DNA of 64,000 nt from Ochromonas danica. Its lineage: Eukaryota > Sar > Chrysophyceae > Chromulinales > Chromulinaceae. Numbering within the stretch: position 1 is the first letter of the stretch; each line of letters opens with the position of its first letter. The position numbers and the translations under genes were made by a program. The notes under the pieces were generated by a model. That model made no database searches and was not told the DNA's origin. It saw only the letters and a program-made list of their open reading frames with translations. This document shows, piece by piece, positions 1-64,000 of this stretch. The DNA lies in the NCBI GenBank assembly GCA_015146655.1, contig VKHL01000016.1, positions 196,752 through 260,751 on the forward strand. Reading direction: 5' to 3'.

Positions 1-1
1 C

Positions 2-3000
2 AAAATCTGTGCTGGCGGTCAGGATGACCAGGGAGAGTTGCTCATTGATCTGCACTATCTGTTTAAGCTATCTCAAGAGAAAGTTGACGAATATCTCTTG
101 GAGATTCAAGAGAAGGAAAGAGCCGATCGTCCGCGCCAAAGCTCCTCCTCACCTGACCAGGACGAGTTGGCCATAGAAGCCGAGGACTATCTGGCGGATA
201 TTCAAGCTATTGCCGAGTCTACCAATAGACCTGCCGCTCCTGTTTCTATGGATCTCCGCTCTAAGGTACTAGAGGAGACATCTCCACTTCCGCTCTCTGC
301 TCCTGCTGCTACCTCTAGCATGCCCCAAGAGAGCGAGGAGATCGCAGGTCCTATTAGGGCTACCAATCGTCCAGCTGTGCTAAGAGGTCGTTATGATGAA
401 GAAGAGGATGTGGAGACTGAAGCACACGATGTGGAGGATGAATACTCTCAAACATTCGACCAACAAGAGCAGGAAACAGATTTGGCTCAAGAAGCTCATG
501 AAAGCTTACGCAAACGTTTGTGGAACGTACCTGTACAAGTACCCGAGCCTGTCGTTAGCAAAGACCCTACAGCAACTGCGAGTTCTCTCGCCCCTAGCAC
601 TGTTACAACAAAGAATAGTCAGAGTGGCGACAAAGTTCAAAACAACGACATTACGGATCGAAACGGACCTGCTTCTGATAATACGAGAAGAGGGAGAGAA
701 CGAGACTGGGCTGCAGAGAATCGTCGCTTGCTATCTGATGTTTCGCCAATGTTCACTCGATCGGTCGACGGCTCAGCAGCAAGTCGACAACGCAGTCGAT
801 CGGCTGATCAAGCGCTACGCCGGCTGCAGACCTTGGGTCGTAACCGTTTCCTTGAAGCTCTCGATAGTGTAGATCGAGGTCGAAGAGGAAGCCTTGACGG
901 CTCGAGAGTTCGCATGCGGTCGAGTCGATCTCAGTCTCTCTCTCGTGCACCGGCATGGCGAAAAGACCAGGAGAACTATTTCAAAGATGTTGTGGAAGAT
1001 ATGTTACGAACTGCTGCGCGCCAAGCTGATCGTTACCATTTGCTTCAGGTTTGTTTGGGGTTTCTGCCTGGGGGCTATGTTTGGGTGCCTGCCAGAGGGA
1101 GCATCGTGGTTTCTCAACCTGTTGCGTGGCTCAGTGCGCGAGCATTGCAAAGTGCTTTTCTTGCTGCGAGAACGACACTGAACGAATCGCATCTTTATGC
1201 TCTACGTCTTCTGCTGCAGGACTTTGCCGATCGCTATGATACGCTCTATCCCAACACAACTTCTCCTCTCCCAGCTGCCACAACTGAGCCTCCAGCAGGA
1301 GAAATTGGCGATCCTCGAAAGGGAGATCCTGTATTGGGACCTCATCATGCCTTGAGTGCAGCTTGGCTGAAGAAATATCTGCTGCATTTGCGTCTCACAA
1401 AGCGTAGGCAGTCCTATAGTGTGCCAAGGGGAACTCGCCAATCTGCTGTCCGCCTGTCATCTGCAGTCGCTATTGCTGCTTCTATGACAGAGGACGACCA
1501 CCTAAATGGCAATGAAAAGAAAGAGGAGGCCCGTGCTCCAGCTCCTTGGCAGGTTTGGTTGCGCAGGAAAGTTCAAGAAGAAGCCGCCAGAGGACCTTTT
1601 AAACCCAAGGAGCTTCAGCGAGCCCTTTTGGGTCAGCCCCATTCTTTAACTAGAGATGACGTTCGGCTTTTGTTGACCCCTCATTCTCAGCAAGTTTTGA
1701 CTGATGCCTCAACGGGTTCTCTTGGTGGTGACAGCACTAGCAGTGGCGTCGATCCAGCGATACAGAAAAAGAGGACTACCATTTTGCCTACTGAAGTCCT
1801 CGAGCAAGAGATTGAATTGCGCTTGCAACTTTGGGTTCTTGATGCAGATGGCAGACGAGACTTTCAACACCAAATGAATATTAAGCTTCGCACTTTTCTC
1901 CACAAGGAGTTGCAACAGTCCACGGCTCCATCGTCTTCGTCATATGCTGCATCTTCCTCAGCAGCTGCAAAAGCAGGTAAAACTGCGGATGAAGTCTTTA
2001 GGGCTCAATGGGCGAAGCTCGCTCATGATCGTCGCAAAGAAATCAAGTCAGCTATTGTGAGGGAGTTATTGGACGAGCATCGGGAGCTTTTGCGCTCTCA
2101 AGAACGAAACGAAGGAACTCTTTCCATTGAACTCTTTCTACAGTTTACGAAGCACAATCAAGAGCAACCAACCAGACTACCGTGGGTTGATTGGTTGTCA
2201 GCTTATCTGGAGAAGACCCGCAGACATGTTGAGAGACTGAGAGAGGCGACCCGTGCTCATCGCCAACTTGATGTGGAACATAAACGACAAAAGCAATCTA
2301 TGGCTAGCTTGATTGCGGTCGAAACGACTCTTAAAGAGTTATCTCGCATGTTTGACAATGCACATCAATTGCAACTCCGGAAAGGCATGGTAGCTCTTAG
2401 AAAAGTGTCGCAGAGTCGAGGTGCAGGGCAAGTCGTGACCAAAGAAGATTTTGATCGATTGGTGCGGCCAGCTCTAGCACCTTTCGTGCTATTTAGCGAC
2501 AATGAGCTGCTTAATCCTGCCGTTTTAGACGGTGAAGGTGGTGAAGTCGCCACTGTCAACCAATGCACACAAATCTATCGTGACAAACTATTGCCCCTTT
2601 TTGAGCATGATGCTGCACAGACTGTGAACAATGTACTAGCTGCAGAAGAGGATAAAACAAAAGAAAATGAAAAGAAGTTTTCTCAGTGGTTGACAGAGAA
2701 GAAGAGAACACTTGCCGATCGCAAAAAGAAGCAGGTGAATAACTGCCAATCCGCTTGTCTTTCATTGTTTAGAAGGTATTTCAACATTTGTTTGGCAACT
2801 ATTAGATGGAAGATGAAGCACGCCTTCGCTCCGAAGAGGAGGAACGCAAAAAGAAGAGTGCAACTGCTTACAGGAAATGGCTGAAGTTGCGCCAGCGCAA
2901 TAAATACAAATCCAAGGTGATACTCTTTTCCGTACTCTTTTCCAACGGTATGTTTAACTCCACTAATGTATTTGCTTCTAGATGGACAATAAAAATCACG

Positions 3001-3068
3001 ACCTTCCTGCTCCACGTCCTCTTCAGCATCCTGATAAATGGCGTAAAGATACTGAAGCGAAGCTCTAA
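2..3068 (+). CDS. Large coiled-coil protein, 5' end beyond the window
   Basis: The reading frame is open to the left edge, so the start codon lies outside. Exons: <2-2734, 2806-2916, 2982-3068. The introns of 71 and 65 nt both interrupt in phase 0 with GT..AG ends, and without splicing the frame stops soon after 2734. More than 970 residues are visible. The first third is acidic and Ser/Pro-rich (low complexity), followed by an Arg/Ser-rich stretch. The C-terminal half is helical with long Lys/Glu/Arg runs typical of coiled coil. The last two exons give a highly charged tail with repeated W-L-x-x-K/R elements (QWLTEKK, KWLKLRQ), reminiscent of ciliary CCDC34/CCDC181-type proteins, but that similarity is weak. 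I do not recognise the family. No membrane segment or targeting signal is visible in the part present. Confidence 0.7.
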
Positions 3069-3613
3069 AACAAATGGCCAGTTGTAGCTTGTATATACGA
3101 TAACATGTTCTTCCTTAATATGCATATGCTGTACAAAGTTTTCACTTTTTGCACTCCCGCCAGTGTTATGTTGTAAGTGGTTCGGGGCATTAAGGTGGTT
3201 AATTTATGATGACAACCAGCCGATCGATTTCAATCAAAATTGGAGGCGCCAAGCAGTTGATGTTGAACGTTGAGCAACCGCCGCGATTTGAACCTGCAAA
3301 CAGCACACAGCACACGACACACAGCACACTCCTGGAAGTTGCCGTTCCGCGGGAAATATTCCGAACCCCCTCGGAAACTGCCCAGAATAGTCAATTTATT
3401 TCTCCAATTATTCGACTAAGACAACAAGAAAGATCGAGTTGTGGCTTGTTTGGCACCGCGCACCGCGCACACCTCCTCGCTGCGAGCTGGTGAAACTCTC
3501 TCTCTCTCTGAGTCTGAGAGACCGACACGGGACAGAGAAAGAGATTCGATGAATGAATGAATTACAACAGACTTTATCACAGTACCATAGCTGAAAATTA
3601 AATAATAAAGAAG
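3069..3613. other. Intergenic region, no gene seen
   Basis: Downstream of the coiled-coil gene and upstream of the RSH gene. It holds a CACA-rich tract (about 3300-3335) and a CT/GA-rich stretch (about 3493-3545) directly before the RSH start, probably part of its promoter or leader. No open frame here resembles a protein. Confidence 0.6.
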
Positions 3614-6346
3614 ATGATTCCTTCGTTAATAAATACTTGGAGAATGTTGATTTTTCTTGGATTGAGTTTGTTATTTACTCACCCTTTTCTTCTCTCTTCT
3701 TCCCGGCGAGGAGGAAGATTTGATCTTGGAAGAAGAATCACGAACAAAGTGGACTCTGACCAATATTCTTATGTACCCGATGAACTTTTAAATCACGGCA
3801 ATTATGAAGATGGAAGTCATTTGTGGTGGGAGTTGTTCAAACACAGTGACCATCGGGAAAAGCTGCCATCAGAAACCAGACAGGAATCTGACTCATCGTC
3901 CTCTCGCCTGCTTCCCTCCTTCCCTGCTGTCCCACGAGTGGGAGCCTGGAAAGTATTAGCGGAGCATGATAAAAAGGAAGCTGGGACGAAAGTTGAGCCG
4001 CAGCAGCAACCTGAAGGGGAGCCCCTCGTTTACCCTCCATCCCTTACCGATTATATGCTAGGTCATGTTGACCTGGATCAAGCTCACTTAGATAAAGTCG
4101 AAGAACTCTGGTCGATTGTTAGAAAACGTGGATCTATTCGCCATCTCTGCGAATCGGATCGAAGCCGAGTCTTCGAGGCGCTGAAGATATCTTACATTGG
4201 ACTCTGGGGCAAGAAGACGTCGAGGTCGTTGGAGGTTTCCATTAACCGTGCGACTGGTGTGGCAGCTGTCTTAGGAGAGTTGAGAGCCACTCCGGATGTT
4301 ATTTTGGCGGGAATTCTTCAAGAAGTTCTTCAAGATCTTGCGAGTCATGGAGACGGAAGAGTCTTAATTCCTGAGCTGCGCAGGCGTTTTGGGCATGACG
4401 TCCTTGATCTCTGTGCTAAGTACGCAGTGTTACCAAAATACATGGCTCGTACCGCTGTGTATACTCCTCTTCAAGCAGAGAACCAGTTGCAGATGATGGT
4501 TGTTTTTGCAGAGGACTATCGCGCATTGTATATTCGACTGGCGGATCGGTTGCACACTTTACGTGTTCTCCGAAAGCTTCCATTGGATGATGCAGAGCGA
4601 GTAAAGATTGCTGAAGAAGCACTTTATGTGTATGCGCCGTTAGCACACCGTATGGGTGTTATGAAGGTGAAGGGAGAGCTGGAAGATCTTGCTTTCCGTG
4701 TGCTGGAGCCGGAAATGTTTCAGCGCACTCGATACACTCAAATTGCTGCCAACAAGGCTTACCATGAAGCTGCCGAGCAGATCAAAGAACTTATTTCCAA
4801 TGATTCCGTTCTCACATCTCAGAATGCTTCTCTTAAGCTGACATTTCGAATCAAGGACAAGTACCAACTATACCTCAAGATGCGTAGGAAGGGATTGTCA
4901 AGTCCTAGTGATGTTCGCGATGCTTTGGGCTTGAGATTGATTATTGACCTGCCTCGTAGTACATGTGGTGGAAAAGAGGAACAGTCTTCTTCGCAAGCTG
5001 TTGGAGAGCATCTCATGCGTGGCCAGAGTTTGTGTTACTACATCGTGGAGCGTCTGCGCAGTATGGCCGGCTGGGAGCCTGCCCCCAATGGCTTCAAAGA
5101 TTATATCCGGGGAGTCAAATCAAATGGATATTCCTCTCTTCATCAATATATTCGTAATCGCGGTACGGGGACCAATGTTGAAGTGCAAGTCCGTACGCGC
5201 GAAATGCACTTACAAGCTGAGTTAGGCGGTGCGGCACATTGGCATTACAAAGATCAGCTTTATCGGCCTGATATTGCTGCTTCTAAATTGTATCGTCTTG
5301 CATGGAGGTCTCCTCATCAGTTAGAAGCAAAGAGCGCTGCAGAGATGTTAGCTTTGGCTAAAGTTCAACTTCTGCGTGAGCGGGTCTTCGTCTTTTCCGA
5401 GGATCGCTCAACAGTTTTGAATCTGAAGAAGGGAGCTACTGCTTTGGATGCCGCCTTTGCTATTCACACAGATATTGGTCTGGCTACGAAACGCGTTTTA
5501 GTGAATGGGAAGGAGGTCAGATTAGGCCGTCCTCTGCAAAATGGAGAAGTCGTTTCGGTGGAGACTCATGCTGCTGCCACTCCAGCTGCTCGATTGTTCT
5601 GGTTGGGCATGGTGCGCACTTCCCATGCCCAATCAGCGTTGCGGAAGTTCTTCCGCGAGAATCATCTCGAAGAGGTGGTTTGCTTGGGCTTGACTATGTT
5701 GCTGTTAAGCGTCACTCTAAATGGATTTGGTCAATTTAAGGGGAAATTGGGCCATCAAAGGCAATCCTCTGATGCATCTAAGAGGCTTCTCGACGGACTA
5801 CGTCTTGCAAAGCTTGCTCGTGACCGTTGCGGGATGTCCTTCGACCATTTCTTGCAGTGTTTGACTCTCTCACCCAACCCGCAAGAAACACGAAGATTGC
5901 TGGGGCGGTACCTGGACTTGTCCTTCGAAGAAGTTCAAGTTGTTTCCAGTGACTCAGCATTTCAGTGGGCTAGACTGCAAGGATCTGAAGGATGGGAGGA
6001 TGATCTGACCCGGCAGAATGTTATCACACCTTTGCTAAATGATATCCTTCCTGCTGTTCCTGGATTGCAAACAGTGAAGAGTACTTGGGAGAGAATGATT
6101 GGGTCGCCCTCTCTTTCCAAGCCTAAACAATCTCCTCAGTTGGACGTCTTTGGAGCTCCAAGTCGGCCCATTATGGCTGGTGGAGGAATGGGTTTAAGAT
6201 ATTCATCTTCTAACATAGAGGAGAGCCTCATTCAACAGGCTCATCAACAAGCGATTTCACTCCGCCAGCTTGCGAAAGAGCATTACGCAGCTATACGTAG
6301 TCGACCTGTTGGTATGGAAATGGTTGGTGTTGAGGCTGGTCTATAA
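3614..6346 (+). CDS. RSH: RelA/SpoT homologue, (p)ppGpp synthetase with degenerate hydrolase domain
   Basis: A single exon of 910 residues. Residues about 10-30 are a strongly hydrophobic signal-type segment followed by an Arg/Ser-rich stretch, as expected for import into a complex plastid. The HD-type hydrolase region (about 200-345) keeps the fold motifs (LADRLHTLRVL, YAPLAHRMGVMKVKGELEDL), but the metal-binding His-Asp pair is Gln-Glu (LQEVLQDL, near residue 236) and the upstream His is missing, so ppGpp hydrolysis is probably lost. The synthetase domain (about 410-560) is intact: KDKYQLYLKM, RDALGLRLI with the catalytic Asp, KSNGYSSLHQ and EVQVRT with the catalytic Glu. A TGS domain follows (about 590-655), then a hydrophobic stretch near 690-710 that may be a membrane segment. 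Likely role: (p)ppGpp synthesis in the plastid stringent response. Family assignment is firm; loss of hydrolase activity is inferred from residues. Confidence 0.95.
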   Translation: MIPSLINTWRMLIFLGLSLLFTHPFLLSSSRRGGRFDLGRRITNKVDSDQYSYVPDELLNHGNYEDGSHLWWELFKHSDHREKLPSETRQESDSSSSRLLPSFPAVPRVGAWKVLAEHDKKEAGTKVEPQQQPEGEPLVYPPSLTDYMLGHVDLDQAHLDKVEELWSIVRKRGSIRHLCESDRSRVFEALKISYIGLWGKKTSRSLEVSINRATGVAAVLGELRATPDVILAGILQEVLQDLASHGDGRVLIPELRRRFGHDVLDLCAKYAVLPKYMARTAVYTPLQAENQLQMMVVFAEDYRALYIRLADRLHTLRVLRKLPLDDAERVKIAEEALYVYAPLAHRMGVMKVKGELEDLAFRVLEPEMFQRTRYTQIAANKAYHEAAEQIKELISNDSVLTSQNASLKLTFRIKDKYQLYLKMRRKGLSSPSDVRDALGLRLIIDLPRSTCGGKEEQSSSQAVGEHLMRGQSLCYYIVERLRSMAGWEPAPNGFKDYIRGVKSNGYSSLHQYIRNRGTGTNVEVQVRTREMHLQAELGGAAHWHYKDQLYRPDIAASKLYRLAWRSPHQLEAKSAAEMLALAKVQLLRERVFVFSEDRSTVLNLKKGATALDAAFAIHTDIGLATKRVLVNGKEVRLGRPLQNGEVVSVETHAAATPAARLFWLGMVRTSHAQSALRKFFRENHLEEVVCLGLTMLLLSVTLNGFGQFKGKLGHQRQSSDASKRLLDGLRLAKLARDRCGMSFDHFLQCLTLSPNPQETRRLLGRYLDLSFEEVQVVSSDSAFQWARLQGSEGWEDDLTRQNVITPLLNDILPAVPGLQTVKSTWERMIGSPSLSKPKQSPQLDVFGAPSRPIMAGGGMGLRYSSSNIEESLIQQAHQQAISLRQLAKEHYAAIRSRPVGMEMVGVEAGL

Positions 6347-7013
6347 TGAAAGCTCATCCCGACCTATTTCTTTTCCTCCCAATTTTGCATTTTTGCAATT
6401 TTGCTGACCTATTCCTCCACTTTTCACTTGGGTGTGATGATGCCACTCATACGATTTCATTGAAGCCGGCTGTTCTTGTACATATTCGATTTATTGTTCC
6501 AAGGAATGTTTTGGGACACTCTAGAGGGAAATAGTCGTCATCGTCTTAACCATAGCGGTAGTTTAGCGATGCCACAGCAGTCTGTGCCATCTTGTTTACA
6601 TTTAAACGCTTGGACTACTAAAGCAAGCTGTTTGCGTAGCTTGAAGCAAACACAGTGGTCTCGTAGTCAAACCAGAAAGCTCCTATCGATCATGTAAATT
6701 AGTTTCGTTCTCTCTCTTCAATACATGCAATCTTTTCCTGCACGAGTACATATTGCTTTCTATCGAAAAAGAGAGTGAGGGGACCGTTTATTCTAGTTAA
6801 GGTTACACAAACTTATTGCACAACAGCTGATTCGACTTGAAACTAAAATGACTAATCTTAGCACTATCACTCTTAATCGGCTACTCAATCTTGCTAAAGG
6901 CACACTTTCTGTGCACAATTTCTTGTGCATTGTGCGAAATCTTACTTCCAAACCTAAATACTGTCAAGCACAACAGCTTTTCTGTGCTCTCTTCGACTCA
7001 AGCATGAGTGAAA
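6347..7013. other. Convergent intergenic region, no gene seen
   Basis: Lies between the stops of the RSH gene (plus) and the Urc1-like gene (minus). The small frames here lack any family resemblance and overlap on both strands. It probably holds the two 3' untranslated regions. Confidence 0.6.
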
Positions 7014-8333
7014 TTAGTATTCATTTGCTCCACGTCCAACAGTCTTTTTAAGATCTTCTTCAGTGACTCCAGAATAAGTCTTTCCGCCGTGATAGCCAAC
7101 ATGGACTTTCGCTAAGATCTCCACCTGAGCATCCTTCGGTACGAGCTCAGGAGGAATCTCCACTCTCTCCACGATCTTAATACCCGAATTAACAATAGCG
7201 TCATACTTCATATCAGACATTGAAATAAAGCGATGGATCTTGGTCACTCCCAGCCAATGCAATGCATCAGGCATTAGGGCCTGGAAACGCGTATCAGTGA
7301 TTCCTGCCACATTTCTGGTGCAATTGAAGTACTCAGAGGCCTGATCTCCACCTTCAGCGCGCTTCCTCTTGTTATAAACTAAGTATTTGGTGACTTCGCC
7401 GAGGGAACGCCCTTCTTTGCGAAAGTAGACAACCAAACCACAGCCTCCTTGCTGAGCAGTGCGAATGCACTCTTCGATGGCATGGGCTAAATAAGGTCTG
7501 CAAGTACAAATATCAGACCCGAAAACATCCGAACCGTTACATTCGTCATGTACACGCACAGTGAGAGGAATATTTTCATCAGGGATAGTGGCAGGATCAC
7601 CCCACATGTAGATCGTCTCACCCCCAATTGGAGGCAGGAATAACTTTATGTCGTTGCGTGTTAAAAGCTCAGGATACATCATGTTTGTCTCCTTAAACAG
7701 AGCTTGACGAAGCTTTTGTTCAGAGCAACCAAAGCGCTCCGCCACTCCGGGAAGATACCACACATGCTCGATGGCAGCCTTGGTCACAACCGTCTGGCCA
7801 TCCTCTTTCAAGATGACACCATCTGGCTTCAGCCGCCCCGTCCTGAGCGCATCTTTCACTTCCGGGAAGTCGATATGAGCTTTGGTGACAGCGATTGTAG
7901 GACGAATATCGTATCCTTTCTGAAAGAAGGGCTCGAAGACACTGCGTACCATGTGGCCCCAAGGGTCGATGGTAACGATCTTCTTCGGGTCATACCAAGA
8001 AGGGAAAGGACCGAATTCATGAGTTGGATCAGTCTTTTGCAGATTGGGGACGTGGTCTGGATTGAGTTCGCCACTCGCCACAGCCAGCGCGGTGTAGATG
8101 CAATAACCTCCACCATGTGCACCGATCGCATTTCTTTGGCCGCCATGCTTGACAGTGGCTACCACAGGACCTCGTAGAAGAGGGTCAGGGTTACCCCATT
8201 GCATGGGAATGGGGTTGGACCCGAACTGTCCGTCATGTGTGGTCAATGAGATGTAGTCACAGGTGCCTCTCTCGGGCTCGTCGAGATCTTCCACTGCGAC
8301 AGAAGGCGCTCTCTTTCTCTTCTCTTCAGGCAT
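7014..8333 (-). CDS. URC1: GTP cyclohydrolase II-family protein, Urc1 (uracil catabolism) type
   Basis: A single exon of 439 residues starting at an ATG at 8333. The C-terminal half is a GTP cyclohydrolase II domain. The three zinc ligands appear as C-X10-C-X-C (Cys265, Cys276, Cys278, in DECNGSDVF..ICTCRPYL), followed by the active-site region VVYFRKEGRSLGEVTKYLVY. Riboflavin-type RibA enzymes have QEGRGIGL here; the GRSLG form and the long N-terminal region (about 240 residues, including HGGQRNAIGAHGGG) are those of Urc1, the protein required for the URC pathway of uracil degradation in fungi and bacteria. Predicted role: a GTP cyclohydrolase II-like step in pyrimidine catabolism. No targeting peptide is visible, so it is probably cytosolic. 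It lies head to head with eIF2B-delta. Confidence 0.88.
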   Translation of the reverse strand: MPEEKRKRAPSVAVEDLDEPERGTCDYISLTTHDGQFGSNPIPMQWGNPDPLLRGPVVATVKHGGQRNAIGAHGGGYCIYTALAVASGELNPDHVPNLQKTDPTHEFGPFPSWYDPKKIVTIDPWGHMVRSVFEPFFQKGYDIRPTIAVTKAHIDFPEVKDALRTGRLKPDGVILKEDGQTVVTKAAIEHVWYLPGVAERFGCSEQKLRQALFKETNMMYPELLTRNDIKLFLPPIGGETIYMWGDPATIPDENIPLTVRVHDECNGSDVFGSDICTCRPYLAHAIEECIRTAQQGGCGLVVYFRKEGRSLGEVTKYLVYNKRKRAEGGDQASEYFNCTRNVAGITDTRFQALMPDALHWLGVTKIHRFISMSDMKYDAIVNSGIKIVERVEIPPELVPKDAQVEILAKVHVGYHGGKTYSGVTEEDLKKTVGRGANEY

Positions 8334-8690
8334 TTCTTGGCTTGGCTATATTGAAATAATAATATCTATCTTGTTCTTTCTCTTGGTGCGTCTCTCTAAG
8401 GAGGGAGATGTTTCCTATGGCTCAGTGAATCTCGGTATCGAGAGATCTGGAATCGATTTTGAGCGCCAGTGCAGAGGGAAGAAGATCGGGGATTGTTCCT
8501 GTGAGGAGTTTGGTTGAGGTTCTGTGAAAGATCGCAGACACCACGCAGGCACACTTTCCCACAAATTCCATGGAATGCATGGTGGAAAGAAAAACTACTT
8601 CTTGTTCTGCAAGAGCGCGTTGGACGAGTTTGTCTCATCCAGCCCATCAATTCGTCGCTCTCTTCTCTCTCGTCTCATCGTCATCGAACA
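8334..8690. promoter_or_regulatory. Shared upstream region of URC1 and EIF2B4
   Basis: A 357-bp gap between two divergent start codons, so it should contain both promoters. It is rich in CT/GA tracts near each start. I see no clear TATA box or named operator. Confidence 0.5.
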
Positions 8691-10030
8691 ATGAAGACAG
8701 CGAACAAGCAGTCAAATGCTCGTCCTACAGGAGCCTCCTTTGATAATACTCTGGCCAATCAAGTCTTTCGATTGGCCTTATTCGACCATCTGCCTAGAAA
8801 GCAAACACCCAAAGATCTCGACTCTGTGGAAGCTGATCCTATTTTACATCCCGCAACCATTCAGCTGGGCACCATGTTCAGCAAAGGCACTATAACTTCA
8901 GATGACGATCGAGCCCATGCTCTCATTCTTGCCTTTCGCGCCATCGTGCAAGACTACTCGACGCCTCCCAATAAGGCGCTGAGAGAAGACCTTGACCGCT
9001 TTATTGGCAAACAGGTGCACACATTTACCTCCTTCTAGCAAACGAAACTAATTCTTCTTCGTTCTAACAGGTGCAGCACTTGGTGGACAGTCGCCAACTG
9101 ACGAAGGGCATGGGGAACATAATCAAGTTCTTGAAGGTCTGCATCTCCAAGATCTCCATGGAGGCAAGCGAAGCAGAGGCCAAGACCATCCTCTTGGCCA
9201 AGTTGACGAGCTTCATCGAGGAGAGAATCGAGTTTGCAGGCGAGAGCATTGCAGACTCGGTCACCTCCATCATCAACAATGACGATGTCATCCTCACCTT
9301 CGGCTTCTCTCCTTTGGTGCGAAAAATCCTCCTCACAGCTGCCAAGACCAAGCAGTTCCGCCTCATGGTGATTGATAGCAGACCACAACATGAGGGAATG
9401 CAGATGCTCAGCGCCCTGTCCTCGGCGGTGCATTGCGTCTATTCGCCCTTGTCTGGAGCTGCCGTGGCTATGGCTGACGTTACCAAAGTTATCCTGGGCG
9501 CCTCTTGCCTCTTGTCAAATGGCACTATGCTCGCCGCTGCGGGCACCGCGATGGTCGCCGCCTTAGCCAAGGCTAGACAGATTCCCGTGATCGTTGCATC
9601 AGAGAGCTACAAATTTAGTGACAAGGTCCAGCTTGACTCAATCGTCTTCAATGAACTTGGTCATCTCAGTGAGATCGTAGCGAACTCCCCTGCTAGCAAC
9701 AATGGAACAGCCAAAGGGGATGTCTCTTCTTGGTCCTTCCTCTCTTGCCATGAGGATGGCTATCGAGGCCCTGCCGATAAGCTGCACTTCTCCTCTGGTG
9801 GTGCTGCAGATACATCTGACCACGATGACCATATTTCTATCCCCACACAATGGCATATGGCTGGTTCGCAGACACAGAAGCTTCCTTTCGAAGTAGTCAA
9901 CCTCAGATACGATTTGACTCCTTTGTCCAACATCTCAGTGGTAGCCACCGAGACTGGTCTCATCCCTCCCACTTCGGTGCCTGTGCTTATCCGGGAACTT
10001 CAATCTGATCAGAATGTTATAGGGAAGTAA
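8691..10030 (+). CDS. EIF2B4: Translation initiation factor eIF2B subunit delta
   Basis: Exons 8691-9014 and 9071-10030; the 56-nt GT..AG intron is in phase 0. The product is 427 residues. It has the Rossmann-like eIF2B alpha/beta/delta fold. Diagnostic stretches are VQHLVDSRQLTKGMGNIIKF (a hallmark of the delta subunit), VIDSRPQHEGMQM, VILGASCLLSNGTMLAAAGT, ASESYKFSDKVQLDSIVFNE and the C-terminal RYDLTPLSNISVVATETGLI. The N-terminal region is short compared with animal and yeast delta subunits, which carry long low-complexity extensions. Role: regulatory part of the GDP/GTP exchange factor for eIF2, acting in the cytosol and sensing eIF2-alpha phosphorylation. Confidence 0.95.
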
Positions 10031-10156
10031 GTACAGTAGCTAATGTTAATAGAATGATCCTAAGAGGTTTTTGGCTTTGATAAATTAGGTTAGGGTAGGT
10101 CAAGTTAAGTTAGGTTGGTTTAGGCTCTAAAAAGGAAGAAAAAAGAGTTCGTTGGG

Positions 10157-10660
10157 TCATCTTTTCTTGAAGCCGTACTTCTTCCGCTCGTAGAAAAGGT
10201 CTGTCCGCGCGCTACCCAAGTTGATGATCTTCGGACAGCCATCTCTCTGAAATCAACACGTCGCAGAGAGATAACAGTCAGTCAGTCAGTCAGTCAGTCA
10301 GTCAGTCATTCAGTGAGTTAAAGCAGAGTGAGGGAGGAGAAGTTGCGCGACTGACATCTTTCTCTTGCAAAGTGCACTCTCGACAATAATACGCATCCGA
10401 GATACCCGGCGCTCCACAGATAATACACCGCCCCTAGTTATTAATTAGCATATCAAGACGGGTGGGTGAATGCCTAGTGGTGAGCGTGTACTCACCTCGA
10501 AGGAGCCGTAGTTACATTCGTCACAAATGTGGACGAGGACATGAGGGCGTACATACGAATCGCAAATCACACACTTGCCATCACACTTCTCACACAAGCG
10601 ACCAATGGCAATCCCTGGCTGCTTTCTACAAAATACAAGATCGGGATGATGCTTGGCCAT
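10157..10660 (-). CDS. PHF5A: PHF5A / SF3b14b, U2 snRNP zinc-finger protein
   Basis: Exons (minus) 10660-10496, 10433-10356 and 10246-10157, with introns of 62 and 109 nt. The spliced product is 110 residues, the same length as human PHF5A and nearly identical to it: [47 protein letters not shown], then [19 protein letters not shown], and the basic end [10 protein letters not shown]. The CxxC pairs form the zinc knot. Exon 1 ends after GSFE, and the next exon restores GRCIICG. Role: SF3b component that, with SF3B1, binds the branch-point adenosine during spliceosome assembly; nuclear. Further in-frame sequence 5' of the ATG is not conserved, so 10660 is chosen as start. Confidence 0.97.
10275..10309. 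repeat. (CAGT)n microsatellite in PHF5A intron 2
   Basis: About eight tandem copies of CAGT on the plus strand, inside the 109-nt second intron of PHF5A. This accounts for that intron being longer than most here. Confidence 0.9.
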
Positions 10661-10785
10661 CTTTTTCGCTATTTGTAGACTATCTATTATGAGGACATCA
10701 TCGAATTCATCTATTGTTACGATGCGTAGAAAGACAAACACGCAAAACAATAATATGGGTGGCAACTTCGAACCATCGATAACAT
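10661..10785. promoter_or_regulatory. Compact bidirectional promoter, PHF5A / Misato-like
   Basis: Only 125 bp separate the divergent ATGs at 10660 (minus) and 10786 (plus). Both promoters and leaders must fit here or overlap the coding sequence. No TATA box is evident. Confidence 0.55.
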
Positions 10786-12254
10786 ATGATGGCGATGAGG
10801 ACTTCATCAACATTGAGCATTCATGTGGGTCCTAAAGCCCATCATATAGGATCTCTTTTATGGGACATTCGATTCAGTGACAAAGAGTATTTGGATAGCA
10901 TTGATCGATGCTATGGCTTGTCTCCTCCTAAGTGTGTCTTTGTTGACCAGGTCGAGTCCTGGAGGATGTTCGAGCAAGATCTTGAAGATCCTTACGCTAC
11001 AACTCAAGAGAGCCTATCCTCGTGGTCTGGTAACGTTCAGACAGTCCAACGCATCAAAAGCCATCAACCCGCGTCAGAAAGCAGTGGAAATGAATGGAGG
11101 CGGAGAAGTACTGCTGCCTTGCATGACAAAAGCAAGCTGAAGCTTTCGACTTATGGTACCGATATCGAAGGAGAAAAGTGGATATCACTGGAAGTTTTGG
11201 ATCGACTTCGCTATTTCGCGGAAGCAAGTGATGCCGTGGATTGCATCGACATCCACCTCGACCCACTGATGATGGCCTTGCTACCAGACATCATGGACGA
11301 GATCGATGCGGACTTCGGTTCTCTTGTCACTCCTCTGTGGGTATTTGACTCATTTGAAGATTCTGCTAGGAGTATTCAGGCTCTACAGCTCGCTCAACGA
11401 GTCTCTCTATTGGTTCCAGTGCAACAAGCGGATCCTCTCGATCCCGACGGAACTGACCTTGATAGACTGGCTCTTCGACAGGCCCTGGCTCTTCATATTG
11501 CAACCTCACACCGTTTATCGACCAGTGGGGGCATAGGTAATGCTGAATGGTGTGCCGCATCTACTTATCAGGGTTCGCTGACGATCTGCTCATTGGAAGA
11601 GTTCCTTTGCTGGCAGTCAGCAGGTCGGACTAACACGGAGTCTTTTGGAGACCAAATCCTTTCCTCTTTCAGCCGGGATGTATCTCCTTCAACGATCAAT
11701 CCCTTTGCTAAGTCTCACGCTCCTTGGTCCGCTGGGGGAGTTACTTTGACGAATGTTGTGAGTGTGAGGGGCGGCAGCTCTACAGGTGAGTTTCCACTTA
11801 AAACACCATCCTCATCTATATTAATTAATTCATTCATTCTACTGACTCTAATCATCAGAGCTTGCGGCAGCCTTGTTTCGGAAGTGCTTTACGTCTAATT
11901 TCCGCCTTAGCTATTGCTCGCAGTTGTCGGGGACCTTGTCAGTGAAGTAAGTTTGATCTATCTTGCTGAATCCACAGAGTGAAGTCTCATTGCTCTATTT
12001 TGGATAGAGGTGATCTTCTATGCGATTCATATAACCCGGATGACGCCCTATCTCCGTCAAATATGATTACTCTGGAAGGTGGTGCAGCATCCGTCGGCAC
12101 TCAGACCGCCACTGCCAATTATCTGCAACGCTTGCTCTGGGAAAACAAAGCGAAGAAGCATCGCGGTGGCGATCTGGGAGATCTTGAAGATGAGGTGTTT
12201 GAGTTCATCTCTTCTAAAGCAGAGTGTTACGGAAACTTAGATGCTCTGATCTGA
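10786..12254 (+). CDS. Misato/DML1-like protein candidate (tubulin-like fold)
   Basis: Proposed exons 10786-11785, 11859-11946 and 12008-12254, with introns of 73 and 61 nt, 444 residues. An alternative acceptor at 11977 would make a 31-nt intron in the same frame; the 61-nt form fits the size of other introns here. ATG codons at 10786, 10789 and 10795 are all possible starts. The N-terminal [16 protein letters not shown] resembles the tubulin-like Misato segment II start (G-x-x-A-N-x-x-G-T-H-x-W-N-x-Q), and a later [19 protein letters not shown] region is helical. Misato/DML1 proteins act in mitochondrial distribution and tubulin-related assembly. The similarity is modest and the C-terminal part is unfamiliar, so the name is tentative. 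Confidence 0.55.
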
Positions 12255-12466
12255 AATAATGGAAGAACTTGATCTATCTTTTCTCACACTAGGCCGTAGC
12301 TATACAGCTATGCACTATATACAGCCTCTATTGCCATCCATTAGGACGACCAGTGCCAGGTAGTTTTTACATGTACTCTTGTCTTCTAAGGTCGACAGCG
12401 GGGACGCAGCCTAATCAATTCTTCTTTTTCTTCTCTTCAATCGCCCTCATTGTTCGTCCCTACGAT

Positions 12467-13965
12467 TCAGCAAAAATATTTCAGCACAATTAGAAACTGC
12501 CTGGCAATTGTAATATGAATGAGACTGCACTTTACCATCCAGTCGTAGACAGCATGCATCACAACGGCAAGAGTTACCGTTAAGGCGACAACAACAAATT
12601 TAAGCCCCAACATCACTAACGATTGTTTCGCACGTCTAGCAACACCACGACGATACCAATGAAGAAGATCAGCTACCACTGTTGCATATGTGTATGCTTT
12701 GACCTCCTTCAAACCTTCCTGACCCAGTCGCTGCAAAAGTTCGCGATCATCTTTCAATTTCTGGAGAAATTGGGCAGCATCAGAGCCATCCTTAGGGCGA
12801 AAGAGATACCCAGTCTGATCATGTCGCACAGTGTCTTCAAAGCCTTGAGTTCGAGGAACAACAACGGGTAATCCACAAGCAAAAGCCTCTAATACAGTAT
12901 TTCCTAATGTTTCGAACTCTGAGGCAGAGACATGCACATCAGCAGATGCATATACCTCAGCAAGCTCAGGGTGCGATAGAAAACGCGGCTTGCAGTAAAC
13001 ACCCTGTTCAGCACCGTGTAGGGAGGCATACTTCTCAGCTAGCGGACCATCACCCACAACCGCCAAGTAACTTTTACGAGTTCCTGAGAGCTTTTTGATG
13101 GCCTCAATAAGAATATCTAAGCGCTTTTCTTCAGAGATGCGACCAACATAGACGCAGAGGAAGCCTGCTGGGTCTCCAAAAGTCAATTCAGACCGAAGGG
13201 CACTACAAGAAAGTAACAATCGTTGTTAGCAACGCAAGGGCAAACTTCCAAACAATGAACTAACTCTCGTTGCTTGCTGGGGCTAAATACTTGGTGGTCA
13301 ACCGCTGTGATCAAAACGTGGTCACAGAAAACTGCATGAGTGGCAAGCTTCCGCTACATTGCAGACAGCGAAGATGATTAAGCGGTGTTGGCTGTAGATG
13401 AGAGAAGAAGTGAGGAGCTCACTTTAAACGATGGCGAAGTGGTCGCTACAGCATCCAAAAGGAAAGAGTCTGTAGCCTCTTTCACAAGAACAAACCATTC
13501 TTGGAAGAAGAAAGCGCCATGAGTACGCAATAAGTCAATGATGTCTGTATGAAAGGAACCCAAGACAGGAATTCCCAGCAGCAGACCCGCCAAGACAAAG
13601 CAATGCGAATATGCATCTGCCACGATATGAATCGCCTACAGAAAGGATGGTGAGAAACGAGGGAGACCAAGTTCAGCATACTAGTATTAGTTTACCTCGG
13701 GCTGGAATCTTTTGAGGGCAGCGATGATTCTCAGCAACGACTGGCAGGTAGGTTTGGCAACCTTCTTGGCAGGATAGGCAGGGAAAACCATATGATCAAG
13801 AGTAACCACAGTGGTGTCAGCAGGAATATCTAAAGGGCTTTCCTCTAAAGTGAAAAGCAGGGTTTCATTTTTGGACAGTGATAATTCATGGAGGATGCCG
13901 GTGAATCTCCGACAAACACCATCAATAGAAGGAGCAATGGAGTGAGAATAGACTGCCACTTTCAT
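12467..13965 (-). CDS. GT4-family glycosyltransferase, SQD2-like (sulfolipid synthase type)
   Basis: Exons (minus) 13965-13696, 13635-13423, 13353-13265 and 13202-12467; introns of 60, 69 and 62 nt; 435 residues. The N-terminal domain starts MKVAVYSHSIAPSIDGVCRR, matching the first strand of GT4 enzymes. The third exon supplies VLITAVDHQVFSPS, the usual G-VD-x-x-x-F-x-P motif. The C-terminal domain has VYVGRISEEKRLDILIEAIK, VVGDGPL and the donor-binding SEFETLGNTVLEAFACGLPVV. Overall order and motifs match plant and algal SQD2, which makes the plastid lipid sulfoquinovosyldiacylglycerol. There is an added C-terminal membrane span (about GLKFVVVALTVTLAVVM) not usual in SQD2. No plastid presequence is visible on this start, so a mannosyltransferase-like role is an alternative. 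Confidence 0.8.
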
Positions 13966-14213
13966 ATCTTGTCTCCTTCTCTATTCACGATGAATGTTGG
14001 CGATTCCTGGCGGTGATTGACAAACTGTGATTGTCACTCGAAGACGCGACAGGGGCGCGGGTGGTAAAAATGGTAAATTGTGGCAAAGTTTGCGGGTCCA
14101 ACTGACTGGCTAGAGTATTTAGGGTATTGTTGTGTCTTGTTGAATATTATTATTATTTACAGCAGTCTTGTGCCAAAGGTGCGATCTATCAAAAGTTAAG
14201 CTAAAAATTTTAA

Positions 14214-15183
14214 TTATTGGGCTTTAGGGAGAATAGTCCGAAGTGCAGTTGATGTCTTGCTTAGAGCCATGAAAGTGACCACAGAGCTTAGGCTCACGGA
14301 ATTATTCAAACGATCCATATCATGCCCACCTTCCACGACACCCCATATTTCAACTTGAAACTCCTCTTCTAAGCGAGAGGCAATCTTGACCTGATCCAGA
14401 GAAAGTGCCCGGGAAATAGTCGCCAAACCTAGCACGAGGGACTTGCACTCCATAGTAGCGCTCTGCAAGCACGTCAATGTGAAGTGATCCATACCCTCCA
14501 AGAGATTGCTCACTTTATCAACTACTTCCTGAGGATGATCAATACGCCTGGCCATCTCGGTCGTGGTCTGCAGGCGTATATCCAATAGCGAATTAAGCCA
14601 TTCAACAGCAGGCTGAAGAGAATCCTTCTGCTTCTTGAATAAGATACGATCCCCTTCGTGTGTAAAGAAGAGAGAGGAATCCGTGTGGAGATACTTTAGG
14701 CAGTTGGCAATTGTGACTGAGGGGTCCAAGGAAACTTGATCGATCGCTGTGCTTGCAAGGGTCATCAATGGCATGGTAACAGGCTCAATGCCTTTGCGAG
14801 CATCCGTTTGCGCATCCCATTCAGCCGCGATACCGAGCGCAAGCTCGTAGGTGGGCAGGTGGAGATTGTTCCTCGCTGGAGTTCGCAAAGTCTTTCCATC
14901 AAGCTGCACAGCAAACTGGGACAAAGAAGGAGTCAGAGCTATCAAGTACACAAGAGAGGAAAACAAACTAAAGTCATGCCTTATCCTGCTCGATTTGCTT
15001 CACTCCAACCATCTTGTAGAAGCGCTTGCGGCCGGCGAAGCTCTGGTGGGTGAGAGGAGCTGCCGAGGTAAGACTCAAAGCCTCCACCTTGTTCAGGAGC
15101 TTCTGACGAGCCAAGTCAGTGGCTGACTGAGAGAATCGACGAATCAGCGGCAGAAGAAAGGTCTTGTTGCTCCGCATTGACAT
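14214..15183 (-). CDS. ATP12: ATP12, mitochondrial F1-ATPase assembly chaperone
   Basis: Exons (minus) 15183-14980 and 14915-14214, 301 residues. Exon 1 begins with a basic, Ser-rich mitochondrial presequence (MSMRSNKTFLLPLIRRFSQS) and ends with GRKRFYKMVGVKQIE, the conserved entry to the ATP12 domain. Exon 2 has FAVQLDGKTLRTPARN, ALGIAAEWDAQ and the late CKSLVLGLA region. The join needs a GC donor (AAG|GCATGA) with a CAG acceptor, a 64-nt phase-0 GC-AG intron; the unspliced frame hits TGA two codons after the donor. ATP12 binds the F1 alpha subunit in the matrix before it joins beta. Head to head with the MORN gene. Confidence 0.93.
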
Positions 15184-15387
15184 TTTGTTTCTTTTTCTGG
15201 TGGGTGTGGAGATGTCTCTATTACTGCTTGCGAGGGAAAAACAAGTCAAATCCGAATCAGAATCGCGTTTCTCTGCAACCGCCGTTTGCTGCTTGACTGC
15301 TTTGGGTTTTGGATAGCTTTTGACCTGATTCAAATCAAAGCCACACCAACTCTTTCCTCGACTGAGTTCGAGGTATAACATTCCAAA
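15184..15387. promoter_or_regulatory. Bidirectional promoter region, ATP12 / MORN gene
   Basis: 204 bp between divergent start codons. No clear named element is seen. Confidence 0.45.
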
Positions 15388-16931
15388 ATGGAGTACCAAG
15401 GACAAATTTTAGATGGCCAGATGCATGGCCATGGCAAGCTCAAGTACGAAAATGGGGAATATTACGATGGAGAGTGGTACAAAGGTACTGAGTAGATACT
15501 GACTGACTCATCCTCCCTGGATCGACCTTGCCTGGTCTCATTTGTGCCCCATATAACCACTTATCTTTATTAGGGAAGCGTCATGGACGAGGCGAGTACG
15601 TCTACAATGATGGCACAAAGTTCATTGGCACCTGGGACAATGACCGGATCCATGGCGAGGGAACTAGCATCTACCCCAACGGGAATAAGTCAGTATCTAC
15701 CCGACCTTTCTGCTTGACTATATTATCCAGGTGACCTTTTCTCTGCTGGCTTTCAGGTACACTGGCGAGTGGAGCAATGGCAGAATAAATGGCAAAGGTC
15801 AGAAGGGGGTTGATGGCTTTTCTCTTATCTCTTCATTCTTATGATCCTCTCAATACCATGCATGAACTAGGTACCATCTACTTGGCGAATGGGGACAAGT
15901 ATCATGGCGATTGGAAAGATGGTCGTCGCCATGGCATTGGCACGTACTTCTACAGGCAAGTTGCCTAACAATAGTCCTTCATCCTTAAGATATGCTCGTG
16001 GTAACCAGTTCTTTTGCAGTGATGGTGACCGATATGAGGGTGAGTGGCGAAATGATGAGCGACATGGTCGTGGCACCATGTTTTATGGCGCGGAGGTCGA
16101 TCCTAAAACGTTGCAGTCCGTAGCCGTGGAAAAGTATGAAGGCGATTGGGTTGATGGCAAAATGCACGGCCGTGGCACCTACTACTACAGCGATGGCTCT
16201 GTTTATGATGGATCTTGGGTAGAGGGCAAAATGGAGGGAAAAGGTGTTTTCCTCTATCCCAATGGCAATAAGTATGAGGGAGAATATTATGTGAGCTCCC
16301 ACTTTCTATTTTTGCCTATAAAACTGTGAATGTTACTGTTAATTGTTATTGTTCTCCACTAGAATGATTGCAAAGAAGGCTATGGTGTTCTCTACTACAA
16401 GAACGGAGAGCGCTACGAGGGGCAGTGGAAGGAGAACCTGGCGCATGGGCAAGGCATGCTCGTTTATGCGGACGGTGACAAATATGTCGGCGACTGGGTT
16501 TATGGCAAGAAGTCAGGCCATGGAGAACTTCTTTACGCTAATGGAGACAAATTTAGTGGGAATTGGTTGGATGACAAGGCTTCGGGTCATGGCCGGCTGG
16601 ATTATTGCAATGGTGATATCTACGACGGCCAATGGGAACGAGACTATCGCCATGGTGGGTAATGACTGCTTCCTCTGCTGCAGGAAGTAGCAACTAATGA
16701 ATAATGACCGCACACTTTTTCAATGCTATAATAGGATGGGGAAAGTTCACCTCGAATGAGACAGGCATGGTCTATGAGGGCTATTGGAAGGAAGGCAAGA
16801 AGAGCGGGAGCGGTACTCTCTTTCTGGGCAATGGCGATTGTTTCTCGGGCGAGTGGATGGAAGGAGTTCTTGATGGACCTGTTTCTTACAAGTTTACTGA
16901 GCGCTCTCCTTGGAACGACCCTGAATACTAA
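15388..16931 (+). CDS. MORN-repeat protein, about 15 repeats
   Basis: Seven exons: 15388-15484, 15574-15688, 15757-15797, 15871-15955, 16020-16290, 16363-16654, 16735-16931; 365 residues. Nearly the whole chain is MORN repeats of about 23 residues (for example NGDKYHGDWKDGRRHGIGTY, DGDRYEGEWRNDERHGRGT, NGERYEGQWKENLAHGQG); I count about 15, with a short insertion after the fifth. The fourth intron (15956-16019) has a perfect GC-type donor, AG|GCAAGT, and splicing it rebuilds a repeat (TYFYS|DGDRYEG). Proteins made only of MORN repeats occur in cilia (radial-spoke RSPH1 type) and as membrane-linked scaffolds; which applies here cannot be read from sequence. No membrane span or signal peptide. 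Confidence 0.93.
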
Positions 16932-17178
16932 GCTGCTCTGTGTAATGTAAAAACAACCCGCTGTGTCAACAAAATGGCGGGCATCACCTGCTATGCCGAA
17001 TTAAAGTAAACCCTTTGTACTATCTATGTTGTAGTTAATTTAAACAGTGAGCTGGTGGGTCTTCTTTTGTCGTCACGAGGAAGGGAAAACCTTAGACAGC
17101 AATAAGATCAAATCAAAGAGAGATCAAATCAAGTCAAAAAGGATGAGGTTGTAGACAGATAGAGGAGAGGAGGGTAGA

Positions 17179-17803
17179 TCAGTCTGCAGCTGCGTGCTGG
17201 TGCTCCTCCATGTCGATGCTGTGCATCACAAAGCTGCCTCTGTCAGGGGCCCCACCATTATCTAGCAGCTGATCAACTACCTCACCAGTTAGCTGAAGCT
17301 CATGGCGGAGGTTATTTTCATGCTGCCTGTTGTTGTGATGAGGGGTTAGACTTTTAGCCTGCAAATGTCGAGCGCGATAATGAGAGCGCACAGTGTACTC
17401 GCTAAGTCGACCCTACAGAAAACGGTAAACAAGGGAAACAAATCACACTCAGTCTTGCAAACGGCGCTGGCCTCTCAGTGCAGCTCACCTTAAACGTGCG
17501 ATGAATGGCCATGCGCAAGGCATACTTGGAGTCCGAGCTCCATGATCCCTCCACCACCTCCCCTTCTGACGACAAAAATCTGATGTCGCCAGTCCAAGTG
17601 AGTTGCACGAGGGAGTGGATTATTTCATTGTTGACGATCTCGGTGAGGCGGAAAGTGCGATCGGTTAACAACGACTGCTGGGCAAGCGGGTCACGAGGCA
17701 TGGATGACATCCTCCGCGTCCTTATTGCCATAGATAAAGACGCTGGTAGAAGCAGGAGAAAGAGAAAGAGAATGTGCAGATAGTGCAAAGAGCTTGCTGG
17801 CAT
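17179..17803 (-). CDS. Small protein with N-terminal signal peptide, function unknown
   Basis: Exons (minus) 17803-17489 and 17412-17179, joined through a 76-nt phase-0 intron with GT..AG ends; 182 residues. The first ATG of the frame is at 17803. It opens with a long hydrophobic core (MPASSLHYLHILFLFLLLL, then PASLSMA), a clear signal peptide. The middle (LTEIVNNEIIHSLVQLTWTG, then GEVVEGSWSSDSKYALRMA) looks like a small beta-rich domain. The end is Asn/His-rich and acidic (MEEHQHAAAD). I do not recognise the family. It could be secreted or, given the host type, routed to the plastid. Confidence 0.7.
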
Positions 17804-18124
17804 CTTCAACCACACAGCAAACTTGAATGATATTGACAGAATAGTTGAACTTCAAGCTGTCTTCTTCTGGCTTGATCAGAAGCAATCTAGACAGGAAATG
17901 GGAGGGGCAATGGGGAGCGTATCTTGGGATAGCAGCAGAATCGAATGCTGGAATGCGAAGGGAGGTCAGAATGAGAAGTTCTGATCATCCTGACGTTTGC
18001 CATTTGGTCCGCTGAACCACACAACCTGTTTCTTATTGAAAAGCTGTTTCTAGATCTTCCCACGCAACTAGTAATGAGTTAGATGGAAGGGAGAGGCTGA
18101 GTGAACAAATCCTCGTCGAGCATC
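17804..18124. promoter_or_regulatory. Bidirectional upstream region, secreted protein / ARP4
   Basis: A 321-bp gap between divergent start codons. No additional gene or named regulatory motif was recognised. Confidence 0.45.
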
Positions 18125-19663
18125 ATGTCGTCTGCTCAGCAAATGTTGTGTGGAGGTAGGGCTATTCTTTTCTCAAGCATCTGCTAACCTAATTCTCTAG
18201 CAAAATTTCTTGACTGGAGCAGACGAGGTGAACGCCGTTGTGGTGGACCTGGGCAGCCAGTATTGCCGCTTTGGTACTGCGGGGCAGGACTCCCCCAGAC
18301 ACGTCTTCCGCAGCGTAAGTACTACAAATCCCACCTCATACAGCTCCTCTCTGTCCTCTGCTGACGGAGTGCCTCCAGGATATTGCCGTGAGTGGTGAGG
18401 AGAAGCGAGTGGGGGACAACTCCTTCCGCCTTGTGCGTGACCAACTGGAAGCCTATCCTCTGCAGTCCAGTGGTGAGATTCAACCTTTCTCTTTTCTTCA
18501 AAGCTTCTAGCCAATTCACTCATTCACTCTGTTGTGTGATTTGGATAGAGAGGAAGTGGGAAGACATCGAGTTGCTACTGCGCCACGGCCTGCAGCACTG
18601 CATGCGAGTGAACCCCGAAGACTACGCACTCATGCTGTCGCGAAACTGCCTCTTCTCTACTCAAGAAGATCTCCAACATATTCTGGAGATTTCGGTGGAG
18701 AGTCTCTCTGTGCCTGCAGTACAGGCCGTCTCATCGTCCACATTGAGTGCTTTCAGTGCTGGCAGGCCAACAGCGCTCGTGGTCGATCTGGGTGCCTCAG
18801 GTACTTCTGTCGAAGCTGTCATTGATGGGCATACTCTGCGTAGAACGGGTATTCGCTCGCAGGTGGGCGGTCAGTTCGTCGACCTCCTCCTCCTCCATCT
18901 ATTGCAGCAAGAAGGCTATGCAGTGCCGCAGCCATGGTTCTGCAAAACGGGTGCCACAGTACGCGACAGCTTTCGTTTCTTGCATGTGTTTGATATTGTG
19001 CGTGATCTAAAGCACTCGCTGAGCCGAGTGAGTGGTGCCAGCGATGACTATGAGTTACCCGATGGCACGGTGGTTCCCTCATCTTCAACTGCTTTCGCAG
19101 AGCTTTGCGAACAAGCCTACTTTCCTTCTAGTCGATCACCGCAGGCCTCGGTGCTCTTACAAACCTATATTGACCACTCACTGAGCAAAGCTCACTATTT
19201 ATCTCTTGCCAATGCCGCTTCCTCCTCCTCCTCCGCTGGGACTGCCATGGATGTCAACAGAGAGCAGGGTTCCGGACAGCGGAAGCGCAGTCGATCACTG
19301 TTGGAAAGGCCGCTTGAAGCCTTGCGGCCAGAGGCCGAATCTTTGTCAGATCTTATCTATTGCTCGCTTGCGCGGTCTGACAGCGACTACCGCAAAGACT
19401 TGGCAGCCAATATGCTTGTGGTGGGTGGGTGCTCTTTAGCGGAGGGTTTACTGCCTCGCTTACAGAGTGAAATATCTGATATCATGCCTTCCCATGTCAA
19501 GCTTCGTGTCTGCAATCAGCTGGCCACTGAGCGTCAACATGCAGCCTGGTTGGGTGGATCTGTTCTGAGCATTTGCGGCTCCTTCCACCAGCTTTGGGTG
19601 AGTCGACAAGAGTACGAAGAGCAAGGTGCGTCGCGTCTAGTGCAGAGTCGCTTTCTTCGTTAG
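18125..19663 (+). CDS. ARP4: Actin-related protein 4 (ACTL6/BAF53 type)
   Basis: Proposed exons 18125-18155, 18220-18314, 18379-18472 and 18549-19663; introns of 64, 64 and 76 nt; 444 residues. The first acceptor is set at 18219 because it joins MSSAQQMLCG to ADEVNAVVVDLGSQYCRFGT, matching the Arp4 start (GGDEVxAxVxDxGS); another AG at 18200 does not keep frame. The actin fold is complete: TALVVDLGASGTSVEAVIDG (phosphate 2), LVVGGCSLAEGLLPRLQSE, and the end ERQHAAWLGGSVLSICGSFH followed by QLWVSRQEYEEQGA, which matches human ACTL6A closely. A Ser-rich and basic insertion lies before LIYCSLARSD. Arp4 is a nuclear subunit of INO80, SWR1, BAF and NuA4-type chromatin complexes. Confidence 0.93.
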
Positions 19664-19816
19664 GTGTATGAAACGTACTGCGCACCTCTGTATATGTGTA
19701 AGAATACCAGTTGCTACTATCACATCCTTTATTTAATTAATCAGCAGTAATGCCATTGTGGATTCCATGGATTCCATACACTAACCAGAGTATTTTCTCA
19801 AAGAAAGGCATTGATA

Positions 19817-20183
19817 ATGAGTTTCTTCGAGGATTTTAGCGCAAAGCATGAACAATTGAAGAAACGTATTCACTCTTTTCGAATGCCACTGAGCCCCACT
19901 GGCCAACGGATTATGAAGGTGGTCTACTTCAGCATCCCGCTCATCAGCGGCTACTATATCATGAAGGTCAGCTCTCCTCCCCTTCACTTCACTTCACACA
20001 CTTCAGAGAATTATACAGAGGTCGGTAATGGTGTTTGTATTTCAGGCGGCGAAGGAAGAGTCTGAGAGGAACAAGAAGGCCTTTCAACTCGAAAAGCGGC
20101 CGCACGTGCACAGCCAAGAGGTGAAGCAGCAGAACGAGGCGCTGCAGTCGCTGCTTGACAAAGTGAAAGAGAAGAACTTGTGA
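19817..20183 (+). CDS. Small single-pass membrane protein, mitochondrial assembly-factor-like
   Basis: Exons 19817-19966 and 20046-20183 with a 79-nt phase-0 intron; 95 residues. A short basic N-terminus is followed by one membrane span (about residues 34-48, VVYFSIPLISGYYIM) and then a charged helix ending QQNEALQSLLDKVKEKNL. The layout (one span, then a coiled helix facing a compartment) is that of small respiratory-chain assembly factors such as PET100 or PET117, but residue-level similarity is too weak to name it. The coding call itself is supported by the intron and by codon-like composition on both sides. Confidence 0.65.
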
Positions 20184-20409
20184 GCGTCCGCTCTTCTACA
20201 TGTGAATCTTCTGTATAGTTTGAATGCATATTGGGTGAATACAATGGCGTGCTAACATTTGTAGTTTGTTAGCATTAAAGAATAAAAATGTTTGAAGGCA
20301 AGGACGGCATCTCATCATATCATACCACCACATATACCTATGAACAGAGCCCTCAAAATATACATCTACAAGATTCGCACACACAGTCAAGACACAACGC
20401 GGGTGGTGT

Positions 20410-23230
20410 CTAATGGCCTCCACCTTCCATACGATATCCAGGCCAGTCCGAGGGTGCCTCTCCGTTATGCTCGTCGATCACCTCGAGAAGATGCTTGCTA
20501 GGACCATCCGTGTTCCTGGACTGCCTCAAGAGGTCGTTAAAGACTGTTTTGGCAGTTGTCCAGTCACCCTTAATGAAGGCAATGATACCATTCTCCCAGC
20601 TGGCACGGAAAGCGTCGCTGACTTTGTGGCGCAGCTCGACCACGTCGGGATCCTCAGTCCAGACCTGCTGTGTATAGGGGGGCAACTTCACGGTGGGAGT
20701 CTGTCTTGCTTTTACCTTGCGGGCTTCTTCAATATCCTCGGCCTCTTTGTTTTCTGCCGATAAGAGTTCAGATGACTCGTCCAGCGCCGGCATATGATGC
20801 TGACCAACTGAACGCATTCCCACGACATGGTTTGGGTGGTGAAGAGCTGAAGTTCTTCTCACAGAGGCACGATGATGACCGTAAGCATGGTGACCATGTT
20901 GTGCTCGTAGACTGTTGAGAGTGTTCAGTAAGCCTGGTACCTGATTAGATCTTCTGCGAGGTGCGAAACTCGCAGCCGAGGCGGCACTGGATTCACCTGT
21001 TGCGATTCCAAGGGAGGCCATTTGATCAGATGTCATATTGGTCACTTTCTTAGCAGCAGCAATGAGACGGGCTTTTGGGTCCTTTCTTTGATTGCGGTAA
21101 GGATCATTCCAATTGATGGACAGATCTGTGTCATAAGTATAAAGTCCCATAGGTTCTTCCAACATGCTTCGACGAATACGATCAACTTGTCGACAGTATT
21201 TTGAAGCTGCGGGAGAAAGAAGTTGGAAAAATGGTTCGGACATGAGCAAGCTCACCCCATAGCCTTTAGTGCTAGATTCCAGGAACTCAGCAGCATTGAC
21301 ATGAGGCGAAAGATATGAAGCATCTATCTTGCGGTTGCTTCCAATCGCACCTTCAATAGCCCACCCTACATGCAATCCAGCACCTACCCACGACAAAAAA
21401 AGAGATCAGGATTACGATGGCAAGAAGTAGAAGCACGCATGAAGACTTACCAATACGAACATTGTACTTTGGAAATCTCTGATATAAGCGAGCATTTGCA
21501 TTCGCAGAGAAGTTACAGATAAACTCTTGATACCTTGAGAGCTCGATAAAGGCCTTGACGAAGGTTAGTAACGCCTGGTCAGCAAGAGCAGCGATTTGAT
21601 CAGGAGAAAACTTGTCATCAATTTTCCAAGTAAGCAAAAAGGCATCGCCAATATTTTTATTAGCGGCCCCAGAACATTGTACCACGATGGAATGCAGAAT
21701 GTGCGCAATCCGATTGACAAAAAGCATGACTTCCTCCTGCAGGCATTCAGTCGTATCTGTGAACTGACGTACATCACAAAAGCCGAAGATAGAATGAATC
21801 ATTGTACCAGATCCCATGAGGTTTAATCTACCGCCAGAAGAATCCGCAAGATTTTTAGCAATAATAGATGCTCCTGCCTCACCGAAACCGACTCGCATCA
21901 AACCACCAATTTTCGTAATAGTAGTTAGTAAGATTGTCGTTTCCATGCCGTCCAAGAAGCCTTCCTTGGCTCCTAACATCTTGTATTCTACGCCCAGAGG
22001 ATTGGCAGAGATTTTGCGAACGAGCTCCACAAGGCGCTCAATAGGTCCAATCACAAGCTTGTTCACATCGGAAGAGAAAATGTAAATACCACTTAATAGC
22101 AAGACGATAATAAAAGAAGTCGCGTAGATACTGAAGAGAGCCGATTGAACCGAAGTGTGCTTCTGGTCAAAAGCCATGTAGGTATATAGTCCACTGCTTT
22201 CAAGTTCATACTCAACTCTCTCCACAGGTCGTAAATCATTGAAGCGGTCGTCAAAATAGTTAGTCACATCATCGAAGCGAATTACTAAAACCTTCAATTC
22301 ATTATGTACGACCTGGAGCGCAAGATTCAGGCCATCACTGTAAGTTGCAGGATCAGATCCATTGAGAACAGCAAGCCGATGCACCAACTGCACAGCGAGC
22401 GAGTTGGATATGTCTGGATCGTCGACAGTCAGCAGAGGAATGATGATAAGCATAAGCAAAATAAGGATAAGAACTCTTCGACTTGTAAGATCGGACATGG
22501 CGGCACCGACTTTAGACTCCGCTGGAGGTTCATCCTCGGCGAGATCGTCTTTCCCTTCCTCCGCCTGCGCAGCTTTGATGGCTTTGCGCTTCCGCATCTC
22601 CAAGCTCGAAGAAGCATATCGATATAGCTTCATCATTCTCACCAATCGCACCATTCGAACAAGGCGCACAATGCGGCTGGCACGACTTCCAGAAGAAGAA
22701 GCTTGTCCAGCCTTCGCAGACCTAACGTTCGCTCCAGAAATTGTGTTGTAATTACTCTCCCCCAACATCCACTGCATTTCAAAAATTAAGGAAGCACAAG
22801 CAATACAGTCAAGCCAAAAATAGAAGGAGCCCACTTGCACTCGACGATACCAAGTCTCCCACCACATCTCGTCTTGTTCCGCTTCCCATTTAGGGATCGC
22901 AAAATAATCATCTTTATAGAAACTCTGCAAGAAAATTTCAAAGAGAAAGAGGAAAAACACAATGGAGATAACGGCTTCGAAACCGGTGTCAGCATCTTTA
23001 GAGGTAGCGGATAGGCGAATATCGGTCTGGTAGAGCGCCCAGATTGTTAGGATGATCATCACCACGGAAAAGATGTAATGCTCTCCAACGAGCTCAGCGA
23101 AAGCGCGAGCTTTCGCCCACTTGACGTCTTCGACTTGTTCTTCATTATCTTCCTCTTTTTCTGCATCCGCCTCAGAGGGGCGATACTGATGCGTCAGCAG
23201 CCTAGGATCTCTGCCACCTCCTCCGTTCAT
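20410..23230 (-). CDS. Voltage-sensor-like membrane nucleotide (adenylate/guanylate) cyclase
   Basis: Exons (minus) 23230-21451 and 21383-20410, a 67-nt phase-1 intron; 917 residues. The N-terminal half looks like a six-span channel subunit: S1 near 50-66, S2 near 84-101, S3 near 135-152, and an S4-like helix at about 183-204 with a basic residue at every third place (RASRIVRLVRMVRLVRMMK). Two more spans lie at about 252-268 and 366-386, with about 100 residues between them and no potassium-selectivity GYG motif. A HAMP-like segment (about 390-412) leads to a class III cyclase domain (about 475-620): FGFCDVRQFTDTTE with the first metal Asp, ANKNIGDAFLLTW with the second, and across the intron RIGAGLHVGWAIEGAIGS. 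The rest is a 300-residue cytosolic tail. Fusions of a channel-like region to an adenylate cyclase are known in ciliates and apicomplexans. Substrate (ATP or GTP) cannot be fixed by eye. Confidence 0.9.
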
Positions 23231-23838
23231 TTCTTTTCGACAGATCTAATTCTAATCTGAAGCTCAGAATACAAGGGTATAATCTATTTTAGGTAGGAAA
23301 AGAGAGCAGAGGTAGTAGTACTGTACTGTTGCTTTGTTTCGGGAAGGGAATGAGCAGCGCGAGCGTTATACACGGCAATCGAATCCACAGTCAAGAAATT
23401 GCGACTTTCAAGTCACTATTTCAAAGTATTTGCCTAGAGAAGCGGAGGAGATTATTCTAAAGTAACAAGTTGCTTTAGAGAAACTGAGGTTGAGCATTCA
23501 ACAAAGTTGTTCCCTACATCCAGGGCAAGTGCTTAGGCTTCTTCATTCCCAAAGTGCTTAGGCAAGAGCAAAGAGATGGAGGTTTTCTCCATCACCAACA
23601 CAGCACTGTTTGGACAATAGGCATTGTCCAGTCCCATCATTGCTTGGATGCACAAAATCGGATAAGTAAAAAGTATCATCTTATTTACGAACACTCTCAA
23701 TTTGGTCACGCCCAACAAACTTCCCAACACTTCGCATTTCTGAAGCAAACCCACCAAGCACAGGCCGCTCGTCAACAGAGAATTATCAATCTACACCATA
23801 AGTAGCCATTCTCAATTAGCTAAACCATGGACTATTGC
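23231..23838. other. Intergenic region, no convincing gene
   Basis: Upstream of the cyclase start and downstream of the myristoylated-protein gene. A minus-strand frame at 23533-23775 has no ATG of its own that fits and no family resemblance. Probably the cyclase promoter and the neighbour's 3' region. Confidence 0.5.
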
Positions 23839-24540
23839 CTACGTTAGTGACCTGTTATCACCGGAATTAAAACTTTCTCCTGTGTAACTATTTTGTTCCT
23901 GATGATTGTTGGGTTTCATCCAAAAGATCACCTCAGCAGGAGATGAAATAGAGTGGCGGATGGTCTTTGCAATAACATCAATTGCTGAATCGACACTTGA
24001 CTGCAAAGATGGCTGCGGTGAGAGAATGATATTGCTTGACGCTTCAGGCCAAAGCTCTTTGTTGTGAATGTTCTGGGACGGAGACTGTGGGACTGCTGTA
24101 ACAACTGCTTCTTCCAGACGAGTGCTGAGACCAACCCTGTGAGTCTGACAAGAAATCTGAATTGGTCGCAAAGACTTACCGTACAGCTGGAAGATTTTTT
24201 AAACTGCCACCTTCATTTGTTGAAGAAGACTTGCCCTTCGGTTTAAAAGTCAAGAAGTTTCTGAGACATCATCGTCTGTGAGGATCAAATGGCTCAAAGC
24301 ATGACGTCATATTGACTACTTACGCATCTGCACTCTCTAGAATGCTGTTATAGCTGCGCACGTCTCTTTCAGTGGAGCGAGTTCTGGGACGAAGCAGTTC
24401 AATCGTCTCCACCGGTGGCGGCTCTTGTCCGTCTGCAAAGCAACCAATGAACTCACTTTCACCAGACATGTCAAAACTACTGCACAATTCAAACGCTCAC
24501 CTTGGTCACTTTTAAGACAGCATGAGCATAAGTTTCCCAT
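23839..24540 (-). CDS. N-myristoylated/palmitoylated protein, possibly LAMTOR1-like
   Basis: Proposed exons (minus) 24540-24501, 24432-24324, 24260-24180 and 24136-23839; introns of 68, 63 and 43 nt; 175 residues. It starts MGNLCSCCLKSDQ: Gly2 and Cys5/7/8 are a textbook dual myristoylation and palmitoylation signal for anchoring to membranes. The next part (ETIELLRPRTRSTERDVRS, then YNSILESADANFLTF) recalls LAMTOR1 (p18), the Ragulator anchor on lysosomes, which also has a Met-Gly-Cys-Cys start and a Ser-Ile-Leu helix; this is only suggestive. A helix-rich segment with LEEAVVTAVPQS and SAIDVIAKTIRHSISSPAEV follows. The last two joins depend on acceptor choice, so exon edges there are less sure. 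Confidence 0.6.
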
Positions 24541-24747
24541 GACTGGTGATTAGTCAAATCGTAAGGCAGAATGAGAAGTGGCGGAAAAAGCATCAACGAG
24601 GCCAAATCGCCAGAAGTTAACTTTGTCTCCGCATCCTGGACATGGTGATATCGTCATTACAATATCTTACCCTGCTGGAGCTCTGCCTGGGCTTCAGGCG
24701 TATCTGCTTCGCATTGCCTTCTTCAGCAGGTGTTGTTGGGTTACATC

Positions 24748-25976
24748 ATGCTGATTGAGCTTCTTTGTAAGTTCTGTCAGCCAGTTATCTTCTCCTTGCC
24801 CAATCGTTCACTAATTTTCTTTTATGGTCCGCTATCGTCAGCTGTCTATCTTCTTACCTTCCTTTGTGCAGTTAGTGGCTTTTTCTTTTCCAACAATGGC
24901 CACTCGATGAGCATTTCCTTGGTATCGAGATGCTGTCATCAGGTTAGTGTAACAGACAATAACTTGCCTTTGGAAGGCATCAAGAACATCCGAGACCTGT
25001 CTACCGCTCTCCCAAGTATCATACCCAAGAGACTATATCGAACGGGCTGCTTGTCCAAGGCCTCTCCCTCTGATGTAAGTGATCTGATAATAATGCGCCC
25101 CTAACACTTCATGTGACTTTTCTTCTAGTTGGATTATCTGCAGCGAGAAGGGATCGAATTTAAAACATTAATTGATTTGCGTAGTGACGATGAGGTAAGA
25201 TGCTTTTACGTGTCAATCTCATATGTTGTCTGTCATATGTTGGGTCTTTCCGTGGGTAACAGCTGGAAAAGGACTCCGAACTGTTCGGCGGCATCTACGA
25301 GGGCTTTGCGAACTATTTCTACAATCGTAAACTGCAATGCCTTGTTCACACTGGGCCGCCCCTGGATGTATCTCCGAAAAAGCGCATTTACATCTCGCTG
25401 ATGGACGAGAGTCTCATAAAGCGAGAGGTCTTCAAACGTCTGCGAAAGAGGCATAAATTACTTTCCCTCTTTCTCTTTGGTATGTCTCGACTTTCTCGAC
25501 GCGCTAACCGAGCTGTACGCAAGCTCTTCCTCGACTATATCAATAACGGTGGACTGCCGCTTCTCAATGAAATTGTGGTTGACGCTTCTGGGCAAGTACT
25601 CACCCAAGTACTACGCTTTATTTCTAACTACAGCGCGGATCCTGTGGCATTCTATTGCACTGCGGGTAAGGATCGTACAGGATTAGTGGCGATGTTGTTG
25701 CTGCATGTTCTTGGCGCCTCAGAAGAAGAGATTCTAGCGGACTACGAGATGTCTGATAGTGCTTACCGCGACTTGAATGATAGTAGTGCCATGGTCGCTT
25801 CCTTGCAACAAAGTGATGTCGATCATCGGATCTTTTTGAGGGCTCCTCGGGAGGTTATGGCTCATACGATGGCGTATATTGTGCGGAAGTTCGGGTCAAT
25901 TGAAGCCTACCTTGATAAGCACGGTTTTGATGCTTCTGATCGAAAAAGGTTGAGAGATACCTTGCTCAAGAAATAG
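24748..25976 (+). CDS. Tyrosine phosphatase (IphP / Y_phosphatase3 type) with signal peptide
   Basis: Proposed exons 24748-24766, 24842-25074, 25129-25194 and 25263-25976; introns of 75, 54 and 68 nt; 343 residues. The catalytic loop is CTAGKDRTG (C-x5-R). Other family landmarks are LEGIKNIRDLST, IPKRLYRTGCLSKAS and LIDLRSDDE before it, and GASEEEILADYEMSD after it. Joining the first two exons creates a signal peptide, MLIELLSVYLLTFLCAVSG, followed by FFFSN, so the enzyme probably enters the ER and perhaps the plastid (Phe at +1). An upstream ATG at 24642 with a longer intron to 24872 also keeps frame and also gives a hydrophobic start, so the 5' end is uncertain. The start lies about 200 bp from the divergent myristoylated-protein gene. 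Confidence 0.82.
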
Positions 25977-26092
25977 TCTTTTGAGTGAAAGATTAGCTTT
26001 TGAAAGGAGAAGGAATTGGTTTGATATTACACAAAAGTAGATGATATAGAGTAAATATATGTACAATTTCAGAATTCTTCGCAGAAAAACCA

Positions 26093-26608
26093 TCACTTGG
26101 ATGGTAATAGTTCACTGCCGGAGGGAGCATTCGTAATGGTAGCTTGATTACGAGGTTGATCCTGTAATTGACGGAAAACCCAGCGCTTGGCACGGAGAGT
26201 TCCTGAGACAGCTCTATCGCCGGCGTGGCGAACTGTTTGGCCAAGAGGAGAGTCCTTCTTAGAGACAGCCATGTAGGCAGCTCCTCCAGCAAGTACTAAG
26301 CCACCTAGGGCACCAAATAAAAGTGTGCCAACAACACCAGCAGCCACGGTTGCACCTAGAGTGGACCTGTCGATGGTAACAGCCGAGCATTCTGTTTCGG
26401 CGGAGTCCATCACCTCCACGCGGGAGGGAACCACCACATTAATAAACCCCCCAGGGATTGCGTTGGGAGGCACCTCCACAGTAAAGGGGCCCGAAGTACC
26501 TTGATAGACGAAAGTGTCACCAGGCTTGAGATGAGGGGGGATCTGAATTTGCAGGATTGGATCCTCGACCACTGTGGCATGTATAACTGGAGCAATACTT
26601 GAGCTCAT
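26093..26608 (-). CDS. Gly-rich membrane protein with a beta-type N-terminal repeat
   Basis: A single exon of 171 residues from the ATG at 26608. The first 65 residues contain two related segments, IQIPPHLKPGDTFVYQ and VEVPPNAIPGGFINVVVP, a V-P-x-x-x-x-P-G-x-x-x-x-V pattern common in short beta-domain proteins of stramenopiles and other protists. Residues about 83-112 are a Gly/Ala/Leu-rich membrane span (LGATVAAGVVGTLLFGALGG). The C-terminal 55 residues are basic and polar. I do not know a function. Its stop faces the phosphatase stop, and its start is head to head with the GAF gene. Confidence 0.75.
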   Translation of the reverse strand: MSSSIAPVIHATVVEDPILQIQIPPHLKPGDTFVYQGTSGPFTVEVPPNAIPGGFINVVVPSRVEVMDSAETECSAVTIDRSTLGATVAAGVVGTLLFGALGGLVLAGGAAYMAVSKKDSPLGQTVRHAGDRAVSGTLRAKRWVFRQLQDQPRNQATITNAPSGSELLPSK

Positions 26609-26910
26609 TATTTCTTTGTCTTTCAGAAATAACCGGGCCGCTGTTTGGTTTTATTTATGATTAATGTTGTGGGAGACCTCTTTCTTCCTCCTCTTGACAA
26701 CACGCCGGACTCTGGGAGGACTGCTCCGTTGGCGTTTGTTGGACTTCAAATCTCGAATTTGTGAGTTGAGGGGAGAGCCAAACAACCCCTTCATTCCACC
26801 GTCTGACTTCCCTTGAAGAAGACTTGGTTGAGAATAGAATAACTGGTGGAAAATTAGGAGTTGCTTCTTGTTTAACCAGGGGGTATTGCTTGTTAATAAA
26901 GATTTAATTC
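26609..26910. promoter_or_regulatory. Bidirectional upstream region, Gly-rich membrane protein / GAF gene
   Basis: A 302-bp gap between divergent start codons. No gene seen; presumed to hold both promoters. Confidence 0.45.
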
Positions 26911-28864
26911 ATGTGGAGTCCTTGGGGGATCACTTCGATAGAAGAAGAAAAACTGCGAAGATTAAAAGTTCCGATTAGCCAACTCGAACGAAATCGCATT
27001 CAGATTATTCGGGAATGTCGTCTTCTTGCCAAGGACTTTGACTCTTCTGTACTTGATCGATTAGTGTACGTTTGTGCCCGCTCGTTGAAGGTAAAGCTAC
27101 CTCAGTTCTGTTGTGCTTTGGGGTGGATTGACTGTTGTCTCCCATTCTGTGCAGTCCACGATGTGCTGTGTGTCTGTGGTGGAGGTGGACAAAATTTATG
27201 CTATCTCGCACGTTGGAATGGGCTCGCGGCCATTTTCCCGAGATCTTGGCTTCTGCTCGTATGCTATTCTTGACGACTCGCCCTGTATTCTCGCTGTCGA
27301 TGATGCAACGAAGGACGAACGCTTCATGGAGAATGTTCTTGTGAAAAGTGGCCTGGCTTCCTGCTACATAGGGACACCTGTCACTTGCTCGGGAAGAAAA
27401 ATGGGGACGTTGTGTGTCTTCTATCCCATGCCCAAAACGTTAACGGAGGCAGAGAACAGCTTATTGCAAGAGTTGGCCCTCGTTGTTAGCGAGATCTTAA
27501 CTTTTCGGAGAGAGCAGATCCTTTGTGCTCAACATGCTGTAGCTACAATGCTTGTGGGCATTTTCCACCCTCTTAAACAGCCTATTGCTAAGTTGTTGAA
27601 TCAAGAAAAAAGAGTCCGCCAGGACTATGAGCAAGCAAAACGCCTTCGTGATAAACCACAGAGTTTTCACTGGCTATTTGAACAGATATATAAAGACTTT
27701 GAAATGTCTGTTCATAATCTCCAGGATAAGGTGGAGTTGTCGTTGGATGTGGCCGTGCGATATATGAGTGCTATTCAACGAACTTCCCCTCCTTCTTCTC
27801 CTTCTAACTCCTACTCCACCTCTTCTCTACGCAGTGAACCCTTGGAAAAACTGACCTGGTGTGGTAAGGACTTGTTGCGCAGCTTACAAAAAGCTGTGCA
27901 TATCCCGAGAACAATGTGTCTGACATGGGAGATGTGTCCAGAGCTGCTAATTGCTCCCCTGGTGAACCTGCAAGTCTCTCTTCTTCTTCTCACTTTGAAA
28001 TCGTTGCTTTGGTTAGAAGACGTGCAAAGAGGAGAAAATTTGATTTATATGCGTATTTCCTGCACTTTGGAGCCGATTGTTGACGAAGGAAAGGAATCGA
28101 AATTTAACCGTTGCCACAACATGTTGAGCGAACCTGCTTTCTCTGCTCCGTGCATATTTTGTCTGCATATCATCTCTTCGCAGAAACCTATCGTCGCCCC
28201 TTCTGGCTCCTGTAATCTATGGCGTCAATGGAAATTGGATGACCGTACAGGACGTGGTCAACTATCCTTTTCGTCGTTTTGCTCCAACACCACCTTGCCC
28301 AATACGCAGTCAACTGATCTTCAAGTTGTGCGTCTAGCTCAGGAAGACCTTTGCCGAGCTATTCTGCAAGCAAAGGATGGAGGTCTCGAAGTTTACCGTG
28401 AGTCTGGTGTTGAAACCGCTATGACTGAAGAAGGGACATACTATGTGGTCTGGCTTCCATGTCGTAGTCCTCCTGTTTTATTGTCTCCTCAACATGAACC
28501 CTCTTGCCTGCGTAAGCCTGAGACTTTAGCATGTCAGGATTTACTAGATCCTAATGATTTGAGGGAGGAGGATCGTTACTTGCGTTGGCTATTGAGTCAA
28601 CAATGCCTGCAGTCACCATTTTATCTGCCTACAAATGACAATAGAGCAAAGGAACCTTTGTGGGGCACAGAAGAGGATGATGGACTGGGAACGTGTGGTG
28701 AATTTGATCAAACAGAGTCTGAACTGCAGAATTTCGAACAAAGTGATGCTGGCCGTCATTCTTTTTTCCATCGAATATGGTTATGGCTGAGATCTTTTTG
28801 GCATAGATTAACAAATTGGCTTCCCCACTTCCGTCAAAACCATCGCTACACCGCAAAACTGTAG
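26911..28864 (+). CDS. GAF-domain protein
   Basis: Exons 26911-27090 and 27155-28864, a 64-nt phase-0 intron; 629 residues. Residues about 15-180 form a GAF domain: FDSSVLDRLVYVCARSL, then VVEVDKIYAISHVGMGSR, DDATKDERFMENVLVKSGL and YIGTPVTCSGRKMGTLCVFY, the usual D-x-x-x-D-x-R-F plus G-T-L-C motif of small-molecule or light-sensing GAF modules. The following 440 residues lack recognisable kinase, phosphodiesterase or cyclase motifs. The last 30 residues are Trp/His/Arg-rich and hydrophobic (RIWLWLRSFWHRLTNWLPHF), likely a membrane-associating amphipathic tail. No Cys typical of bilin attachment is obvious. The ligand and output are unknown. Confidence 0.82.
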
Positions 28865-29578
28865 GAATAATCCTTGTACTACCACCTTATTTTGATGTAG
28901 CTTTCTATCGAATTTGTGAAATCCTTTTCTGAGTTTGTTCATAGTTATCCTGTTATTTGTTCCTGCTTTCTGCCTATATATTACCATCCTTGTCTCTATT
29001 TTATCGTAATATCCGTTAGGTTCGAGTAAGATCTTTCTGTCATAATACCACTGGCTGTGCTTTTTACCTGCTTCGTTCTGACATGAATGTTTGTGGGTAT
29101 CTACCTTCATTCCCTCTAAGGTGCTGATTGGTAAATATACAGACCGCCTTGTTGTTGATTTATTTTAAATATTTATTATGAGACATCCTTTGTGTGGCGA
29201 ATTATATCTGTGGATGTACCTTTCCATAGTGGCCATTATCTCTTTGTTTAGTACTGTTGCCTAGTGATGTTGACACGTAGTGATTGAGATGCTTGGTTCT
29301 GGTGTGCGGGCTTGACAACCTCAAGAAGGCCCATTGTCTACCAGCAGAGCCTAAACAAATTAAAACGTTGTATGGAAGAAGATCAAGAAGACGAAGAAGT
29401 GATAATGAAATTCAATACTGCATCATCACACCATAACCTCTTCTATGTTTTTTCTATGCTCCTAACTTGTAATTATTTAAACTTTCCACAATTGCGAATA
29501 TTCATTCTTGAACATGCGCTTGCACCATCAGATACATAATTGGCACAGGAGATACAAGCGACTTGGCAATGTAGCTCA
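28865..29578. other. Convergent intergenic region, no gene seen
   Basis: 714 bp between the stops of the GAF gene and the 2OG oxygenase gene. It is T-rich, with several small unrelated frames and no recognisable element. A plus-strand frame at 29312-29539 is poor in family features and is not called. Confidence 0.55.
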
Positions 29579-30721
29579 TCAATAGTACGACTGATGAGTT
29601 GCATCGGTGAAGTCGCCAAACGTTTGCGCTTGTTTGGAAGGTAATTCATGCGCTGCGACAGGTCGCCAGCGTTTTGCCAAAGGAGGTACTCCAGGAGGTA
29701 GATTAGCCGCAGCTGACTGTGTTTGGGTCTGATTGGGATCCACACCGGAAGGAGCGATCATGAGGGCATCATACATGGGCTCCATAAAGACTGCGTAGGT
29801 CTCACGGGATACATCTGGCACATAGCTACCACGCACTGCATGAGGAGTAGCCTGCAGATAGCCACCAGATTGGACTTGGGCCGTCTCCCCTATCTGATAG
29901 CCAATATGATCTGTCGGGATAATGATCTTGAGAAGTTCTGAGCGACGGTTCCGGCAGTAAAGGCCCGCCTTCGGATCAAGATTACTGCTCACTTCAACTC
30001 CATCCTTATCCAGATACATGGCAGAAGTGAGTCCAGTCAAAGAACCATGATCGTTGTGCCAGCCACACCAACTCGAGAAATCGGTTTCCTCGTTCAGATC
30101 CTGCACTTGTTTCGTTGGGTTAGCGAAGTAGTGAAGGAGACGGGCCTTGGCACACTTGCTTTCAGCGATAACTTTCTCAAGAGCATCTTGGGGATAAGTT
30201 GGGCATCGAGAGTGCACGTAAGTATCACACTGTCGCGCAACTAGCTGGCCAACGGCAACAATGATTTGGCCAAGCTCCTTGAAAGCTGGCTCCAACTCTG
30301 GGAGATCCTCAGTAGGCCAAATATTTGGATGAACAAAGGACGGATACTTCGCAATGATGGCAGGATCCTCCTCGGGTCGATCATACTGAGGATTAGCGTA
30401 ATAAGATCCCTTGGACAGGTCGGGCTTGCCCTCCAGATTCTCCTTGCCATGAGACCAGCCAAAAGAATAGTAGCTTTCAGCATGGACACACTTCTCCTTG
30501 ACCTCTTCTGGAAGTAAAGCAAATTTACGTGCGAGAGGGAGAGCAGTTTGTCTTGCCTCAATAAATCCTGGCACATTCTTGACAGTCAGCACACCCACTC
30601 CATCCATTCCATAGGCTCGTTCGATCTCAGCCGACAGATCCTTGCCGGCAACAAGGTCATTATAATCCAATTGGACCACCTCAGCGATTTTGTAATGAAA
30701 GGCTGTGGTGGCGGCCGACAT
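29579..30721 (-). CDS. 2-oxoglutarate/Fe(II)-dependent dioxygenase
   Basis: A single exon of 380 residues. The layout is that of the isopenicillin-N-synthase-like oxygenases: an N-terminal cap with GMDGVGVLTVKNVPGF and FALLPEEVKEKC, then a jelly-roll core. The iron ligands are His222 and Asp224 in WCGWHNDHGSLTGL, and His294 in QATPHAVRGS. It is longer than the minimal enzyme by a Gln/Pro-rich C-terminal extension of about 60 residues. No targeting peptide is visible. The substrate cannot be read from sequence; plant relatives act on hormones and secondary metabolites. Its start faces the two-TM protein gene about 220 bp away. Confidence 0.92.
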   Translation of the reverse strand: MSAATTAFHYKIAEVVQLDYNDLVAGKDLSAEIERAYGMDGVGVLTVKNVPGFIEARQTALPLARKFALLPEEVKEKCVHAESYYSFGWSHGKENLEGKPDLSKGSYYANPQYDRPEEDPAIIAKYPSFVHPNIWPTEDLPELEPAFKELGQIIVAVGQLVARQCDTYVHSRCPTYPQDALEKVIAESKCAKARLLHYFANPTKQVQDLNEETDFSSWCGWHNDHGSLTGLTSAMYLDKDGVEVSSNLDPKAGLYCRNRRSELLKIIIPTDHIGYQIGETAQVQSGGYLQATPHAVRGSYVPDVSRETYAVFMEPMYDALMIAPSGVDPNQTQTQSAAANLPPGVPPLAKRWRPVAAHELPSKQAQTFGDFTDATHQSYY

Positions 30722-30786
30722 TGATCTCTCGATGATATCTTTTATTTAGTGGTGGCCGGTGACCGTAGCACCTCAAGTTGAAGCAG

Positions 30787-30839
30787 TCTGGACATCTGGA
30801 CATCTGGATATTTGGATATTTGGATATTTGGGCATTTGG
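30787..30839. repeat. Short tandem repeat, (GGACATCT)/(GGATATTT)n
   Basis: Imperfect 8-nt tandem copies (TGGACATC twice, then TGGATATT three times, ending TGGGCATT) between two divergent genes. A similar TCTGGACATCTGG string recurs near 52,400. Confidence 0.8.
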
Positions 30840-30939
30840 CTTTCCACTGGTCGAAATCGCTTCCAAACAATTCGGCGCGTCTGGAATCTGTTCTATTATC
30901 TCATCACTCTGTGACTTGATCGTCTGATCGCAGTTGGCC

Positions 30940-31675
30940 ATGCTGAAAGCGCTAAAGAATTTTTTCGATCGCGATGCCCTACCAACTCATAGCGGAAGCA
31001 GGAGCAATAATGGTGTGAAAGGCATACCCGTGGTAGACAAAGCGGTGAGTCAAATCCTCTTCTAGACTTGAAGAAATCATCCTTTCTTATATCGCTGCGG
31101 GATTTGCGGTTCCGTAGGTGGCCTTTTCCTTGCTGTGGGCTGTGCTCTCCGTGGTACTGGTGGTGGTGGGCTATTGGCACTGCCGTACGCACGCCTTCAG
31201 TTACGATCTCAACTGCAAGGCCTCGCTCTGTGAATGGAGAACTACTAATTCTTCTATCCCTACTGTTTCATTTCCTAAAGCTGACTTCATTGACGCGGAG
31301 GTCGTGCGCTTGGACGAGAATGGCCGCTTTTTGGACAGCGAAAGGCTGAAAGACAAGAAAACCAGTCGCTCTGCAGGCTACTCCGTGCGGCTGAAGTTGC
31401 GCCTGCCCGTTGAAGATGGTAGTAAGATCAAGACGGAGCAGTACTTGATGTTTGCTCCCTATGATCTAGGCCGACGGGTGAGCAAAACGGCTGTGAGTGG
31501 CATCCGCAGTTTCCTGGAGAGCGAAGAGCGCGATCGTTATTATTACTCGCGAGGCCGCATGATCACCGCGCTTGGAATTATCTGCATATTCACAGGGTTG
31601 GTCTCACTTCTCTTGTCTTGCCTTTTCGGCCAGTGGATGGAGGTATCGCCGCGAAGGATGAAGAAGTCCTCGTGA
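30940..31675 (+). CDS. Two-span membrane protein, function unknown
   Basis: Exons 30940-31044 and 31118-31675, with a 73-nt phase-0 intron; 220 residues. A first membrane span follows the intron (VAFSLLWAVLSVVLVVVGYW). Then comes a soluble region of about 120 residues with paired Cys (LNCKASLCEW) and an alternating beta-like segment (SAGYSVRLKLRLPVEDGSK). A second span lies near the end (ALGIICIFTGLVSLLLSCLF), then a short basic tail. The two spans with a lumenal or external beta domain between them suggest an ER, Golgi or surface protein. I do not recognise the family. Confidence 0.78.
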
Positions 31676-32058
31676 TCTCCTTTTGCTCGCCACTCCTCTC
31701 CTCACTATGTCTCGAGCGTCTGTCTAGCATACGCATGTGGATGTGCTACTACGCCTCGACAATCTATAATTAAGTTTAATGCGAGTGACAAACTTTGTAG
31801 ACTAGACTCCTACTTAAATGCCCTTCATAAAATTGCAAAAGATGCAGAAACCAAAACAATCATCATTCAAATCGTCACAATACTAATTGTCATCAAGCCA
31901 AAGCAATGGGCTGGCATACACAAACATGAAAATACAGGTACAATATGGATAAAAACACTACAACTTCACAAACAAGTGTATACAGACAAAGCTTGATTCA
32001 AAATCCGTTCAATCGGAAGGCAGCAGTGAAGTATGGCAAAAGAAAAGAATCAACATGA
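31676..32058. other. Convergent intergenic region, no gene seen
   Basis: Between the stops of the two-span protein (plus) and the first MLO-like gene (minus). AT-rich; probably both 3' untranslated regions. Confidence 0.5.
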
Positions 32059-35000
32059 TCATAGAGTACCCGCAGTGCGCCGTCTTAAAATCTGCTCACT
32101 TGTGCTAATATTGCCCACTCGGCCCTCCATGTCGTATGACGAGCTATGTTCCTTTTCCACGCAGGAGTCAGGTGACGGTGCGACAAGGACCGATCTCACT
32201 TTGCCGCTTCTAAAATCAATGCAAATCGTTTTCCATCGACAGTGAAGCAAGAGTCGACAAACAAAAATATTTACCTACCGAGGTTTATGCTTTGAAGACT
32301 CGGCCCGGCGTTTGGCTTTAACTTTGACACGATGAGTAAGAATCTTCATTTTCTTCCTCTCCAGCGCCTATCATAAAATAAGCAGAGTGGATCAATACCA
32401 GTAAGAATATATCAAAACGATAGCTTACCCGACCGACATCATGGTCTGGGAAGAGGAAAAGGAAAAGTTCCTCGAAAGAAATCTTGTCGTCATAGTTTAA
32501 ATCAATTTCCCGAAATATTTGCTTCCACTTCCTGCGACTGAAGTGGATATCTATAGCATTCATAAACACAGCGAATTCCTCTCTACTGAGATTACCATTG
32601 CCACACTCATCGATCTCGTGGAAGAGACTGAAGAGCTCAGCTTGTGGCTCTCCAATGCCCTGCAATTTACTTAGGAGTTTCTCCCGCATCTGCTCGCCAA
32701 GCATCTTGCTTCCTTCCGTTTGTTCCAAAACTTCCAACACGGCATCAGTATCGATGGAATGTACCGCCATGAGCAATGAAGCATCAGCCACAATATTGAC
32801 ATAGACAATCGACGCTAAGAAAACAGGAGTGGCGCATAACACCGCCCATTCTGCTCCTCTGGATGCAGCAATAAAGTTGGACAGAAAAAGCGCCCAGTAT
32901 AGAGCAAAAAACATCATCAAGCCGCGCACCAATTCAAAGTAAAGGTGAGGGCAACCAAAGAGAAAGGTGGCATCAATTTCGGCATCACGCGATCGGCTAT
33001 TTAAATCATATATAGGAGGATTAGCTTGATGGATAAAACTCTTGATAATGCTCTTTCTGCGCACCCGCTCGCCACGGATAGTAAGGCTACTGTTACTGCG
33101 CAGGAGATGACTTTCAAAATCCACAAAGGTTTGTGAAACAGGTTCTTCGAGGCGATTAGGCGTAGATCCTATCTCCTCGTTAACGCTTTGCAAAGCTTCG
33201 GCAATAGGGCTAACCAAAGCTTTCATTGAAACCTGATCAACGGTTTTAGTAATGCCAGGTCCATTTTGTTCTTCGTAGTTATTGATTTCGTTGGATAATC
33301 CGATTGGCATAGGTACGTGCATTATATTATCACGTGGAGCGTTGATAATGAAAGAAACATTTGGCTTCCGCTTGGACGATGAAGGTGCGACCTCAGGATT
33401 ATCCATACTACGACTCCTATATTTGCCAGCAGTCTCAATGTCTTCTGGACACAAAAACTCTTCCTTGCAGCTTGTTGCAGGAGCTGAAATCGAAAGCAAT
33501 GTATCCAGTTCTTCGGCTACGTTTGTCTTCGTCTCTCCAACGGGGCAAATGGTCTCCGAAAGCGGTCGAATGTGATCAACATGTAAATGTGCTTTGGGTT
33601 TGGACAAGGAAACAATACTTTTAGCCTCAAACAGCTCCTTTGCGCTGCTTTCATCACCTCTATTCGAAGAATAGCTATAAGAACCATTACCAGAACTCTT
33701 AGTCGAACCTGGTGGAACAGTCTTCTCTGAATCTCGTTTAAAAATACTACGGATGCGGTCAGATATAGCCCTAGAGATAAGGCTTAGATCAGCATTAGTG
33801 GACGGGCGCGGATTAGAAGAACTGTGAATAAAATTCGGCATTTTGGCACTCAATCTACTCGCCAAATTTTCGGCTCTCTTCTTTTTATGTGCAGGTAAGT
33901 GATGAGTCTGTTTCGACAACCCTACTCGAGTTTTTGCCATCGCAGCAGCTGCCTAGGATAAATTAGCCGTGCCTCAACAAAAATGAGAAGAGATCAGCAG
34001 AAAAGCATTGTTACCTTAAGAGCTGTACCATCCATACGTGCACACTTCTCCTCACAGTCTTGCTGCTCCTCCACATGCTACAAACCATACAAAAGCCCTG
34101 TCACCGGTCTATCTCTTCTAATGCAAGAAAGTCAAGATTTACTCACTTGCAGAAAGGAGTGCAGATGGTTACGATGAGGTACGCCTTTGACTTCCATTAT
34201 TTTGAGCTGAATATGGCGCGATATTACCGCAACAAAAATATTAATCAACAAAACTATACCACCCATTATTGTAAGCAAAATAGTGGAGCTTCGATCATAG
34301 CATACAAAGTCATCCTTAGAGCAGTGAAACACCGTAATATTCAGTTTGTTCCGCGCTAAATTCAAGACAACTAAAATGCACAGAATTAGCCAGTCAATCA
34401 AACGAATAGTGACCAAATTACGAACAAACATATCGGTCACTTTCTCGACATATTCGTTGAAAGCGAAAGCATGACGTTGGATCTTAAATGTATCGCAAAA
34501 GATGTTGTGGAAGATTCTAAATTCCACCTCTGTCAAGACCCGCGAGAAGTGTGGGGTCACATGTCGGCCAAACCAAGATTCAGTTGCATCAAAATAATCA
34601 TCCAAAAGTTCTAAAAGAGTCACATGATAGCCCTTGCTCCAGGCGTCACATTGACGAACTGTCTTGAAGATCAGCGCAACACCCATAACACAATAAGAGA
34701 AAGAAAATAATGGGATCAAGATATCTGAAAAACATAAAGAGTCCTGCGGTAAGAATATTAGGTGTTCAAGCAAGTAAGTTCTTCTTCCCTTTACCTGCAT
34801 ACTCAAGAGCATGATACCAGTCGGGATCAATGTCTTGCTCGATGGTCACTACAATCTTGAAGAGAAATGCTGTGAAGCCGACAATCATTAGCTCCTTTTC
34901 TAGGCTCGGCACCAAGTGTTCAAAGGGCGTGTCATAAGTCAACTCATGCAGTACATGGAACAAATACTCCACGCACAACACTGCCGCTACCACAGCAATA

Positions 35001-35224
35001 ACGCCTATTGTTCCCTTTGTTACATCTAAATGAGAAACAATTCCGAATAGAGCGGGGGAGGAATCTCCTTCGCTCTCCAGCCACCTGCGAACTTCTGATG
35101 AGTCGGTTCGACTCTTGAAACAGTCTGCAGGGACGATCAAAAACAGAGCATAAGAAATAGCGCCAATTCCGCTCACCAAAGCAACATTATAGAACAAAGT
35201 GGAACAGAACCAGTTCTTCTTCAT
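32059..35224 (-). CDS. MLO-like multi-span membrane protein with C-terminal EF-hands (copy A)
   Basis: Proposed exons (minus) 35224-34795, 34724-34147, 34077-34015, 33952-32429, 32367-32279 and 32209-32059; introns of 70, 69, 62, 61 and 69 nt; 944 residues. MLO landmarks: first span ATG-MKKNWFCSTLFYNVALVSG; ECL-type loop; VEYLFHVLHELT with SLEKELMIVGFTAFLFKIVV; a third span LFSFSYCVMGVALIF; the conserved loop SRVLTEVEFRIFHNIF with FAFNEYVEKVTDMFVRN; and, after a long polar insertion (about 350 residues), FLFGCPHLYFELVRGLMMFF, which matches the W-F-G-x-P late span of MLO. Two EF-hands follow: DECGNGNLSREEF and DLNYDDKISFEEL. The tail is basic. Plant MLO proteins bind calmodulin and act in Ca2+ entry; here Ca2+-binding loops are built in. 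The last small exon is supported by phase only. Confidence 0.82.
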
Positions 35225-35587
35225 GGCAAGTCTGGCCAAAGTTCCCCACCCCTCCAAGCCGCTGTAAACACGCTAGACACAACGCGTATCCCGCGCATTC
35301 CGGTGCGGCCGATCCTGGGATCACAAACGGCGCACGCCATTTCGGATTTACTGTCTTCGTCATTCCAATTGAATTGAATTGAATCCTCCGTCTCTTCGAT
35401 ACTACAGGAAATGCTAACCCTAACCCTAGCCTAAAATGAGATATCCAAAATGAAAATGCCCAAAACGGGATGGTGTATTCTTTTGTCCCTTCAAGTTAAA
35501 GTACACACAATTTAATTTAATATTCATAACAGCTACCGGTATACTAAACGAATAGGCATATTGAAATATTTATCAACAGAAAGCTGA
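35225..35587. other. Intergenic region with telomere-like motif at 35414-35433
   Basis: Upstream of MLO-like copy A. It carries CTAACCCTAACCCTAGCC, about two and a half CCCTAA units, roughly 190 bp before the start codon of copy A. In plants such telo-boxes occur in promoters; here the role is unknown. No gene seen. Confidence 0.6.
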
Positions 35588-37098
35588 TTATCGCTTATGA
35601 ACTTTCTCTGCTTTCATGTTTTGAATTTCAATGCATAGAAACTCGGCTAGTTCGGGCCGATTCTGAAGGAGGATGGACAGATTTTGCCCCTTCAGATGAA
35701 GAATTCCTTCAGCTGGTACCAAAATACCAGCCGAAGAATGGTTAGCATACATGGCGCGGCGATGATCGCTTGTAGCGGAGCGGGTCTGTACAGTAGCCGA
35801 AAATGGCTTGATATAGATCGAGTTGGTCCGACGCTGCGGCCGAGGTGCGCTAGGTTTAGCATCCAGCACGAGACTTTTCTGAACAGCTCCCAACACGCTA
35901 TGGTGGTCTTCTACGGCAAGGATAGAACCGTCAGCTTGAGCCAGCGTTTCTTTGCTGATGACATTGCTAATCATCTACAGACAAGTCAAAGAAATTTTGT
36001 CAGCCAATCTAGAATGGTCAGTTGAAATTTTATTACCACGGAGCTACTGGCATCTTTTTGTTCATTTTTTGGAGAAGCGTAGTCAACAAACTGGTCGTGC
36101 ATCCAATGTGCTAGAAAAGTATCCGAAAATAATCCTGACCCGAATAGATTCAAAGATCCAGCAAAATGTGTCAAGGTATGACTGCGGTTGTTACGCACAA
36201 GCCGTTGGGTGCGGTCACTATCGTTTACAGCCTTCCACATGTACAGTAGCAGCGCTTTTATTTTGTTCTCCGCTGTCACCGAAGCGGGAAGATCTCTGTA
36301 CGCTACAAAGGACATGTAGGTAAGTGCTCGAAGAAACAATTCTGATGTAAGACCTGCTTCACGTGGTCCATCGACGTGCAAGGGAGCAAGGTTGAGAAAG
36401 ATTTCGCCAACTTGCACAGCTGTTAGAAGAGAAGTAGACTTCAAATTGAAATCATAGCAAAATTGCATGTACTCCTTGTAAGAAATCACATCCCTTTGTC
36501 CCTTCACAGTCTCTTGCAGCTGTGTCAGTACGGCTGTCTTCCTCTCCTGCAGCCTCGAAGTTTCTGCATTCGTTAGAGCCCGCAGGTCCTTGTGCCGCAT
36601 CTTCTCAGCAGCTACTATTGCATTGCGTCGTTTCTCAGCTCTGTCTAGATAGTAATGAAATATGTTCATCAAGCACTTTCCATAGGTTTCTTTCAAGACA
36701 TGATTGGCAGCTGTATCATCAAGATCATACACTTCCATACTGGGCACTCGCCGGTTAGCTAATACAAGGACATTTTCAAGAAGCAGTCTTTTTACAGCAA
36801 TCTCAGAATGGTCCTTAGAGTGAATCTTGGCAGCAAAAAGATCGAGCAAACATAGAAAATCCGCAAAAGTAATCATCACTCCAACGGTCTCAACTGCTAC
36901 GTTCTCTTTTGTTTTCAGAAATCGAGCAACCTCTAATTCCACCGCAGTCCCAGGCATTCGCTTTGAAACAATTTGGCAATCTTTGCAAAAGCGGAGAAAT
37001 ACTGCTGGACGCATCTGTTCAGGTTGGCTGGGATCAGAATGCAAAGAATAGAAAGTGAAGATCCGCCATAATTCTTGTTCTATTGAATTATAGAGCAT
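35588..37098 (-). CDS. Conserved-looking helical protein, function unknown
   Basis: Exons (minus) 37098-36037 and 35974-35588, a 62-nt phase-0 intron; 482 residues. It starts MLYNSIEQELWRIFTFYSLH. The first 350 residues are mostly helical and contain LTSELFLRALTYMSFVAYRD, an F-x-x-A-L-x-x-x-x-x-x-A-Y pattern that occurs in EF-hand-derived repeats of many flagellar and protist proteins, and an earlier SYKEYMQFCYDFNL of similar type. The C-terminal exon is Ser-rich and ends with a Leu-rich segment (GQNLSILLQNRPELAEFLC). No signal or membrane span. A cytoskeletal or ciliary role is possible but unproven. Confidence 0.72.
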
Positions 37099-37852
37099 GA
37101 TCTAAAGTTTTAAATTTATTTCTGCTGTCTGAATGTTCTGAACAGAGCACTAAAACGGGTGCCGGGGTGTGTGTGAAAAAGAAACGGGCGAACGCAAATC
37201 CAGAAATCTTCAGCGGCAATGGATTTTTATGCTAAATTGCAATTTTTACTGCGAACGTCTCACTCACGGTGGTTCGAATGGTACGGAGAGACTTTTTTGT
37301 TGATATTTTAAGAGGCATGGTGTTTTTCAGCGTATCTCGGAATTCAAGATTCCTGAAGGCAGATATTAAATTATATCGCGCAGATTGTGGTTAAGAGATA
37401 TTTGGTGGGGAACATGAGTGGGGTAGGTGAAATTTACACGAGCAGTGGTTCTGGTGGTCAATAGGACTAAAGAGATGAAATTGCTTTGAGTTTGAATTGT
37501 GTGTGGTGTGGTCTGCGTTTTGTCGACCTCTGAAATTAATTGATCGCATCGTGATCACTGACAACAGCTCAGAGTGTGAAGATGCTGATGAAACCAGTTC
37601 TGAGAAGAGAGGGCGGTTCATGTCCTTCTGCGATTTCAAGATCAGTGTAAAGTGGCTGCGAATGGCGAGGGGGCGCCATGATTGTAACTTAGCTGAGATA
37701 GTAATGTTAACCCAGGAGCTCATCAAAAGAGTTTTGTTCAGTTTCATTTATTACACCAGTTTCTCTCCATCGGTGGGGTTAAATAGTTGGATGGATAGCT
37801 TAGTTAAGTTAACAGGTGGTTGCTTAGGAGATAAAAACTCAAGTCAGACTAA
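37099..37852. other. Intergenic region, no convincing gene
   Basis: 754 bp between two minus-strand genes. Overlapping frames on both strands at about 37391-37886 have no ATG in a good context and no family resemblance. Probably promoter of the downstream gene and 3' region of the upstream one. Confidence 0.45.
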
Positions 37853-38302
37853 TTACGCTAGAAGCGGGAAATTGTTCCTCTTGTAGTAAGCCAATGCGTG
37901 AGAATTGTACTTAGCTACCGCCGGAACAATTTCCCGGATCAACTGTTGAAGTGGTGAGGGTTCGAATACCTGATGTTCCCAGTAGAGCGGATCATTCCCC
38001 ATGACCCGGCAGATGTCTTCAACGAAAGTGATGGCTTCCTTACCTAAATGTCCGGTGGCCTCCACGTTGAACGTGTAGTTTTGGCGCGGGACCGCCTGAA
38101 GAATGTCCGTTAGTCCCCCATAGTGGAGAAGCTTGTGCTCATGGCTCGCCTTGCTTGCCCCGTCTGCTTCCTTATGCGAGTTCCGGAGTTGTTCTGTCGT
38201 CGATGTGTGTTAAGCCGCGGGGTTCGCGAATTGGTTGGATTGAAAAAAGCTGAAATGGATACTTTCAACTCTAATTATAGGGGTTTTAAGCAAACTTGCC
38301 AT
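37853..38302 (-). CDS. Small soluble protein, function unknown
   Basis: Proposed exons (minus) 38302-38263 and 38193-37853, joined by a 69-nt phase-1 intron (A|GTATCC to ACAG|AA); 126 residues. It begins MASLLKTPIIRVEKQ and continues RNSHKEADGASKASHEHKLL, then HYGGLTDILQAVPRQNYTFN, and ends AVAKYNSHALAYYKRNNFP. The open frame at 37853-38065 continues upstream without a stop to the proposed acceptor, and the intron length is typical for this genome, which is the main support. No membrane span. A basic N-terminus could be a mitochondrial presequence. I do not recognise the family. Confidence 0.58.
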
Positions 38303-38369
38303 CCTTGGTCGCTGTTACTGGCAGTTTTGTTTTCGCTTGGGAATTCCACAATTGATTGATTGTGGGACA
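38303..38369. promoter_or_regulatory. Very short bidirectional spacer before MLO-like copy B
   Basis: Only 67 bp separate the divergent ATGs at 38302 (minus) and 38370 (plus). Promoters must overlap the coding or leader regions of the opposite gene. Confidence 0.45.
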
Positions 38370-41125
38370 ATGAGAGCTCGAAAATGCTGGCCATTTTTTG
38401 TTGAGTTTACCTGTGGTATTTCATGTATTCTTTTTGGCTGCAGTCAAGTCAATGAGGGCAATCTGTCAGTGTTATCTTATCGGTTTGGAGATAAACGCAG
38501 CCTGTCCGATGGAGGATCGGAGTCACTCTTTGGAGCAATGGAAACCATCGAAGGCAAAACGCTCATGCTCTCCTTGTTGATCATTGTTGGAGGCGTTTTG
38601 TGCTTGGAATCCATTTTCCATGCTCTCCATCACTTTACCTTGGAAACGGCGTTTAATGATGTGGTCATTGCCATCGAAAAGGAGCTGATGGTTGTTGGAT
38701 GCACTGCGTTCATTTTTAAAATTGTTATTAATACACAAACCCAGCTGTCGCATGAGTTTTATTTCGCGTTGGAGTTTTCAGATCTCTTAGTACCTTTCTT
38801 TTCCTTCGCTAATTGTTTATTGTCCTTGATTCTTATCTTCATGTCCTTATTGCAATGCGAGACGTGGCGGAAGTCTTATCACTTGAAGCTGGAAGAGCTG
38901 TTGGACGAGTTCATTCGAGAAGATGGAAACTATTTCTTTATGTAAGTTTGGTATTCAGATTCGTGATATTGTGCTAATGGACTCACTCTGTTGCCAGGAA
39001 ATTATTTGCTCCCTTTAGTCGAATTGTGTCAGAAATGGAATTTCGTGTCTTCTATGATATTTTTTGTGAATCTTATCGCATTCAACGCAATGCTTTTGCC
39101 TTCGATGAGTATGTCTCTCTTGTCTATGAAAAGTTTTCGTTGCATATAATTGAGCTGGGCTTATTGAACTGGATGCTCTTCCTGGCATTAATGCTGCTGT
39201 CATTAACCCAACTTGGCACGGACAGTCATTTTCAACACTGTGATAAGCATGACTCTAGCTGTGAGAATAGTCGAGGCATTTTGATCTTTAATGTTCTTGG
39301 TGCGGCTATGTTCGCACTTTTTTTGGGGTTTGCAGTCTTGTCTCGATATTATGAGACCTCTATCATAGCTTCTCGTGGCGTGCGCAGTATTGAAGACTAT
39401 ATTGAATTTTTGCAGCGAACGGAGGAAGTTGCTCAAACAACTGTGGAGAGGAAGCGCCTCAACGAAGAAGAGTTGAAGAGAGCAGTCAAAGAGGCTCTCA
39501 CCTCAGTATCAAGTCATCCTGCTCACAATATCCAAAGTAAGCTTTAATGTTGTATGAAATTATGCTGTTGACACACATTTACAATATTTTCCTTTCAATT
39601 TTCGAGACAGAGGCGTTCAGATATTTGTTCGGTATGGTGGAAACCTTCGAAACAAACATGAGTGCCAAAATCATGCCGACAAAAGATGATGATGGCGAAG
39701 ATTTATTGAAGGCTGCTATTGCCAAGTCCGTGAAGCGCGGATCGATTCTTTCTAAGAATTACGACTCGGACGGTTCTAATCATCATCTTCCGGAAGATGG
39801 CCAGGAAAATCGCCCTTTGAGTTTGAATAGCTCTGGTGTTCATGGACATAGTTATACACCCTTTGATAGTCCCTCGGCTCAACATGGGTGTAATGAGTGT
39901 CTTGTGTGTCCAGATCCGGCAGAATTACTTTTCACCCTCCCTCTTGTTCTGCCAGATTCAACAAAGAAAGAAGGAGTCGAAGAGGAGATACATAATGATC
40001 GAGAGGCATCGAGCCAATGTCCTGAAATCACCAAGAATCCACTTCCCATTCCGGGTGAAGAGGAATCACTTGAAAATGCAATGGGGCCATTGGCTTCTGC
40101 GTCGAATTCTCAGCCTGGCTCCGCACTACAGACAAGAGATTTATTCAACAGTGCTTTACACCACGAAGCAAACCGCCATGCTCAGTAAGTATGTCCTCAC
40201 GGGTATTTATTGCGTTTCTTATTCTGTTGATACTCATGCTTAGAGATACTCCGAATCTTAAAGTAGCGACAGATATAAACAATTTCACTTCCAGACGACA
40301 ATCACTCGAGAGCGCACAACGGACATCAGTTTTGGGTGCTGTCATGGACAACATTTTCCATCGTCGTCAAATAGGTGCTCTTGATGATCTTTTCTTCTTA
40401 TCTCGACCAGGGCTGTATTTCGATATGGTGAGATTGTTGCCTTTAGCTCTTTCTCTTTACATCGCTCTTTGGTGTGTCCAGTACTGTGCCTTGAAAACCC
40501 AAGGGTTGTACAAGTTCCTCTCCGCAATGCCAGCTGTTCTCAGCATTTTCTGCTTGATATACACTGTGAAATGTGCTGCTTTGCTCAAAGCAATATATCA
40601 TATTGACAAAGACGCAATGCTTGAAGTTTTGGAGCAGGTATGTAATGTACTCTTGTTCGGTCATATATGTTCAATTGAAAACCAAGGCTCAATGTTTAGA
40701 CGGAAGGTAGTCGTCTACTTGGAGAAACGATACGAGAAAAGTTACTTTCCAAACTTGATCTCATGGGGGATCCCTATTCTGAGTTGCGCAATCTCTTTCG
40801 TTCAATAGACTTTGATCATTCAAACCGACTAAGTCGACTAGAATTTGAAATTCTCATGGACAAGCTGGATATTAATTTCAGCAAACGCAAATGGAAGCAA
40901 ATTTATCATGAGATCGATAGAAATTATGATGACGAAGTTTCGTTCGATGAGTTCTTTTTCTTCCTGTTCCCCAATCACGATGTATCGGTTGCAATGGAAA
41001 GAAAACGCTTGAAGATCATTCGGAGACGTGTTGCTGCAAAAACTGTCGTTGCGAGGCAAAGAACCAATCAGAATCGTGCCAGTACTTATGCTACTCTCAG
41101 TGGAAAAGAAGTTGACGCTAAGTGA
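38370..41125 (+). CDS. MLO-like multi-span membrane protein with C-terminal EF-hands (copy B)
   Basis: Exons 38370-38941, 38998-39536, 39611-40184, 40244-40637 and 40700-41125; introns of 56, 74, 59 and 62 nt; 834 residues. It is a clear paralogue of the gene at 32059-35224. Shared blocks: ESIFHALHHFT with IEKELMVVGCTAFIFKIVI; FSFANCLLSLILIFMSLLQC; SRIVSEMEFRVFYDIF with FAFDEYVSLVYEKFSLH; FFLSRPGLYFDMVRLLPLAL; DAMLEVLEQ with LLGETIREKLLSKL. Two EF-hand loops end the protein: DFDHSNRLSRLEF and DRNYDDEVSFDEF, then FPNHDVSVAMERKRLKIIRR. The polar insertion between the middle and last spans is shorter than in copy A and is Ser/Glu-rich. Intron positions in the conserved parts largely correspond. 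A signal-type hydrophobic start is present. Predicted plasma- or endomembrane protein linked to Ca2+. Confidence 0.87.
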
Positions 41126-41531
41126 TGTTTACAAGGGAAGCTTGATTGTTATTACTGTGTTATGGTTTGCCTTATCGTTGAAGATATTTTTATGTTGCTA
41201 ACAATGTAGTTTAAGCTCTAATTCCTAATGGTTTGTAAGTTATTTATTGGCGAATTTTTCGTCAGATTTCTTCCTGGCTGTAAATGCCACCTCTCCGTCC
41301 CAACACCACACGCCCAGCAACACATGAGAGACCCTTCCCGCGCACGGGCCAGTCCTGTGGGGCAAGTTCAATTCCCCGACCCACAGGAATCTCGGCCGTG
41401 CTGTCAATTCTGCTTCTGTTTCCTTGACCAGCAGAACCTTCTGCCAAGTTTAATCGTTTCTCTCCAGTTTCGACTGTGCTAATCCTTGCTTGTATTGTGC
41501 CTTTGTGAACAATATTTATATTTTAACAAAA
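41126..41531. other. Intergenic region, no gene seen
   Basis: Between MLO-like copy B and the succinyl-CoA ligase gene, both on the plus strand. It contains an unrelated frame only; likely the 3' end of one gene and the promoter of the next. Confidence 0.5.
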
Positions 41532-42550
41532 ATGTTTTCTCCTTTAACGTCAATCCCAAAATCCAGAATTGCCGTTCGTTCCATGTCCAAATCGGCAGCG
41601 GTTTGGGTCAATAAGGACACAAGAGTAATTTGCCAAGGTTTTACTGGCAAACAGGGAACTTTCCATTCACAACAAGCTATTGCTTATGGAACGAAAATGG
41701 TGGGTGGTGTCACCCCAAAGAAGGGTGGCCAAACTCATCTCGGCCTTCCAGTCTTTAACACTGTTCAGGAAGCTGTGGATGAATTAAAGCCTGATGCCAG
41801 CGTCATATATGTCCCTCCTCCCTTCGCCGCCGATGCTATTATTGACGCTATCAAGTCTGAGGTTCCTCTCATTGTCTGCATCACTGAAGGAGTGCCTCAA
41901 CATGACATGGTGAAGGTGAGCTGTCGCTTATTTTAACGGAGGTTTCGCAAGTTTATTATTATTTGTGTCTTGTGTAGGTGAAGTACTATTTGAATCAAAG
42001 CAATAAGAGTCGCCTGATTGGTCCTAACTGTCCCGGCATTATCAAGGCAGAGGAGTGCAAAATTGGCATTATGCCTGGATACATCCACAAGAAAGGAAAG
42101 ATTGGTGTTGTCTCACGATCGGGAACTTTGACTTATGAGGCAGTGGCGCAGACCACTGATGTTGGCTTGGGTCAAAGCACTTGTGTTGGCATTGGTGGTG
42201 ACCCATTTAATGGCACCAACTTTATTGATTGTCTGGAACGTTTCACGAAAGATCCCCAAACTGAAGGTATCATTATGATTGGCGAGATTGGTGGTCAAGC
42301 TGAAGAGGATGCAGCTGACTGGTTGCGTGCTCATGGTGACCCCAATAAGCCCGTGGTTGCTTTTATCGCTGGAACAACTGCACCGCCAGGAAGACGCATG
42401 GGCCACGCTGGTGCTATCGTGTCTGGCGGTAAGGGCACTGCTGCTGCCAAGTTTGAGGCGTTGAAGGCTGCCGGTGCTCACATAGTGAAGTCTCCCGCAC
42501 ATCTTGGTACTGCAATGCTGCAAGCTATGAAGGAGTGTGGCAAGGCCTAA
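41532..42550 (+). CDS. SUCLG1: Succinyl-CoA ligase alpha subunit, mitochondrial
   Basis: Exons 41532-41915 and 41978-42550, a 62-nt phase-0 intron; 318 residues. The start is set at the ATG at 41532, giving a short basic presequence ([20 protein letters not shown]) suited to mitochondrial import. The CoA-binding domain has [20 protein letters not shown] and [14 protein letters not shown]. The ligase domain carries [34 protein letters not shown] and the phosphorylated His in [17 protein letters not shown]. All active-site motifs are present and the length fits the family. Role: with the beta subunit, converts succinyl-CoA to succinate while making ATP or GTP in the citric acid cycle. Confidence 0.97.
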
Positions 42551-42762
42551 TTGAAGAGCCCCTCTTAAATAGTTTGCTAGTTGTCTTCCGTTGTCGGAAA
42601 ACATGTTGATTGAGTGCATTGAGTGTTCTTGAGTCCTGAAGCAAGTTTTGTTAGGCTTTAAAGAAGAACTTACTGCGCTACCAATAGTCGTTCTAAAGAC
42701 TTATTTACACTGCAGCTCCACTTCATATAATACTATACAAAGCATGCACCCTAAATCCTGAC

Positions 42763-44575
42763 TTATGAAGAACCAAATCCTCCAAAAAATCCACCAGATC
42801 GCTTCTTTTGGAGGTCGGCTATTTGTTCCACGAGTTCTTTTTCTTTCCCTGAAACATTCGTTGGAATTTTGACCTTAAAAACGAAACGAATTAAGATGTT
42901 CATTAGCACAGTACCAAGAATGCAATGGCATTGCAAAAAAGCGGCTATTACCTTCACAGTAATATAAGCATCTCCGCGAAAGTCCGTTCCCAACTTTGGA
43001 GCACCTTTGTTTTTGAGCTTCAACTTCTGTTCGGGCTGGGTGCCACTCGGAATGCGAACCTCAAGTTTTCCGTCAACAGTATCTGCTTTGATAGTGGTCC
43101 CAAGAATGGCATCCGCGTAAGATATTTCTTCTTCAGAGAAAATGTCCAAACCATCGCGCTTGAATTTTGGGTCTCGTTTAACTGAAATCTGAACAAAAAG
43201 ATCGCCGCGAGGACCGCCTCGCTTGCCAGAATTTCCAGCATCTCTTACCTAAGAAATTGTATCATGATGTGACACTAAAAACAACAGGCAAACTATACAA
43301 GGAAACCACTTACTCTAAGGGTGGCACCATCATCAATGCCAGCTGGAATTTTGACCACAACTTCTTTAGTATCACTCACACTGCCCTTTCCACGACAGGT
43401 CGGACAATACTCATCAACCTAAATCAATGGGAAGGATTAATGTAAAATTGGAGAAAGGGGTAAGATAGAATACAACCTCTTCACCAGAACCACGACAATT
43501 AGGGCAAGTTTGAACATTCTGGAATACACCAAAAGGAGTTCGTTGCATGTTGTTAACCACTCCTTGACCTTGACAAACAGAACAAGTTCTTGCTTTTGCT
43601 CCAGGCTTTATTCCGCTGCCAGTACAAGTACCACATTCTTCAAGTCGTCGAACTTTGATCCGCTCTTGCCCACCAAAGATTGCGGTCATGAACGGAATCT
43701 CCACTTCAACTTGAAGATCATCGCCTGCTCAAAAATACAGAACATATAAAGATAAAAGAATATCGAACAATCAGGAAGCCCAGAAAAGGAGAGAATGGGC
43801 ATGTACCAGCTTGGGGAGCATTGGCTCGCTGACGTTTCGCACCAGCAGATCGAGAAGACCGGCCACCTCCAAAGAATGCATCAAAAACATCGGAGATATC
43901 TTGAACGTCAACAACTCCCCCTATGGAAAAGACTATTCAGAAAAGAAATGAAAAAGAGATGGGCCAGTTTACCTCCCATTCCACCAAAGCCACCCATTCC
44001 AGGGCCGCCAGCTTCACGCAGCTGCTCCTCAGAGGCGGCAGAAGTTCCGACTCCCTGTGAGAGATGATTTCAAATCGCTCAATCCAAGTGCAACAAATTC
44101 ATGGCAATCAAAGACAAACCAAACTGACCTGCTCGCCGTAAGTATCATACCTCCTTCTGCGATCCTCATCCTCCAAGCAATAGTAAGCTCGATTGATCTT
44201 TTCCATACGAAGACCCCCTTCCTTTTTCTTTTCCTTATCATCTGGAAATTTGTCAGGATGCCACTGCGCTACAAGTTTCCTGAAAGCAGCTTTTATCTCC
44301 TTCTTTGTTGCAGATCTTGGCACGCCCAAAATCTGATATGCATCCATCCCTTTGTAATAGGGATTGTTTTCCACAGCAGACATCTTTAAGAGCGTTGTTC
44401 GCACGAACATTTTGTGTGCAGAGTGATGCGACACAAAGTTTCCTCTGTTGACCTCGTTGGGTCCCAATGACACTATTCTCGAAATTGGAGAATATCCTAT
44501 ATGGAAGCTGCCAGCTAAAGTTGCGAAGAGCAACCACACGAACAAACATGCAATTCTTCCACGAGTTATTTGCAT
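42763..44575 (-). CDS. DNAJ: Plastid-type DnaJ (Hsp40, type I) with bipartite presequence
   Basis: Exons (minus) 44575-44129, 44054-43973, 43920-43807, 43724-43477, 43418-43314, 43248-42952 and 42873-42763; introns of 52-82 nt; 467 residues. The N-terminus is a signal peptide (ITRGRIACLFVWLLFATLAGS) followed by FHIGYSP, the Phe-led junction used for complex-plastid import. The J domain has HPDK (His106) in LVAQWHPDKFPDD. A Gly/Phe-rich link follows, then four zinc-binding CxxCxGxG repeats (CGTCTGSG, CSVCQGQG, CPNCRGSG, CPTCRGKG). The C-terminal substrate domain keeps GDLFVQISVKRDPKFKRDG and DTVDGKLEVRIPSGTQP. Role: co-chaperone of plastid Hsp70. It is head to head with the plastid FtsH gene. 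Confidence 0.95.
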
Positions 44576-44882
44576 GATCTATTTACTCCAAGTAAATCTT
44601 TGAGTTCTTTTCTCAGACGTGGTGGAGGATGGTTGGGGTCTTTCGAGAAGAAGTCACAAACGCGATTGCATCACACTCCACCTTACCTCTTCCATGGTGC
44701 TCTTCGATGGAATTCTGAAATTCCACAACAGCAGAGCACTGCAGTCGCCAGCTGCAAGGTCCCAAGCGGTGAGTCAGAATGAAGACTGAAGAGGAGAACT
44801 TCCAACTTCGGTGCTCCTTTCACTGCTAATCTGACCATTTCTTGAATAACAGCACAAATTTATTTAAAAAGACAAATTTCTC
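44576..44882. promoter_or_regulatory. Bidirectional promoter region, DnaJ / FtsH
   Basis: A 307-bp gap between two divergent plastid proteostasis genes; a natural site for shared control. No heat-shock element (repeated GAAnnTTC) is obvious by eye. Confidence 0.45.
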
Positions 44883-47657
44883 ATGGTAGTGTTTTTGCCT
44901 CTATTGGTTTTAATAGCCAACTTGGCGATTATCCAAAGCTTCAACGTCGGTCCTTATACCTCGCCTCGCAGAGTTCCTCCAGTGACAATGCACGTTGACG
45001 ACCGCTTTAAGTTCTCCGCCGTTGCTATATTAGGTGGTGTTATTTCGACCGCCACTGGTGCTTGGGCAGCAGATTATGCACCCGCTCCGGCACCACCTGC
45101 TGCTCCATCTTTACTGCAAGCTCCTCGTGCTGCTCAACCCGGAGTTGTGGAGAAATGGACATACTCCCATTTCCTTGATGAAGTTGAAAAGAACGAAGTG
45201 GAGAAAGTTACCTTTTCTCCTGATGGTAAAAAGGCTGTGGGCACCGATAGTGATGGCGACCGCTTTGCTGTGGACATCCCTAATGATCCCAATTTGCTCT
45301 CTTTTCTGGTGCAACACAAAGTTGAGATCAATGTTGCTCCAATCAATAATAATGGGGGCCCAGGTGGTGTTGATAACACACAACTGTCTGTACCAGCAAG
45401 TGGTGTGGATAAGGCCTTACAGACTTTTGCTGTTCCCTTGGCCATTAACACTGGTATTCTACTCTATCCCGCGGCGAAACTGCTGCTTCCTTCAAAGGAG
45501 GACTTGGAAAAGAGGAAAGAACCTAAAGCTCCTCGTGGTACTAGCTTCTTTGGCGGTGGGCCGCGTATCGGCAGGGGTCCAGGAGGTTTAGATCCAGAGG
45601 CTTTAACTAAGTCCAGGGCCAAACTTGATCTTACTCCGGTGACAAACACCAATTTCGCTGATGTTGCTGGGTGTGATAGCGCGAAAATTGAATTGGAAGA
45701 AGTAGTCGATTTTCTAAAGAATCCTGATAGATATACTGAGATGGGTGCTCGTATTCCGCGTGGTGTTCTCCTCAATGGCCCTCCAGGAACTGGCAAGACA
45801 CTCCTAGCTCGTGCTATCGCCGGAGAAGCAGGAGTTCCTTTTCTATCTGTATCGGGATCGGAGTTCGTTCAGGTTTTCGTTGGTGTCGGTGCTGCGCGTG
45901 TCCGCGATATGTTTCGTCAAGCCAGAGAGAATGCACCTTGTATCATATTCATTGATGAGATTGATGCGGTCGGCAGACAGCGCGGTGCTGGAACGGTAAA
46001 CGATGAACGCGAACAAACGCTAAACCAGCTATTGGTCGAAATGGATGGATTCGATGGCAACTCAGGAGTTATAACCATTGCTGCCACCAATCGCATTGAT
46101 ATCCTCGACGAGGCTCTTGTTCGCCCTGGTAGATTTGATCGCAAGGTCGAGATTCCGCTGCCAGATTACCGTGGTAGACTGGATATTCTCAAAGTACATG
46201 CTCGCAATAAACCTCTCGCACCTGATGTCGACCTTGAACAAGTGGCTCGACGAACTCCTGGCCTCTCAGGTGAGCGTTTCTCTTTACTTTGCGTTTCGAC
46301 TATAACTCACAGTATCTGAGTAGGTGCATCTTTGAAGAATCTTCTGAATGAAGCGGCTATTCATGCCGTCCGCACCCAGAAAGACGTTATTGAATGGGAT
46401 GATGTTGACTGGGCTATCGATCGTGTCACCATTGGTTTGGAAAAGTCCAACAAAGACACCATGATTCAAGATTTGGAGCTTGTTGCCTTCCATGAAGCAG
46501 GGCACGCTATCGTTGGTAAGAAATTATTACTCATCTCCTTGTGCAAGATTAATAGGTGTTTTCTTTTAGGCGCGTTGATGCCAGAGTATGATACCGTGAC
46601 CAAAATCTCTATTATTCCTCGCGTGAGCGGTGCTGGTGGATTGACTTTCTTCTCTCCTCTGGAGGACCGCGTCGACAATGTGATTACTAGGTTAGCACCA
46701 GAGTTTTATCTTCATGGTTTACTCGCTTAGTTATTGATGTCGGAATTTCATCCGTCCAGACAATACCTGGAAGCTCAATTGGCCGTTGCATGGGGTGGGC
46801 GAGTGGCGGAAGAATTGGTTTTCGGCGCGGATCGCGTCACCACTGGTGCATCAGGGGATCTGCAACAGATCTTTCGTATTGCTCGTGCTATGGTCTGTGA
46901 GCTTGGTAAGTCTTGGCTTACTTCTTGTATTTGCTGTTGGGTCAATGTTTCGTTTTGCTGTGTAGGTATGTCTCGTTTGCCGCCACTAAACTATGACTTT
47001 CAGTCTCGAGGCCAAGGAGATGTTAGCTGGACTCTCTCTGCTTGGTTAAAAGAGAGAATCAATAGTGAGATCCTTCGTCTTGCTAGCAACGGTTATTACA
47101 CGGCGAAGAAGATCCTCATGGAGAATGAAGAGCTTTTATGGGATCTTGCTCGTCGTCTCGTCACAGATGACCAGGTTTCTCAAGAAGAGTTCCATTTCAT
47201 GCTCTATGAGTACAACGCCAAAACCCATCCTTATGGTCTATATGGAGACACTAAAGTTGATGAGATGCCTTATCAGAATGATCCTGATAATGTAGCTCTT
47301 GATCTTTACGCTGCCATCCCCAAATTTTCCCAACTCATGCCCCAGGCTTCTGAGCTTAAAGATGCTGGTGCTATATCCAAGCTACCTGCGTTAAAGAAAC
47401 AGTATGAGATCTTGGAAAGGTCCCGTCTCGCTCGCATGCGCCGCCCCAATCCTCTGCTGGACGAGGATTGGGGTAAGAGCAAGATGGAGCTTGTTGCTGA
47501 AGCTCAGCGTCTTCAATCCCTCGAGGAACGTAAAGATAAGCTTCTTAAATTGCTCGATGAATATGGCACAGAAGAACAAGTCAGACGCCAACTGAAAGAC
47601 GCGGAGACCTTCAAAGAGGATGCCGTTCGAGCGCTGCTTGACTCTGCTATTCTCTAG
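44883..47657 (+). CDS. FTSH: FtsH protease, nuclear-encoded plastid/thylakoid form
   Basis: Exons 44883-46269, 46324-46515, 46570-46690, 46760-46905 and 46966-47657; introns of 54, 54, 69 and 60 nt; 845 residues. The presequence has three parts: a signal peptide ([18 protein letters not shown]), a Phe-led transit stretch ([14 protein letters not shown]), and a second hydrophobic segment ending ATGAWAAD with an A-x-A-type site, as in thylakoid targeting. The AAA domain has Walker A GPPGTGKT (about 299-306), Walker [13 protein letters not shown] and the second region of homology [18 protein letters not shown]. The protease domain keeps HEAGH (about 519) and the third zinc ligand Asp in [11 protein letters not shown]. 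The final ~150 residues, with [11 protein letters not shown]-like and coiled-coil ([20 protein letters not shown]) parts, are longer than in typical FtsH. Role: thylakoid membrane protein turnover, including photosystem II repair in known homologues. Confidence 0.96.
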
Positions 47658-48076
47658 GCTTTCTTTATCATCGTTCCGCGTCTATCTACTTTAATGTTGT
47701 ATGCATAATTGCGAGCTCAGTCTAAATTGCTTTAATGGATAATACTTAACCTTGTGCTTGCAGTTATTCGTCTTAAAATCTTGTCTTATCAGTGGTCTAG
47801 AGTGTTATCCTTATCACTCAACTTTGGCATTCATTATCTTACAGGCCAAGTTCGGAGAAAAGCGAACTCTGGCGCTAATCAGAGTGACTAGCACTAATTT
47901 TACGCCACCAGAAATCTGCTGGTGGAGAATCAATTCAATTCCGTTTTTTGACAAACAACTTTTGGCGTGAGTAGCCGTTGCTCCTTATTCGTTGCTGTTG
48001 CAAACAGCGATAAGACACCTGACCCATCCATTGATAGTGATTAGATCGACACTTGTATAGTATATCCCACGAAAAG
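47658..48076. other. Intergenic region, no gene seen
   Basis: Between FtsH and the NEK kinase, both on the plus strand. Small frames only; assumed 3' region and promoter. Confidence 0.5.
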
Positions 48077-48697
48077 ATGTCTTCCATGAAGCAGTTTAAA
48101 GTCGTAGAGATGGTGGGTAAAGGATCGTTTGCTTCGGTCTACAAGGTAAGAGTCGTCAAACTCTTATTTTTTATCAAACCTTGCTGGCCATCTTATCTTC
48201 CATCAACTTCATGTCGCGAAACTAACTTTTAGGTCATTCGTAAGTCCGACAACAAGGTCTATGCTCTGAAGCGAGTGAAAATGAACAAGATGTCGAAGAA
48301 GGAGATCTCCGACGCTCTTAACGAAGTACGCTTCCTTGCCTCTATTCGCCATCAAAACATTGTGGGTTTCTACGAAGCCTTCGTGGAAAACAATGAGAGC
48401 GAACTTTGTATTATTATGGAGTACTGTGGCTGTGGAGATCTCGCTCAGAAGGTGGAGCGTTACAAGCGCAGAAGGCAATACATGAACGAGCAGGTCATTT
48501 GGATTTACATAATTCAGGTTCTACGAGCCTTGCAGCTCCTCCATGGCAAAGGAATCTGCCATCGCGATCTCAAGGCTGCCAATACATTTTTGGCTGAAGA
48601 TGGCTCTGTGAAGATTGGCGACATGAATGTTTCGAAGCAGCTAAAGTATGGGCCGCTCAACACACAGATCGGCACTCCTTATTACATGTACGACTGT

Positions 48698-48734
<37 letters not shown>

Positions 48735-49510
48735 TCTCTTTCGCTCTCTGATATCATTTTGAACATTTTTAGGTCTCCGGAAATCTGGAGTAATCGCCCT
48801 TATGATGAGAAATGCGATATTTGGTCTGTGGGATGCATGATCTACGAGCTAGCATCTCTTCGTCCACCGTTCTTGGGGGATAGTTTTCCCGCTTTGAAGC
48901 GAGCCGTGCTAGCAGGCCGTTATCCCGCCTTACCACGAGTGTACAGCGAAGCTCTTACTCGGGTAATTGCAGCTATGTTGCAGCTACAGCCCAGGGACCG
49001 TCCCAACGCCCAGCAATTGTTAGCCATGCCAGAGATAGCATCTCGATTAAACTTGGCTGGTAAGTTATGAATGAGTGAATACGCGATTTAGATCATGTTT
49101 TCATTATGTGTTGCTTTGTCCTTCCAGGGCCTGACTGCGACAGTGCACCAACGCCTACAGGTACTGAAGGGCAAAACCAAAATGTTCTGCGCACTATCAA
49201 GGTCCCTCAAGTGCTGTCGCGCTTAAACGATGTACTGCCCAAGCCATGCTACCCAGTCGAACCCCCGGCAGCGCCACGTTCTTTGGCTTCTAACGCAGCA
49301 GTTAAACCTCCACTTCCTCCAATCCCTGGAGATGTCCAACCAAGCTCCAACAAGGAAAATGCCAATCCAAGCCGAAGTGATGTCCCTGTTTCGCGCATTC
49401 CTCAACCGCCAGCCGAGCCTGGCTTGGTCCCTCAACCTCCTCCGCCTGCTCCAAGCCAGCAGCCATCCAGGCCACCCCATCGTCTCATGTATCAGCATAG
49501 ATACCGATAA
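48077..49510 (+). CDS. NIMA-related (NEK/Fa2-like) protein kinase
   Basis: Exons 48077-48145, 48233-48687, 48773-49059 and 49128-49510; introns of 87, 85 and 68 nt; 397 residues. Kinase landmarks: Gly loop GKGSFASVYK, ATP Lys in YALKRVKM, catalytic HRDLKAANTF, activation segment IGDMNVSKQL and GTPYYMSPEIW, and DIWSVGCMIYELASLRPPF. The usual DFG is DMN, as in the Chlamydomonas Fa2 group, where DLNVSK is found; the metal-binding Asp is kept. The C-terminal 125 residues are Pro-rich (VPQPPPPAPSQQPSRPPHR), likely a docking tail. Fa2 works at the site of flagellar severing and in the cell cycle, so a ciliary role is a reasonable inference. Confidence 0.92.
48701..48730. repeat. (CT)n microsatellite in NEK intron 2
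   Basis: About 15 CT dinucleotides within the 85-nt intron at 48688-48772; they also extend the polypyrimidine tract before the acceptor. Confidence 0.92.
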
Positions 49511-50086
49511 TTAACTGCAATAGTTGGTGTGCTTGGGGATGTATATGATTACTTTGATGTGTGTTGTGGTGAACTTTAAGATCCTAAAGATGAAGTTTTG
49601 GATTACTGTGTGATGTGTGGCTCCTAAAAGCAGTCTCCGAGAGATGACTATCCCCAAACAATGCAACAAGGGCAAATGCAACAAGAAAGGGCAATTTAAG
49701 AAGAATGAGACTTCCTCCAGCTCTTCTAATAGTGCAATTAAGGATAATCCATTGTGGTCATGTGTCTATTACCATAAAAGAACACGGAATTTGAGCACGA
49801 CAAGACTGCAAAATTTGTCTGTCGTCTCGAGGTTGGTCTCTTCGATTTGTTTGAAAGATTCAGTCTGTGATTCTCCAAAAGAAAAGAAACCCAAAAGAAA
49901 AGTATGGGAGAACAGCGGTCTCTTCTTTTTGTCTCGCAGCTTCAGACAGTTATTCTTGTGTCGTGTTTGCATGATCTGTAAAATAATCAACAACGATAGA
50001 ATATTGTACTGCCATTGAGGTTAAGCTTATGGAAAGGAAGTGAAGTATGCTACAACGCTGCTAAAAAATTTAAAGCAAACGTCTTC
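49511..50086. other. Convergent intergenic region, no gene seen
   Basis: Between the stops of the NEK kinase (plus) and uS3 (minus). A Lys-rich plus-strand frame at 49617-50018 has no ATG start in frame at its edge and no family resemblance. Confidence 0.55.
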
Positions 50087-50917
50087 CTACTTTGGGTCGA
50101 GGATGGTGATGACATCGGAGAGCAAAGTCTTGGGACCAACAATTCCCTTGGGGTCATGAGGCAACATGATGCTCACCTTAACGCCCAAAATACCTTGTCT
50201 CATCATCACGTGGCGAACAGCAGTCTCCACGTAGTCGCTGTTGAATCATTGAATTGCGGGTAAGCCAAGCAAAACAGAGCGATTGGATTTTGAACTCTTA
50301 CTTGTGAGCCTGACCAGTCTTGATCATGTAGCCATCAGAGAACTTCTGTCCCTTGGCTCTCTGGCCGCGGACCTTGCCAGAGACAGAGACTTCAGCACCC
50401 TTAGCTCCCGACTCCATCACGAAGCGGAGAACACCATAGCAAGCACGACGGACAGCTAAGCCACCAAGAAGCTTGTACTTCAGGGACTCGGCCTGGTTGA
50501 CACATTTTAAGTAAGGAATACAAACAGAAAGAAAAGAAAGAAACAAGACTGCACCTGAGTTTGGGCATTGAGACCGCGATTGGCAACGCGCTCAGCGAAG
50601 ATCTCCACAGCACCTTCCTGGAAGCGGAATCTGGTATAGGAGAGTTTAGTTTTCCAACTTATTGACCAAATTAATGCTATCAAAACTAACCTCTTCTGGA
50701 CAAGGGAAGTCAACTCTCTAATTCTCTGGCCCTTTTCACCGAGGACATCCTGGGTTCTGGTGGCCTTGATGATGATCTCAGTGCGAGTGGCAGTCACGCG
50801 AACTTCAAGACCAGCATAACCATCAGCAGCCAACTGACGAGAGAACAACTCGTTCAATTCGGAGTAGAAGACTCCGTCGGCGACAAACTTCCTCTTCTTG
50901 CTAATCACGGCAGACAT
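50087..50917 (-). CDS. RPS3: 40S ribosomal protein uS3
   Basis: Exons (minus) 50917-50691, 50630-50555, 50492-50302 and 50237-50087; introns of 60, 62 and 64 nt; 214 residues. The start ATG at 50917 gives [20 protein letters not shown], the conserved eukaryotic N-terminus; upstream in-frame codons to 51049 are not conserved. The KH domain has [20 protein letters not shown] with [11 protein letters not shown]. Later landmarks are [57 protein letters not shown] and the end [16 protein letters not shown]. It is about 30 residues shorter at the C-terminus than human RPS3. Role: small-subunit mRNA entry tunnel. Confidence 0.97.
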
Positions 50918-51429
50918 TTTCTCTTTTATGTGGAGCTGGCTGGCCTCCACCACAAGCTCGCCGCCACTCGCCCTCCTTAACTTACCAGAAACGCGTTTCT
51001 GCAGCAGCTTTTCTTTGGGTGCCTTGCCTGCCTGCTGGCACACGATCACCAGAGATTAACGATTAAACTATTAATGTCAAATAGGGCCGCCAACGCGAAT
51101 AAATGATATACCACCTTAGTTGAAAAGTATCTGAACTAGGATACTTATTTTATCCTGAAATAAAATACATACTTTGTTCTTCTGGGTTGGAATATCAACA
51201 AAAGCTATTAAGTGTAAAGTATAATTTACGAAGACAACCTTAAGTCTTTATTTTCTAAAATAGTCTTCTATAATATATTTAAATTGGCATACTGTAAGCA
51301 CTGTGTACAGTCCGAGGCCCCCTTGAGTGCAACATCTGGGAATGTGGAGAATCTGGCTTTCTGGACTGCTTTTACGCATACGTCACTGCTTTACCAACGA
51401 GTGTCTTGGACACACTTCTTTGGATTTCG
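50918..51429. other. Upstream region of RPS3, no other gene seen
   Basis: Holds the RPS3 promoter. The GC-rich part nearest the start (about 50930-51050) is probably its leader. The rest is AT-rich with no recognisable coding content. Confidence 0.5.
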
Positions 51430-52140
51430 CCTAAATTATTAATGAAATGATTGCTCATCGTAAAAGAAAGAGAAGAGATTCAATCCAGCTCTCTTGAAAT
51501 GGGGAAGTTGGAAGTTGGCTCTGCACTATGGAATTTCTGATCGTGGTGTTCGAAAGATTCGTCGCCAAGACCAAATCCGAATCGGTGCAGGAATGGACAT
51601 GGAGATGTTTCGACACTTTATTCATGTAGATTGAGGAGAAAGGTGAAGACTTCATCGAAACTACCCGAGAAAGCTTGTTTCGTACTGGAGTGTCAGTGAT
51701 CAAAGAACTTTGTTTTGCAAAGACGAAGAATATCCTCGAAGAAAGCAGTAACAGTCGCACCAATTCAAAAGTACCGCCCGATTGCAAGCAGTTAGCAAAG
51801 TTTTGTCGAAGATACGATATCGATTTCACTAATCTTCATGGCGAGGCTGGTGGGTTAAGTTGAGTCGATCACACTCCAGAAATTGAGGCTTTATAGACAG
51901 CACTGCAAGTTTATGAACCGGAGAACATTTTAATATGGACGAAAGCGGCTTGTTTTATCAACGTCTTCCCAACACAACTTATTTGTTGCGAAGAAGGGAG
52001 TAGAAGAAACCCAAAGCTCGCATTACACTTGTAGTAGACTATTATGTTGCAATTCTCTAGCTACCGCGAAAGTACTGATTGTAGCGACTGGGAAAACGAA
52101 CAATTCAGTGTGTTTTAGAAGAGGAAGATCGAGGATTCCC
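51430..52140 (+). mobile_element. Decayed pogo/Tigger-type DNA transposon (transposase remnant)
   Basis: Conceptual pieces in more than one frame match the pogo/Tigger order. Near 51500-51590 is a helix-turn-helix piece, WKLALHYGISDRGVRKIRRQ. Near 51675-51860 is the CENP-B-type DNA-binding part, GVSVIKELCFAKTKN with LAKFCRRYDIDFTNLHGEAG. Near 51935-52000 is the first catalytic Asp block of the DDE domain, NMDESGLFYQRLPNTTYLLR, followed by KPKARITLV and, near 52085, VATGKTNN. Several stop codons and at least one frame change interrupt it, and the DDE domain ends early, so it is inactive. No terminal inverted repeats or target duplication could be identified. Outer limits are approximate. Confidence 0.75.
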
Positions 52141-52532
52141 TTTATGGAGAGTAATTTATTCTTGTTACTTTGTCCTTCACTTGCTTTTTATTGTTCTCTT
52201 GGTACGAAAACCTCGGCTGTCTACAAAGGAAAACGCTTGGTTTGCTTAAAACATCTTTCTTTTTCTCAAAGATGATTCTTTCTGTTCTTCTTTGGCTTTT
52301 AACTATAATCATTTTAGCCATGTTCATAATTATTTAAGTAATTGACTAAAAATATAGGAATCTGGGAGTCTGGGAGACTCTGCAAGCAATTTCATTTCCC
52401 AGATTCTGGACATCTGGCTTATTGGGAATTCGGATGTTCAAATATGTTTTCGAAGTTAACTAATCTCTCTGGAAGAGAGCCATTTGTCTCCGTAGGCTTC
52501 GTTGTTGCTCCTGATATTTGATTGGCGTGGAT
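52141..52532. other. Intergenic region with TCTGGGAG / ACATCTGG repeats
   Basis: Upstream of the LRR gene. The part 52360-52440 has short direct copies (TCTGGGAGTCTGGGAGACTC and TCTGGACATCTGG) resembling the tandem repeat at 30787-30839. No gene seen. Confidence 0.5.
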
Positions 52533-55500
52533 ATGGACCTGCTACAAGCGATTCGGCGATATCCCGTCAGCCTTGAGAAGCAAAAGATCCGCTGCGTGGG
52601 CAGAGAGGTCAACGCCATCGGATCTCTTCCCACAGTCTTCACCCAGTCGATCAAAACTCTTCTCCTGAGCAACAATGCGCTAACCTCTCTCGCCGGGGTG
52701 GAGCAATTCTCACATCTCGAAACGCTCTCCGTCGCGAACAATCTTATTGATTATCTCGAGGACATCTGCGCGCTCTCCAGTCTGCCTTGGCTGAGGAAGC
52801 TCTCTCTGTATGGCAATGCAGTTTCTTTCTTGCCCTTTTATGCAGAGATGGTCATTTCTCAGTGTCCCCGTCTGGAGGTGTTGGATGGCTCGGAGGTGGA
52901 TGACTTTCGTCGGTCCGAGTCTGTGCTGGCCTTCAAGCAGGTCTGAATGCACTTAGCTGCGAGCTGTTTTGTATTTGTTCTAATTCTATTTTATGTATGG
53001 GAAGGTCATTATATGCTACCGTAGGGCGGTACAGAATGAAGTCCGCAATGCTCTTCTCCATCACCTCCTGCTTCGCCTCAGATGCAACCAAGAGGTCAAA
53101 CATGTTGTGCTATGGAGAGGAAGGAGTCGAGGTGCACCTTCCACATCCGTTGATGCATCTTGTCCCCTTCAACATGTACTGCGCACCATCAGCAGTCACG
53201 GAGGATTTAGTGCCTTTATTGAGGCTGATGGTGGTTTCTTCAGCAAGATGGTGCAGGTAAGTGTACTCAAGTTGACAGCCTGGCAGCATCCCACTTATCC
53301 TTCCTGGAATTATCCAGCATCGAATGATAAAAGCAGCGGCCAAAGTGAAGCAGACCGCGGTGAAGCAGACGGAAATTCTTGATGGGGTGGAATTGTGTGG
53401 TCAATCTCGTTTTCGCTCGAAACAAGTGAAAAGTGCTTGGGAGGAGGCCTTTCCCTTTGTCTTGTCTGCACAAGAGGAGGAATGGGTTAGTCTTTGTAGA
53501 TTATTCGTTGGCGTGCTGGCTGGCCAGATGAAGTCGAGTCTAAGTCCCAGCTGTTCGATGGAGGGGGGTATTCTTGCTGAAAGCACTCAAGAGGTGCGGA
53601 CAGAATTGGAGCATCTTGCGCAATTCTGCACTCTCAAGGTTTCCTTTCTCGCTCAGTCTAATCGTATTCCGCTTTCCGAGCTTTCTTTACGGGTAAGATA
53701 TTTCAGAATAGTTTGAGTTAGCCGATAATGGTGAACCCTTACCTTGTTTACTGGTTCTAGGCTTCAGGGGGCGAAAAGCCGACACCAAGAAGAATCGAGA
53801 ATCCCACAGTTGTGTTTACACCCGTAGATGGGCACTTTTCAAGAACCTCCGCGAAGAGTCTTCCGAGAAGTGGACGTGTCCATTTCAAAACATCTAATCC
53901 AAGTGAGCGTAAGCAACCAACCGAAGGATCGAATAATCCTTCTGTTGTCTTTTCTTCTCGCCTTCTTCCTAGGCAGCAAAAGGAGCCTGGTGGAATTGGC
54001 TTGGTTGAGACTGGCATGAAACAGATTGAGAGACATGTCCCCGTTGACTTTAGAAAGAGTGACGGATCTCCTATTCTTCGCGATCCGTCCAATGAAAACT
54101 TGACGCAATCGCAGGTTGCTTCTCCTTTTGACGCTGAGTTATGTGATGTGTTATTGAACAATGGCGATGAGGATTTTGAAGGAATAACTGTTGCCTTGTC
54201 GCAGTGTCTCCTGGGCACTGAACAGTCGCAAGAAAGAAACTTGGTCCCATCTATCCTGCATGAGAAGGATGAAAGCCTCGCTTTCGACCAGATTGTACAG
54301 TGTAATAACATGGCAGCAATGCGCTCGTTCATTCAAAAACAGGCTCACCGCCTTCTCCTTCTACAACATGCCGAAATGCGTGTATTCGAGGGCAGCGACA
54401 AACGGCCCGTTCAGCCTCTTCTTGAGCAAGCTCATGACCTTGTCGTGAAGGCAACCACTGCACTTTACAAGGAACTTTGCGAGAATAGCAAGAAAGTTAT
54501 CTCCTTCCGCCAACTTAACTGTTCGCTTGAACGAGAGAGTTCTTTGGCACTTGAGGCCGTACAGCAAGATCTCACGGTCAGTATTAGTATTGTGCTTTAT
54601 TGGCTCGTTTTCATTTCGTTTACTTTGCATTAATGCTAGAATATGCAACATCAATTGAAGATATATCAGTTTGAAGTGCATCGACTTACTGCTATCGCAA
54701 TGGTATAAGCACAGCCTTCTCTTGCTACTTCCTGTCGATGTTTTGATATTTGATTAATTTGTAGGAGACTGAAGGACGTTTAGATGAGGAAAGCAAGATG
54801 GGCGAAGGACTCCAAAAACACATCAATGCTGGTTTGGTTAACTTCTGTTATCAACTCGTGCTTAAAACCGAATTTGACTGCTGTTTTGCCTCTAGTAAAA
54901 GAACAAATGCAACGAGTGCAAGCAGACCTTTCCAGTTCAGCATACTACGTACTTGACTTATATCAAAGGCGAAGGCATTCACGCAATCAAGCAAAGAACA
55001 ACGACACGGAGGTCAAATGCTTGCTGCGCAAGGTTTTTAGGGCGTTTGCCCGCAGTGCTAGAGAGCAGCGCATGCTAAGGGTTCTATTTACACAACCGAT
55101 GTTCTCGTTATACATATCTCCTTCGTGTCCTTCCGCGTTGGCCACTTTGTTGCAGAAGAGACTTCGATCAAGAATGGGCACGACCTTTTCAATATGGAGA
55201 CGCTTTGTAGTTTTGCATAACTACATCGGCAAAACTGAAATTGCGGCGACTAGGGTTTTGTTAAAACGAATGCTGCGGCGTTTCTCGACTTGGATCAATA
55301 GGCGGAAAATGGAGTTGCATGCGATGCAAAAATGTGATTATGGGGTGGAGAATCGTATCGATGCCGGATTGCGTCAGTCAAGAATGGAATTCTCGCCAAG
55401 GGCCTCTTTGCCACAGCGGATTCCTTTGCTGGCTCAGAAATGGAAGTTATTCAAGGAGCGCATTCGATACAGGAAAATGGCACGCGCACGTACGCAATAC

Positions 55501-57228
55501 CTTCAATTATGTGGTCGAGTTTTCCTCTCTATTTCCACCATCCGCAAGTGGCGTTTGGCCACAATATTGGAGCGGCGTTACCAGTACCTTCGATCCAATG
55601 AAATTAGGGGCTTATATATTCAGCGCTGGTTCCACCGAATGGTCACTGTAGCACAACAATTGGTGAATCGAAGGGAGCAGGTCACAAAATCCTTGAAATT
55701 TGTTAGCTCCAGACATGCAATGTTGAACTCAATGCGATCTTGGGGGCATCTGTATCAGGTGCAGTTTTCTCAAAGCAGGCTCTTGTTTCTTCGCTCCTCA
55801 TGGAATAGCTTTCGAAAGGGCTTGTTGAAGCATGGATCTCGAAGAAACAAAATGAATTGTTGGCATATTATGGTCGCTATGAGTGAAATCAAACAGAAAT
55901 GCTCGTGGGCCTTGAAAAAATGGGTGGATTTTGCCAAAAAATCTCGCCGAATCAAGCACCATCCCGGCATTTTGTTGCCAAACACGCATCTCCTATATGG
56001 GGATCATAGAAATGGGGAAGTGTTGCAAAGAGAAGTCGACGAATCGTTTAATGCCTGCTGGTTGAAGCTTTCAACGACGCATATATCACGCTCCATCACT
56101 TCAATAAAGACTAGTGGCAGTGACGTAGTGTTCAGGGAGCGAATTTCGGGCTTGGTCGTTAAGGATGGTATACCGAATGAAATTGTTTGGACTCCTCGAC
56201 TATCAAAGATTACAACAATCAAGTTCAATTATGGCAACCCAGAAGAAGATCTCAGAGCTAGAGCATATTTCCTTCTTTCTAAGAGGAGACGTGCTTCTCT
56301 GAGCAGGTATTTTTCGGTGTGGCAGCACAGAATAGTGGATGTACTACGAAGCAAGATAATGGTGACAAAAAACACCTCTAGCCTTCTATCGGAGCCTAGC
56401 AAAATATCAAATAATCTTCGTGATAGGTATCATCTGCTATCTACTATCTTCTTGGAATTGTTTTTGTGCTGATCTGATTTGGTTGGGTGGTAGAATATAT
56501 GCATTGCGACAGTGCAAACAAGATCTCAGCGGACAGCTAAATATTGGCGAAGTTGTTCTTGCCGATCTTAAAGACCGTGGTAAAGGTTGCGATGCAACTA
56601 TTGCAAGCCTGTCCTTCAGCATGAGTGTACTGCGTAGCTCCAAGCAGAGTCTCACCAAAGAAGTTAACACGATGCTACAACTCATAATGGACTGCAAGAG
56701 TAGAATCGATCAACTGATAGCATCGAAGAAGCAGCTTGATGGTCAAGTTCAGTCGTTCGAACAATTGATTTGTGCTGCAAATGGACAGTTACCGCCTGTG
56801 AGTGATGGCGGCTCTGTTTTCGAAAGCACTAGTATGACGTTGTCGTGTGTCGACCACAATTTGTGTGGCCTATCCACTAGCATTGAGCAGCAAAAACTTA
56901 TTCTTGAACGACGTATGAGCACGCTACGAGATCTTCATTCCCAATATATTCTACTCCATGCTTCACGAACTGAATTCTCCAAGAATATCAGCGATTATCA
57001 CACGACATTAGCGTTGAATTGTGCTCAAGTTTCTGAAGAGGTTGGTTTCTTTTATATGTATATATATATATATATATTACTTCTAATCAATGCTTTTAGA
57101 TGCAAAACGCGGAGGAGCAATGCAACATTCTTCTGGAGAGAGTTAATGGGTTCAATCTTATTATCCAACAATGCAAGACGCAAGAAGATGCATTGCGGCA
57201 AAGCTTAAAAATTGCCGGAATGCCGTAG
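52533..57228 (+). CDS. Large LRR / Sfi1-like / coiled-coil protein, probably centriolar
   Basis: Proposed exons 52533-52940, 53005-53256, 53318-53692, 53761-54576, 54640-54702, 54765-54831, 54896-56426, 56494-57040 and 57100-57228; introns of 59-68 nt; 1395 residues. Residues about 30-125 are SDS22-type leucine-rich repeats (SIKTLLLSNNALTSLAGVEQ, HLETLSVANNLIDYLEDICA) with the usual cap. A mixed region follows. Residues about 690-1130 hold a series of Trp/Phe- and Arg-rich helical units (FRAFARSAREQRML, FSTWINRRKM, WKLFKERIRYRKM, IRKWRLATILERRY, LKKWVDFAKKSRRI, FSVWQHRIVDVL), like Sfi1 centrin-binding repeats. Residues 1171-1395 are coiled coil. Human LRRCC1/CLERC and Chlamydomonas VFL1 combine LRRs with coiled coil at centrioles; the Sfi1-like part would bind centrin. 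The exon 3 start at 53318 was preferred over 53279, which would leave a 22-nt intron. Confidence 0.8.
57053..57077. repeat. (TA)n microsatellite in LRR-gene intron 8
   Basis: About ten TA dinucleotides inside the 59-nt intron at 57041-57099. Confidence 0.9.
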
Positions 57229-57992
57229 TTTTGCGTGTATTTGTCCTTATTCTTTGATTAAAAGAGTCAGTCTGTTGTTTTGGTTGGGAGTCCTGTCATT
57301 CTAAAGCTTCTCTGTGGTTCTTTCTTATAGATGATGAACCGTGCTTTATTTACCGTTGAAAGTTGAGTTGCCGGTCACCCACCCTCAGCTCCACTTTGCG
57401 GCATCATGATTAGTTGTTAGTGACAGATTTAAGCTGCTTTTACTTACCTTCATAGTTCGAGGGAGGGGTTACAATGCATTGTGGTGTTCTCCACAAAAAA
57501 TGCCTTGAACGGGGGGGTTATTAGGGTTAGAAGAAGGTCAGCAATTTCAGGCGCAAGCAAGCCAAAGGATAAACCAACAACCGGTCAACAGAACAGGCAC
57601 AAGTGGAACCCACCCATCGGCCCACCGCTTCCCAACTTTTCCTTTTTATTAACTTCAACTCTCTCTTTTCAAAATGCTTTTCATGGTGAAATAGCGGAGA
57701 GGTTCTTGTTCGAAACCCAAAACGTGACAGCGCACAGTATTTTGGCCCCACTCAGAATCTTGAAGGCTTCACACATGGTTTCCATTTAGAGCTAGAATCC
57801 CCTCTTCGAAGAGACGTGCTGAACTCCTTCCTCGCCACGAACGCCTCAGATAACTTCGATGGGTACCGGACTACCTTCTAGTTGTTGGGGTTAGGACCGC
57901 GTTCATAGTGAATGAGTGAGTAAAGTAGTGGATGAGCCAACAGGTAATTGATAGACTCTGGGGATTGGATGAGATATATATCTTTCTTTACA
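57229..57992. other. Intergenic region, no convincing gene
   Basis: Downstream of the LRR gene. Contains one short TTAGGGTTAG string (57521-57530) and a frame at 57481-57789 without family resemblance. Confidence 0.5.
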
Positions 57993-58813
57993 TACTACCT
58001 CCGACCGGTTTGATATCAAATTTTCTTTGTTGTAACTCCAAATTTTCCAGTTTTCGCTACATCACTTGAAAGCCCACTTCATCAGCATCTCAAATCTGTT
58101 TTCAAAACTTTCAAATTAGCTCTACATCAAAAGTTATTGCAATTTTAATTTTTTGTCGGGGTGTTTTGGCCGTTTTTGGCTGAAACGGTCGTTGGAAAAA
58201 GATGAAAGAACATTCCCCATCCATGAAGGCAAAGATTGCACTTGCTTGCGCAGCACATTCCAATCCAGTGACCAAAAGACTTCATCATGGAGCCATTGGC
58301 ATCATTTTGAAGCAGTTTCCTGGGGAAAATCGCAGAACAGTGTTGAGATACTGGAAGCAAGCTCGAGAGGGTCGGTCGCATCGACTACTTGGTCACCAAC
58401 AATAAGAAGGGAAGATGTGGAAGAAAGAGCAAGCTCACTGAGGAACTATCAAATGAGTATCGGCGAATCGCCGAGGAGTATGCAAGCAAGTGGATTCGCA
58501 TCTCTCATCGAGCATTTCAGGCTGAATTGGAAAATGCTGGTTTCCCTCTTTCTCTTACGGCTATTCAAAACCATCTCAAGCTCTTGAAATCCAAGCATCT
58601 CAAACTCTTCATATTGGTGCAAGAAACCGTTGCAAGGTTTATGACACTGGTGTGGACCTCACCATCGATATCAAGGAATATAACCGTGTGTATGATGATC
58701 TACACAATTAATACATTAACTTTGGTCATATATAGCACTCTTGAAAGTGAATTGTAGAATGTTTAATTTAACATTTAAAAAAGTGTGACAACTATTACCG
58801 GTCGGAGGTAGTA
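57993..58813. mobile_element. Mariner-type DNA transposon, internally deleted, with intact TIRs
   Basis: Perfect 17-bp terminal inverted repeats: TACTACCTCCGACCGGT at 57993-58009 and its reverse complement at 58797-58813. The outer TA at each end is the target-site duplication expected for the Tc1/mariner superfamily, and CTACCTCCG resembles the CTCCCTCCG ends of plant and protist mariner/Stowaway elements. The total length is about 821 bp, too short for a full transposase gene. Inside are pieces of the N-terminal DNA-binding region only (see 58202-58600); the DDE/D catalytic core is missing. It is therefore non-autonomous. The perfect TIRs suggest fairly recent movement. Confidence 0.85.
58202..58757 (+). 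pseudogene. Mariner transposase N-terminal fragment
   Basis: Within the mariner element. One frame (58202-58405) reads KIALACAAHSNPVTKRLHHG and ILKQFPGENRRTVLRYWKQA; a second frame from about 58389 reads NKKGRCGRKSKLTEELSNEY, RISHRAFQAELENAG and LSLTAIQNHLKLL. Together these are the paired helix-turn-helix region typical of protist mariner transposases, split by one frame change near 58390. After about 58600 the similarity ends and no DDE motifs follow, so the protein is truncated and inactive. Confidence 0.75.
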
Positions 58814-60772
58814 TATTGGATGAGATGCGGCTTTGCAATTGAAACAATCCAATGATGATGATGGTGGCGCTTCATCAATGGTATCAGAGATATGAGCTAG
58901 GACTTTCGTTGGTTGACACGATCTCAGTTTTCTGTCGTTTGTGTTTGTTGTCTGTGAAGGTGGTAGTGGGTGGTGCATCAAAACAAGTGTTTAGCTACTG
59001 GCTAACACAAAAAAATTTGGTGGTGAGAAGTGCAGGGTGGGACTATCCTAACCGTGATGACTTATTGCGCTCACATCGGTAAAACAAATATGTAATCTGC
59101 CAGATGGGATGGGCACCTACCTGCCAGTAGATGGATAGATAATAGATGATCGTCAAGCAGAAGGGCCAGAGGAATGTTATAGCTGGTTGGTTGGTCGCTC
59201 TCTGCAACAGCACAAATATGAATCGCCGGCAGTGGGGTTGTTGTTGATGTCTGTATATTTTTTGTAGCCACAGCTAAAATTATACTTCAACATTTATTGT
59301 GATTATGATAAAATTCTAAGAAGCGCTCCGTTCGCCTATATCCGGAAAGTGATGGAAATTGCTTCATCCTGCTGCTGGTTTGGTGTTAGGGTTAGGCTAG
59401 GATTAGGATTAGGGTTAGGGTTAGCGTTATGGTCGCAAAATTGGGGTGGAGATTGCTTGGCAAAAATTCGATCACACAGTGCTTCATCGAACATGTAATC
59501 TATAGCACGTTATATTTGCGTTGTTACTGGCAAAGTTAAAAACCGTTGTACCATACCGCAGCATACCATACCATATCATAGATACACGCATGCGATATAC
59601 AGATTAAGTTCTTTCATTAATAGGCAGATGGAATATAGGCATCTTATCTAATGAGGAATGCTGACTGAAGAGGGAATAATAAGTGATTCGTTTCCGTCTT
59701 CCATTGAGAACTTCCTTTTCTTGGCTGTCATCAGTCCCTTGTGTTAGAATCATCATTAACCTGGTTCACTCTTGGCCCGAGCGCTAAATTAGAAGCAAGC
59801 CATTGGAAGCAACATGCCTTCAAAATGTAACAGAAGTTACTTCCATCAAGCAGCACATCCTATCTATATCTTCAGGTCTTTCTTTAAGTAGCATTGCTTC
59901 TCTATCGTCACGCCACCTTCAACTGCATGCATGCACTTGAAGCCATTGACTGACTTAAATCTGACTTTTGCACCAGTGACAGGGTCGGTCGATTCGAATG
60001 TCCTCCGTTTGAGAGATCATATATTTTCGTCGCAGTGATTGATTTTAAGGCCGTTTGAGATCTATCAAACCTTTTTTGTGTTAATCCGAAAAAGTTTTCG
60101 TTACTTTATTTGAACACTTCTCTCATGTTCTAAACACTCCTCATTGGAAAGATGATGATGGCTGGGACGTTTCTGATCGATTTGGACGGTTTGGTCGTTT
60201 TCTTTCAACATCACGAACATTTGACATTTGACAAACCTTCCCACAGTCTGTCTCTTTTCGCCTAAAACCTTTCTATCCTAAACCGGCTCGCTGCTCGATT
60301 CAAGTGTCTCAGGAGATTAAAAGACATTTGAAACCCTTGTGGAATGCAGGAAAATAGTTCTTTCAACATTGGATCGAAAATAAGATCGACGAATCAGCAA
60401 CAAAGAAGACAGCTTCGGCATGGAAAGAGCTCGGAGCTCGACAACATCTGTTGAACACATAGATTGGTGGCATCTATGCCCAATCCCTGTCGTGTTGTGC
60501 CAGAGCAGCGAGGGAATGGGTATTGAAATTGTGTGGATATTATTTGAATATCATTCATTCGCACCTGAAGATCATGCAAGATCGATAGGAATTTTGATGA
60601 GAAAATCAACTGAAGAGATTTAATTTCCAGGACGTACACTTTCTGAAAAAACGTGATTTTGAGGGGTGGAGTTTAACGATATTTTGTTGCGTGGGAAAAA
60701 GCAGATTAACTTAATATGAACAATCCAATCATCCCCCTTTCCTCAGGGAGGTTTGCCACAACTAACTGATGA
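58814..60772. other. Gene-poor stretch, about 2 kb
   Basis: Between the mariner element and the sulfatase gene. It contains the TTAGGG tract at 59386-59427 and a CATAC-rich run near 59551-59582. Short frames here show no family resemblance. A part of it must be the sulfatase promoter. Confidence 0.5.
59386..59427. repeat. Interstitial telomere-like tract (TTAGGG)n
   Basis: About seven imperfect units on the plus strand, including TTAGGGTTAGGGTTAG and variants TTAGGC and TAGGAT. TTAGGG is the telomere repeat of many stramenopiles and other protists; here it is internal. Confidence 0.88.
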
Positions 60773-62703
60773 ATGCGGTATATTCCTCCGCAAACAGCTA
60801 TGTTTTGTTCAATTGTATCTCTCGGGCTCCTCTTATTTTGCTCTGCAAATGCCCATTTTGAGGTTAAACCGACTAATCTCGTCTTCATTATGTTCGATGA
60901 CTTGCGGCCAGAGCTTTCGATTTATGGACGGGATTTCATGGTGACGCCGAACTTTGAGCGTCTCGCAAGGCGTTCCGTTGTCTTTGATTATGCATTTTCT
61001 CAGGTGGCGGTATGTAATCCTTCTCGTGACAGTCTTCTAACGGGATTGCGGCCGGACTCTGTGGGGACATACAATTTTGGGCACTCCTATTGGCCACATC
61101 TCACCCTACCCACCCAGCTTGTGCGCAATGGATACAACACTGTTGGTGTTGGAAAAGTTTTTCATTGGGAAACGAATGATAAAGGTACTTGGAGCTTTGA
61201 TAGCTTTGAGAATCGATGGTATGAGTATCAAAATGCAGAATGGTCCTGGATGAACAGCTCCACTATGCCTGATCGGCATCGACCTTTACAGAAATTCCGC
61301 GATTATGAGTTTACAATGCATGCTTTAGAAGTTTGGGAGAAGTTGTTGAAGTCGCCAAAGCCCTACATGCTTGCCGTTGGCTTCAAGTTACCCCATCTCA
61401 CTCTTCACGTGCCTCATCAATTCTATGAACTCTATAAAAATAAATCTGATCATTGGAAACTCTCCAAGCGCGAACTTCGTTTCCCTGTTTCGACTTCGGA
61501 AATCTCTTATCGTTGTTGTGCGGAGGGTGACTTCAAGTTTATGCGAGAGGATGGATCTCAACCATTCAATCGTTCAATTCGGATAGGAGATATCAATATG
61601 GTACTACCAAACGCCATGCATGATGAGTTGATGATGGGATACTGTGGAGGGATCTCCTTTCTGGATTTTCTATTGGGAAAGTTGTTGGACTTCATGGATG
61701 AGAAGGACTTGTGGGCAAACACCACCGTCGTTCTGACTGCTGATCATGGTATGCATAATGGAGAGAAGGGAATTTGGTAGGTGTTCTGTATTTTTAGTTT
61801 ATCTTTTTCGTTAACTTACTATGTTGTGGCTTTCTTAACTAGGGAGAAGTGGACTCTATTCGAAGAAGCAACGAGGTATTTATCCTTAATCTTAATGTTC
61901 GTTTCAACCGTTGGAAAATCACCCGCAAATCTCTTTGTTATTCAAGGGTTCCACTTCTTATCTCGCACCCTCAGTCGCCAAATCAAGGCAAGCATTATAA
62001 GTATCCTGTGGAGTCAATTGATGTATATGCCACTCTCAATGATATTTTAAACCTGCCAAAGCCCAGAGAAGCTACTTGTGAAGGATTGAAATGCAAACCA
62101 TTGCAAGGGAAGTCTCTTGGTCCAGTCTTGTTTGGCATCGACAGAGCTGTGCCACCTAAAGGAGGTATTTTGAATAGCATTAAACAGTTCTTTCATCGCG
62201 GGCCTTCTACATCAACTGAACTCCTGCAACCTAAAGACTTCAATGGAACAATTTCTGCAGAGATTCCTATGCTGGAGCATAATTTTGCGATATCTCAAGT
62301 TATTCGATGTGCATCCCTCCGAGATATCCCTGAAAAGAAAGCTCATCTATCCCAACGCTCTGATAAGACTGAAGTGCATAAAGGTCGACGAGCAATTTGG
62401 AATGATTGTGACCCAACCAAACCTGACAAAAAAATGCTCGCTCTTCTGGGTTATGCTATGCGCACTCCTGAATATCGCTACGTTGCGTATTTCCACTACG
62501 ATTACAAGTCGGAGAGACCCGACCTTTCCCGACCTCCCTATGACGAAGAGCTTTACGACCACAAAAATGAGACTTTAGCCGACTTCACCCATCGCGAAAC
62601 TTTCAACCTCGCCGTTCGAGCCCAATACAACAGCACGGTGCTGCACTTGCGAGAAAAGCTTGTCAACTTCATTCGTGACCACATTGTGTTTGGAGATCAC
62701 TAA
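60773..62703 (+). CDS. Sulfatase, iduronate-2-sulfatase-like
   Basis: Exons 60773-61776, 61843-61875 and 61947-62703; introns of 66 and 71 nt; exon 2 has only 33 nt; 597 residues. A signal peptide is present (MFCSIVSLGLLLFCSANA). The metal-binding FIMFDDLRPELSIYG and the formylglycine motif CNPSRDSLLTG (Cys81) are intact, so it needs the formylglycine-generating enzyme. Further landmarks are TPNFERLARRSVVFDYAF, VLTADHGMHNGEKGIW, and after the tiny exon FEEATRVPLLISHP, all as in iduronate-2-sulfatases. Several N-x-S/T sites fit a secreted or lysosomal glycoprotein. Role: removal of sulfate from a polysaccharide; in algae the substrate is probably a sulfated cell-wall or storage glycan, not heparan. 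Confidence 0.94.
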
Positions 62704-62816
62704 ATTTACCTGTCTTTATATGATGCGATGTAATTGCAACAATCATTGTCAATTTGGTAACATATATTTAGCTTTTTACAGTGTGGAAAAAGCAGTAAGA
62801 ATCGACAGTGGTCTCA

Positions 62817-64000
62817 CTACTGCATCACATTGGTGCTATTTTCTCCATCGAATAATCGATCAAAAGCTTCGTCTTTTTTCGCGCTCAGGATCGAGTTCGG
62901 TACCTCGGTCACAGCAGTGATAGTCAAATGAGCATCACCTGGTTGAGCATCAAGAACTAACGTTTGCCCAGCATGATAGCTATTGCCAAGAATACCTTTA
63001 GCTAGCGGTGTCTCAACTTCTCGTTGAATTGTTCTCTTGAGAGGTCGAGCGCCATATACAGGATCATGACCACGCTGAGCAAGCCAAGCCTTGGCATTCT
63101 CGGTAGCGGTCAAATTTAAACGTCTTTCCTGCAGGCGACTCGCCACCTTATTCAGTTCCAACGATACAATTGGCATTAACTCGTTCATACCAAGGGAGTT
63201 GAAGGTGACAAACTCGTCGATACGATTGAGAAATTCAGGACGGAATTTTTGACGCAAAGCAAGCATTGTAGCATCCCGCACCAATTCGGGACTTTTGATG
63301 TCTAACGCACTTATTTCCGATGAGCCAACATTAGAAGTGAAGATGATTACTGTATTTTTGAAATTGACCACGTTGCCTTTGGAATCAGTAAGGCGGCCGT
63401 CATCAAGAAGCTGCAGAAGAATGTTGAAGACTTCCGGGTGAGCCTTTTCCATCTCATCAAAAAGAACTACTGCGTAAGGTCTGCGTCGAACAGCCTCGGT
63501 GAGCTGTCCACCTTCCTCAAACCCAATGTAGCCAGGCGGAGCTCCAACCAAACGCGCCACACTATGCTGTTCCATATATTCGCTCATGTCAATCCTTACC
63601 ATCGCATCCTCGGTATCGAAGAGAAAGCGCGCGAGAGCTTTGCATAGTTCCGTTTTACCTGTCAATCAAGAGCACAAAGTCAGGACAGGCGCACAAAAGA
63701 TAAAGCAGAAACTTACCCACACCAGTCGGACCGAGGAAAGCAAGAGTAGCAATAGGCTTGCTTGGATCCGACATACCCGCACGAGATCGTTGGATTGCCT
63801 CGGCCACCACTTTAGTAGCCTCGTGCTGCCCAACAACACGCTTGTCCAACTCTTCTTGCAGATGAAGTAGCTTTTGAATTTCGCCCTGTAATAGTTTACT
63901 AATAGGAATTCCAGTCCATTTGCTCACAATCTGGGCAATATCATCTTCTCCAACGGTATCTCTTAGAAGACGAGCATTTCCCAACGCAGTAGAGTTCTTG
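62817..64000 (-). CDS. CLPB: ClpB/Hsp100 disaggregase, C-terminal part (gene continues past right edge)
   Basis: Exons (minus) >64000-63717 and 63658-62817, joined by a 58-nt phase-1 intron that splits the second Walker A ([15 protein letters not shown]). About 375 residues are visible. They include the end of the middle region ([20 protein letters not shown]), then AAA-2: [20 protein letters not shown], Walker [21 protein letters not shown], the arginine region [18 protein letters not shown], and the D2 small domain [19 protein letters not shown]. No IGF loop of ClpA/X is seen, so it is a disaggregase. The compartment cannot be told without the 5' end. The stop is 114 bp from the sulfatase stop, tail to tail. 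Confidence 0.95.

Follow-up and report, generated by a model that had tools for sequence, protein, structure and literature searches.

Voltage sensors joined to class III nucleotide cyclases are known from alveolates and stramenopiles. The channel-adenylyl cyclases of Paramecium, Tetrahymena, and Plasmodium (Weber et al. 2004) resemble the protein analysed here in having a voltage sensor and six spans before the cyclase, and the literature attributes to them a pore of the K+ channel kind and a GXG motif located after TMD6 (PMC3283738). A 2025 study presents voltage-sensor cyclases of Phytophthora, stramenopiles, and alveolates that have no pore-helix homology (PMC12223298). Two of these proteins, 38.75% identical to each other, occur in one Phytophthora organism, and one of them was placed in the flagellum by immunostaining. 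The bimodal family of the PPTG_13136 type, as described there, shares with our protein the Ion_trans-type sensor, the lack of pore-helix homology, and the class III cyclase. The words "dimer", "heterodimer", and "active site" do not occur in the main text of PMC12223298. In Phytophthora infestans, almost every gene connected with cyclic nucleotides is expressed predominantly in sporangia and zoospores (PMC5322657).

The bare architecture is not new, since it is described in PMC12223298. What is new here is that the cyclase constitutes one half of an active site, and that a sister protein, type B, has the reciprocal set of catalytic residues. In a literature search without preprints and most subscription journals, we recognised no report on protist voltage-sensor phosphodiesterases or heterodimeric voltage-sensor cyclases. 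The accessible parts of PMC12075863 (Neospora channel) and PMC8584932 describe no such proteins, the word "cyclase" is absent from those of PMC7576140 (Kv diversity) and PMC3471859 (oomycete flagellar proteome), and neither "cyclase" nor "phosphodiesterase" appears in that of PMC3440755, a 2012 review of voltage-controlled enzymes.

Gene structure and surroundings

The gene lies on the minus strand at 23230..20410 of the window, the 64-kb stretch of Ochromonas danica DNA that was analysed; the genome assembly comprises 31.2 Mb in 337 contigs. Coding exon 1 (21451..23230) is an open frame that starts with an ATG at 23230 and encodes residues 1-593 and the first base of codon 594. It is followed by a 67-bp phase-1 intron (21384..21450, GTAAGT..TAG) and by coding exon 2 (20410..21383), which encodes residues 594-917 and ends with the stop TAG. 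These elements and all features of the protein given below are on the minus strand. The joined exons form 917 codons with no internal stop. Homologs run continuously across the splice junction, where all 120 listed homologs of the same type (type A; best 120 of 432) share G594, G596, and L597, and both exons therefore belong to one gene. The alternative of two separate genes is ruled out by the same continuity. The position and the assignment of both exons to one gene agree with the preliminary description of the locus.

The homologs discussed below are the best 120 of 432 for type A, the best 120 of 646 for type B, and the best 120 of 139 for the related phosphodiesterase, and each search scored about 8000 candidates. 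Among the neighbours of the gene, an actin-family protein (window 18392-19660, plus strand; Pfam Actin, E 1.8e-61) is encoded about 0.7 kb past its 3' end. A RelA/SpoT-type protein with HD, RelA_SpoT, and TGS domains (3602-6343, plus strand) adjoins a GTP cyclohydrolase gene (7017-8345, minus strand), and a weak p25-alpha match slightly below the curated cut-off (E 3.5e-4) is present at 35989-37101 on the minus strand. The 64-kb window contains no tRNA genes.

The N-terminal part forms a voltage-sensor domain

Hydropathy of the window protein showed five strong membrane stretches, which correspond to S1, S2, S3, and the fifth and sixth spans; the cyclase part has two weaker peaks. The charged S4 helix, between the third and fourth strong stretches, comes from the structure model. 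The five hydrophobic stretches together with the charged helix amount to six spans. The model of the window protein ends at residue 593, the end of exon 1, and the type B model, of protein P0121, a near twin of the type B gene on contig C24 described below, starts within the sensor region.

Hydropathy and model place the S1 helix at residues 52-75 (23006..23077). Conservation and model define the S2 helix at residues 78-105 (22916..22999), with F95 and E98, and the S3 helix at residues 136-149 (22784..22825), with D141. E98 is present in 64/64 and F95 in 63/64 of the listed type A homologs that cover the site; in the joint alignment of types A and B, the counts are 64/65 and 63/65 for type A proteins covering the site. 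D141 is kept in 63 of the 65 listed type A homologs that cover it. We take the Phe and Glu of S2 and the Asp of S3 to be charge-transfer residues, with the same role as in Kv channels. The S4 ladder occupies residues 183-205 (22616..22684), within a region modelled as helices 174-194 and 197-224. The preliminary description had recognised the basic residue at every third position, and this register is correct, but the ladder has eight basic residues (R183, R186, R189, R192, R195, R198, K201, and R204) instead of the seven counted there. In 2000 shuffles of the window protein, which preserved the amino-acid composition only, an in-register basic run was never longer than six; a chance origin of the pattern of eight was rejected on this ground.

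Model residues 35-206 match the sensor domains of Nav, NavAb, Kv, and Ci-VSP, and the four-helix S1-S4 bundle that the voltage-sensor-like reading of the preliminary description implied is present. The Pfam Ion_trans match covers only the S1-S4 part of that family, with E 1.5e-5 and 24.7 bits against a curated cut-off of 25. In a Foldseek search with the window model, the best match had E 1.6e-2, and none reached E 0.001. Sequence and model together support a true voltage-sensor domain that has no pore loop of the channel type. At least five basic residues are present in the S4 ladder of 58 of the 64 listed type A homologs with S2-S4 covered, whereas the remaining six have three. With only three in-register basic residues in these six, some type A sensors may not be responsive to voltage.

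A predicted folded external segment between spans 5 and 6

Span 5 (residues 240-267; 22430..22513) and span 6, which continues as a cytoplasmic helix (residues 357-409; 22004..22162), were located by hydropathy and model. The segment between them (residues 268-356; 22163..22429) is modelled as an external alpha-alpha-beta-beta-alpha-beta-beta unit, with a block pLDDT of 91-94 over residues 281-360, and has no Pfam match. The large linker between two spans noted in the preliminary description therefore exists, but it is about 89 rather than 100 residues long, and it is modelled as a folded unit. Because of this layout in the model, the protein from span 5 onwards resembles a two-span receptor cyclase, and our inference is that such a cyclase has been joined behind a voltage sensor.

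The high confidence of the predicted external domain and the receptor-like layout give some grounds for regarding S1-S4 as a structural relic, in which case the true input would be a ligand of the external domain; the short ladders of the six homologs point in the same direction. However, the S2 Glu, the S3 Asp, and the S4 ladder persist in almost every listed type A and type B protein that covers them, and every listed relative of the voltage-sensor phosphodiesterase has an in-register run of five or six basic residues. We thus consider a relic sensor improbable and retain a voltage sensor as the preferred reading.

The absence of a GYG pore motif, reported in the preliminary description, was confirmed: no G-x-G occurs from S5 to S6 of the window protein (residues 240-386). 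The segment modelled in this place is an alpha/beta fold and not a re-entrant loop, so that the pore loop expected of a voltage-gated channel is missing. A predicted coupling helix follows span 6 (residues 429-463; 21842..21946), defined by conservation and by the model, which has low pLDDT here. The helix contains the motif GFGEAG at 448-453. Its GFG (residues 448-450, window 21881-21889) could be the counterpart of the GXG that has been described as a pore motif in alveolate cyclases. The pattern GFGxAG after span 6 is found in 118/120 listed type A and 117/120 listed type B proteins, and it is missing from all 120 listed relatives of the voltage-sensor phosphodiesterase. The Pfam family PF26726 is precomputed on nearly all listed homologs but is not among the local Pfam matches of the window protein; a rough mapping from truncated homologs tentatively places it in the region of the coupling helix.

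An ion channel with an attached cyclase, as proposed for alveolates, would use this GFG as its pore motif, and both the near-invariance of the pattern and the GXG position described for the alveolate fusions are in keeping with such a channel. The S5-S6 interval speaks against it through its lack of a G-x-G and of a modelled re-entrant loop, and the GFG sits in a predicted helix just ahead of the cyclase, although in a stretch of low model confidence. The Phytophthora members likewise have no pore-helix homology according to PMC12223298. A channel is therefore highly improbable, and we prefer to read the GFG as a part of the putative coupling helix, which would differ from the pore described at that place in the alveolate proteins.

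Type A retains half of a cyclase active site

Active sites of class III cyclases form at a dimer interface, with the metals bound by one chain and the base-binding and transition-state residues contributed by the other. The window protein matches Pfam Guanylate_cyc (PF00211) at residues 484-650 with E 1.3e-5, above the cut-off. Its catalytic positions were assigned by alignment with CyaC (1wc1), and the roles of the metal Asp, purine Lys, Thr, and transition-state Asn and Arg residues are presumed to be those in CyaC and animal cyclases. The exon 1 part of the domain (21451..21793) contains the metal-binding D486 (21773-21775) and D529 (21644-21646), and K525 (21656-21658). The exon 2 part (21214..21383) contains S616 at the Thr position and N623 (21295-21297), while F627 (21283-21285) replaces the expected transition-state Arg. 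A further conserved segment near the C-terminus (residues about 840-911; 20431..20646), with the motifs GDW..A, DGPS, and AP..W.GYR, was identified from conservation, and the matching part is helical in the type B model.

Among the listed type A proteins, the transition-state Arg position is occupied by Phe in 68, Tyr in 51, and Thr in one, and by Arg in none of the 120. Both metal Asp residues, D486 and D529, are kept in 120/120, and the same 120 proteins show no variation at the purine Lys or over much of the catalytic core. The cyclase domain is thus not complete, contrary to its first characterisation. Because its active site is half degenerate, the window protein by itself probably cannot make a cyclic nucleotide.

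Type B proteins carry the reciprocal loss

The genome contains one type A gene and two type B paralogs, on contigs C24 (L019:2244-4892) and C141 (L020:1944-6453). Both paralogs keep the transition-state Arg and have lost the second metal Asp through a D-to-N replacement ("GNAF"). Type B homologs were collected with the C24 paralog as the query. In the joint alignment of the listed proteins, the second metal Asp is present in 120/120 of type A and is replaced in type B by Asn (109) or Gln (11), and the transition-state Arg is present in 0/120 of type A and 120/120 of type B. The transition-state Asn is kept in all 120 listed type B proteins and in 99/120 of type A, having drifted in the other 21. 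Thr occupies its position in 120/120 listed type B proteins, and the base-binding Lys is kept in all 240 proteins listed for A and B. The first metal Asp of listed type B is Asp in 118/120 and Glu in two. The residue R488, two positions past the first metal Asp, is Arg in 120/120 listed type A and His, Leu, Tyr, or Met in type B. A regular-expression scan agreed with the joint alignment wherever both motifs were readable, one or both being unread in 5 of the 240 proteins; this agreement rules out a mis-called Arg position.

One genome thus exhibits complementarity of the C1/C2 type, with the metal Asp residues in A and the base-binding and Asn/Arg residues in B. Since A and B are reciprocal halves, A-A and B-B pairs would each miss an essential part, whereas an A-B pair would have one complete site. 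The spread of the C1/C2 pattern over two voltage-sensor proteins makes the A-B heterodimer the likely unit. As a point against pairing, a scan for double cyclases found no A-B fusion, which would have been direct proof of it, among the 360 listed proteins, and the only double is the A-A protein P0001. P0001 (1352 aa) has two type A cyclase domains in tandem and possibly represents neighbouring genes merged by annotation.

Type A might instead work as a homodimer that turns voltage into cAMP alone, with another residue or the substrate geometry stabilising the transition state in place of the canonical Arg. The invariance of the metal Asp pair, the purine Lys, and much of the core would suit a working enzyme, and the invariant R488 could in principle replace the Arg. 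This is unlikely, given that Arg is found in none of the listed type A and in all of the listed type B proteins, together with the reciprocal Asp loss, and that the transition-state Asn of type A has drifted in the 21 proteins mentioned. Alternatively, the universal loss of the Arg in listed type A would also be expected of a regulatory pseudo-cyclase that binds nucleotide or partners and plays no part in catalysis, the product being made by another protein. Under this explanation, which we regard as very unlikely, the metal residues of A would be free to drift, but they are invariant, and the second metal Asp is missing from all 120 listed type B proteins, so that B homodimers should be inactive too. 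The A-B heterodimer therefore remains our preferred reading. K525 and S/T616 argue against type A being a pure metal-side half, as they are conserved although dispensable there. Because A keeps these residues and B keeps the first metal Asp, either the second pseudo-site has a role or A homodimers are partly active.

Origin and distribution of the two types

A tree of cyclase domains was built from a sample of 26 type A and 35 type B tips, the latter including one duplicated row; A and B were each monophyletic, with supports of 0.87 and 0.91. The tree was rooted on a single tip, the cyclase of contig C67, and tests whether each type is a clade, not whether A and B are nearest relatives. This protein is a guanylate-type cyclase of the same genome, and we read its motifs as the standard set of D, D, E, N, and R. 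Because A and B form two clades, the residue losses would trace to a few ancestral changes instead of 240 independent ones, which argues that the events were few and old. Both types are listed, beyond the window genome, in four sources distinguishable by name or naming style: GSChrysophyte H1, GSChrysophyte H2, Cyclotella cryptica, and the "gene..._t" dataset. The type B protein of Cyclotella cryptica was assigned to the species by the prefix CCRYP, and transcriptome entries without species were left out. GSChrysophyte H1 and H2 each have one A and two B among the matches listed. Since Cyclotella and chrysophytes carry both types, the losses are probably older than the divergence of diatoms from chrysophytes. 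Type B alone was found among the matches listed in Ochromonadaceae CCMP2298, Ectocarpus, Symbiodinium, Thalassiosira exigua, and "Minuto...", but these five sources say little, because the type A matches listed are the best 120 of 432. Viral contigs yielded no confirmed relative, as none of 42 pattern matches was confirmed by tblastn.

A phosphodiesterase with a related sensor module

A related N-terminal module precedes a PDEase_I domain (E 9.4e-41) in a protein encoded in the same genome, on contig C11 from position 34947 onward (L014:1435-3588, L021:1882-4035). The module is 29% identical to P0003 over its residues 36-265, and across 95% of the query the protein matches P0241, an annotated 864-residue protein of Ochromonas danica, at 100% identity. 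All 120 listed relatives (best 120 of 139) have five or six in-register basic residues somewhere in the chain. A PDEase_I domain is precomputed in 96 of them, and the other 24 look like N-terminal fragments. Voltage-sensor phosphodiesterases also occur in the dinoflagellates Polarella and Effrenium. One, P0242, which is 62% identical to that of Ochromonas, is labelled "archaeon" and probably comes from a misassigned eukaryotic contig. A 2023 review states in a figure legend that all reported VSD proteins are included, and its text, which covers channel-cyclases, VSP, sNHE, and Hv1, does not contain the word "phosphodiesterase" (PMC10651576).

Proposed mechanism

Based on the complementary residues and the structure models, a mechanism can be proposed. 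We consider it likely that the window gene codes for one subunit, A, of a class III adenylate cyclase that senses voltage, is composed of two proteins, and is active as an A-B heterodimer. Each subunit would consist of an S1-S4 sensor, a module of two transmembrane spans with the external domain between them, the coupling helix, and one cyclase half. Subunit A would provide the metal-binding half of the site (D486 and D529), and subunit B, from the C24 or C141 gene, the Lys and Thr that bind the base together with the Asn and Arg of the transition state, so that the single complete site would exist in the heterodimer only. The Lys/Thr pair of type B predicts ATP as the substrate and cAMP as the product. 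S4 would move with the membrane potential, and this movement, perhaps jointly with a ligand bound by the external domain, would be transmitted through span 6 and the coupling helix to open or close the A-B catalytic interface. We infer the pairing, the gating by voltage, the direction of the voltage effect, and the cAMP output from the observed gene, domains, conservation, and complementary residue losses. Voltage-controlled production of a cyclic nucleotide without a pore, as envisaged in the preliminary description, is still the best reading, but the half-degenerate active site argues against the protein being sufficient alone.

We speculate further, and with more doubt than belief, that flagellates among the ochrophytes, and probably also more widely among stramenopiles and alveolates, possess a voltage-cAMP switch in which one sensor module is shared by three enzymes. 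The A and B cyclases would be active only as a heterodimer, with two sensors and two external domains gating one site, the voltage-sensor phosphodiesterase would degrade the same messenger, and the GXG "pore" of alveolates would be the coupling helix. If true, this would explain the broken catalytic site in a conserved family of voltage-sensor cyclases. Flagellated cells would control cAMP electrically, with two partner proteins making it and another, bearing the same kind of sensor module, removing it. The pair would offer a voltage-to-cAMP tool of natural origin, and the long-standing claim that cyclases of protists are ion channels would become directly testable.

Comparison with known systems

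Ci-VSP, in which a voltage sensor is joined to a lipid phosphatase, differs from the window protein in its enzyme and in having neither extra spans nor an external domain. In the C1/C2 membrane adenylyl cyclases of animals, the metal Asp residues lie in one half and the base-binding and transition-state residues in the other. The residues are split in the same way between A and B, but the animal halves belong to one chain and have no voltage sensor. The 38.75%-identical Phytophthora proteins PPTG_13136 and PPTG_13761 are natural candidates for an A-B pair, which is a prediction of the proposed mechanism. The RGC1/2-NeoR system of chytrids, as presented in PMC7655827, likewise comprises two sensor-cyclase proteins that are active only together, and it is predicted to guide zoospores. 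One common subunit serves two partners there, which may be compared with the one A and two B genes here. The chytrid proteins sense light and produce cGMP, whereas the window protein has a voltage sensor. By analogy with the proposed A-B pair, the rhodopsin cyclase-NeoR heterodimers of chytrids are the closest functional precedent.
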